Source of the DNA: Deltaproteobacteria bacterium | Lineage (GTDB): Bacteria; Desulfobacterota; Desulfomonilia; UBA1062 | Assembly (NCBI GenBank): GCA_021372395.1 | Contig: JAJFUP010000281.1 | Span: 1 to 42,133, forward strand | Reading direction: 5' to 3' | DNA length: 42,133 nucleotides | Part shown: positions 1 to 42,133 of the stretch, in pieces | Position numbering within the stretch: the stretch's first letter is position 1 | Layout of the letters: each line of letters begins with the position of its first letter | The notes under the pieces: model-generated | Seen by the model: the letters and a program-made list of their open reading frames with translations, nothing else | Told to the model about the DNA's origin: nothing | The model's database searches: none | Made by a program: the position numbers and the translations under genes

Positions 1-528
1 GAGAACCCTGACCAGCCGATCATATGGCGGGGCCCCATGAAGCATTCCATCATGAGGCACTTTCTGAAGGACGTGAACTGGGGAGACCTCGATTTCCTCG
101 TGGTGGACCTCCCCCCGGGCACCGGTGACGAGCCGCTCTCCATTGCCCAGATCATCAAGGAGGCCCATGCGGGAAGCGCGCCCTTTGCCATCGTGGTCAC
201 CACACCCCAGGATGTGGCGCTCCTCGATTCCCGCAAGAGCGTGAAATTCTCCAGGGTGCTTGAACTTCAGCTGCTCGGCATCATCGAAAATATGAGCGGA
301 ATGGCCTGCCCGCATTGCGGAAAACCCATCGACCTGTTCAAGAAGGGCGGGGGCGAGCGTGCTGCACAGGAACTCGAGGTTCCCTTCCTCGGTGCCATCC
401 CTATCGATCCAGCCATTGTCCAGGACACAGACAACGGGACCCCGTTCATACTCGGGAACGATGATTCGGCAGCGAAGACTGCATTCAGGAATATCGTCAA
501 AGAGGTTCTGAAGGTGGTCTATCCCTGA
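1..528 (+). CDS. mrp: Mrp/NBP35-family iron-sulfur carrier ATPase (5' end outside window)
   Basis: The reading frame is open from base 1, so the gene begins upstream and only about the last 175 codons are visible. Mrp proteins are cytoplasmic P-loop ATPases of the MinD/NBP35 group that bind and transfer [4Fe-4S] clusters. Seen here are the family stretch IWRGPMK near the left edge, the conserved [11 protein letters not shown] segment (about 106-135), and a CPHC motif with cysteine codons at 307-309 and 316-318, the CXXC pair that binds the bridging cluster in the dimer. The Walker A loop would lie upstream of the window. The internal ATG at 37 should not be taken as the start, because family sequence precedes it. 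The gene ends with TGA; about 200 bases without a gene follow, holding a likely promoter for the next gene. Identification is secure, the start is unknown. Confidence 0.93.
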
Positions 529-600
529 AGACGCCGCCGGCTTAAAACAGCCTGAAAGACGAATCTCCCGGTTGAATATGCACCCGTCGACGCTTTTGAC

Positions 601-629
601 TTGACGGGGGCACGGCCTTCTCATAGATT
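601..629 (+). promoter_or_regulatory. Putative sigma-70 promoter for the GH13 gene
   Basis: TTGACG at 601-606 and TAGATT at 624-629 are separated by 17 bases, close to the sigma-70 consensus. Transcription would begin near 636, about 90 bases before the preferred ATG at 728. It is the only clear promoter-like sequence between mrp and the hydrolase gene. Assigned by eye. Confidence 0.45.
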
Positions 630-727
630 CTCTACAACCCTTTGCCGGGTGTTTGGTATGGAATCGAGGATGGTTCAGGAAGGCCGTTGCCGTTTTGCAG
701 ATGATCGCGGTGCGAGGGTCTGAATGT

Positions 728-3700
728 ATGTTTGAATTCCACATTTCACGCAGATCGAGAGATCTCTACCGGTTTGACAGCTCGCTGTTCTCCACCACCG
801 GCAACGTGATCTTCGCCTCCATGCACGCCGCCCGGGAGTTCGCCGAGAAGATGAACAAGGTCCGCGACGTGGCCGCACACCCCGACCGCAGCGTCAGCGC
901 CTCCGACATCAATGCCATGGGCCTCATCGACGAGGTGCTCCACTACATGATCGATCTCTACCGCCGGCAGGTGAACCCCCGCATCATGCAGGATGCCTAT
1001 GAGTTCGCATCCGCAAGGCTCGATGGAATGGACAAGGCCATCAGCCTCTTTCCCGAGATCTTCCCGCCGCTGGATGTGTACCAGGGAAGAATGACGGTGG
1101 CCGAGTACCTGGATTCGGATACCCTCGGGGTCTCCCACAGGCATGTCACCCTCGAAGAGATGCTGCTCCTGTTCATCGCAAACGAAAACCCCGCACTGCG
1201 ACCATACCGGGAGCTCTTCGAAGACAGCGTCCTCCGTAGCGAGACGCCCTATGTCCCCCTCATAGCGAGCGTGGAGGAGTTCCTGCGGGCGCAGAAGCCG
1301 TTCGGGCCCCACGGCCAGTCTCTCTATGATCTCCTGCTTGCGCCGATGCGTGCAGCCCCGCATTCTCTCCAGGGCCAGCTCGAGTACATCCGGAAACACT
1401 GGGGCAGCATGCTCGCTGATCTCTACATCAAGATATTGGGCGGCATCGATCTCATCAGGGAGGAGAAGCGGGCCCGCTTTCTGGGGCCGGGGCCTGCACT
1501 CGTACCTTCCTTCGGCCCGAGGGAGCTCGAGGACCTGGAACGCTTCAGCCCGGACGTCGACTGGATGGCGAGCCTCGTGCTCATGGCCAAGAGCGTCTAT
1601 GTGTGGCTGTTCCAGCTCTCCCGGAAATACGGCCGGGAGATCAGGCGGCTCGACCAGATCCCTGACGAGGAGCTCGAGAACCTCGCACGGTGGGGCTTCT
1701 CCGGGCTCTGGCTCATCGGCATCTGGGAGCGCAGCCCTGGTTCCCGGAAGATCAAGCAGCTGACAGGAAACCCTGAGGCCGCACCGTCCGCATACTCCAT
1801 CTACGACTATGTGATCGCCTCCGATCTCGGCGGGGACGATGCTTTCGAGAACCTGAAGGCCCGGGCGATGCGCCACGGGATACGGATGGCCACCGATATG
1901 GTGCCGAACCACGTGGGGATCTACTCGAAGTGGATCGTGGAGCACCCCGACTGGTTTATCCAGCTCGACCACAGCCCGTTCCCTGCCTACAGCTTCACGG
2001 GCCCGAACCTGTCCGAGGATGACCGCGTGGTGGTCCAGATCGAAGACGGCTACTGGGACCGCAGGGATGCGGCGGTAGTCTTCAGGCGCATCGATACGTA
2101 CACCGGGCAGACCCGATACATCTACCACGGCAACGACGGCACCAGCATGCCCTGGAACGACACCGCCCAGCTCGACCTCCTCAGACACGAGGTTCGCCAG
2201 GCCCTCATAAACACGACCATAGGGATTGCCCGGAAATTCCCCATCATCCGGTTCGACGCGGCAATGACTCTCGCCAAGAGGCATTTCCAGCGGCTCTGGT
2301 ACCCTCCGCCCGGATACGGCGGGGACATACCCTCGCGCGCAGGGCACGGTGTTTCCCAGGAGGAATTCGACCGGCGCTTTCCCGTCGAGTTCTGGAGGGA
2401 GCTCGTGGACGCCGTTGCCGGGCAGGCACCGAACACGTTGCTGCTGGCAGAGGCCTTCTGGCTCATGGAAGGGTACTTTGTCAGGAGTCTCGGCATGCAC
2501 CGGGTCTACAACAGCGCGTTCATGAACATGCTCAAGACCGAGGAAAACAGCAAGTACCGGGATGTCATGAAGAACGTGCTGCGCTTCAACCCGGAGATCC
2601 TGAAGAGGTTCGTGAATTTCATGAACAACCCGGACGAGGAGCCTGCGGTCGCCCAGTTCGGGAAGGACGACAAGTACTTCGGGGTGGCAACGCTCATGGC
2701 CACCCTGCCGGGGCTTCCCATGTTCGGCCACGGCCAGGTGGAGGGATTTTCGGAAAAGTACGGCATGGAGTACCAGCGGTCCTACTGGGACGAGACCGTG
2801 GACGAGAACCTGGTGAGGCGCCACGAGCGCGAGATCTTCCCGCTGCTCAAGAAGCGCCACCTCTTCAGCGGGATGGAGAACTTCGTGCTCTACGATGTGC
2901 GGACCCTCGAGGGTCACGTGAACGAGGATGTGTTCGCCTACTCGAACGTGTACGGGGACGAGCGGTCCCTCGTGGTGTACAACAACAGGTACGCAGAGGC
3001 GTCGGGGTTTATCCAGAGATCCGTGGGCATGAATTTGGAGCGCTCGGGCAAGAAGCACATCCTGCACAAAGTGCTCGCGGAAGGGCTCATGCTCAAGAAC
3101 GAAGACGCTCTCTACTATGTGTTCCGGGAGGAGAAGGCCGGCCTGGAATATCTGAGGAGCAGCCGCAGCCTGTGGAAGGACGGGCTCCTCGTGCATCTCG
3201 GGGCCTTCAAGAGCCACGTGTTCACCTCGTTCACCGAGCTTGTGGACCGTGACGGGATGTGCAGACGCCTCGAGGATAAGCTCATGGGGGGCGGTGTCCC
3301 TGATGTGATGATCGCGCTTCGGGAACTCTTCCACGAGAAGGTTCTGCAGCCCTTCGGTCGGCTCCTCGAGACAGATCTCCTGAGAGAGACCCTCCGGGAA
3401 GGTTTTGCATCGGGCGAGGTGGCGCCCGGGTTCCGGCAGGGGCTCGAGGACTTCCTCTCGCATGCCCGGGAGTTCCTGGGGGCCGTTGCCGGGGAAACGT
3501 CCGTGGCGCAGGAAACCGTGTCCCTGCTGGAAGCCCTGTTCTCCCTGGCCAGGATGAGGAAGGAGCCGGCAAAGAAGCGGCCCGGGGCAATCGCCTCGGT
3601 CCTGTCCCCGATACCCGATACCATCCCCGGAGACCTTGCGGGCTGGAGGGTGCCGCTCATCTTCTCGCTCGTGTGCCGGCTGGGCAACCTTACGGGACCG

Positions 3701-4159
3701 GGCGATCCGGGAAAGCGGACCAGGGCATTGATGGACGAGTGGATGCTGAACAAGGCCATCCTCGATTGCCTTGCCCGGCTGGGGGTCGGTGACGGGAGGG
3801 CCCGCTACGAGCTGCTGCTCATGAAGATCCTCGTCATGCACCAGGGCATTGCCGGCCTGAAGGATGTCCACGAGGTGCGCTCCAAGTTCGGGGAGATGCT
3901 CTCTGACGAGGACGTGAGGGTCTTTGTGGGCTTCAACCTCTACGATGACAGGTGGTGGTTCAACAAGGAATCCATGGAAACGTTCGTTTCCTGGATCAGC
4001 CTTGCCATAGCAGTGGGAGGCATGGCTGCCGCCCCCCGAGGGGTGGCGAAAGAGGTCCTGGATACGGCGCATCGGGTTGCACAGGACCTGCTCAAAAAAG
4101 TCTCTGCCTCCGGATACGAGGTACAGAAGCTGATGGCGCTGCTTCAGGAGAGAAACTAA
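728..4159 (+). CDS. GH13 (alpha-amylase family) protein with large N- and C-terminal extensions
   Basis: Encodes 1143 residues. A GH13 (beta/alpha)8 core occupies roughly residues 310-720, with all four conserved regions: DMVPNH (Asp390, Asn394, His395), IIRFDAAM (Arg508, nucleophile Asp510), LLLAEAFW (acid/base Glu575), and a region IV that reads NNPDEE (Asp636). The usual region IV His-Asp is Pro-Asp here, so the transition-state histidine is missing although the Asp/Glu/Asp triad remains. About 300 mostly helical N-terminal residues and over 350 C-terminal residues match nothing I recognise. No signal peptide is visible, so it is probably cytoplasmic, acting on glycogen, trehalose or a related alpha-glucoside; the substrate cannot be read from sequence. 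The ATG at 728 is chosen because GAGGG at 714-718 precedes it by nine bases; an in-frame start at 653 has no ribosome site. glmM follows after 116 bases. Confidence 0.85.
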   Translation: MFEFHISRRSRDLYRFDSSLFSTTGNVIFASMHAAREFAEKMNKVRDVAAHPDRSVSASDINAMGLIDEVLHYMIDLYRRQVNPRIMQDAYEFASARLDGMDKAISLFPEIFPPLDVYQGRMTVAEYLDSDTLGVSHRHVTLEEMLLLFIANENPALRPYRELFEDSVLRSETPYVPLIASVEEFLRAQKPFGPHGQSLYDLLLAPMRAAPHSLQGQLEYIRKHWGSMLADLYIKILGGIDLIREEKRARFLGPGPALVPSFGPRELEDLERFSPDVDWMASLVLMAKSVYVWLFQLSRKYGREIRRLDQIPDEELENLARWGFSGLWLIGIWERSPGSRKIKQLTGNPEAAPSAYSIYDYVIASDLGGDDAFENLKARAMRHGIRMATDMVPNHVGIYSKWIVEHPDWFIQLDHSPFPAYSFTGPNLSEDDRVVVQIEDGYWDRRDAAVVFRRIDTYTGQTRYIYHGNDGTSMPWNDTAQLDLLRHEVRQALINTTIGIARKFPIIRFDAAMTLAKRHFQRLWYPPPGYGGDIPSRAGHGVSQEEFDRRFPVEFWRELVDAVAGQAPNTLLLAEAFWLMEGYFVRSLGMHRVYNSAFMNMLKTEENSKYRDVMKNVLRFNPEILKRFVNFMNNPDEEPAVAQFGKDDKYFGVATLMATLPGLPMFGHGQVEGFSEKYGMEYQRSYWDETVDENLVRRHEREIFPLLKKRHLFSGMENFVLYDVRTLEGHVNEDVFAYSNVYGDERSLVVYNNRYAEASGFIQRSVGMNLERSGKKHILHKVLAEGLMLKNEDALYYVFREEKAGLEYLRSSRSLWKDGLLVHLGAFKSHVFTSFTELVDRDGMCRRLEDKLMGGGVPDVMIALRELFHEKVLQPFGRLLETDLLRETLREGFASGEVAPGFRQGLEDFLSHAREFLGAVAGETSVAQETVSLLEALFSLARMRKEPAKKRPGAIASVLSPIPDTIPGDLAGWRVPLIFSLVCRLGNLTGPGDPGKRTRALMDEWMLNKAILDCLARLGVGDGRARYELLLMKILVMHQGIAGLKDVHEVRSKFGEMLSDEDVRVFVGFNLYDDRWWFNKESMETFVSWISLAIAVGGMAAAPRGVAKEVLDTAHRVAQDLLKKVSASGYEVQKLMALLQERN

Positions 4160-4275
4160 GCGCCAGGTTTTCTTCTAAAGCCTGTTGTATGGCGTCTGAA
4201 CCATTGGCCGCGATGAGGGACTTGTAGTATCTTGCCAAGAAAAAATCACGCTGGCAGTTAAGGGAGTTGGACAGG

Positions 4276-5625
4276 ATGGGCAGACTATTCGGAACGGACG
4301 GGATCAGGGGGGTTGCGAACGCTCACCCCATGACGGCCGAGATGGCAATGAACGTAGGCAGGGCCATTGCATACCTCTGCCGCAGAGAGGGACACACACC
4401 GCGGGTTCTCATCGGCAAGGACACCCGGCTTTCCGGGTACATGCTCGAGAGTGCCCTGGTTTCCGGCATCTGTTCCATGGGAGCCGACGCGCTTCTCGTC
4501 GGTCCCATGACAACTCCCGGAGTGGCCTTCCTCACCGTGAGCATGAGGGCGGATGCAGGCATCGTGATCTCGGCCTCTCACAACCCCTACCAGGACAACG
4601 GCATAAAGATCTTTTCCCGGGACGGCTTCAAGCTCCCTGATGTGCGGGAAGAGGAGATCGAGAGGGTCATGACCTCACCGGATCTCTCCACGCTGAACTC
4701 CGACCCCGACAACATCGGCAAGGCCTACCGCATCGACGATGCCAGGGGCCGCTACATCGTGTTCATGAAGAGGACGTTTCCCGAAGTGTTCTCCCTCGAA
4801 GGCATGAAGATCGTTCTGGACTGCGCAAACGGGGCCACCTACAAGGTGGCGCCCGAGGTCTTCTTCGAACTCGGAGCCAAGGTCATCCCGCTGTTCCACG
4901 AGCCGGACGGAAAGAACATCAACCTGGGCTGCGGATCGCAGCACCCGGAGGCCCTTGCGCTCGAGGTGGTGAAAAATGGCGCCCAGGCGGGATTCGCCTT
5001 CGACGGAGACGGAGACCGGGTGATCGTGGTCGATGAAAACGGAGACGTGCTCTCGGGCGACCATATCCTTGCCGTGTGCGCATTGGCCATGAAGAACCAG
5101 GGCAGGCTCAGGAACGACCTCGTGGTCACCACCGTCATGGCGAACCTCGGGCTCAAGTTTGCGCTCAGGGAGATGGGGGTGGACATGGCCACCACCAAGG
5201 TGGGGGACCGCTACGTGCTCGAGGAGATGCTGGCCAGAGGCGCCGTCATCGGCGGGGAGCAGTCGGGCCACGTCATCTTCCTCGATCATCACACCTCAGG
5301 CGACGGCATCATCTCCGCGCTCCAGGTGCTCAGCGCCATGAAGTATGAAAACAAGCCACTCTCAGCGCTTTCAAAGATCATGAAGGTGTTCCCCCAGAGG
5401 CTCATCAACATCGACGTGAAATCCAAGCCCGACCTTGAGAGCATCCCCGAGATCGTGAAGATCATCCGAGAGGTGGAAAAGATCCTGGGCGAGAAGGGCA
5501 GGGTGCTCGTGCGGTATTCCGGCACCCAGCAGATGTGCCGTGTCATGGTGGAAGGCCCCACGGAAGCCGAAACCGACAGGTACGCCGGCATGATCGCCCG
5601 GGTGGTCACGGAAAAGCTCGCCTGA
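4276..5625 (+). CDS. glmM: Phosphoglucosamine mutase GlmM
   Basis: A 449-residue protein of normal family length. GlmM interconverts glucosamine-6-phosphate and glucosamine-1-phosphate in the cytoplasm, a step toward UDP-GlcNAc for peptidoglycan and lipopolysaccharide. It shows the N-terminal GRLFGTDGIRG motif, the phosphoserine loop SASHNP (Ser101), the Mg-binding DGDGDR loop (Asp243, Asp245, Asp247), the sugar-binding GGEQSGH segment, and a C-terminal phosphate loop RYSGTQQ in which the common Glu-Pro after SGT is Gln-Gln. The ATG at 4276 is preferred: GGGAG at 4262-4266 lies nine bases upstream, whereas an in-frame TTG at 4267 overlaps the end of that site. The next gene begins 32 bases downstream on the same strand and encodes a GlmU-like beta-helix, so the two are probably cotranscribed. 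Confidence 0.96.
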   Translation: MGRLFGTDGIRGVANAHPMTAEMAMNVGRAIAYLCRREGHTPRVLIGKDTRLSGYMLESALVSGICSMGADALLVGPMTTPGVAFLTVSMRADAGIVISASHNPYQDNGIKIFSRDGFKLPDVREEEIERVMTSPDLSTLNSDPDNIGKAYRIDDARGRYIVFMKRTFPEVFSLEGMKIVLDCANGATYKVAPEVFFELGAKVIPLFHEPDGKNINLGCGSQHPEALALEVVKNGAQAGFAFDGDGDRVIVVDENGDVLSGDHILAVCALAMKNQGRLRNDLVVTTVMANLGLKFALREMGVDMATTKVGDRYVLEEMLARGAVIGGEQSGHVIFLDHHTSGDGIISALQVLSAMKYENKPLSALSKIMKVFPQRLINIDVKSKPDLESIPEIVKIIREVEKILGEKGRVLVRYSGTQQMCRVMVEGPTEAETDRYAGMIARVVTEKLA

Positions 5626-5657
5626 AGAGCTTTTCCAGCCCTGAAAGGAGTCTGTGC

Positions 5658-6899
5658 ATGGAAGAAACGATGAGTTCCCGGGTAAAGGCGCTCAGCGATA
5701 AAGGGGTCACCATCGTGAACCCCCCAAGCGTCCACATCGGCCCCGAGGTCGACCTGGAGAGAATCTCGGGGAAAGATGTCGTGATCCAGCCGGGCACAAG
5801 GATCTTCGGCAGCAGGACGCTCATCATGGAGGGTGCCAGGCTCGGCCAGGAAGGACCCGTCTCTATCGAAGACTGCCAGGTGGGGCCCCGGGTGGAGCTC
5901 AAGGGGGGCTTTTTCCGAAATTCCGTGTTCCTGAAAGGTGCGAACATGGGGGCGGGGGCGCACGTGCGTGATGCCTGCATCCTCGAGGAAGAGGCGAGCT
6001 GCGCCCACACCGTGGGTTTGAAACACACCATCCTGCTGCCCTTCGTGACGCTCGGGAGCCTCGTCAATTTCTGCGACTGCCTCATGGCAGGCGGCACCAG
6101 CAGGAAAGACCACAGCGAGGTGGGAAGCTCATACATCCACTTCAACTACACGCCCAACCAGGACAAGGCCACCCCGTCGCTCATCGGGGATGTGCCGGCA
6201 GGCGTGATGCTCGACAGGAGGCCCATCTTTTTAGGTGGCCAGGGCGGGCTGGTGGGGCCGTCCGTCATCGGGTACGGAACGGTCATCGCCGCAGGGGTCA
6301 TCTTCCAGGACGATGTCCCCGAGGGGGGCAAGCTCATCACGGGCGTGCAGAGAGAGCCGGCAGATAAGGACTTCATACCCGGCCTCTATCCGGACATCAA
6401 GAGAAGGACCAGGAACAACGTCTCCTACATCGCCAACCTCATTGCATTGAAGGCGTGGTACCGGAATGTCAGGTGTCTGTTCGGCATGGATGAAAACCTG
6501 CTGAGCGGCGCCGTGGAGAAGCTGGACATGGCCATGGACGAGAGGATTGCACGCCTCCAGGCCCTGGCCGTGAAGATGCCCCACTCGATACGTGAATACA
6601 AGTCCTTTGCCGGGGCCAAGGCGTCAGAGTTCCTGGTCAAGCAGAAAGAAGAGCTCTTCCGCAACCGAAGCGCTCTTGAAGACGCCTCAAGCTCTCTGAG
6701 ATCCCACCAGGGACAGGACCTCGAGAGAGACGCCTTCCTTGAAGCGCTGGGGAAAAGGCAGGGGATGTCCGGTGTCGATTATGTCGAAGCAATACAGAAC
6801 CTGCCCAGGGAAAGCCGCGCCAAGGGGACACACTGGCTCCAGACCATAGTGGACGACGTCGAGAATGTCTGTCTCAAGGTGATTCCGCTCTTCAGGTAG
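5658..6899 (+). CDS. Left-handed beta-helix protein resembling the GlmU acetyltransferase domain, without a pyrophosphorylase domain
   Basis: Encodes 413 residues. From about residue 20 to 235 the sequence is hexapeptide-repeat-like (isoleucine/valine/leucine-led hexads rich in glycine), typical of a left-handed beta-helix. The segment HFNYTPNQDKATPSLIGD followed by IGYGTVIAAGVIFQDDV parallels the GlmU acetyltransferase stretch that reads CNYDG, a conserved TIIGD, then IAAGT and a final DV. The HLxY catalytic-histidine motif of GlmU is not evident, and no Rossmann pyrophosphorylase domain precedes it. The last 130 or so residues are helical and charged, function unknown. AAAGGAG at 5644-5650 sits seven bases before this ATG. 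Its position after glmM suggests a role in amino-sugar nucleotide metabolism, perhaps acyl transfer or a structural role, but this is inference. The adjacent gene downstream is convergent. Confidence 0.72.
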   Translation: MEETMSSRVKALSDKGVTIVNPPSVHIGPEVDLERISGKDVVIQPGTRIFGSRTLIMEGARLGQEGPVSIEDCQVGPRVELKGGFFRNSVFLKGANMGAGAHVRDACILEEEASCAHTVGLKHTILLPFVTLGSLVNFCDCLMAGGTSRKDHSEVGSSYIHFNYTPNQDKATPSLIGDVPAGVMLDRRPIFLGGQGGLVGPSVIGYGTVIAAGVIFQDDVPEGGKLITGVQREPADKDFIPGLYPDIKRRTRNNVSYIANLIALKAWYRNVRCLFGMDENLLSGAVEKLDMAMDERIARLQALAVKMPHSIREYKSFAGAKASEFLVKQKEELFRNRSALEDASSSLRSHQGQDLERDAFLEALGKRQGMSGVDYVEAIQNLPRESRAKGTHWLQTIVDDVENVCLKVIPLFR

Positions 6900-6924
6900 G
6901 GCTCGACGCCCGATCATTTGGCTG

Positions 6925-6985
6925 AAGCAGGTGTCCTGCAGATCTACACCAGACACTCTGCTTAAGCTAAAAAAACGCTCAGAGG
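6925..6985. terminator. Inverted repeats between convergent genes (possible bidirectional terminator)
   Basis: The gap between the beta-helix gene (+) and serA (-) holds a hairpin with arms AAGCAG/CTGCTT and GTGTC/GACAC (6925-6963, one bulge). Just after it, an A7 run at 6969-6975 and a T6 run at 6985-6990 flank a short core, so each strand carries a U-run. The pairing is imperfect, so the call is tentative. Confidence 0.35.
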
Positions 6986-6989
6986 TTTT

Positions 6990-8150
6990 TTACAGTAACC
7001 TGATCGCTATTACCCCTTCAGTCGATCCGAGTTTCTGTATCAGCTCGTCGTTGATGCCGCCGTCGACCTCAATAATGTTATAGGCAAGATTCCCTTTGCT
7101 TTTGTTGAGCATATCGGCGATGTTGAGCTTGTTATCCGCGAACAGGTGAGTGATTTTTTCAATCATGCCCGGTAAATTCTGGTTCGCGATGGTCAATCTC
7201 TGATTCTCCGATCTGTCAAGAAAACAGTCAGGAAAGTTGACGGAATTCTTGATGTTGCCGTTCTCCAGGAAATCCATGAGCTGCATAGCCGCCATGATAG
7301 CGCAGTTTTCCTCGGACTCTTCGGTCGAAGCCCCCAGATGAGGAATTGCTATGCACTTGTCCATTTTTATAAGCTCTTCATCGGGGAAGTCCGTCACGTA
7401 GCAGCTCACGATCCCATCGGCAACGGCTTTCTGCAGATCAGCGGAATTCACCAATTCCCTTCGGGCAAAGTTCAAGAGCTTTGCGCCGGGCTTCATGACA
7501 GCGAATTTCTCGGCATTTATGAATCCCCGCGTGTCCTTGTTCAGAGGGAGGTGCAGCGTAATGTAATCAGACTCGGCCAACAACCGGTCAAGGCTTGCCG
7601 ACCTCTTTATGTTGCGGGACAACCTCCATGCGGCGTCAATCGATACATATGGATCGTATCCACATACTTCCATGCCGAGCGACTCGGCTGTGTTGGCAAC
7701 CATGATGCCGATTGCGCCCAGCCCGACTACGCCGAGCTTCTTTCCCAATATTTCCGTGCCGCCAAACTTTGATTTGCCCTTTTCGATCAGATCAGGCACC
7801 TTGTCGCCTTCGCCGACCAGCCCTTTCGCCCAGGCGATACCATCCGTCACTTTCCGCGAGGACAGCAGCAGACCCAGGACGACCAGTTCCTTTACCCCGT
7901 TGGCGTTCGCACCCGGAGTGTTGAAGACGACGACGCCTTTTTCCGAACACTTGTCGATGGGGATATTGTTGACCCCGGCCCCAGCCCGGGCAATCGCCTT
8001 GACGCTCGAGGGCAGGCTCATGTCTTTCATTTCCTTGCTTCGTACCAGGATACCGTCGGGCTCAGGAATGTCAGCGCGGTACTCATAATTTTCCGTGAAA
8101 AGACCAAGACCCTTTTCCGAGATGTTATTCAGCAGATCGATCTTATACAT
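6990..8150 (-). CDS. serA: D-3-phosphoglycerate dehydrogenase (short form with C-terminal ACT domain)
   Basis: A 386-residue 2-hydroxyacid dehydrogenase. SerA oxidises 3-phosphoglycerate with NAD as the first step of serine synthesis. Seen are the substrate-side loop RAGAGVNNIP (56-64), the NAD-binding GLGAIG (143-148), catalytic Arg230, an acidic residue near Glu258, catalytic His271 in PHLGAST, and an ACT-like regulatory domain over about the last 75 residues. It lacks the intervening ASB domain of the long SerA type. ATG at 8150 is chosen because GAGGAGG lies five bases upstream; an in-frame ATG eight codons earlier would place that site inside the coding region. The gene looks AT-richer than its neighbours and has its own AT-rich upstream region, so it may have been acquired separately. 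It is last in the minus-strand block after purF. Family assignment is firm; the exact substrate is inferred. Confidence 0.88.
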   Translation of the reverse strand: MYKIDLLNNISEKGLGLFTENYEYRADIPEPDGILVRSKEMKDMSLPSSVKAIARAGAGVNNIPIDKCSEKGVVVFNTPGANANGVKELVVLGLLLSSRKVTDGIAWAKGLVGEGDKVPDLIEKGKSKFGGTEILGKKLGVVGLGAIGIMVANTAESLGMEVCGYDPYVSIDAAWRLSRNIKRSASLDRLLAESDYITLHLPLNKDTRGFINAEKFAVMKPGAKLLNFARRELVNSADLQKAVADGIVSCYVTDFPDEELIKMDKCIAIPHLGASTEESEENCAIMAAMQLMDFLENGNIKNSVNFPDCFLDRSENQRLTIANQNLPGMIEKITHLFADNKLNIADMLNKSKGNLAYNIIEVDGGINDELIQKLGSTEGVIAIRLL

Positions 8151-8172
8151 AAAAACCTCCTCGTTCTTAGTC

Positions 8173-8203
8173 AATATATTGCAGAATATTCGTAATGTGC
8201 CAA
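8173..8203 (-). promoter_or_regulatory. Putative promoter for serA
   Basis: Read on the minus strand, TTGGCA (plus-strand 8198-8203) and TATATT (8173-8178) are 19 bases apart, in an AT-rich stretch unlike the rest of the block. The start of transcription would fall a few bases downstream, near 8166. The long spacer makes this uncertain. Confidence 0.33.
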
Positions 8204-8268
8204 TCTAAAAATCAGGCTCTTCACACGTAAAGCGCACTTTTTAGTGGAAAGGAGGGCAGCCTTCCGAA

Positions 8269-8285
8269 TCCGGGTCGTTCCCGGA
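8269..8285 (-). terminator. Short GC hairpin directly after purF
   Basis: TCCGGG (8269-8274) and CCCGGA (8280-8285) form a perfect six-pair stem with a five-base loop just past the purF stop codon. There is no U-run on the minus strand, so it is a weak terminator or an mRNA 3'-end stabiliser. Confidence 0.3.
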
Positions 8286-8286
8286 C

Positions 8287-9690
8287 TCAGAAGTGGCTGG
8301 ACCCGTCCCAGCAGTGGGTGCAGAGCTTCTCCTTGGGGAGCCCGATGGCCTGCACCAGGTTCTCCATGGTCTGGTACTTCAGCGTGGTGAGCCCGAGCCG
8401 ATTTCTGATAGACTCCACCATGGCGCAGTTCTTTTCGGTACCTGCCTGCGCGTATTCCTCGAGGCACATGTCGTCCTTTCCCTGGAGTGAGTTGATGGCC
8501 TTCCTCCCCGCCAGGTCGAGCTGGGAGCGGGAGGTAGAGAAGTTCAGGAACTCGCAGGGGTAGATCAGCACGGGGCAGGCGACCCTCATGTGCACTTCCC
8601 TTGCGCCGTAGTCGTAGAGGATCTGGATGTTGTCCTGAAGCTGGGTGCCCCGGACTATGGAATCGTCACAGAAGATGATCCGTTTTCCCTGGATCACGGC
8701 CTTGTTGGGGATGAGCTTCATCCTGGCCACCAGGTCCCTTACCTCCTGGTTCTGGGGCATGAAGCTCCTAGGCCAGGTCGGCGTGTACTTGACGTACGGC
8801 CTCATGTAGGGAATGCCCTTGCCGATGGCGTAACCGATGGCGTGGCCGATGCCCGAGTCAGGGATCCCGGAGACCATGTCGGCCTCGATGGAGTCATTCT
8901 CTGCTAAAGCCATGCCGCACCGGTACCGGACCTCCTCCACGTTGACCCCCTCGTAGCAGGATGGCGGGTAGCCGTAGTAGACCCACAGGAAGGAGCATAC
9001 CTGCATGCTGTCTCCCGGGGGGCTCACCTGCGTATAGCCGTCAGGGGTCATGAGCAGGATCTCTTCAGGCCCCACATAGTACTCGGCTTCGAGTCCCAGG
9101 TTGGGGAAAACGCTCGACTCCGAGGATGCGGCGTAGGCGCCTTCCTTGCTTCCGATCACGATGGGTGTCCTGCCGTATTTGTCGCGGGCCGCGTAGATGC
9201 CCTCGCGGGTGAGGAGAAGCAGGGAGCAGGAACCCTTGACACTCTCCTGGACGTGACGGATGCCGTCCACGAAATTGTTCTCTTCGCAGATGAGCATGGC
9301 GATGAGCTCGGTGGGGTTGATGTCGTACCCTGTTGTCTCGGAGAAGTATTTTCTCTGGGAAAAGGCCTTCCTGCCGAGCTCCTCCATGTTGTTGATCTTT
9401 GCCACCGTGACCAGCCCGAAGGTGCCGAGGTGGGAATTGATGATGAGCGGCTGGGAATCCGAGTCGCTGATGACCCCGATCCCCATGTTTCCGCTGAACT
9501 TCGAGAGCTCCGGCTCGAACTTCGAACGGAAGTAGGCGTTCTCGATGCTGTGGATGGAGCGGCTGAATCCCTGGGCATTCACCACCGCAAGCCCCGCCCG
9601 TTTTGTCCCGAGGTGAGAGTGGTAATCAGTGCCGTAAAAAAGGTCCGAAACGCAATCCTGCCGTGAAACGATCCCGAACAGTCCCCCCAT
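8287..9690 (-). CDS. purF: Amidophosphoribosyltransferase-like protein lacking the N-terminal cysteine nucleophile
   Basis: A 467-residue PurF relative. Canonical PurF uses glutamine-derived ammonia and PRPP to make phosphoribosylamine, the first purine step; its N-terminal Cys, exposed by processing, is the glutaminase nucleophile. Here the protein begins MGGLFGIVS, with glycines where Cys should be. The rest is well kept: the N-terminal Ntn fold including YHSHLGTKR, the PRPP-binding loop FCDDSIVRGTQ (340-350), and cysteines 232, 379, 457 and 460, matching the spacing of the [4Fe-4S] ligands in the Bacillus-type enzyme. It may use free ammonia or have another role. GAGGAG precedes the ATG by eight bases, so the start is not in doubt. 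From memory, similar Cys-less paralogues occur in Bacteroidetes and other anaerobes. It lies 122 bases after guaA and is probably cotranscribed with it. Confidence 0.85.
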   Translation of the reverse strand: MGGLFGIVSRQDCVSDLFYGTDYHSHLGTKRAGLAVVNAQGFSRSIHSIENAYFRSKFEPELSKFSGNMGIGVISDSDSQPLIINSHLGTFGLVTVAKINNMEELGRKAFSQRKYFSETTGYDINPTELIAMLICEENNFVDGIRHVQESVKGSCSLLLLTREGIYAARDKYGRTPIVIGSKEGAYAASSESSVFPNLGLEAEYYVGPEEILLMTPDGYTQVSPPGDSMQVCSFLWVYYGYPPSCYEGVNVEEVRYRCGMALAENDSIEADMVSGIPDSGIGHAIGYAIGKGIPYMRPYVKYTPTWPRSFMPQNQEVRDLVARMKLIPNKAVIQGKRIIFCDDSIVRGTQLQDNIQILYDYGAREVHMRVACPVLIYPCEFLNFSTSRSQLDLAGRKAINSLQGKDDMCLEEYAQAGTEKNCAMVESIRNRLGLTTLKYQTMENLVQAIGLPKEKLCTHCWDGSSHF

Positions 9691-9812
9691 AGGTCCATCT
9701 CCTCATATCATGATGTGGTATTTCTCGACATGTTCCAGGAGCGGTTGAAATGATTCATCTGCCCCTTTCAACTCATGCATCAGGACGCGCTACCCTTGAA
9801 GGGGCAACGGTC

Positions 9813-11351
9813 TCATTCCCACTCTATGGTGCTGGGCGGCTTGGAACTGATGTCGTACACCACCCGGTTGACGCCTTTCACCTCGTTGATGATGCGGGTG
9901 GAGATCCGTGCCAGCAGGTCGTAGGGGAGCTTGACCCAGTCGGCGGTCATGCCGTCCATGCTGGATACGGCGCGCACGGCGATCACGTTGGCATAGGTGC
10001 GCTCGTCGCCCATGACGCCCACGCTCTTCACGGGCAGGAGCACGGCAAAGGCCTGCCAGATGTCGTCGTAGCCCTCGTACTTCCTGAGTTCCTCCTGTAC
10101 CCGGGAGTCGGCCTCCTGGAGGATGGCCACGTTGTCCCTCGTCACCTCGCCCAGGATGCGCACCGCCAGGCCGGGACCGGGGAACGGCTGTCGATTGATT
10201 ATGGATTCCGGCATGCCCAACTCCCTGCCGAGGAGCCGCACCTCATCCTTGAAGAGTTCTTTGAGAGGTTCGATGAGCGTGAACTTGAGATCTTTCGGCA
10301 GTCCGCCCACGTTGTGATGGCTCTTGATGGTGGCCGACGGACCTCCCTTGGCGGACCGGCTCTCGATGACATCCGGGTACAGGGTTCCCTGGGCGAGGAA
10401 TTCGGCCCCGCCGATGCGGTCGGCCTCGCCGTAGAACACCTCGATAAAGGTGCGGCCGATGACCTTCCTCTTCTCTTCGGGTTCGGTTACGCCTTGGAGG
10501 GCATCGAGAAAGAGATCGGAGGCATCCACGATGTCCAGGTTCAGGGGATAGGTTTCGGTGAAGGTATGGCTGATCTCGGAGGCCTCGCCACCGCGAAGCA
10601 CTCCGTTGTCGACAAAGATGGCGGTCATCTGGTTTCCGATGGCTTTGTTCAGCAGGGCTGCTACGACAGCGGAATCGACCCCGCCGGACATGCCGCAGAT
10701 GACCCGCTTGTCGCCCACCTGGGCACGGATGTCCCTGATGGACTCCTCGATGAAGCCTTTCATGGTCCAGCCGCCGGTGCACCCGGCTATGCCGAAGAGA
10801 AAGTTTCTGAGCATGTCCATGCCCTTGGGTGTGTGAACCACCTCGGGGTGGAACTGGACGCCGTAAAGGCCTCTACGCTCGTTCCCCATGGCGGCAATGG
10901 CGCAGGAGTTCGTATGGGCAAGGACCGTGAACCCCTCCGGCGGCCTTGAGACGTGATCGCCGTGGCTCATCCATACATGGAGGCTGTCTTCGAGCCCGGA
11001 AAAGAGGTCGGTGTGTCTATCGACCGAGATGGTTGCGGGTCCATACTCCCTGGATGTTCCCCTGGCCATGTCCCCGCCGAGCTTCACCGCCATGAGCTGA
11101 AGGCCGTAGCAGATCCCGAGGATGGGGATGCCCTGGGCGAGGATGTACGGGTCAATGCCGGGGTGATCGTCTTCGAGCACGGACGACGGGCCTCCTGAGA
11201 GGACGATGGCCTTGGGCATGAGGGCCTTGAGGTCCGCACAGGCGATGTCGTGGGGAAGTATCTCGCAGTACACGCCGCACTCCCGGATGCGCCGGGAGAT
11301 GAGTTGTGCATACTGGGAACCGAAGTCCAGGACGGCGACGAACTCACGCAT
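9813..11351 (-). CDS. guaA: GMP synthase (glutamine-hydrolysing)
   Basis: A 512-residue protein of standard length, converting XMP to GMP with ATP and glutamine in the cytoplasm. The N-terminal class I amidotransferase has LSGGPSSV, the nucleophile elbow GICYG (Cys81), and His168/Glu170 in QFHPE. The ATP-pyrophosphatase domain starts with CGMSGGVDS (P-loop at 222-227), and the C-terminal dimerisation domain ends with the family signature [12 protein letters not shown] lies nine to ten bases before the ATG at 11351. It sits between dapF (upstream, 53 bases) and the purF-like gene (downstream), all on the minus strand, so a shared transcript is likely. Confidence 0.97.
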
Positions 11352-11404
11352 GGTTCAATACTCCAAGGGTGGATAAAAACGTGTCATGCAGGGGAGAACT
11401 CGGC

Positions 11405-12235
11405 TCATGGATTGAGAATGACCTCTCCCGTGAAGACGGTGACGACCGGGCCCATGAGCCAGACATCCCGGTAGGATCCCTTTTCCCTGGTGAAATCGAT
11501 CTTCAGCTCGCCGCCCTTCATGGTGACCTGAACCGGCGTTGAGGAGATCTTGCCGCCCTCGAAGCAGCAGATGGCGGATGCCACGGCACCCGTTCCGCAT
11601 GCAAGCGTTTCCGCCTCAACGCCCCGTTCGTAGGTGCGGACCTGTATGTGGTTCGGTCCCAGGACCTGGACGAAATCGACGTTCGTGCCCTCAGGAGCGA
11701 AGTGTCTGTGTCTCCGGATGGCCCTGCCGACGGCTTCCACAGCGGCTTCTTCGATACGGTCGGTGAAGACGATGGCGTGCGGCACGCCGGTGTTGATGAA
11801 GTGCACGATCTCTCTGACGCCGTCCATATCGAGGGTGACCCTGTTCTCGACGCGGGAGGGGTCCGTCATCCTGATGGCCGTATCCGTGCCGCTGCAACGT
11901 GCCTCTATGATGCCGGCAAGTGTCCTGAAGTGCATGGATTCTCCCGCTATCGCCTGGTCGAGGGCTAAAGCTGCTGCGCACCGGGCTCCGTTTCCGCACA
12001 TCTCGGCCTCGCTGCCGTCGGCATTGAAGATCCGGAAGGCAAAATCCGTATCTTCGTCGGGTTCAAGGAGGATGACCCCGTCGGCACCTATGCCGGTCCT
12101 GGCTGTGCAGTATTTCACGGCAAAGGTCGGCCAGTCGAGTTCAAGGCGGCTATGCATGTTGGTTATCATGATGAAGTCGTTTCCCGCTCCCGACATTTTG
12201 GTGAAGGAAACAGTGATGTTTTCTGCTGTTGCCAT
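11405..12235 (-). CDS. dapF: Diaminopimelate epimerase
   Basis: A 276-residue enzyme converting LL- to meso-diaminopimelate for lysine and peptidoglycan. Both catalytic cysteines are present: Cys80 in EMCGNGARC and Cys213 in LACGTGAVAS. The N-terminal KMSGAGNDF motif fixes the frame. ATG at 12235 is chosen because it gives the usual family length and a GGGAG lies just upstream; an in-frame ATG 21 codons earlier adds residues not found in the family. dapL lies about 200 bases upstream on the same strand, so the two successive steps of the diaminopimelate aminotransferase pathway are encoded together. The 12236-12437 gap shows nothing else I can support. Confidence 0.96.
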   Translation of the reverse strand: MATAENITVSFTKMSGAGNDFIMITNMHSRLELDWPTFAVKYCTARTGIGADGVILLEPDEDTDFAFRIFNADGSEAEMCGNGARCAAALALDQAIAGESMHFRTLAGIIEARCSGTDTAIRMTDPSRVENRVTLDMDGVREIVHFINTGVPHAIVFTDRIEEAAVEAVGRAIRRHRHFAPEGTNVDFVQVLGPNHIQVRTYERGVEAETLACGTGAVASAICCFEGGKISSTPVQVTMKGGELKIDFTREKGSYRDVWLMGPVVTVFTGEVILNP

Positions 12236-12437
12236 GGGCTCCCGCCCCCCCCTCTGAACCGGTGGAATCGCACTGTACAGTGCGTTCAAGGTACGCAAGA
12301 CTTAACAGAGACAGGTCGCAACGTCAAGAACAGTGAAGGGGCAAGAGCGGGTATCCGGGCGCCGGGAAAGTGCGAGCCCGTGTAAAGCAGTTCCGCAGGG
12401 CAGGAAACACCCTCCCATCAGCAGTCGTTGACATCGC

Positions 12438-13664
12438 TCACGCATTTGGGACCCGGGCGATTCTCTCCATGGCCCTTTCTGCGTTCTCTCTGCTGTTGAA
12501 AGCACTGATGCGGATGTAGCCTTCCCCGCACCGGCCGAACCCGGCGCCGGGTGTGCATACGACGCCGGCCTTGCTCAGAAGCAGATCGAAGAAGCCCCAG
12601 GAATCCATGCCGGTCCTGACCCAGATGTAGGGAGAATTCTCGCCGCCCGTACACGGGTACCCCAGGGATTTGATCTTCTCCCGTATGAGAGAGGCGTTCC
12701 CCATGTAGTAGTCGGTGAGAGCTCTCACCTGGAGTCTCCCTTCCTCGGAGTATACCGCCTCTGCCGCCCTCTGGACAGGGTAGGACACGCCGTTGAACAT
12801 GGTGCTCTGGCGGCGGTTCCAGAAGGCATGGAGCGAGTGCCTGTCACCGGACGCATCATAGCCCATGCATGACTTCGGCACCACGGTGAAGGCGCACCGA
12901 GTACCGGTGAAGCCAGCGGTCTTGGAGAAGCTCCTGAACTCGATGGCAATCTCCCGGGCGCCCTCCACTTCGTATATGGACCTCGGGAGGCTTGGATCCC
13001 TGATGAATGCCTCGTATGCGGCATCGTAGAGGATGAGTGCCTTGTGCTCCCGTGCGTAGTCCACCCACACCTTCAGGTGCTCGCGGGTGATGGCGGCGCC
13101 CGTGGGGTTGTTGGGGAAGCACAGGTAGATGACGTCCACCTTCTCACGGGGTAGCGAAGGAACGAAGCCGTTGTCCGACGTGCAGTCGAGGTAGACGATA
13201 TTGTCGTACCTGCCGTCTGTCAGGTCGCCTGCACGGCCGGACATGACATTGGTGTCGAGGTAAACCGGGTACACCGGATCGGGGATGGCGACGCGGATGT
13301 CCGGGGCGAAAAGCTCCTGGATGTTCGCGGTGTCGCACTTGGCACCGTCGCTGATGAAGATCTCGTCCGCAGATACCTCTGCACCGCGCGATCGGTAGTC
13401 CGCCTCCGCGATCTTTTCCCTGAGGAAGGCGTATCCCTGCTCAGGGCCGTAGCCTTTGAAGGTGCTGTCCTGGGACATCTCGTCCACGGCCCGGTGAAAG
13501 GCGTCAAGGCATGCCTGCGGGAGGGCCTTCGTGACATCGCCTATTCCGAGCCGGATTATCTCGGTGTCCGGGCTGCTTTCCCTGAATGCGTTTACCCGTT
13601 TTGATATCTCCGAGAACAGGTATGTAGGCTTGAGCTTCAGGTAGTTTTCATTGATCCTGATCAT
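12438..13664 (-). CDS. dapL: LL-diaminopimelate aminotransferase
   Basis: A 408-residue fold-type I PLP aminotransferase that makes LL-diaminopimelate directly from tetrahydrodipicolinate and glutamate, bypassing the acylated intermediates. The N-terminus [17 protein letters not shown] and the segment [12 protein letters not shown] are typical of DapL. Other landmarks are CFPNNPTGA (182-190), YDAAYEAF with the cofactor-facing Asp and Tyr, and the Schiff-base lysine Lys248 in [10 protein letters not shown]. An AGAGGTGG ribosome site precedes the ATG by about four bases. It is the first gene of the minus-strand biosynthetic block. DapL is typical of anaerobic bacteria, Chlamydiae and plants, which fits a Desulfobacterota-like host. 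Confidence 0.96.
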
Positions 13665-13756
13665 ATACCACCTCTGGTGAGTTCTGCCGGGGCGATCTTC
13701 CCCTTTTACAAGGACCTCCTAATGTGCGATCGACCCGGCCTTTCCTTATCCGGGAT

Positions 13757-13787
13757 GTTATAGCCACACATATGAGCTCAATATCAA
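13757..13787 (-). promoter_or_regulatory. Putative promoter for the dapL-dapF-guaA-purF block
   Basis: On the minus strand, TTGATA (plus-strand 13782-13787) and TATAAC (13757-13762) are separated by 19 bases. The -10 element matches five of six consensus positions. It would give a leader of about 85 bases before dapL. Confidence 0.35.
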
Positions 13788-13879
13788 GGGCTAAGTGGGC
13801 TTGTCGTTTGGAGCTAAAGAATCCAGGAAAAAATGTCGAACAGCTCGAACATGAAACCATTTCTCTCAGTGAGGTCTGT

Positions 13880-14236
13880 GTGAAGAAAGAGAAGAGACGG
13901 TATTCACGGAAAATGTTGCGGATCGAGGCCAGGTATCAGGACAGGAGCGGGAAGGTTCTGAAGGGAATTGTCCGGAACGTCAGCATAGGTGGAATTTTCA
14001 TCGAGACACCCCATCCCCTTGAGCGAGGTGAGGATGTACACCTGAGCCTTGATGCCGTGGATATGGGGAAGGTCATCGATGTGGAGGGCAAGGTCGTCCG
14101 GTATATGCCTGAAAGGGGCATGGGAGTAGAGTTTGTCGACAGGGACCACCGGGACATCAAACTTCTCCTCAGCACCATGAGAAAGCTGGACCAGGCATCC
14201 CTGATATCACTCAGCAGGTCTGCGTTCGAGGAGTGA
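13880..14236 (+). CDS. Single-domain PilZ protein (putative c-di-GMP receptor)
   Basis: About 118 residues from a GTG start. PilZ domains bind cyclic di-GMP through an RxxxR motif and a later (D/N)xSxxG motif; here these are RRYSR near the N-terminus and NVSIGG about 35 residues on, so both binding elements are kept. The C-terminal part, including GVEFVDRD, matches the end of the PilZ barrel. The GTG at 13880 is preferred because GAGG at 13871-13874 lies five bases before it and the domain begins right after. In-frame ATGs at 13724 and 13772 would add up to 52 residues with no domain and no ribosome site, and the first overlaps the likely dapL promoter. It is divergent from dapL and probably monocistronic. 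The target is unknown. Confidence 0.78.
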   Translation: MKKEKRRYSRKMLRIEARYQDRSGKVLKGIVRNVSIGGIFIETPHPLERGEDVHLSLDAVDMGKVIDVEGKVVRYMPERGMGVEFVDRDHRDIKLLLSTMRKLDQASLISLSRSAFEE

Positions 14237-14267
14237 AGAACCCATAATCTTGGCGGGCCGTGTAATC

Positions 14268-14287
14268 TCAGGGGTTTCCATCCCTGA
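14268..14287 (+). terminator. Short hairpin after the PilZ gene
   Basis: TCAGGG and CCCTGA form a perfect six-pair stem with an eight-base loop about 30 bases past the PilZ stop. A T5 run follows about 20 bases later, too far for a classical intrinsic terminator. The rest of the 275-base gap (14237-14511) is AT-rich and shows no gene. Confidence 0.22.
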
Positions 14288-14511
14288 AGTCGAGTGCATT
14301 CACGCATTTTTATCCGGTTCATTCATAAAGGTAAATAGTCCTAACTTGCTGTATATACGATGATAAATGCTCTAGGCGGCAGATAACCACTTAATATATA
14401 TGGGTATTTCCTGAACTTGCGATTTTTCCCCATGCATGGTAATGATTTTTTTAATGCAGTTCATACCTGATAATTTCAGGATCAGGGCATTCTCGGGGGA
14501 GGTTCCATCCC

Positions 14512-15951
14512 ATGAAAAATAAGCCGATCCTCGGACGGTATATTATATGTATGTCATTGGCAGTTCTTTTCGGGCAGCTTTTCTTGCCATCGATAGGGCA
14601 GGGCAACATCGGATCAGGAACCTCGCAAGCTGGGAAAAACCTGGTAAAACAGAGGACTTCTCGAAATCCGACCCCACTGAGATCTGGAAAACCCATAAAA
14701 AAAGTGCTCACCATTCAACAGGGGGACACCCTTGTCGAGATCCTGGCGAAGGCCGGGGCATCGAAAAAGGATGCGCTTCTCGTCGCGAGGAAGGCAGACC
14801 GTGTGTTCAGCCTGAAGAAGATGAGGCCCGGCACAGAGTTGGAGCTCTACTTCGCCTCGGACAGGGCCAGTCTGCAGGAACTTGATTATAAAGTCTCCAG
14901 CCGGGAAAAAGTGGTATTGTACAAAGGCAGGGCAATCTCCCTTGCCGGGTCAGGAAGGGCCCTTCCAGCAGTTCAGGCAAAGAACCTTCCGGGAGATCGA
15001 AACAGAGGCGCGAACGTATCACCAAGGGGAACCCTTCGGTGTTCGGCAACGGAGCGAAACGTTCATGGTGCCCCGGATTCCCGGCCTGAAAAGGCTGGTA
15101 AACCATGCAATACCCCCCGAGTACTGAGCGTTCCGCCTGCTGCTGATCTGACTGCAAACATGGATGATTTCCCCAGGGACAGCCTGATCCCTGTACGTGC
15201 TTCATCCCTTGAATCACCGGTTCATGCTTCGAAGGGGTCTTCTCTCCACATGAAACTCGTCACGACCAGTGGATCCCTTCTCCCCGGGTCCGGCTTGCCC
15301 CCTGCGAAGAGTCCATCGGAGCTTCTGGCAGACGGGGTCGTCTATGCTCCCATCACGGTGCCGTGGAAGAACGCCTCTGCAGCAGTCTTGACCCAGAGAC
15401 AGGCGAAAGTTCACAAGAAACACAGCGTAGCTGCGAAGCTCTTCGCCTCGGCCAAAAAGAAGAGAGCCCATGCCGATAAAGGCCCCAAGGACCTGGCGAG
15501 ACTTAAGCAGTACAAAGACGAGTCTTCCCTGCAGGCCTTCCTGAAGGTGCCCCTTCATTACAAGCGCGTTTCCTCAGGCTTTACCCACAGCAGGCTTGAC
15601 CCCATCACCAATGCACAAAGGCCTCATCTCGGTGTCGATTACGCTGCACCCATCGGAACGCCCGTTCACTCCATCGGTCCCGGAAGGGTGGTGTTCATCG
15701 GTTGGGACGGCGGCTATGGAAAAACCATCCGCATCAGGCACACGAATGGGTACATCTCCCATTACGCCCACCTATCACGTTTTCCCGGTAACATGAAGAA
15801 AGGGAAGAGGGTCCGGCGCGGTGAGGTGATTGGATACGTCGGAATGACAGGGTTTTCCACCGGCCCCCATCTCGATTTTCGGGTGACCCGTGAGGGCAAG
15901 TACCTCAACCCCGAGAGGCTTCATCTGCAAGACCAGCAGGTATTCAGATGA
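14512..15951 (+). CDS. Secreted M23-family metallopeptidase (peptidoglycan endopeptidase)
   Basis: A 479-residue exported protein. An N-terminal signal peptide (lysine-containing start, hydrophobic stretch to about residue 28) is followed by a LysM/OapA-like segment (about 65-115: VLTIQQGDTLVEILAKAG and the downstream PGTELELYF). A long linker rich in Ser, Pro, Arg and Lys follows (about 140-340). The C-terminal M23 domain has GFTHSRLDPIT, the zinc ligands in HLGVDYAAP (His and Asp) and in HYAH, and a GPHLDFRV end. M23 enzymes cleave peptide cross-links during cell growth or division. GGGGGAGG lies about ten bases before the ATG. The linker is longer and less conserved than in relatives I know, and a pair of compensating frameshifts inside it cannot be excluded by eye. 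The next gene starts about 250 bases downstream; that gap shows only a short CAACCGGTTG palindrome. Confidence 0.88.
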   Translation: MKNKPILGRYIICMSLAVLFGQLFLPSIGQGNIGSGTSQAGKNLVKQRTSRNPTPLRSGKPIKKVLTIQQGDTLVEILAKAGASKKDALLVARKADRVFSLKKMRPGTELELYFASDRASLQELDYKVSSREKVVLYKGRAISLAGSGRALPAVQAKNLPGDRNRGANVSPRGTLRCSATERNVHGAPDSRPEKAGKPCNTPRVLSVPPAADLTANMDDFPRDSLIPVRASSLESPVHASKGSSLHMKLVTTSGSLLPGSGLPPAKSPSELLADGVVYAPITVPWKNASAAVLTQRQAKVHKKHSVAAKLFASAKKKRAHADKGPKDLARLKQYKDESSLQAFLKVPLHYKRVSSGFTHSRLDPITNAQRPHLGVDYAAPIGTPVHSIGPGRVVFIGWDGGYGKTIRIRHTNGYISHYAHLSRFPGNMKKGKRVRRGEVIGYVGMTGFSTGPHLDFRVTREGKYLNPERLHLQDQQVFR

Positions 15952-16205
15952 AGACCACGCCCCACCGGAGTACGAGAGGGTGACGATGCAATCCCGCATT
16001 TGCGCTGCAATACTCAGTCGTTCATGACAACTCATCCGGGGCATGTCCTTTAACAACAGGAACGACTTCGGCTGCATACACGCCAGGAGTCAGGTGCTGT
16101 TCGCCTTAAAACCCTTTGAATGAATGCGTGCTTCAACCGGTTGAACTGCAGTTCACCCGCCGACATTTTCTTGCAATCTCAGAGGCTCAGCAGTATCCAC
16201 TAGTG

Positions 16206-17363
16206 ATGTGCTCGGTTCATGTGAATATCAGGGAGGGCCTGTCCCGCGAGTGCCTCCTCATGGGTTTGATGGCGTTTTCCCTGTTCGTAGGAGGTTCGCA
16301 GACGCTGCGGGGAGACGACACCGCAGATGTCACAGCAGGCGGCAAGGGCAGAACCCACGTGCTTCTTGCCGTCGGCGACATCATGCTGTCCGGCAGCGCA
16401 ACGCCGTTTCTGAAGGCCAGGGGCTATGATTACCCGTTCAAGGACAAATCCCTCCAGAAGCTTATCACCTCTTCCGATGTGTCGTTTGCAAACCTCGAAT
16501 ACCCGGTGACGCACTCAGGTGTCAGGTTCGAGACGAAGACGTACACGTACAGGGGCGATCCGGGCTCACTTGATGCCATAAAGAAGGCGGGATTCAAGCT
16601 CCTCTCTCTCGCGAACAACCACATCATGGACTATGGCGATCAGGGACTGATGGCAACGATCCGGGGGTGCAGGCAGAAAAAGATGGTGTATGCCGGAGCC
16701 GGCAGCAACCTGGGCTTTGCCGGCAAGCTGAGAAAATTCGAGAAGCACGGGGTGTGCTACGGTCTCCTGGCGTACTCGCACACCTTTCCCGAGGAGTTCT
16801 GGGCAACACCCGATTCGTCAGGTACCGCGCACCTCGACAGAGAGAGCCTCAGGCATGATATCATGCGTGCGCGAGGTGAGGCCGACATCCTCCTGGTCAG
16901 CTTCCACTGGGGCGAGGAACTGAAAACCGTCCCCAAGCCGTATCAGGTCGATCTCGCTCACCTGGCCATCGATGCAGGGGCCGATGTCGTTCTCGGCCAT
17001 CATCCCCATGTGCCTCAACCCATTGAGATCTACCGTGGAAAGCCGATCTTCTACAGCCTGGGCAACTATGCCTTCGGCACCTTCAGCGACAACGTGTCCT
17101 TCAGCTTTGTCGCCGAGGTCCTTTTCCAGGGGAATACGCCCGTGAGAGTGAATGTGCACCCCATAAACGTATGCAACCGGGAAGTCATGTTCCGGCCGAG
17201 GCTTGCCACCGGCAAGCTTGCGCAGAACATCGTTGCCCATCTTCAGGGCATATCGGAACCGTTCGGGACCAGGATCGGATTTCAGAAAGGTGTCGGCAGG
17301 ATCTTCATCGACCACGAAAGAGATGAGCCTTTGGATGGATCTTCAGATGATATGGCGCCTTGA
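16206..17363 (+). CDS. CapA/PgsA-family metallophosphatase-like protein, probably exported
   Basis: About 385 residues from this start. The CapA fold (related to calcineurin-type phosphatases) is shown by AVGDIMLSG near the N-terminus, FANLEYPVT, SLANNHIMDYGDQG, SFHWGEE, VLGHHPHVPQPIEIYRGKPIFYSLGN; the Asp, Asn and His residues in these motifs are the expected metal ligands. In Bacillus, CapA/PgsA proteins take part in poly-gamma-glutamate synthesis or export, but no capB/capC genes are nearby, so a polyglutamate role is not supported and an envelope role is only inferred. The residues MGLMAFSLFVGGSQ form a likely signal-peptide core. The start is uncertain: ATGs at 16116, 16206 and 16260 are all in frame, none with an ideal ribosome site; AGGGAGG at 16229-16235 lies too far from the last. 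The gene is followed by a strong hairpin. Confidence 0.8.
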   Translation: MCSVHVNIREGLSRECLLMGLMAFSLFVGGSQTLRGDDTADVTAGGKGRTHVLLAVGDIMLSGSATPFLKARGYDYPFKDKSLQKLITSSDVSFANLEYPVTHSGVRFETKTYTYRGDPGSLDAIKKAGFKLLSLANNHIMDYGDQGLMATIRGCRQKKMVYAGAGSNLGFAGKLRKFEKHGVCYGLLAYSHTFPEEFWATPDSSGTAHLDRESLRHDIMRARGEADILLVSFHWGEELKTVPKPYQVDLAHLAIDAGADVVLGHHPHVPQPIEIYRGKPIFYSLGNYAFGTFSDNVSFSFVAEVLFQGNTPVRVNVHPINVCNREVMFRPRLATGKLAQNIVAHLQGISEPFGTRIGFQKGVGRIFIDHERDEPLDGSSDDMAP

Positions 17364-17407
17364 TCCCGATTCCATGCCAACGTGTTCAGTATACATGAGG
17401 GATGATG

Positions 17408-17440
17408 AGGAGAGGCGCCCCGAACGGGGGCGCCTCTCCT
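17408..17440. terminator. Strong GC-rich hairpin between convergent genes
   Basis: Arms at 17408-17421 and 17427-17440 are perfectly complementary over 14 pairs (AGGAGAGGCGCCCC) with a five-base loop. It lies about 45 bases after the CapA stop and about 20 after the end of the minus-strand TPR-like gene, so it can stop transcription from both sides. The following tract is pyrimidine-rich rather than pure T. Confidence 0.7.
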
Positions 17441-17461
17441 GTGTCTCTCTTCGAAAAGAAC

Positions 17462-18196
17462 CTAGATACCGGCAAGCAGTTTCTTTGCCTGGTCCGCGTA
17501 GTACTTGTCACTGGAGGACTCTGCTTTCTGGAGAAGGCCCTTTGCCTCATCCTTGTTCTTCATCTTCAGCAGAAGTTCGCCAAGGTAGATCTGTCCCTCG
17601 GCATCGTTCGGGAACAGCTTCTGGTACTCCTTGAGATACTTCAGCGACAGGTCTTTGTCCTGGAGCGGCCAGGGCAGCACGAACCAGAACCTGCCGAGCG
17701 CCTTGATGGGCCCACCGTCCGTGTACATCTTGTTGATCTTGTAAGATTTCTCGAAGCTCGCCTGGGTCTTGTTCTTCAACCCTTCCTTGAGGGCGGTGAC
17801 CACGCTCACGCCGTCCGAGTAGTTGCCCACTGAACAGCCATACCAGAAGTTGCCCTCCACGGCGTTCGGATTCAGGGCGATGGCCTTTTCGCCAAACTTC
17901 ATGCCGAGCTTCCCATATTCCTTGCAGATGCCTTTCCAGTTGGGAACGTTCTTTTTCTTGGAATCGTTGGCATACTCGCGATACGATCTGGCAGCCTTCC
18001 ATGCCGCCTCGTAGCTGTCAGGCTTCGCCTCGAGGGCCTTCACAAAAATTTCCGCCGACAGTTTGTAGCTTTCCACGTTCGATTTTCCCTTGTCATACAA
18101 GGCATTGCCCTCTGCCAGAAGATCCTGAGCCATAAGACAGACGGGCATGATGAACAGCAGGCTGAAAACCAACCCCATTCCGAAGTATCGTCTCAT
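17462..18196 (-). CDS. Exported TPR-like repeat protein of unknown function
   Basis: A 244-residue protein with a clear signal peptide: MRRYFGMGLVFSLLFIMPV followed by a likely cleavage site after CLMA. The mature part consists of helical, TPR-like repeats (for example EIFVKALEAKPDSYEAAWKAA, ALKEGLKNKTQASFEKSYKI, and YLKEYQKLFPNDAEGQIYLGELLLK), suggesting a periplasmic protein-protein interaction scaffold. The cysteine near the cleavage site is not in a good lipobox. The second of two close ATGs is used: AAGGAGG lies seven bases before it but only one base before the ATG two codons upstream. It converges with the CapA-type gene across a strong hairpin. No enzyme motif is visible. Confidence 0.75.
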   Translation of the reverse strand: MRRYFGMGLVFSLLFIMPVCLMAQDLLAEGNALYDKGKSNVESYKLSAEIFVKALEAKPDSYEAAWKAARSYREYANDSKKKNVPNWKGICKEYGKLGMKFGEKAIALNPNAVEGNFWYGCSVGNYSDGVSVVTALKEGLKNKTQASFEKSYKINKMYTDGGPIKALGRFWFVLPWPLQDKDLSLKYLKEYQKLFPNDAEGQIYLGELLLKMKNKDEAKGLLQKAESSSDKYYADQAKKLLAGI

Positions 18197-18292
18197 ACGC
18201 ATTCCTCCTTCCCAAGAAGATATGCTCCCTCGTATCACCATAAGGCATTATTATCAATAAGATGTTGTAATGCACTTAAGAATGGACTCCGA

Positions 18293-18309
18293 GACCCTGC
18301 TGCAGGGTC
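18293..18309. repeat. Perfect short inverted repeat in the gap before the deacetylase gene
   Basis: GACCCTG, three bases (CTG), then CAGGGTC. It lies about 97 bases upstream of the minus-strand TPR-like gene and about 100 bases before the plus-strand promoter at 18410. It could be an operator for either side or a chance hairpin; no T-run follows on either strand. Confidence 0.35.
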
Positions 18310-18409
18310 ATCGGGTAACGCAGGGCCATGACGTACCTGGACCAGAGGCTCCTCATCCCTGAATGAATGACCGGTATGCATACGGTAGTACGGTGATCTG
18401 ATTTGCATC

Positions 18410-18438
18410 TTGCAAAATTACGGCAAAAGCCTTATCTT
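18410..18438 (+). promoter_or_regulatory. Putative promoter upstream of the HDAC-family gene
   Basis: TTGCAA (18410-18415) and TATCTT (18433-18438) are 17 bases apart in an AT-rich stretch. Transcription would start near 18445, so it could serve the small doubtful reading frame at 18447 and the deacetylase-family gene at 18829. Confidence 0.42.
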
Positions 18439-18446
18439 ATATCGAG

Positions 18447-18812
18447 ATGGTGAACGGGGGTCAATTCTCGCGATATCCTTCCCTGAGGGGGGTCTCCCTT
18501 GATCTACCCTTCGTAAAATTCAGGTATGTAAAGGTCGAGAACAGTACGCCGGAGGAGTCGGAGCCGTACCGGCAGATCAGCGCCACCGTCCCTGGCGATG
18601 ATCAGGCGTCTCCTGTCCCAGCCCCACGCAGGCTCATTATTTCCCGGGAAGCCGAGGCCACCACCATGGGAATGGACCCCCTGGTTTCGAACGCATCGGT
18701 CATCCACGAGCTTACCTACGGCAGGATCGGACCTTTCGAGAGCTTTTTGCCGGCGGCATCCTATCCTGCAACGAAGGAACCCGCACGGCATTCTCTGGAT
18801 ATGATCGTCTAG
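18447..18812 (+). CDS. Doubtful small open reading frame, 121 residues, no recognised domain
   Basis: The frame runs up to a TAG that abuts the GGAG ribosome site of the deacetylase-family gene, an arrangement compatible with translational coupling. Against it, the only clear promoter would start transcription about two bases before the ATG, leaving no ribosome site, and the predicted protein is rich in Pro, Ser and Arg with no recognisable fold. A minus-strand frame of similar length covers the same bases. It may instead be a long leader for the next gene. I cannot assign a function. Confidence 0.25.
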   Translation: MVNGGQFSRYPSLRGVSLDLPFVKFRYVKVENSTPEESEPYRQISATVPGDDQASPVPAPRRLIISREAEATTMGMDPLVSNASVIHELTYGRIGPFESFLPAASYPATKEPARHSLDMIV

Positions 18813-18813
18813 G

Positions 18814-18825
18814 AGCTGCGCAGCT
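18814..18825 (+). promoter_or_regulatory. Palindrome between ribosome site and start codon of the HDAC-family gene
   Basis: AGCTGCGCAGCT is a perfect 12-base palindrome lying between GGAG (18812-18815) and the ATG at 18829. The linear spacing of 13 bases is too long; folding of this palindrome would shorten it. It may affect translation or bind a dimeric regulator. Tentative. Confidence 0.25.
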
Positions 18826-18828
18826 GAT

Positions 18829-19845
18829 ATGATCGGGGTAGTCTCGGATCCGTTGTTCATGAACCATGACACCGGCTCTTACCATCCCGAGTCACCCCTG
18901 AGGATCCAGTTCATACATACCCTGTTTGCCCGCAAGGACCCTGAAATTCTTCTGGTGGACCCTGTCCAGGCCACTCCGCAGGACATCCTGCTCAACCACG
19001 AACAGTATTTCATAGACCATATCAAAAGGTCGTGCTCTTCTGGAAAACTCACTGATCTCGACCCCGATACCGTCTGCTCTGCAGATTCCTGGTCAGTCGC
19101 CCTCCATGCGGCAGGGTCACTCATAAGGCTTGTCCAGATGGCCGTCTCCGGCGAGATCAATGGCGGTTTCGCCAGCATCAGGCCCCCGGGCCATCATGCC
19201 ACTGCGGATGAGGCCATGGGGTTCTGTCTTTTCAACAATGTTGCCATTGCCGCACGAAAGGCCACCCAATCCTTCGGCGTGGAGAAGGTGCTCATCGTCG
19301 ATTTCGACGTGCATCATGGAAACGGAACCCAGGAAAGCTTTTACGCCGCCAAAGAGGTACTGTACTTTTCTACGCATCAGTACCCGTTCTATCCCGGAAC
19401 CGGCAGGCTCTCGGAAACCGGTGCCCCGGGCGCCGAGGGGTCTACGGTTAATTGCCCGCTCGGAGGGGGGAAGACAGACGGACAGTATGGTGCCCTCTAC
19501 CGCCGGGTGCTCATACCCATCATCGAAACCTTCCGGCCGGGGCTCATCCTTGTCTCGGCAGGCTTCGACTCTCATGCCATGGACCCCATCGGCGGCATGC
19601 AGCTCAGCACCGAAGGGTTCGCCTCCCTCGCAGGTATAATCAGGGACTCGGCCAAAAGCGTGAACGCCCCGGTTGTCTATGCACTTGAAGGCGGGTATAA
19701 TTTCCAAGCACTGCGGGATTCCGTGAAAGCAGTGATCGATGTCATGAAGGGAGGGAAGGTGCCCGTGATCGAGGAGAAACCGTTGCCTGAGCTCGACGAG
19801 ATCATCAGAACCCACGCGCGCTACTGGCCGCTCCAGCACCATTGA
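18829..19845 (+). CDS. Histone deacetylase-family amidohydrolase (acetylpolyamine / AcuC-like)
   Basis: A 338-residue zinc amidohydrolase of the class II HDAC/acetylpolyamine aminohydrolase superfamily. Active-site elements are complete: RPPGHHA with the His122-His123 pair, zinc ligands Asp160 and His162 in DFDVHHGNGTQ, the third ligand Asp247 in AGFDSH, and catalytic Tyr290 in LEGGY. Bacterial members deacetylate acetylpolyamines, acetyl-CoA synthetase or small amides; the substrate here cannot be read from sequence. A GGAG site overlaps the previous stop, with a palindrome before the ATG. A tandem cyclic-nucleotide-binding protein gene follows after 39 bases and may be cotranscribed. Confidence 0.92.
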   Translation: MIGVVSDPLFMNHDTGSYHPESPLRIQFIHTLFARKDPEILLVDPVQATPQDILLNHEQYFIDHIKRSCSSGKLTDLDPDTVCSADSWSVALHAAGSLIRLVQMAVSGEINGGFASIRPPGHHATADEAMGFCLFNNVAIAARKATQSFGVEKVLIVDFDVHHGNGTQESFYAAKEVLYFSTHQYPFYPGTGRLSETGAPGAEGSTVNCPLGGGKTDGQYGALYRRVLIPIIETFRPGLILVSAGFDSHAMDPIGGMQLSTEGFASLAGIIRDSAKSVNAPVVYALEGGYNFQALRDSVKAVIDVMKGGKVPVIEEKPLPELDEIIRTHARYWPLQHH

Positions 19846-19884
19846 CCTGTAAAGTTAACCACCCTCGGTGCCGAAAGGTCAGAT

Positions 19885-20616
19885 ATGCTTGATCCGAGAC
19901 CCATAGAGTCCGTTGAGGTCCGCGAGTACCGACCCGGAGAGGTGATCGTCCGGGAGGGTGCATCGAATCGCTACTTCTATGCAATCCTCCAGGGCGAGGT
20001 GCAGATCTCCCAGATGGACAAGTCCATCCGTATCCTCACGGACAGGGATGTCTTCGGTCTAGAAAACTATTACCGGGGCTTCCCCTACAGCACCACTGCC
20101 AAGGCCACCAAGACTTCCCGCATAGCCACCTACGAATCGGAGTTCATAGACGAGATCGCATATGCCAAACCCGCTCTTGCGGCCACGGTCATGCGGTCGG
20201 CCTTTCTCCAGCTCGAACAGACCACCTCCATTGCCGAGGCCAACATCCCCTACGGCGAGACCATCAACCTCGACCTGAAGGAATACAATGACGGCCAGGT
20301 CATCATCGAGGAGGGGACCAGCGGCACCGAGATCTTCAAGCTCTACCAGACAGAGGGCGGCCTCGAGGTGCTCAAGAAGGGCGTACGGATCGGCATCATC
20401 AAAAACCCAGGGGAATATTTCGGCGAGATGAGCTTCATCCTGAACGAGTCGAGGAGCGCCACCATCCGCTCCATGGGGAAAAGCATGGTGGAGGTCATCC
20501 CGGTCCAGGACGGCGGCCTCGAACGGATCATCAATGAGAACCCCGAGGTGGCGAACAAGATCATCACCACGCTGGCCGAGAGGCTCAAGAAGATGAACCT
20601 CCAGCTGGTGAAATAG
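19885..20616 (+). CDS. Tandem cyclic-nucleotide-binding (CRP-type) domain protein without an output domain
   Basis: A 243-residue cytoplasmic protein with two CRP-like beta-roll domains. The second (about 130-240) has the phosphate-binding cassette GEYFGEMSF with downstream Arg190 and Ala192 (RSAT), the residues that hold the cyclic nucleotide phosphate, so it can plausibly bind cAMP or cGMP. The first (about 10-110) has VFGLENYYRGFPYSTTAKA in the same place and lacks the Gly-Glu and Arg, so it looks degenerate. No DNA-binding helix-turn-helix or kinase domain is present; the protein ends after the last helix. Its 3' end overlaps the convergent patatin gene by 32 bases, so the two transcripts are complementary there. 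It may act as a regulatory subunit, but no partner is evident. Confidence 0.85.
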   Translation: MLDPRPIESVEVREYRPGEVIVREGASNRYFYAILQGEVQISQMDKSIRILTDRDVFGLENYYRGFPYSTTAKATKTSRIATYESEFIDEIAYAKPALAATVMRSAFLQLEQTTSIAEANIPYGETINLDLKEYNDGQVIIEEGTSGTEIFKLYQTEGGLEVLKKGVRIGIIKNPGEYFGEMSFILNESRSATIRSMGKSMVEVIPVQDGGLERIINENPEVANKIITTLAERLKKMNLQLVK

Positions 20617-21709
20617 ACCTCTGCTTTTCTCTCAAGAGTTTCCGGATTTCGGGGAGCGCGGCAAGAGCCTTTTTCCTTCCCTCAACGATCGTGTGTTCAC
20701 CCAGGGTAAACTCGAGTGACCCGACATCCGTCACGTCCGGCTCGATGAGAACATCCGGCGGATCGTACAGAAGCATGAGGCGGTTTTTCTGGTACTGCTG
20801 AATGTTCATGGAACTCGACAGGATCTCGAAGATATTGAGCTTGCTGCTCTCGCGTCTTGCGGGGAATCTTTCCCCGATGGTCTCAAGGAACCTGTCTTTG
20901 GCCTGGATGAGCTGCTCCTGTAACGTCCTGATGAATTCGATCTCTGTTTGCGAAAATGTTTGGGTCGAGTTTACCTTCTGCATCAGGTCCATGGCAAACG
21001 TCTTGAGACGGTCCGGCATCTTCGGGGATTCCAGAAGGTTCGTAACATGCTCGATGATCCATGAGGCAAGGGCCTCCTCTTCACCGGTCTGGGCGGTTTG
21101 CTCCGCACGGATGATGGTTTGCCTCTTTGCCGAGGAGAACCGCCTGGGGACCTTTGCGTGAAGGTTGCAGGCGATGGTGATGTTCGGCGAAAGGGATTTG
21201 AGTACATCCAGGGGCAGGGGGTCCGAGACGCCGCCGTCCGTCAGCATCCGCCCCATGTGGACGACAGGCCTGAATATGACCGGCATGGAGATGCTTGCCA
21301 GTACCGCATCCGTCAGCGATCCCCGGTCTATGGGCACGGTCTCGCCCGAGAGCAGATCGGTGGCAACGGCAATGTACCTTATGGGGAGATCCTCGATGAG
21401 GGTATCGCCCACCAGGTCATGGATGAATCTTCTGGCCCGGTTGCCTGCGAGGAGGCCTGACGAGGGGAAGACAGGGTCGACATAGTAGCTCAACGAGTCG
21501 ATGAACGACAGGTCCGTGATGAGCTCCTTGAAGGCCTCGAGCTTGCCTGTCGCGTAGAATGCTCCCACTGCGGCACCGGCGCTGGAACCCACGATGATGT
21601 CAATGGGGATCCTGCTTTCAGCAAGTACCTGGAGCACCCCGATGTGGGCGCCGCCCATGGCCCCTCCGCTGTCGAGTGCAACCCCCACGAGTGGTCGATT
21701 GCGAGCCAT
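20585..21709 (-). CDS. Patatin-like phospholipase
   Basis: A 374-residue lipolytic enzyme of the bacterial patatin/RssA group. The Ser-Asp dyad is complete: Ser43 in GSSAG (GxSxG) and Asp158 in TDGG. The oxyanion loop reads SGGAMGGAHIG, where most relatives have Arg or Lys before the last part. The C-terminal third is helical, with a distinct end segment (VLIEPDVTDVGSLEFTLG). These enzymes hydrolyse phospholipids or lipid esters; there is no signal peptide. The ribosome site is weak (AGAAGA). The stop lies inside the end of the cyclic-nucleotide-binding gene on the other strand; the 5' side diverges from a histidine kinase gene across 81 bases. Confidence 0.9.
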   Translation of the reverse strand: MARNRPLVGVALDSGGAMGGAHIGVLQVLAESRIPIDIIVGSSAGAAVGAFYATGKLEAFKELITDLSFIDSLSYYVDPVFPSSGLLAGNRARRFIHDLVGDTLIEDLPIRYIAVATDLLSGETVPIDRGSLTDAVLASISMPVIFRPVVHMGRMLTDGGVSDPLPLDVLKSLSPNITIACNLHAKVPRRFSSAKRQTIIRAEQTAQTGEEEALASWIIEHVTNLLESPKMPDRLKTFAMDLMQKVNSTQTFSQTEIEFIRTLQEQLIQAKDRFLETIGERFPARRESSKLNIFEILSSSMNIQQYQKNRLMLLYDPPDVLIEPDVTDVGSLEFTLGEHTIVEGRKKALAALPEIRKLLREKQRSISPAGGSSS

Positions 21710-21790
21710 GGCATTCTTCTAACGCAAAGCAGGTATGTGTGCAACGCTTTGATGGCCGGAGTAAAGAAAATATGCCTCTTTCCCGAATGA

Positions 21791-23179
21791 ATGCCTATGG
21801 ACGTCTACTGGCTCGGAGACAACCCAATGCTCCAGGACCTTGGCATCCGTCGGGTGGAAAGCCTTGACGAGACCCCGGAGAACTGCCTGGTCTTCATCGA
21901 CAGGCCGCAGCAGGCATATGCGGAGGACATCGCCTCCCGGCGCATATACCTGGTGCACAACGGCCAGGAGCCGGCAGATGTTCCTGAAGGTGTCATGGGG
22001 GTGATCCCCGGGGATGTATCCGTCATCAAGGCCATGGCCCTCCTGTATACCGAGATGAGCGAGTCCTTTGAGATCGGCGATCACCTCATCCGCTCCATCG
22101 GCGAAAAGGACCGTGCCATACAGGAAAAGCAGCAGCAGCTGATCCGCGACAGCAGGCGCCACAATGCCATCATCAAACACGCCAACGATCTCATCTTCAT
22201 CCTGGGGCCCACGGGCAAGATCATGTTCTGCAACGAAACCTTCAGACATTACCTCGGGGAAAAAGAAAACCAGGCAGCAGGGGACTCATTCATCGACCAT
22301 GTCCTCGAGGACGACCACGCGAGCCTCACCCAGATGATTACCAAGGGGTACGCACGCGGTGTCCCGGCGCGCTGTGAGGTACGGCTGCACCTCCTGAACG
22401 GAAGGATCGGGATATTCTCCCTGCTGAGCACGCCGCTCGTGGAGGAAGGGCATATCTACGCACTCTCCGTCATCGGCAGGGACATTACCGACTTGAGGGC
22501 CATGCAGCACCGGCTCAGTCTCCAGGCAAACGACCTGAGCCGGATGATCGACGGTCTTTCCCACGAACTGAGAAATCCGCTCACCGTCATCGGCGCATAC
22601 ATCAGGAGGCTGGAGCGTGACGGGGAGAAGAAGACCAGGAAGTGGGAACAGGCACTCTCCGGGATCTATTCCTCCATTCAGCGCATCGAGGACATGATCG
22701 AGAGGATCGAACGATACGAGGCGCTCGTGAGGATGGAGCACTCCTTAAGGGAGGTGGACATCTGCGGATTCGTCCGGCAGACGCTGTCCACGGTGGCATG
22801 CCCCGTTCCGGTGCACGTGAGCTCACCGGGCAAGGTTTCGGCCTTTTGTGATCCCGAGCACGTCCGGGTGGCTTTTTTACGGATCTTTGAGAACGCCGTG
22901 GAAACCGGCACGGAAAAGATCCATGTCGAGATCGCCTGCTCAGGCGGGTATGTACGCATCGGTGTGAGGGACTACGGTCCCGGGGTGCGCGACGATATGG
23001 AGACCATATTTGCGCCGTTTTATTCCACCGACCCCATGAAGACAGGGCTCGGCCTGACCGAGGCGCGTATTGCCATGGCCAAGGTCGGTGGTGACATTTC
23101 CGTGGTGCCCCAGCTAGACCCCGGTGCCCGATTTACCCTCTCTATCCTTCAGGACCGCAGGCTCAAGGCGAGAGACTGA
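21791..23179 (+). CDS. Soluble PAS-domain sensor histidine kinase
   Basis: A 462-residue kinase with no transmembrane segment. Residues 1-100 form an alpha/beta segment that may be a degenerate receiver (VYWLGDNPMLQDLGIRRVESL, then FIDRP) but lacks clear phosphoacceptor geometry. A coiled stretch rich in Glu and Gln links to a PAS domain (about 125-235: HANDLIFILGPTGKIMFCN, ending GRDIT). The HisKA box is LSHELRNPL with His258, and the ATPase domain has N-box FENAVETG, DYGPGV, FAPFYST and KTGLGL. It would sense a cytoplasmic signal and pass phosphate to a response regulator; none is adjacent, though a single-domain regulator gene lies at 37357. The start MPMD is set by the domain beginning; the ribosome site is poor. 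Confidence 0.9.
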   Translation: MPMDVYWLGDNPMLQDLGIRRVESLDETPENCLVFIDRPQQAYAEDIASRRIYLVHNGQEPADVPEGVMGVIPGDVSVIKAMALLYTEMSESFEIGDHLIRSIGEKDRAIQEKQQQLIRDSRRHNAIIKHANDLIFILGPTGKIMFCNETFRHYLGEKENQAAGDSFIDHVLEDDHASLTQMITKGYARGVPARCEVRLHLLNGRIGIFSLLSTPLVEEGHIYALSVIGRDITDLRAMQHRLSLQANDLSRMIDGLSHELRNPLTVIGAYIRRLERDGEKKTRKWEQALSGIYSSIQRIEDMIERIERYEALVRMEHSLREVDICGFVRQTLSTVACPVPVHVSSPGKVSAFCDPEHVRVAFLRIFENAVETGTEKIHVEIACSGGYVRIGVRDYGPGVRDDMETIFAPFYSTDPMKTGLGLTEARIAMAKVGGDISVVPQLDPGARFTLSILQDRRLKARD

Positions 23180-23318
23180 TCCCGGGCCGGTGGAGGGGTG
23201 GAATTCGGCATTGCCGCTGCCTTCTCCCTCGGGTATGCTGATGACCGGCAGATTGAAAGGGCAGGGATACCGGATGTGCCCCTGGTGTCGAAGGGTGATG
23301 TCGCACAGCGGAGGTGTC

Positions 23319-24014
23319 ATGGGTGAATTCGAACGAATAACCGATGGTGTTTACCTGGTGGGAGGTATGGATTACTCCCACCCGCAGGATGCGGCTGTCT
23401 ATGTCGTGTCGTGCGGGGAAGGGCTTGTCATGATCGACTGCGGGGCCGGGAAGGACCCGGATGTCATTGTGGAGAACATACGGGAGGCAGGGCTCGATCC
23501 AGGAGGGCTCACCACCCTGGTGCTTACCCACTGCCACGTGGATCACATCGGGTCGGCATCGTTCTTCCGGGAGAAATTCCGCTGCACTGTCGTGGCCCAC
23601 GATCTCGATGCGGATGCCGTCGAGTCCGGGGATCCCTCACTCACGGCTGCACGCTGGTACAATACCAGATTGCCGAAGACCACGGTGGACTCCCGCCTCA
23701 CGGGGGAGCACGAGACCATAACCTGCGGCGATGACGAGATCCATTGCCTCCATACCCCGGGGCACACGCCGGGGTCCATCTCCGTCTATATCGACAGGCA
23801 GGGGCAGCGCATCCTTTTCGGTCAGGACATCCACGGGCCCTTCAGCCGCGAGTTCAGGTCGGACATCGCCCAGTGGAGACGGTCCATGGAGAAACTCCTG
23901 GCCCTCGAAGCCGACGTTCTCTGCGAGGGGCACTTCGGCGTCTACAAGCCCGGTACGCGAGTGGAGCAATATATCCGTGGCTACCTCGACCAGTATGCCA
24001 CGGAGCATCCCTGA
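23319..24014 (+). CDS. Metallo-beta-lactamase-fold hydrolase
   Basis: A 231-residue cytoplasmic hydrolase. Metal ligands of the fold are all visible: His71, His73, Asp75 and His76 in THCHVDH, His149 in HTPGHTPGS, Asp170 in FGQDIHG, and His205 in CEGHFG, which suggests a binuclear zinc or iron site as in glyoxalase II-like enzymes. The substrate is unknown. ATG at 23319 is preferred: GGAGG at 23310-23314 lies four bases upstream, while the longer frame back to 23124 overlaps the kinase gene and adds no domain. It follows the kinase gene by 139 bases and converges with the EAL-HDOD gene. Confidence 0.88.
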   Translation: MGEFERITDGVYLVGGMDYSHPQDAAVYVVSCGEGLVMIDCGAGKDPDVIVENIREAGLDPGGLTTLVLTHCHVDHIGSASFFREKFRCTVVAHDLDADAVESGDPSLTAARWYNTRLPKTTVDSRLTGEHETITCGDDEIHCLHTPGHTPGSISVYIDRQGQRILFGQDIHGPFSREFRSDIAQWRRSMEKLLALEADVLCEGHFGVYKPGTRVEQYIRGYLDQYATEHP

Positions 24015-24061
24015 AAGGGGCAGGAGCGCCATTCGGTGACAGAGCGCCCGATGCCTGATGT

Positions 24062-25279
24062 CTATGAATTTTCCACCGCGCAGAGGGAATCCGCCCAACC
24101 CAGGGCATCGAGGTAGATCTGGGGGAGGTTCTCAGGGGCGATTCCCAGAGCCGGCGACAGCGTCTCCACACTGTCCCAGGCGGCGTATTCATAGCTTGTC
24201 GCAAGATCAAGATAGTCGCTCAAGGCTGTTTTTTCACCCAGAAGGGTCTTCTTTATGCTTTCGGAGAGCGGGAGCATGGTCATGATGTGCTCCATCGTGT
24301 TGTCGAGGATGGCGTCGATGTGGGAGAAGAGACCCAGCGTGAAAAGCTCGGAGGAGTCTCGCTGCCCTTTCAGCGTACCGAAGTTCTCGCACATCCTGGC
24401 GCGTATCACCGAGCTCTTGAGCAGCTCGTCCGGTTTGTCCTGGCTCAGCTCGGAGAGGATGATGACGCCGAGAAACTGATGTATCCCCTTTTCGCCGAGC
24501 ATGACGATGGCCTGACGAATGGAGGATATCTCCGAGAGCCTTCGATAATAGGGGGAGTTGAGATACCTGAGGAGCTTGTACGAGATCCCCAGGTCCCGTG
24601 ATATGAGGGACTCGAGCCGGCCGAAATTGAAATCGTCCTTTCGCGCCTCGGCCATGATGTTCAACATGTTCATCTTCAGCGTGGGTATGTCGACCTTCCT
24701 GATGAGCTGCGGCTTGCTGAAAAAGTACCCCTGAAAGTAGGTGAATCCCAGGGACCGGGCCAGATCGAACTCCTCGGAGGTTTCGACCTTTTCCGCCAGG
24801 AGCTTCTTGTCCTTGCTGAGATACCATGCGGCGTCGGCCATGATCTCCTGGTGTGAAGACTGTTTGAAATCGATCTTGACGATGTCTGCAAGCTCGATGA
24901 AGGGCTCCAGTTCGGGGCTGTAGAGGAAATCGTCCAGGGCGAGGACATAGCCCTCCCGCACCAGTTCTTTCAGTTCGTCGACGATCTCGCAGTCGGGACG
25001 GATGTTTTCAAGTATCTCCACCGTGGTGAGCTGGGCCGGGAAGAGCATGGCAGCACGCTTCATGATGAGCTCACGGGTGAAGTTGATGAACGCCCGCTTG
25101 CCTCCGGTTATCTGCTCCAGGCCGGTGTTGAAAAAGGTGTTCGAGAGAAGGCGGGAGGTGGCGCTGTCGCCGTCGATGTCCGGAAAAAAGTTCTCCATGC
25201 CCCCCCTGAAGAGGAGCTCATACGCGAAGATTTCTCTGTTCCTGTCGAATATGGGCTGCCGTGCGAGGTATACGTCCAT
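24062..25279 (-). CDS. EAL-HDOD signalling protein with a degenerate EAL domain
   Basis: A 405-residue protein of the YuxH type: an N-terminal EAL-like domain (about 1-200) and a C-terminal HDOD domain (about 200-395). It opens MDVYLARQPIFDRNREIFAYELLFR, typical of the group; the EAL signature itself is YELLFR, the DDFG loop is DDFLYS, and only fragments such as VKIDF, EKVE and QGYFFSKP remain, so c-di-GMP hydrolysis is unlikely. The HDOD part has the helical core ending in AYAAWDSVE-like sequence but lacks an intact HD metal site, as usual for HDOD. Such proteins act in signalling and motility control through protein contacts. There is no clear ribosome site before the ATG. It diverges from a small membrane protein gene. 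Confidence 0.87.
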   Translation of the reverse strand: MDVYLARQPIFDRNREIFAYELLFRGGMENFFPDIDGDSATSRLLSNTFFNTGLEQITGGKRAFINFTRELIMKRAAMLFPAQLTTVEILENIRPDCEIVDELKELVREGYVLALDDFLYSPELEPFIELADIVKIDFKQSSHQEIMADAAWYLSKDKKLLAEKVETSEEFDLARSLGFTYFQGYFFSKPQLIRKVDIPTLKMNMLNIMAEARKDDFNFGRLESLISRDLGISYKLLRYLNSPYYRRLSEISSIRQAIVMLGEKGIHQFLGVIILSELSQDKPDELLKSSVIRARMCENFGTLKGQRDSSELFTLGLFSHIDAILDNTMEHIMTMLPLSESIKKTLLGEKTALSDYLDLATSYEYAAWDSVETLSPALGIAPENLPQIYLDALGWADSLCAVENS

Positions 25280-25357
25280 AGCTTGACCACGTTATCGGAG
25301 CAATGGAGGTGCACCTTTACCGAGGTCCGTCACCTTAAGGCGTGTGCGCGGAGTTCC

Positions 25358-25386
25358 TTGACTTGGGCGCGTTGCGGGGCTAGTCT
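25358..25386 (+). promoter_or_regulatory. Putative promoter for the HX13H membrane protein gene
   Basis: TTGACT (25358-25363, five of six consensus positions) is 17 bases from TAGTCT (25381-25386). Transcription would start near 25393, about 40 bases before the ATG at 25435. Confidence 0.42.
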
Positions 25387-25434
25387 GGAACACACGATGG
25401 TGAAACAGGAATCCGCTGCAGAGAGTAGCCCCCC

Positions 25435-25863
25435 ATGACCTGGACCAAGTTCTTCGGATGGTGCGTCGCTGCATCGGTGATGTTGGCCCTGCTGAACTTC
25501 AGCCTCAAGCAGATAAACAGGGAATACGGCAGAATGCTCTCGGCATGGGATCCCGGCTTCGCCGGGCGATACAAGACCTTCATGCGCTTCATGGTGAAGA
25601 ATCACCGGTTCTTCGGGATGTCTGCCATCGGCGTGTTCGCGGTTCACTTCGGCTCGGTCTGGCTGTCCGGCACCCTGTCCGTGACCGGGGCAATCACCGG
25701 CATGACGCTTCTTGCAGCGGCATCGCTGGGCGGCTATGGCTTCTACATCAACAGGAACTACCGGGCGGTGTGGCTCACCGCCCACCGGGGGTCTGCCTTC
25801 CTCCTGGCCGTCTGTATGGTCGTGCACATCATGGACAGGATCTTTCTCTTTGTGAGGCTGTAG
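25435..25863 (+). CDS. Four-helix membrane protein with two HX13H motifs (candidate di-heme b protein)
   Basis: A 142-residue, strongly hydrophobic protein with four predicted membrane helices (about 4-22, 57-77, 80-103, 113-138). Helix 2 carries His57 and His71, and helix 4 carries His117 and His131; each pair has exactly 13 residues between, and in each the first His is followed by Arg. This is the spacing and helix placement of the bis-His ligands for two b hemes in the cytochrome b core (helices B and D). No CXXCH c-type motif is present. I do not recognise the family; a minimal quinone- or electron-transfer cytochrome b is an inference from the motif. It stands alone, flanked by an EAL-HDOD gene (divergent) and a hydrolase gene (convergent), with no reductase partner nearby. 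The ribosome site (GAGAG) is weak. Confidence 0.75.
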   Translation: MTWTKFFGWCVAASVMLALLNFSLKQINREYGRMLSAWDPGFAGRYKTFMRFMVKNHRFFGMSAIGVFAVHFGSVWLSGTLSVTGAITGMTLLAAASLGGYGFYINRNYRAVWLTAHRGSAFLLAVCMVVHIMDRIFLFVRL

Positions 25864-25888
25864 AACCGGCAGGTCAGGGAGTCCGGTA

Positions 25889-26776
25889 TCATTGTCTCTC
25901 GAGCTTGGCAATGCAGTTCACCTTGGCCCGTAGGTTCATCAGGAAGGCATTCTTTTCCTGACCGATGCGGGAAGGGTCATAGAGCCTCTCGAAGAGCCGT
26001 CCCGTCGTACCATCGACATCCCGGCCGCACTCCATGAGGGCCTCGGAAATCATGTCTCTCCATGCATGAGCGGCAGGGATCGCTTTCTCGAGGAACTCTG
26101 CTGCATCGTCTCCCGTGAGGCTCGGGCCGTGGGGCATGAGGATCATGGACGGTCTCCTGGCAAGGATCTTTTTCACCGAAGCCACGTATGAGTCGAAGTC
26201 GGTGAGGAATTCCGGACAGATGTCGCCGTCCAGCTGGACCACACCGAGGGCTTCTCCCGGGACCACGGCCCCGGGAGGATCGATGAGGTAGGTCACCGAG
26301 TCTCTCGTGTGTCCGGGCGTCTCGAGGACCGTGATCACGATCCCATCGCCCGGCTCGAGCGTATAACCCTCCCGGAGGATCAGATCGATCTGCGGGGGTT
26401 TGAATTCCGTGCAGGGGTCCATGGTGCCCAGCATCTGTCTGACGATATCGCTCAAGTGCGTCATGGATGCTACTGCCCCGGGTTTTTTCATCACCTCCCT
26501 CACGAGGGGGTGCCCTGCGATCTTCAGGCCTTTGAAGCGATCCTTGATGGAGGAACATGCCCCGATGTGGTCGTAGTGAGAATGGGTGACGCAGAGCACG
26601 GAGGGTTGCCTGGAGCCGAGAGCTTCCTCCAGGGCCTTGACGTATACAGGCCCCATGAAGCTCATGCCTGCATCGAACAGGAAGGGGCGGGGTGAGTCGA
26701 TGAGAAAGACGGGAAGCCCCGTGTCACCGAGTATCACGATGCTGCCGGTCATCTTCGTGGGTGCGTTCAATTTCAT
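25889..26776 (-). CDS. Metallo-beta-lactamase-fold hydrolase
   Basis: A 295-residue protein. First-site ligands are His65, His67, Asp69 and His70 in THSHYDH, with His156 in TPGHTRDS and a C-terminal histidine in LMPHG. The usual bridging Asp after the fifth strand is replaced by Glu175 in VPGEALG, a variant seen in some thioesterase-like members of the fold. A C-terminal helical region (about 215-295) follows. The substrate is unknown. No ribosome site precedes the ATG at 26776, and the likely promoter would start transcription only a few bases before it, so the message may be nearly leaderless; the alternative ATG at 26752 has no better site. It converges with the small membrane protein gene. 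Confidence 0.84.
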   Translation of the reverse strand: MKLNAPTKMTGSIVILGDTGLPVFLIDSPRPFLFDAGMSFMGPVYVKALEEALGSRQPSVLCVTHSHYDHIGACSSIKDRFKGLKIAGHPLVREVMKKPGAVASMTHLSDIVRQMLGTMDPCTEFKPPQIDLILREGYTLEPGDGIVITVLETPGHTRDSVTYLIDPPGAVVPGEALGVVQLDGDICPEFLTDFDSYVASVKKILARRPSMILMPHGPSLTGDDAAEFLEKAIPAAHAWRDMISEALMECGRDVDGTTGRLFERLYDPSRIGQEKNAFLMNLRAKVNCIAKLERQ

Positions 26777-26786
26777 CTTGAAGGAT

Positions 26787-26815
26787 TCTATAGCAGATCG
26801 GTGAACCTGTGAAAA
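26787..26815 (-). promoter_or_regulatory. Putative promoter for the minus-strand hydrolase gene
   Basis: On the minus strand, TTTTCA (26810-26815) and TATAGA (26787-26792) are 17 bases apart. Transcription would begin near 26780, about four bases before the ATG at 26776. It lies back to back with the plus-strand promoter at 26844. Confidence 0.33.
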
Positions 26816-26843
26816 GTCGCATATCTATAGGTGCAACCGCCTG

Positions 26844-26872
26844 TTGACAGGGGGATGTATCTGTGGTCTAGA
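26844..26872 (+). promoter_or_regulatory. Putative promoter for the small coiled-coil gene and the ilv-leu cluster
   Basis: A perfect TTGACA at 26844-26849 is followed after 17 bases by TCTAGA (26867-26872), a weak -10. Transcription would begin near 26880 and run through the 74-residue gene into ilvB unless the hairpin at 27130 stops it. Confidence 0.42.
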
Positions 26873-26906
26873 TGGAGCTTACCGAAACGGCCGAGGGGTG
26901 AAGCAT

Positions 26907-27131
26907 ATGGAAGATACGGATTTGCAGCTCATTCGCAAGCTCATCCCAAAAGATAAAGAGCTGAAGCGGCTTTGGGATGAGCACCTCGAGTATGAGGAAA
27001 AGCTTGATCAGTTCAACAAACGAAGATACCTGAGCACGGAAGAAGAGATACGCCGCAAGGAGCTCCAGAAGCTCAAGCTGCAGGGAAAAGATTTGATTGA
27101 GGAGATCCTCCGCAGATACCGGAACGAGTGA
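26907..27131 (+). CDS. Small coiled-coil protein, DUF465/YdcH-like
   Basis: A 74-residue, highly charged helical protein. The spacing of leucines and the segment LWDEHLEYEEKLDQFNKRRYLSTEEEIRRKELQKLKLQGKD resemble DUF465 (YdcH), a short dimeric coiled coil of unknown function. The ATG at 26907 has GAGGGG eight bases upstream; a longer frame beginning at 26844 would start inside the -35 promoter box and is rejected. It is followed by a weak hairpin with a T7 run, then ilvB 51 bases on. Family resemblance is from memory of sequence character, so moderate confidence. Confidence 0.68.
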   Translation: MEDTDLQLIRKLIPKDKELKRLWDEHLEYEEKLDQFNKRRYLSTEEEIRRKELQKLKLQGKDLIEEILRRYRNE

Positions 27132-27158
27132 CCCGGATCGCAGGGTCTTCCTTTTTTT
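27130..27158 (+). terminator. Weak intrinsic terminator or attenuator before ilvB
   Basis: GACCC (27130-27134, overlapping the stop of the small gene) pairs with GGGTC (27143-27147), and a T7 run follows at 27152-27158. The stem is only five pairs. It could end the small transcript or limit readthrough into ilvB. Confidence 0.4.
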
Positions 27159-27182
27159 GAGATACACTGCTGGTCAGAACAC

Positions 27183-30408
<3,226 letters not shown>

Positions 30409-30557
30409 ATACGAGCGATTTGCCCAAGAGTGAAACGATAAGAGGCAAGGAGACAGAAGATAGAAGAATATCAAGGGTCGGCCAGGTCTTTTGGCCTGTC
30501 CGGCAAAAGGATGCCTGGAGTTAGGAACCCACCCCATACACAGTGGAGCGGCTTATA

Positions 30558-31178
30558 GTGAATATCCGTAAAGAAGGGTACCCATTCATCGGTGTTGCAG
30601 CACTGCTTGCTGCGTTGTTGTTCCGAACGAGAGCTTTTGCCCTGCGGGTTCTGGGGATTCTGCCTCTTTTGTTCGTCACGTGGTTTTTCCGGGATCCCGA
30701 CCGGGTGACTCCCTCCGGGGATGATCTCGTGATCTCGCCGGCTGACGGAACCGTGCTGGACGTGGTGGAAACAGAAGAAGACAGGGTGGGACCATGCTCC
30801 AAGGTGTCCATCTTCATGTCCGTGTTCAGCGTCCACGTCAACCGTTCCCCGGTGAAGGCCACGGTGCAGGAGGTGCGCTACCGGCCGGGTACCTTCCACG
30901 TGGCGAGCATGGGAAAGAAGACCGATGACAACGAACGCATGATCATCTATCTGAGCACCGACAGGGGTATGTTCAGAGTCGATCAGATCGCAGGGCTTGT
31001 GGCACGAAGGATCGTGTGCTGGCTGACTGCCGGTCAGGCAGTGGAGCCGGGTGAAAAGATCGGGCTCATCAGGTTCGGGTCGCGCGTGGAGTGCTGGCTC
31101 CCCCGGGGGTTTGTCGTGACCTGCAAGCGGGGAGACAAGGTCTGTGCCGGACAAACCGTCATCGGGAGGCTTCAATGA
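30558..31178 (+). CDS. psd: Phosphatidylserine decarboxylase proenzyme (short, FGSR type)
   Basis: A 206-residue membrane-associated enzyme that makes phosphatidylethanolamine. It is of the compact type cleaved at Gly-Ser: Gly174-Ser175 in RFGSRVECWLP, where Ser becomes the pyruvoyl group. An N-terminal hydrophobic segment (about 9-45) anchors it. Further landmarks are FRDPDR, SPADG, SVFSVHVNRSPV and KKTDDNER. The GTG at 30558 is preferred over one at 30543, because GGAG at 30545-30548 is nine bases before it and the protein then begins NIRKEGYPFIG, as in relatives. pssA starts within its stop codon (ATGA), so the two steps of phosphatidylethanolamine synthesis are coupled. Confidence 0.94.
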   Translation: MNIRKEGYPFIGVAALLAALLFRTRAFALRVLGILPLLFVTWFFRDPDRVTPSGDDLVISPADGTVLDVVETEEDRVGPCSKVSIFMSVFSVHVNRSPVKATVQEVRYRPGTFHVASMGKKTDDNERMIIYLSTDRGMFRVDQIAGLVARRIVCWLTAGQAVEPGEKIGLIRFGSRVECWLPRGFVVTCKRGDKVCAGQTVIGRLQ

Positions 31179-31960
31179 GAAGAAAGCGTGACGCAACGGA
31201 AAAAAGAAAACGTGCTGTGCCGTTTCTGCCGAACTTCATCACCGCCCTGAGCCTCTTCTGCGGCTTCTACTCCATCATGTTCTCGCTCAAAGGCAACTAC
31301 TACATGGCTTCCATCTTCATCCTGATCTCGGGTTTCATCGACGGCATCGACGGAAGGGTCGCCCGCATGACGAACTCCACCTCCGAATTCGGCAAGGAGT
31401 TCGATTCGCTCTCGGACCTGGTGGCCTTCGGCGTGGCCCCTGCAATCCTGGTCTATCTCTGGGAGCTCAGTTCCTACGGCAAGTTCGGCTTCATCGCGAG
31501 CTTCCTCTTCGTGGCCTGCGGGGCCTTGCGGCTCGCCCGGTTCAACATCGACACCTCGGGCGGCATGACACACTTTACCGGGCTGCCCATTCCCCTGGCG
31601 GCTGCAGCTATTTCCAGCACATACCTGCTCACCGGCCTGACGGGATCGTTCCCGGCCCTGACCATCCTGGTGGGCGTCTACGTCCTTTCGTTCCTCATGG
31701 TGAGCAGCATCCCGTACCCGAGCTTCAAGCACATCGGCTACATCAAGGCCCACCCCTTCCAACTGCTCGTGGCAGGCGTCCTTTTGCTCGTGATCGTAGC
31801 CCTGGCACCGGAACTCATGTTTTTCGTCCTCGCCATGACCTTTATCGTGGGTGGTGCCCTCTGGAACGGTGTTGCGTACCTGTTCTCCTTCAGGAAAGAG
31901 AAAAAAGAGGTAAAGAGTAACGTGCATGAAAGCGTCTCAGGACAAGATCATCATATTTGA
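31175..31960 (+). CDS. pssA: CDP-diacylglycerol-serine O-phosphatidyltransferase
   Basis: A 261-residue integral membrane enzyme that makes phosphatidylserine from CDP-diacylglycerol and serine. The complete CDP-alcohol phosphotransferase motif is present: Asp59-Gly60, Ala63-Arg64, Gly73, Asp77 and Asp81 with exact spacing. It is mostly hydrophobic helices and ends in a charged tail. GGGAGG lies five bases before the ATG, which overlaps the psd stop. An in-frame ATG at 31091 lies inside psd and is rejected. The 3' end overlaps leuA by 35 bases. This is the class II, membrane-bound type, distinct from the E. coli enzyme. Confidence 0.95.
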   Translation: MRRKRDATEKRKRAVPFLPNFITALSLFCGFYSIMFSLKGNYYMASIFILISGFIDGIDGRVARMTNSTSEFGKEFDSLSDLVAFGVAPAILVYLWELSSYGKFGFIASFLFVACGALRLARFNIDTSGGMTHFTGLPIPLAAAAISSTYLLTGLTGSFPALTILVGVYVLSFLMVSSIPYPSFKHIGYIKAHPFQLLVAGVLLLVIVALAPELMFFVLAMTFIVGGALWNGVAYLFSFRKEKKEVKSNVHESVSGQDHHI

Positions 31961-33476
31961 CACCACGCTGAGGGACGGAGAACAGTCCCCCGGCGCCAGC
32001 ATGGATGTCCATGAAAAAGTCCTTGTGGCCAAGCAGCTCGAGATCCTGGGGGTGGACAAGATAGAAGCGGGGTTCCCGGTCTCCTCGCCCGGTGATTTCG
32101 ATGCGGTGCAGGCCGTTGCCGGAGTGGTGAAGAGGCCCACGGTCATCGGGTTGTGCCGGGCCCGGGAGGAAGACATCCGAACCGCCTGGGACGCAGTGAG
32201 GGAAGCGAAGAACCCCGGGCTGCACACCTTTATCGCCACGTCCGACATCCACATGAAGTACAAGTTGCGGATGACCAAGGACGAGGTGCTCGGATCGGTG
32301 GAGAATGCCGTGGGCATCTGCCGCTCGCTGTCCGAGAGTGTGGAATTCTCGGCAGAGGATGCGACCCGATCGGACTGGGACTTTCTGGTCGAAGTCTTCA
32401 GCACTGCCATTGCCTCTGGCGCCAACACCATCAATGTACCGGACACCGTGGGATACACGAATCCCCAGGAGTTCTCCAACCTCATCACGTACCTGAAAAG
32501 GCATGTCAGGGGCATTGACGACGTCACCATGAGCGTCCACTGCCACAACGACCTCGGGCTTGCCACCTCGAACTCGGTGGCTGCTGTGCTTGCCGGTGCA
32601 AGGCAGGTCGAGTGCACGGTCAACGGCATCGGAGAGCGTGCGGGAAACACCTCGCTGGAGGAGATCGCCATGATCTTCACGGTGAGAAAGGACCTCTACA
32701 AGGGCCTCTACACCGGCATCGACACGACCCAGATCTTCCCCACCAGCAGGCTCGTGTCTCACGTCACCGGCATCCCGGTCCAGCCAAACAAGGCCGTCGT
32801 GGGTTCGAACGCCTTTGCTCACGAGGCGGGAATCCACCAGGACGGCTACCTCAAGGAGCACTCCACCTACGAGATCATGACCCCGGAAACCGTGGGCCTC
32901 GGGATGTCACAGCTCGTGCTCGGCAAGCATTCGGGGAAGCATGCGCTGGGCGAACGCCTCGAATCTCTCGGGTACCATGTGAACGACAAGGACCTGAAAA
33001 AGGTCTTCAAACGCTTCAAGGAGATCGCGGACAAGAAAAAAGAGATCTTCGACGCCGACATCGAGGCCATCGTCATCGAGGAGATCTACCGGGTCCCGGA
33101 CAAGTACGAGCTTAAGCACCTCAATGTCACCTCCGGCACGGTCGCGGTTCCCACTGCAACCGTGCATCTCATGGTGGAGGGGAAGCTGGTCCGTCAGGCG
33201 GGCTTCGGGAATGGTCCCGTGGATGCCCTCTTCAAGACCATCATCAGCATGACCGGGTTCGCTGCCGAGCTCAGGCGATTCGTCGTGAGCTCCATCACCG
33301 GCGGAACCGATGCCCAGGGAGAGGTGACCGTGGAGCTCATGGACAAGGGAATGACGGCCGTGGGTCAGGGATCGGATCCGGATATCCTCGTGGCATCCGC
33401 CAAGGCCCTGATCAACGCCATGAATCGGATAGAGTTTCTCAGGAACAAAAAGTCCGGCGAACTGCCGAACCTGTAG
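31926..33476 (+). CDS. leuA: 2-isopropylmalate synthase
   Basis: A 516-residue enzyme condensing acetyl-CoA with 2-ketoisovalerate, the committed step to leucine. The HMGL-type TIM barrel has the metal-site motif FDTTLRDGEQSPG (Asp12), EAGFPVSS, and HCHNDLGLA, with VNGIGERAGN in between. The C-terminal regulatory domain (about 390-516), which binds leucine, is present and ends in QGSDPDILVASAKALINAMNR. The full-length form with this domain argues against a short citramalate synthase. It begins inside pssA in another frame and is followed by leuC after ten bases. Confidence 0.96.
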   Translation: MKASQDKIIIFDTTLRDGEQSPGASMDVHEKVLVAKQLEILGVDKIEAGFPVSSPGDFDAVQAVAGVVKRPTVIGLCRAREEDIRTAWDAVREAKNPGLHTFIATSDIHMKYKLRMTKDEVLGSVENAVGICRSLSESVEFSAEDATRSDWDFLVEVFSTAIASGANTINVPDTVGYTNPQEFSNLITYLKRHVRGIDDVTMSVHCHNDLGLATSNSVAAVLAGARQVECTVNGIGERAGNTSLEEIAMIFTVRKDLYKGLYTGIDTTQIFPTSRLVSHVTGIPVQPNKAVVGSNAFAHEAGIHQDGYLKEHSTYEIMTPETVGLGMSQLVLGKHSGKHALGERLESLGYHVNDKDLKKVFKRFKEIADKKKEIFDADIEAIVIEEIYRVPDKYELKHLNVTSGTVAVPTATVHLMVEGKLVRQAGFGNGPVDALFKTIISMTGFAAELRRFVVSSITGGTDAQGEVTVELMDKGMTAVGQGSDPDILVASAKALINAMNRIEFLRNKKSGELPNL

Positions 33477-33486
33477 AGGAGCGTCA

Positions 33487-34752
33487 ATGGGAATGAACAT
33501 TGCGGAAAAGATCCTGGCCGCGCACACGAAGACCCCTGAATTCCGGCCGGGCGACATCATAAAGGTGAGCGTCGACGTGGCGCTGGCCAACGACATCACG
33601 GCTCCCATCGCCATCCAGGCCTTCGGGTCGAGCGGCCTTACGAGGCTCCCGGACCCGGACAGAGTCGTTTTCGTCCTCGACCATTTCACGCCGAACAAGG
33701 ACATCGCATCCGCCAACCAGTGCAAGCTCGTGAGGGACTTTGCCAGGCAGCAGGGCATCTCCCGTTTCTTCGATGGGGGCGAGGCCGGGGTGGAGCATGC
33801 GCTGCTTCCCGAGAAGGGGCTCGTAGTGCCCGGCGACCTCGTCATCGGTGCCGACAGCCACACATGCACCTATGGGGCGCTGGGTGCATTTGCCACCGGC
33901 GTCGGAAGCACCGACCTCGCGGCGGCCATGATGACCGGCCAGGCATGGATGAAGGTCCCGCAGACCATGAAGTTCGTCTTCGACGGAGAGCTGCGTCCCT
34001 GGGTAGGGGGCAAGGACCTCATCCTCTACCTCATCGGGAAGATCGGTGTGGATGGCGCTCTCTACCGGGTCATGGAGATGGAAGGCCCGGGCATCGATGC
34101 CCTCGAGGTGAGCGACCGCCTGAGCATGTCCAACATGGCCATCGAGGCGGGTGCCAAGGCGGGCATCATGGCGCCGGATGAAAAGACCGAAGCCTATGTG
34201 AAGCCTCGCGCCACACGCCCGTACACGTTGTATGCCAGCGACCCCGATGCGGTCTACGAGTCGACCACCATTTTCGACTGCGCGGATATCGAGCCGCAGG
34301 TCGCCTTCCCGCACCTGCCCGAGAACAGCCGGGGCATCAGCGAGGTAGGGGAGGTGGCGATCGACCAGGTGGTCATCGGGTCCTGCACGAACGGGCGTAT
34401 CGAAGACCTTCGCGTGGCATCCAGGATCATGAAAGGCAACCGCGTGGCAAAGGGCCTGCGGTGCCTGATCCTCCCCGCAACCCCGCTCGTGTTCCGCCAG
34501 GCCGTTTCCGAGGGCCTCATCGGGGTGTTCCTCGATGCCGGGGCCATTGTCGGCCCGCCCACCTGCGGTCCGTGCCTCGGCGGGCACATGGGCATTCTGG
34601 CAAAAGGCGAAAAGGGCCTGGCAACCACGAACCGGAACTTCGTGGGCAGGATGGGCGATACGGGGAGCGAGGTCTACCTCAGCGGACCCGCGGTGGCAGC
34701 CGCGTCTGCCGTAACCGGCAGGATATCGGCCCCCCAGGAGGTGCTGCCATGA
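33487..34752 (+). CDS. leuC: 3-isopropylmalate dehydratase, large subunit
   Basis: A 421-residue aconitase-family subunit carrying a [4Fe-4S] cluster; with LeuD it isomerises 2- to 3-isopropylmalate. Cluster cysteines are Cys300 (GSCTNG), Cys360 and Cys363 (CGPCLGG). Other motifs are the substrate-loop [13 protein letters not shown] and the N-terminal IAEKILAAH. The 420-residue length is that of the archaeal/anaerobe-type enzyme rather than the longer E. coli one; homoaconitase cannot be strictly excluded, but the leu context decides. GAGGAG precedes the ATG. The stop overlaps the leuD start by four bases. Confidence 0.96.
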
Positions 34753-35243
34753 TCTTCAAGGGAAGCGCGTGGCGCTTTGGGGATGACATCGACACCGACG
34801 CCATCATTCCGGCCCGCTATCTCAACACCTCGGACCCCGGCGAGCTGAAGAAACACTGTATGGAGGATGCGGACCCGCAGTTCCCCACAAAGGTAAAGCC
34901 CGGGGACATCATCGTGGCGGGCAAGAACTTCGGATGCGGTTCGTCGCGTGAGCACGCCCCCATCTCCATCAAGGCGGTCGGCGTGAGCTGCGTTATCGCC
35001 TCAAGCTTTGCCCGGATCTTCTTCCGGAACAGCTTCAACATGGGGCTGCCCATCTTCGAGTCAGACGAGGCGTCGAGGGCCATCGGTCAAGGCGATCTCG
35101 TGGAGGTCGACGCGAGCACCGGGCTCATCCGGGACCTCACGACCGGAGGCGAGTTCACGGCCCGGCCCATTCCGGCATTCATGCAGGAGCTCATCGCGGA
35201 CGGCGGTCTCATCGAGCATATCAGGAAAAGGGGCAGCATCTAG
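34749..35243 (+). CDS. leuD: 3-isopropylmalate dehydratase, small subunit
   Basis: A 164-residue swivel-domain subunit, the short form that pairs with the 420-residue LeuC. It shows the N-terminal [14 protein letters not shown], the loop [12 protein letters not shown], and the strand [19 protein letters not shown], all family signatures. AGGAGG lies just upstream, within the end of leuC, and the genes overlap by ATGA. The expected next gene, leuB (3-isopropylmalate dehydrogenase), is absent; an Asd-like gene follows after 63 bases. Confidence 0.96.
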
Positions 35244-35306
35244 GAAAGGCCCTTCGGCATGCCCTGACAACGGGAATACAGACAGGATACCATTCGGAGA
35301 AGATAT

Positions 35307-36320
35307 ATGCCATCTTGGTTGAAGGTCGCCGTGGTGGAGCCCACGGGGGTTACCGGCAGCGAGATCGTCAGGATACTCGACGAGAGGAACTTTCCGGTAA
35401 GCGAGCTGGTTCTCCTGGGCAGGAAGCGTTCAGTGGGTGAAAGGGTTGAGTTCCGGGGAGCGGATATCCCGGTGGCCGCCCTCGACGAAGGATCTTTCTC
35501 TGGCGTGGCCATCGCCTTCTTCGCCACGGACAGGGCAACGAGCGGCAAATTCTCCCCAATGGCCGTTTCCGCAGGCGCCGTTGTCATCGACCTCAGTTCC
35601 TGCTTCGCCCTGGATGAGCAGGTTCCCCTCGTGGTGCCGGAGATCAACGCCGAAAAGATCCGCACTCACAGGGGTATCATCGCGAGCCCCCGGGGAGCAA
35701 CCATCGAGCTGGTGCTGCCGCTTGCGCCGATCCACAGGTCTGCGCGGATCAGGCGGATCATCGTCTCCACCTATCAGGCGGTCTCGGACAGCGGCGAGCC
35801 TGCCATGGATGAGCTCACCACCCAGATCAGGGACCTGTTCAACTTCCGGGACGTCACCCTGGCGGTCTACCCGCACCAGATCGCGTTCAATGCCCTTCCA
35901 CACATCAGTTCTTTCACTGACAACGCGTACACCGAAGAGGAGATGGCAATCATCGCGGAGACCCGCAAAATCTTCGAAGACAGACACATGAGGATCTGCG
36001 CCACGAGTGTGCGCGTACCGGTGTTCTACTCACACGCAGAGTCGGTCAATATTGAGACAGCGAGAAAGATTACGGCTTCCCAGGTGCGGGAACTCCTCGC
36101 ACAGACGCCCGGAGTGAGGGTGGAAGACGACCCTTCGAACAATCTCTATCCCACGCCCATCCACGCCACGGGAAACGATGAATGCTTCGTGGGGAGGATA
36201 CGGGAAGACCTCTCCTCGGACAATGGGATCGCCATGTGGATCGTGTCCGACAATATCAGGAAGGGTTCGGCCCTCAATGCAATCCAGATCGCCGAGCACA
36301 TGCTGAACTCTCAACCGTAG
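35307..36320 (+). CDS. Aspartate-semialdehyde dehydrogenase-like protein lacking the catalytic cysteine
   Basis: A 337-residue relative of aspartate-semialdehyde dehydrogenase (Asd) and USG-1. The NADP-binding start VAVVEPTGVTGSEIVRIL, the segment VIDLSSCFALD, the loop YQAVSDSG, and the late RVPVF with a nearby His match Asd. But where Asd has NPNCSTIQ with the nucleophilic Cys, this protein reads SPRGATIE: Gly130 (codon 35694-35696) replaces Cys, and the flanking Asn residues are Ser and Arg. Dehydrogenase activity as known is therefore unlikely; it may be a USG-1-type protein of unknown role or a regulatory paralogue. GGAG lies eight bases before the ATG. It occupies the end of the leu cluster, where related bacteria often have leuB and asd. 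A true asd should exist elsewhere, since dapL and dapF are present. Confidence 0.83.
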   Translation: MPSWLKVAVVEPTGVTGSEIVRILDERNFPVSELVLLGRKRSVGERVEFRGADIPVAALDEGSFSGVAIAFFATDRATSGKFSPMAVSAGAVVIDLSSCFALDEQVPLVVPEINAEKIRTHRGIIASPRGATIELVLPLAPIHRSARIRRIIVSTYQAVSDSGEPAMDELTTQIRDLFNFRDVTLAVYPHQIAFNALPHISSFTDNAYTEEEMAIIAETRKIFEDRHMRICATSVRVPVFYSHAESVNIETARKITASQVRELLAQTPGVRVEDDPSNNLYPTPIHATGNDECFVGRIREDLSSDNGIAMWIVSDNIRKGSALNAIQIAEHMLNSQP

Positions 36321-36353
36321 ACTATCGCGCACCGTTCCGCTATAGGTGGTTCC

Positions 36354-37127
36354 ATGAGGATGACGCTGGGAACCTACCTGCCACGTGAATCCTGCGTGCA
36401 CAACCTGGACTCCCGGGTGAAACTCTTTCTCATGGGCCTGGGTATCGCAGTGACCTTCCAGATCGAGAACGCTTTGCCCCTCGTGCTTTTTTTCGGTGTC
36501 TGCATCCTCTTCACGTTCGCATCAAAGATCCCCATCAAAAACCTGGTCGCGGGCCTGACCCCGTTCCTCTGGCTGTTCGCGCTGACAGCCGTTCTCCACC
36601 TGTTCATGACCCCCGGAGATCCGCTCTTTATCCCCTTCGCCACCTATCAGGGGCTCATCAGCGGTTGCCGCGTAGGCTCACAGCTCGTCTTCGCCATCTG
36701 GATCTCCACCTTGGCAACGTTGACCACATCACCGCTCGACATGGTCTCTGCTCTGGAATGGTACATGAAGCCGTTACGCTACCTCAACGTGCCCGTCGAC
36801 GAGATAGCCCTGCTCGTGATGCTGGCCATACGGTTCATTCCGCTGCTTTTCGAGGAGACGGACCGCATCATCAAGGCACAGAAGGCCCGCGGGGTCGACC
36901 TGGAATCGGGCGGCATCGTGCGCAAGGTGCACTCCCTGGTACCCGTGATCGTCCCCCTCCTGCACAGCGTGTTCCGCAGGGCGGACGACCTCGCGGTGGC
37001 TCTGACCCTGAGAGGGTATACACCGGGGATCAGGCGCTCCCGCATGAAGGAGATGCATGCCACTCGGGCCGATTTTCTCGCCCTCGGTGTCGTAAGCGTC
37101 CTGTTCGTGGTACTTCTGGCCCTCTGA
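36354..37127 (+). CDS. ecfT: EcfT-family transmembrane component of an energy-coupling-factor transporter
   Basis: A 257-residue integral membrane protein with about five to six hydrophobic helices. The family's two short coupling-helix signatures are present: KARGVD and the LRGY motif, each containing the Arg-Gly pair that contacts the EcfA ATPases. The N-terminal region HNLDSRVKLF is also typical. ECF transporters import vitamins or transition metals using EcfT, two ATPases and a substrate-binding S-component; neither ATPase nor S-component is in the window, so the cargo is unknown. AGGTGG lies four bases before the ATG. It follows the Asd-like gene by 33 bases and may be last in the cluster. 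Confidence 0.87.
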   Translation: MRMTLGTYLPRESCVHNLDSRVKLFLMGLGIAVTFQIENALPLVLFFGVCILFTFASKIPIKNLVAGLTPFLWLFALTAVLHLFMTPGDPLFIPFATYQGLISGCRVGSQLVFAIWISTLATLTTSPLDMVSALEWYMKPLRYLNVPVDEIALLVMLAIRFIPLLFEETDRIIKAQKARGVDLESGGIVRKVHSLVPVIVPLLHSVFRRADDLAVALTLRGYTPGIRRSRMKEMHATRADFLALGVVSVLFVVLLAL

Positions 37128-37264
37128 TGACAAAGGGTCTGACGTCTGTCATAAAGGCACACAGGTCCATGCGGACCCGGATGTGGCAGTAACGGCGAAA
37201 CGGCCCCCTTGACGTCAAACCCTCTCCTTGCCGAAGAGTATGCGGAGAAAGGCACGGGAACCAT

Positions 37265-37293
37265 TTGTCTTCAAGGATGATTTTCTGTATAAA
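37265..37293 (+). promoter_or_regulatory. Putative promoter for the response regulator gene
   Basis: TTGTCT (37265-37270) and TATAAA (37288-37293) are 17 bases apart; the -10 matches five of six consensus positions. Transcription would begin near 37300, giving a leader of about 57 bases. The remaining part of the 229-base gap after ecfT shows no gene. Confidence 0.5.
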
Positions 37294-37356
37294 GATGAAT
37301 CATGCTCGTTGAGCGGATGTGATTGTGGTAAAATCATCATGTGATAGGAGGCGGGG

Positions 37357-37806
37357 ATGTCCGATGGGCTTGACCTCATCATTGTCGATGACGAGAAGCA
37401 TATTTGCGAGGTGATTTTCGAGATCATCAAACAGTTCTACACGTGGGGGGAAGTGCTGACCTTCACCGACTACGAAGAGGCGGTGTCATACTGCCTCTCC
37501 CGCGAAAGACGGCTCATGATCTTTGTTCTGGACGTCTTTGTCGGGTCCGGCAACGGGTTTGCATTTCTCGAAACCATTGCCGATGCGTATCCCAACGCCA
37601 CCCAGGATACCGTGATGATCTCCGGGATGGCGGATGAGGATATCGTGAACATGTGCCTGGCCTCGGGTGTGAATTACCTGCTCGAGAAGCCGGTACGTCC
37701 GTATGCCTTACAGCTCGCCGTGCGGTCCATCGTCATGAAGTACGTGAAATTCGCAAAAAGGATTCTCTCGGACACGGAACTCGCCGGGATCATAGACCGG
37801 ATCTAG
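37357..37806 (+). CDS. Single-domain response regulator (CheY-like receiver)
   Basis: A 149-residue receiver with acidic pocket Asp11-Asp12 in VDDE, phosphoacceptor Asp59 in FVLDVFV, Ser89 in MISGMAD, and the switch Lys111 in EKPVRPY. No output domain follows; the last 25 residues are one helix. It would receive phosphate from a histidine kinase and act by protein contact. AGGAGG lies a few bases before the ATG. No kinase is adjacent; the soluble kinase at 21791 is one candidate, which is speculative. Confidence 0.9.
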   Translation: MSDGLDLIIVDDEKHICEVIFEIIKQFYTWGEVLTFTDYEEAVSYCLSRERRLMIFVLDVFVGSGNGFAFLETIADAYPNATQDTVMISGMADEDIVNMCLASGVNYLLEKPVRPYALQLAVRSIVMKYVKFAKRILSDTELAGIIDRI

Positions 37807-37838
37807 GTTTTTTTATCGTCCCTGACGCCTGACGGCGC

Positions 37839-37876
37839 TCATGCAGAAACCTCCCGGGTGGGGGCTTCCTGCATGA
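37839..37876. repeat. Inverted repeat in the gap before the Sel1-repeat gene
   Basis: TCATGCAG (37839-37846) and CTGCATGA (37869-37876) are perfectly complementary, enclosing a purine/pyrimidine-biased 22-base loop that can partly pair (CTCCC with GGG). No T-run follows on the plus strand. It may be a terminator for the response regulator gene or a regulatory site for the next one. Confidence 0.35.
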
Positions 37877-37939
37877 ACCGCCAAGAATAGGCGTTGAAGG
37901 CATTGATTTCTTGCTGAAAATAGCTTAGAGCACGTAAGT

Positions 37940-38746
37940 ATGGGTATATCGACAAATCTGATGATCGTCATTGTTCTCTTCCTCCTGATCCTGCTCTTTT
38001 TCTGGCTCCTCTCCAGGCGGGCCAACTCCGGTAATGCGAACAACGTCGAGGGTCTCAGTCGGGACGCCGAACGGGGTGATGTCTATTCCCAGTTCAAGCT
38101 CGGCCAGATGTATTTCCAGGGTGACGGGGTGCAGCGGGACGATGTCGAGGCGGCGAAATGGTTCATGAAGGCTTCCCACCAGGATCATACCGAGGCACAG
38201 TACATCCTGGCAACCATGTATGAGAAGGGGACCGGCGTTCCACGGAACGAGCAGGAGGCATTCAACTTGTTCTCCAAGGCCGCGTTCCGCGGTCACGAGA
38301 GGGCAGTGGTCATCCTCGGGTCCGGCAAGTGGGATGCCTACATGCACCGGCGACCCGTGGGCGAAGACACCTTCTTTGACAACCCCCCTCTAGAGGAGAC
38401 CTTGCCTGCACAGGAAGAGAAGCCCAACCTGGAACAGAAAACGGACCTGGAACAGAAATACCTCGCCAAGGCAGAACAGGGCAATGTCGATGCGCAGTAT
38501 AACCTCGGCATCATGTATTATCATGGGGAAGGGGTTCCCAAGAACCTTGATGAGGCTTTGCACTGGTTCCACCTGGCGGCCGAGCAGAACGATGCCGATG
38601 CCCAGTACAACCTGGGCTTCATGTACGGAAAGGGTGAGGGGACCAAGAAAGATCAGAGGCAGTCACTGGAATGGTTCCAGAAAGCCGCAGCCCAAGGGCA
38701 TGCCGGAGCCCGGGAAATCCTCGAGAAGATGTTCAAGAAGGAATAG
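37940..38746 (+). CDS. Membrane-anchored Sel1-repeat protein
   Basis: A 268-residue protein with one N-terminal membrane segment (about 7-25) and a soluble part built of Sel1-like repeats, in two blocks. Examples are GDVYSQFKLGQMYFQGDGVQRD with AAKWFMKAS, AEAQYIL-type repeats, then GNVDAQYNLGIMYYHGEGVPKN and DADAQYNLGFMYGKGEGTKKD. A linker (about 130-170) contains a near-exact 18-base tandem duplication coding NLEQK/DLEQK. Sel1 proteins are scaffolds for protein complexes, often in envelope or signalling systems. The ribosome site is weak. The target is unknown. Confidence 0.88.
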   Translation: MGISTNLMIVIVLFLLILLFFWLLSRRANSGNANNVEGLSRDAERGDVYSQFKLGQMYFQGDGVQRDDVEAAKWFMKASHQDHTEAQYILATMYEKGTGVPRNEQEAFNLFSKAAFRGHERAVVILGSGKWDAYMHRRPVGEDTFFDNPPLEETLPAQEEKPNLEQKTDLEQKYLAKAEQGNVDAQYNLGIMYYHGEGVPKNLDEALHWFHLAAEQNDADAQYNLGFMYGKGEGTKKDQRQSLEWFQKAAAQGHAGAREILEKMFKKE

Positions 38747-38820
38747 GGCAGCACACTGTTTGACCGGGGAGAAGTGACCACCCTGCTTCTGCTGCCCCAT
38801 CACCGGTTCATCGATTCCTC

Positions 38821-38842
38821 GTGTCCGCCGATCAACGGACAC
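38821..38842. terminator. Hairpin between convergent Sel1-repeat and PilZ genes
   Basis: GTGTCCG and CGGACAC form a perfect seven-pair stem with an eight-base loop, ten bases from the end of the minus-strand PilZ gene. A second, wide inverted repeat GGGCAGCA (38746-38753)/TGCTGCCC (38790-38797) lies just before it. No strong T-run is present, so the function is tentative. Confidence 0.38.
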
Positions 38843-38851
38843 TGTCCCGGG

Positions 38852-39193
38852 TTACTTTCCTGAGCAGATCTCCTGCCAGCGGTTGTCGTCGGAGGTGCTC
38901 GTTATAGTGACAGCCCCTTCGCCCTTCTTCAGGTCGGCCCAGACGATCACACCGTTGACCGTAAGGGCTTCGGCCGGGAGCATGATCCTCAGAGGCGAGC
39001 CCGCAAAGTCCTTTGATTGGACGGAGCTCATGGATTTGAAGATCTGCGGGGACATGAGGCGCATGCCGTGATCGCTGATGTCTTTGGCAATGCCGCGTCC
39101 GCTGAGCAGAACTCCCACCTTGAGCAGTACGGTAATCTTGACCTTTTTGCGATTTTCCCGTCGCCGCTCATTGTCGGTGCTGTCAGATACCAT
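38852..39193 (-). CDS. Single-domain PilZ protein (putative c-di-GMP receptor)
   Basis: A 113-residue protein. The c-di-GMP binding elements are RRENR (RxxxR) near the N-terminus and DISDHG (DxSxxG) about 25 residues later; the domain ends near DDNRW. ATG at 39193 is chosen because GGAGGG precedes it by six bases; the longer frame to 39214 would start upstream of that site. It is divergent from a second PilZ gene, with about 210 bases between. Confidence 0.78.
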   Translation of the reverse strand: MVSDSTDNERRRENRKKVKITVLLKVGVLLSGRGIAKDISDHGMRLMSPQIFKSMSSVQSKDFAGSPLRIMLPAEALTVNGVIVWADLKKGEGAVTITSTSDDNRWQEICSGK

Positions 39194-39244
39194 GCATTGC
39201 CCTCCGCCGCACATTCTCTCGAGACATGGTTGCTGTCGTTCTCG

Positions 39245-39272
39245 TTGTCTGCATCAATCATTCCCATATACT
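39245..39272 (+). promoter_or_regulatory. Putative promoter with triplicated TATAC for the plus-strand PilZ gene
   Basis: TTGTCT (39245-39250) is 16 bases from TATACT (39267-39272), which is the first of three overlapping copies of TATAC (39267-39281). The second copy would give a 21-base spacer, so the first is the likely -10. It lies between two divergent PilZ genes. Confidence 0.48.
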
Positions 39273-39366
39273 ATACTATACCGGAGAAGCCAAGGGTGCA
39301 TCATGAACGTCGAGCATGTGCCTTTCCCGAAATAAAAATGAAAAGGGATTAAGGATCAGGAGAAAA

Positions 39367-39408
39367 ATGACGAGAAGTACCGTGTGTCCGACGAGAAGAA
39401 AACCATGA
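39367..39408 (+). other. Possible 13-codon leader reading frame coupled to the PilZ start
   Basis: AGGAG (39358-39362) lies four bases before an ATG at 39367. The frame has 13 codons and its TGA overlaps the ATG at 39405 as ATGA, the start that directly precedes the PilZ domain. This may be translational coupling or chance; a GTG at 39384 is a rival start for the PilZ protein. Confidence 0.3.
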
Positions 39409-39836
39409 ATGATAAGAGGAAATTCGAGCGATACTCTTCGAGCCTCGCTGCACAGCTCAGGGTATCGTTCTCGAGCCGTGATTCCGGAAAGATCCTGAAG
39501 GGGCTCCAGACCATCATCGCCATGGCCGAGACGAAAAATATCAGCATCGGCGGCATGTCGCTGCATATCGTCGGATCTGCAATGGAAGCAAGGAAAAGCC
39601 TCACCCCGGCCAATGCCGCTCATCTGGTCGGGAGGCCCATCGAGGTGGTTCTCGACAATGAGGATCTCGTCATCTGGGGAGATGTGATCCGGACCGACAT
39701 AAATACCCTCGAACTCGCCATCGTGATTTACAAGGTCTCGGATGTAAAGCAGTGGAAGAAACTCTGCTCCCAGAGTCCGGACGGCATCAGCATCTTTCCC
39801 GACAGTCTGGCACTTCGCCGTAAAAAGAGATCCTGA
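39405..39836 (+). CDS. PilZ-domain protein
   Basis: About 143 residues from this start (150 from the GTG at 39384). It has RKFER (RxxxR) and NISIGG (NxSxxG), the two c-di-GMP contacts, but about 45 residues separate them, longer than in the other two PilZ proteins in the window; the insert includes SRDSGKILKGLQTIIAMAE. The C-terminus adds a basic tail. Its divergent pairing with another PilZ gene suggests a shared control region. The start is uncertain because both candidates have only GAGAAG-type ribosome sites. The roughly 200-base gap after it, up to dinB, shows no gene and no convincing hairpin. Confidence 0.75.
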   Translation: MNDKRKFERYSSSLAAQLRVSFSSRDSGKILKGLQTIIAMAETKNISIGGMSLHIVGSAMEARKSLTPANAAHLVGRPIEVVLDNEDLVIWGDVIRTDINTLELAIVIYKVSDVKQWKKLCSQSPDGISIFPDSLALRRKKRS

Positions 39837-40041
39837 AGAACAGTCTCAGAAAATAATCTTGCGGCCCAGGCATCTCGTTACCGGAAAAAATAGTCTGTAG
39901 TTCTCGTCATGGCCTCGTCCGGTTTTCCTCTGCCACACCCTGGTGCGTAAAGCTCGTATGAAAGATCCACCATGGTTGCTCGACAAGGTATGATCAAACC
40001 TGATGAGTCCACTATCCATGGACAACCAGTCCAAATGCCGG

Positions 40042-41127
40042 TCAATCAAACGGCAGGAGGAGCTGGATATATTTCCCTGCCGGGCGATCGTTGTCCGGAA
40101 AGTGGGAGAGGCTCACCCCGAGCAGCCTCACCTTTTTCGCCCCGGCCTCGGTGTCCTTGAGCAGCAGGAGCGCCTCCCGAATGATGGTATCGGGATCGTG
40201 GACAGGGCTCCTGCGGGTGATGCTCCTCGTGATGGACTGGAAGTCGTGGTATTTCATCTTGAGGGTGACCGTTCGGGCAGTCAGACTCTCCTGTTTCATG
40301 ATCCGCGACACCCTGCGGCTGAGATCCGCTATGATGCCGGTGATGAGATCCACGTCATCCGTGTCCTCGGACAGCGTGACTTCCTTGCCGATTGATTTTC
40401 TCTCCCGCTCCGCCACCACGGGCCTCGGGTCGTACCCCCGGGCGATATGGTAGAAGAACTCGCCGGTCTTTCCGAACCCGCGTATCAGATCCTCCCGGGG
40501 AGTGGTCATGAGGTCGGCCCCTGTTTTTATGCCGAGGGAGTACATCCTGGCCTCCGTCACCTTTCCCACGCCGTAGAACTTCCTGATGGGGAGGTTCGCG
40601 ATGAAGCTCAATGCCCTCTCGGGAGTCACCACGGTAATCCCGTCCGGTTTGTCGAAATCGGAAGCTGCCTTGGCGAGGAACTTGTTGTATGAAACTCCCG
40701 CCGATGCGGTGAGCAGCGTCTTTTGGCGTATCTGCGCCCTGATGTCCTGTGCGATCCGGGTGGCCAGGGCGATGCCCTTCTTGTTCACGGTCACATCCAG
40801 GAAGGCCTCGTCCAAGGACAGCGGTTCCACGCAGTCGGTGTAGGTGCAGAAGATCTCCATGATCTCCTGAGAGACCGCGTGGTAGACATCGAACCGGGGC
40901 GGCAGGAAGACGGCCTGCGGACAGAGACGGTATGCCCTGGCCGAAGACATGGCCGAATGGATGCCGGATTTGCGGGCCTCGTACGAGCAGGCAGCCACGA
41001 CGCCCCGGCTGTCCGGCTCTCCCCCCACGATGACGGGTTTGCCCTTCAGAGACGGGTTGTCGCGCTGTTCCACCGATGCGTAGAAGGCATCCATGTCGAC
41101 GTGGATGATCTTGCGGTATTCCTGCAT
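40042..41127 (-). CDS. dinB: DNA polymerase IV (Y-family translesion polymerase)
   Basis: A 361-residue Y-family polymerase for bypass of damaged DNA. Catalytic carboxylates are Asp11 in HVDMDAFYASVE, with Tyr16 at the steric-gate position, and Asp106-Glu107 in SLDEAFLDV. The helix-hairpin-helix part includes KFYGVGKVTEARM, and the little-finger domain ends in a QLLLPFD tail that fits the beta-clamp-binding motif. The ATG at 41127 is used because it begins six residues before the conserved IHVDMD; an in-frame ATG 55 codons earlier would overlap the hydrolase gene. I see no convincing LexA box by eye. It follows the hydrolase gene by 124 bases on the same strand. Confidence 0.96.
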   Translation of the reverse strand: MQEYRKIIHVDMDAFYASVEQRDNPSLKGKPVIVGGEPDSRGVVAACSYEARKSGIHSAMSSARAYRLCPQAVFLPPRFDVYHAVSQEIMEIFCTYTDCVEPLSLDEAFLDVTVNKKGIALATRIAQDIRAQIRQKTLLTASAGVSYNKFLAKAASDFDKPDGITVVTPERALSFIANLPIRKFYGVGKVTEARMYSLGIKTGADLMTTPREDLIRGFGKTGEFFYHIARGYDPRPVVAERERKSIGKEVTLSEDTDDVDLITGIIADLSRRVSRIMKQESLTARTVTLKMKYHDFQSITRSITRRSPVHDPDTIIREALLLLKDTEAGAKKVRLLGVSLSHFPDNDRPAGKYIQLLLPFD

Positions 41128-41251
41128 GGCCCTATTCCCGGGGAAAGTATGGCAGAAGAGGTCAGAGGTGTCAATGAGGGCAGGACTCTCCTTGAAAACG
41201 GGCAGGCTAGCCGGTGCGAGTGTTTCATTCCGGGCGAACGCGACATATGTC

Positions 41252-42118
41252 TCACTGCTTCGTATTCTCCAGGTACTCGGTGATGATGGCAAGGATCTCT
41301 CCGGGCTTCTCCATGGGGATGAGGTGGCCTGCCTGGCCGATCATACGGTACGTGCCTTTCGGTATGAGGGAGACGGCCTTCTTCAGGTCGATGAAGGCCC
41401 TGTTCTCGCTTTCCTCACCCTCGAGGACCAGGACAGGGCAGTTCACCCTGGGGAGGAGAGGCCAGGGGTCGTACTGCATGCCACCCATGAAGAGGGATGC
41501 CTCTCTCAAGGGTGAGCACGCGAGCTGGAGCCCTCCTGCGTCCGATTCCCGCATGCCGTAGGAGACGTAGAGATCGAGCATCTCGTCGTCCCACCTGCCG
41601 AACAGCGGCTTGGATTTGAGGTAGGAGACGGCTTCGGCTCTCCCTGCCCACCGGTCTTTCCGCCTGATGGATTTCGAGGCCAGGGGGTGTTCCTCCACTC
41701 TTATCTGCATCTTGTAGAAATCCTCGGGCAGGAAGATGGGCTCGATGAGGACCATCCCGCGCGAGGTCACACCGAATGCAGCGTGCGCGAGGGTGAGCAC
41801 CGTTGCCCCCATGGAGTGACCAACCAGTGCCGGAGCATCCAGGCCGAGCCTCGTGCAGAACTTCGCGAGGTCTTCGGATATGGTGAGCCAGCTCAAGCCC
41901 CCCTTCTCGGGATCCACCTCGCGGTGATCGCAGAAATACGGGGCAATGACCCTCCATCGGGGGGCGAGCTCCCGGGCGATGGGATGCCACATCCACGGCT
42001 GAAAGCCGGTGGCGTGCATGAGCACGATGGCGGGGCCGTCGCCTTCGTAGAGCAGGTAGGGCAGATCGACATCTCCGATATCCTGGGTCAGCACCCTGGG
42101 CATGCGGTCCTTGGGCAT
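41252..42118 (-). CDS. Alpha/beta-hydrolase fold protein
   Basis: A 288-residue hydrolase. The oxyanion motif HATGF (35-39), nucleophile Ser102 in GHSMGA, and C-terminal His265 in GQAGHLIPMEKP form the expected active site; the acid residue position reads GEESE, so Glu rather than Asp may serve. No signal peptide. The group includes esterases, haloalkane-type and meta-cleavage hydrolases; the substrate is unknown. GAGGAG lies eight bases before the ATG at 42118, near the right edge of the window, so the start is supported. dinB follows and could be cotranscribed. Confidence 0.9.
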   Translation of the reverse strand: MPKDRMPRVLTQDIGDVDLPYLLYEGDGPAIVLMHATGFQPWMWHPIARELAPRWRVIAPYFCDHREVDPEKGGLSWLTISEDLAKFCTRLGLDAPALVGHSMGATVLTLAHAAFGVTSRGMVLIEPIFLPEDFYKMQIRVEEHPLASKSIRRKDRWAGRAEAVSYLKSKPLFGRWDDEMLDLYVSYGMRESDAGGLQLACSPLREASLFMGGMQYDPWPLLPRVNCPVLVLEGEESENRAFIDLKKAVSLIPKGTYRMIGQAGHLIPMEKPGEILAIITEYLENTKQ

Positions 42119-42133
42119 GGCAGGTTCTCCTCA

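Follow-up and report, generated by a model that had tools for sequence, protein, structure and literature searches.

The ferric reductase domain (FRD) superfamily (PF01794; NOX, ferric reductases, short and long bacterial FRE proteins) carries its heme ligands as histidine pairs on TM3 and TM5, at positions 101/115 and 209/222 of NOX2. In human NOX2, the first histidine of each pair serves the cytoplasm-side heme and the second the surface heme (PMC3591440). In cytochrome b/b6 of the bc1 and b6f complexes (helices A-D), an HX13H (or HX14H) layout is found on helices 2 and 4 (B and D). Proteins of the b561/FdnI type (PF01292) have a two-heme four-helix core with HX13H on the last helix, and DUF4405 (PF14358) is by description half of a b561 (PMC5898192). 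E. coli CybB is a known small four-helix cytochrome with two hemes (PMC11869295, PMC10120048), with a periplasmic basic cluster formed by R30, R35, R38, R108 and K134 (PMC11869295), while CytbX and 4D2 are minimal four-helix two-heme bundles obtained by design (PMC10120048). The inner-membrane proteins of porin-cytochrome clusters have two HX13H motifs in the same layout on a five-helix scaffold (PMC5566968).

The stretch of DNA analysed here, referred to as the window, comprises the 42,133 nucleotides of contig JAJFUP010000281.1 from a deltaproteobacterium of the UBA1062 lineage. We propose that one of its genes encodes what is very probably a minimal stand-alone two-heme b-type cytochrome acting as a transmembrane electron carrier. 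Two-heme four-helix cytochromes are a known kind; new is a stand-alone, lineage-specific variant of about 140 residues with the bc1/FRD layout and no recognised family. The features of the gene are as follows.

25435..25863, + strand: gene for the 142-residue four-helix protein (open reading frame, 17 homologues, dN/dS, GC3)
25447..25509, + strand: TM helix 1, residues 5-25, without histidine, invariant L24-K25 at its cytoplasmic end and R29 just past it (AlphaFold2 helix 3-38, alignment)
25552..25599, + strand: predicted amphipathic cytoplasmic helix joining TM1 and TM2, residues 40-55, basic, with invariant Y46 (AlphaFold2, basic TM1-TM2 loop in the family)
25603..25668, + strand: TM helix 2, residues 57-78, first HX13H, beginning HRFFG (AlphaFold2, sequence)
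25603..25605, + strand: His57 codon, predicted ligand of the cytoplasm-side heme (invariant in 18/18, aligned with the first FRD TM3 ligand)
25645..25647, + strand: His71 codon, predicted ligand of the periplasm-side heme (invariant in 18/18, aligned with the second FRD TM3 ligand)
25681..25752, + strand: TM helix 3, residues 83-106, with invariant G85 and G99 (AlphaFold2, alignment)
25768..25857, + strand: TM helix 4, residues 112-141, second HX13H (AlphaFold2)
25783..25785, + strand: His117 codon, predicted ligand of the cytoplasm-side heme, followed by invariant R118 (invariant in 18/18, aligned with the first FRD TM5 ligand)
25825..25827, + strand: His131 codon, predicted ligand of the periplasm-side heme (invariant in 18/18, aligned with the second FRD TM5 ligand)

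The open reading frame runs from an ATG to the stop codon included in its coordinates, and an in-frame stop 9 bases 5' of this ATG leaves it as the only possible nearby start. Its GC3 (0.85) resembles that of the window's other genes, and close homologues give a dN/dS of about 0.22-0.27. The gene is therefore real and evolves under purifying selection.

The only four histidines of the protein, H57, H71, H117 and H131, form two HX13H motifs with 13 residues between the members of each pair, and the first histidine of each pair is followed by an arginine (R58 and R118). The first-pass annotation had described a 142-residue membrane protein with these two exact motifs and both arginines, and its coordinates, length and residues were all reproduced. 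When four histidines are placed randomly in 142 positions, two disjoint HX13H motifs arise in 0.05% of trials. The spacing sets the two histidines of a pair 320 degrees apart, on the same helix face. In an alignment of the window protein with 17 homologues of 32-51% identity, all four histidines are invariant (18/18), with none of the free variation that the annotation had named as refuting its proposal; R118 is kept in every protein and R58 in 17 of them. The other residues common to all 18 are G8, L24, K25, R29, Y46, F60, G61, G85, G99 and R110. Among these, G61 (one helical turn past H57), G85 and G99 in helix 3, and R110 together with R118 close to the cytoplasmic pair are the sort of residue that would be expected in the surroundings of such hemes. 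The same invariance bears on whether the protein might hold a single heme, like YedZ or STEAP, or handle heme as a relay or sensor rather than carry electrons. Many short bacterial FRD proteins do bind the outer heme only (PMC3591440), and a divergent HDOD-EAL regulator gene adjoins the cytochrome gene in most loci. Such proteins, however, have lost histidines on the cytoplasm side, whereas all four are present here throughout the family, and we regard this alternative as very improbable.

The AlphaFold2 model calculated on the family alignment (pLDDT 91.1, pTM 0.81) is a four-helix bundle with helices at residues 3-38, 40-55, 57-78, 83-106 and 112-141, that is, four long hydrophobic helices plus the amphipathic one between the first two. 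It agrees with the earlier assignment of the histidine pairs to helices 2 and 4 of four hydrophobic helices. Lysine and arginine are unevenly distributed over the 18 proteins, with a mean per protein of 7.3 in the TM1-TM2 loop and 2.8 in the TM3-TM4 loop, compared to 0.1 in the N-terminus and 0.2 in the TM2-TM3 loop, neither of which has an invariant basic residue. The invariant charged residues are grouped on the face that the positive-inside rule makes cytoplasmic. From this distribution and the positive-inside rule, we infer that H57 and H117 lie near the cytoplasm and H71 and H131 near the periplasm.

This predicted topology allows a comparison with CybB, which resembles the window protein in being small, stand-alone and made of four helices, and which is a superoxide oxidase passing electrons from superoxide to quinone. 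The existence of this small two-heme enzyme (PMC11869295) makes the same activity worth considering. Its periplasmic arginine cluster, as described for CybB, is absent from the window protein, in which the presumed periplasmic segments are nearly free of lysine and arginine, and relatives of the host are described as anaerobic syntrophs (PMC7082340). We rejected a superoxide oxidase as highly improbable because the periplasmic basic cluster is missing.

Profile searches with single sequences place the protein near several cytochrome families and inside none. The window protein scores below every curated gathering score in Pfam and matches nothing in NCBIfam. It reaches 18.3 bits against PF01292 (prokaryotic b561; gathering score 30.1) and 18.2 bits against PF14358 (DUF4405; gathering score 26.7), for which two homologues score 24.7 (L008) and 22.9 (L007). 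It also falls short of the PF01794 gathering score, and Ferric_reduct is unlisted for it up to E 10. At E<=1, the 18 members match Ni_hydr_CYTB (17/18, best E 7.6e-7), DUF4405 (14/18) and Ferric_reduct (8/18, best E 0.0052); the cytochrome b families PF00033 and PF13631 match none of them.

Profile-profile comparison with hhalign, in which the partner sets were proteins taken from related genomes, was more discriminating. The ferric reductase domain gave the highest score (36.5, probability 61, E 8e-5, this E-value referring to one pairwise comparison and not to a database search), with all four histidines superposed on the FRD heme ligands. Scores were 28.1 for b6-type cytochromes, 26.8 for DUF4405 (last helix only) and 16.8 for the FdnI type. 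None of 60 within-segment shuffles reached the score of the FRD, b6-type or DUF4405 comparison, while the FdnI-type score was no better than shuffles. Rotated alignments leave the matching segment intact and so give no negative control; reversed and within-segment shuffled alignments were therefore added. The reversed profile gave a probability of 0.1% and the non-heme membrane family PssA 0.65%. Of the cytochrome b, b561 or DUF4405-like relationships envisaged earlier, the b561 and DUF4405 likenesses appear as sub-threshold matches.

The proposed analogy with the cytochrome b of bc1 and b6f complexes holds for the ligand layout, and the closest relative in sequence is instead the FRD core of NOX and ferric reductases. 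Like the FRD, the window protein has two histidine pairs on two helices with one helix between, and its first ligand helix begins in the same way (HRxxG or HKxxG). It differs in having four predicted helices, not six, in standing alone without a flavin/NAD dehydrogenase part, and in remaining under the Pfam threshold. With bc1/b6f cytochrome b it shares HX13H on helices 2 and 4, but it is without the long loops and helices E-H, its profile match is weaker than for the FRD, and in the b6-type relatives in the phylum the spacing on the last ligand helix is HX14H. The FdnI-type proteins of the host family spread their ligands over three helices (one on TM1, one on TM2, two on TM4), whereas the window protein has no conserved histidine on TM1 and both N-terminal ligands on TM2. 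A formate dehydrogenase b subunit of this type was ruled out by ligand layout and profile score against 23 host-family proteins; 17 of the 18 members do match PF01292 below threshold. In DUF4405, the TM3-TM4 half with its HX13H matches the window family, but the DUF4405 proteins found here with better scores consist of two helices with a single HX13H, in some cases joined to extra domains. The CytbX and 4D2 bundles are designed and not natural, and have no sequence relation to it. Separately, another family of the phylum has a 291-residue open reading frame (L072, G057:C72) in which two helices carry HX13H; a long insert separates its last ligand helix from the helix that follows the first pair. 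In architecture it may be akin to the window protein and to the porin-cytochrome inner-membrane proteins.

Foldseek comparison of the window model with the PDB ranked FdnI first (prob 0.90); most of the matches after it are cytochrome b of b6f and bc1 complexes, and the remainder include NOX5 and SpNOX. A second AlphaFold2 model, built from a homologue (L018, 35% identical) and of moderate confidence only (pLDDT 75), matched bc1 cytochrome b in each of its first eight hits (prob 0.87-0.99, TMq 0.57-0.63); b6f, NOX5, SpNOX, Dcytb, cytochrome b561 and the designed two-heme 4D2 follow lower down. For both models, all E-values exceed 0.3, rmsd values are mostly 6-8 Å, and the lower-ranked matches also include unrelated helical proteins. 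With E-values this weak, the weight of the fold evidence lies in the consistency of the match list and in no single score. The better matches of the two models are mostly two-heme b cytochromes, in keeping with the cytochrome b likeness first noticed. The viral structure library held nothing matching the protein. The family profile found only TMEM14C among PDB sequences, at E 1.4, a relationship taken as chance.

That the family matches all stay under thresholds leaves some room for the four histidines to bind a metal or serve another purpose without heme. We consider this very unlikely, given that they align with the FRD heme ligands and that the fold matches are mostly two-heme cytochromes. 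The best reading is that the window protein belongs to the two-heme cytochrome superfamily as a divergent four-helix member of minimal size, with both ligand pairs on helices 2 and 4 as in the bc1/FRD layout. The earlier suggestion that such a stand-alone protein could hold two b hemes is thereby supported by the invariant histidines, the fold matches and the FRD alignment, which together argue strongly for heme binding.

Homologues occur, one copy each, in 17 of the 23 other genomes analysed from the same bacterial family. The carriers include Ca. Phosphitivorax anaerolimi Phox-21 (MPOS01000002.1), UBA1062 and UBA6087. Outside the family, a profile search through 395 genomes sampled from the phylum gave no match, and a class-level profile search at E<=1 returned marginal matches only. 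Across 84,980 species, a single-protein scan found no relative and a sub-alignment scan, which reaches close relatives only, found the same family only. As far as these searches reach, the protein family appears to be lineage-restricted.

The gene sits among regulatory and branched-chain amino-acid genes in a block that is largely kept across the family from an acuC-like gene to leuA, in the order acuC-like, cNMP-binding, patatin, histidine kinase, MBL, HDOD-EAL, cytochrome gene, (second MBL), 75-residue open reading frame, ilvB-ilvH-ilvC, psd, pssA and leuA, several members being named by domain matches and the rest by reading of their sequences. Two members of the family follow, at a distance of 19-22 bases, a gene whose sequence reads as an isopropylmalate/isocitrate dehydrogenase. 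In five genomes without the cytochrome gene, the ilvB locus was found with the 75-residue frame and ilvB still together and no detectable remnant of the cytochrome gene in the available sequence, two of these contigs starting too near ilvB to be informative. The locus is thus stable, and the cytochrome gene has either entered it or been lost from it. We rejected a functional link to the flanking ilv/leu genes: the block keeps its ilvB end in genomes without the cytochrome gene too, so that the position is taken to reflect shared ancestry and not function, and it says little about role. The 75-residue frame itself (26904-27131), directly upstream of ilvB, has no Pfam match and is about 61-90% identical in nearly all relatives, including those without the cytochrome gene.

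Neighbouring genes also bear on whether the protein works alone. The first-pass annotation had seen no partner gene nearby, and this extends to the family: no redox partner was recognised beside the gene in the window or in the 17 homologous loci, and no Rieske or cytochrome c1/f gene in the window. Genome-wide searches for a partner, which covered single gene families, did not identify one. The protein might nevertheless anchor in the membrane a larger complex whose genes lie elsewhere in the genome (for instance a formate dehydrogenase, a hydrogenase or a multiheme-cytochrome conduit), in effect an ordinary quinone-linked cytochrome b subunit whose gene has moved away from its partners. This reading concerns role only and overlaps with a two-heme cytochrome. 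Members of the two-heme superfamily mostly work as subunits, the related five-helix proteins with two HX13H motifs belong to porin-cytochrome clusters (PMC5566968), several formate dehydrogenases of the host family come with b cytochromes (PMC7082340), and a partner could dock on the invariant basic cytoplasmic face (K25, R29, Y46, R110). Set against these points are the partner-free loci and the formate-dehydrogenase-type b subunits, which differ in ligand layout and are not relatives by profile comparison. An anchor role is on the whole less likely than not.

An AhbD-like radical-SAM protein, scoring about 380-420 bits against a curated cut-off of 500, is encoded in 12 of 13 tested genomes including that of the window. 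These proteins suggest heme b synthesis in the hosts and make a supply of heme to the protein plausible. Other b cytochromes are encoded in all host genomes tested. One 98%-complete carrier (G004) has these other b cytochromes, no high-scoring AhbD-like gene and no UbiA match, which is probably an assembly gap. The genome of the window also encodes, at G000:C119:15488-18649 (L080), a 985-residue open frame in which a b-type cytochrome membrane region comes after numerous CxxCH motifs, seemingly a fusion of a multiheme c-type with a b-type cytochrome.

As for quinones, UbiA-type prenyltransferases are found in 12 of 13 near-complete genomes of the family, MqnA-type genes in only 1 of 13, and MenD above its cut-off in none of the 13. 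Scarce MqnA and no MenD sit oddly with the published reconstructions of Ca. Phosphitivorax, which assume menaquinone-linked reverse electron flow (PMC7082340). We therefore commit to a two-heme electron carrier across the membrane and not to a quinone partner.

The working model is as follows. The four transmembrane helices would form a bundle in which helices 2 and 4 each provide two histidines, clamping two b hemes one above the other, with H57/H117 near the cytoplasmic face and H71/H131 near the periplasmic face. Electrons would then hop from heme to heme across the membrane. As a guess, the strongly conserved basic cytoplasmic side might exchange electrons with a soluble redox protein or quinone, and the plain periplasmic side might do so with a further carrier in the membrane or periplasm. 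A broader and rather doubtful extension is that the protein is a lineage-specific, self-sufficient electron wire of syntrophic and phosphite-oxidising bacteria, a stripped-down natural bc1/FRD core without dedicated subunits that connects the general cytoplasmic or quinone pool with the outside.

If the two hemes are bound, nature would have reduced to about 140 residues the bare electron-carrying core of NADPH oxidases and respiratory cytochrome b, and CytbX and other designed minimal cytochromes would have a natural equivalent. Hosts such as Ca. Phosphitivorax live on very small energy yields and their electron routes are only partly worked out; the window protein is a small, concrete candidate, open to testing, for a membrane electron step that is missing there.
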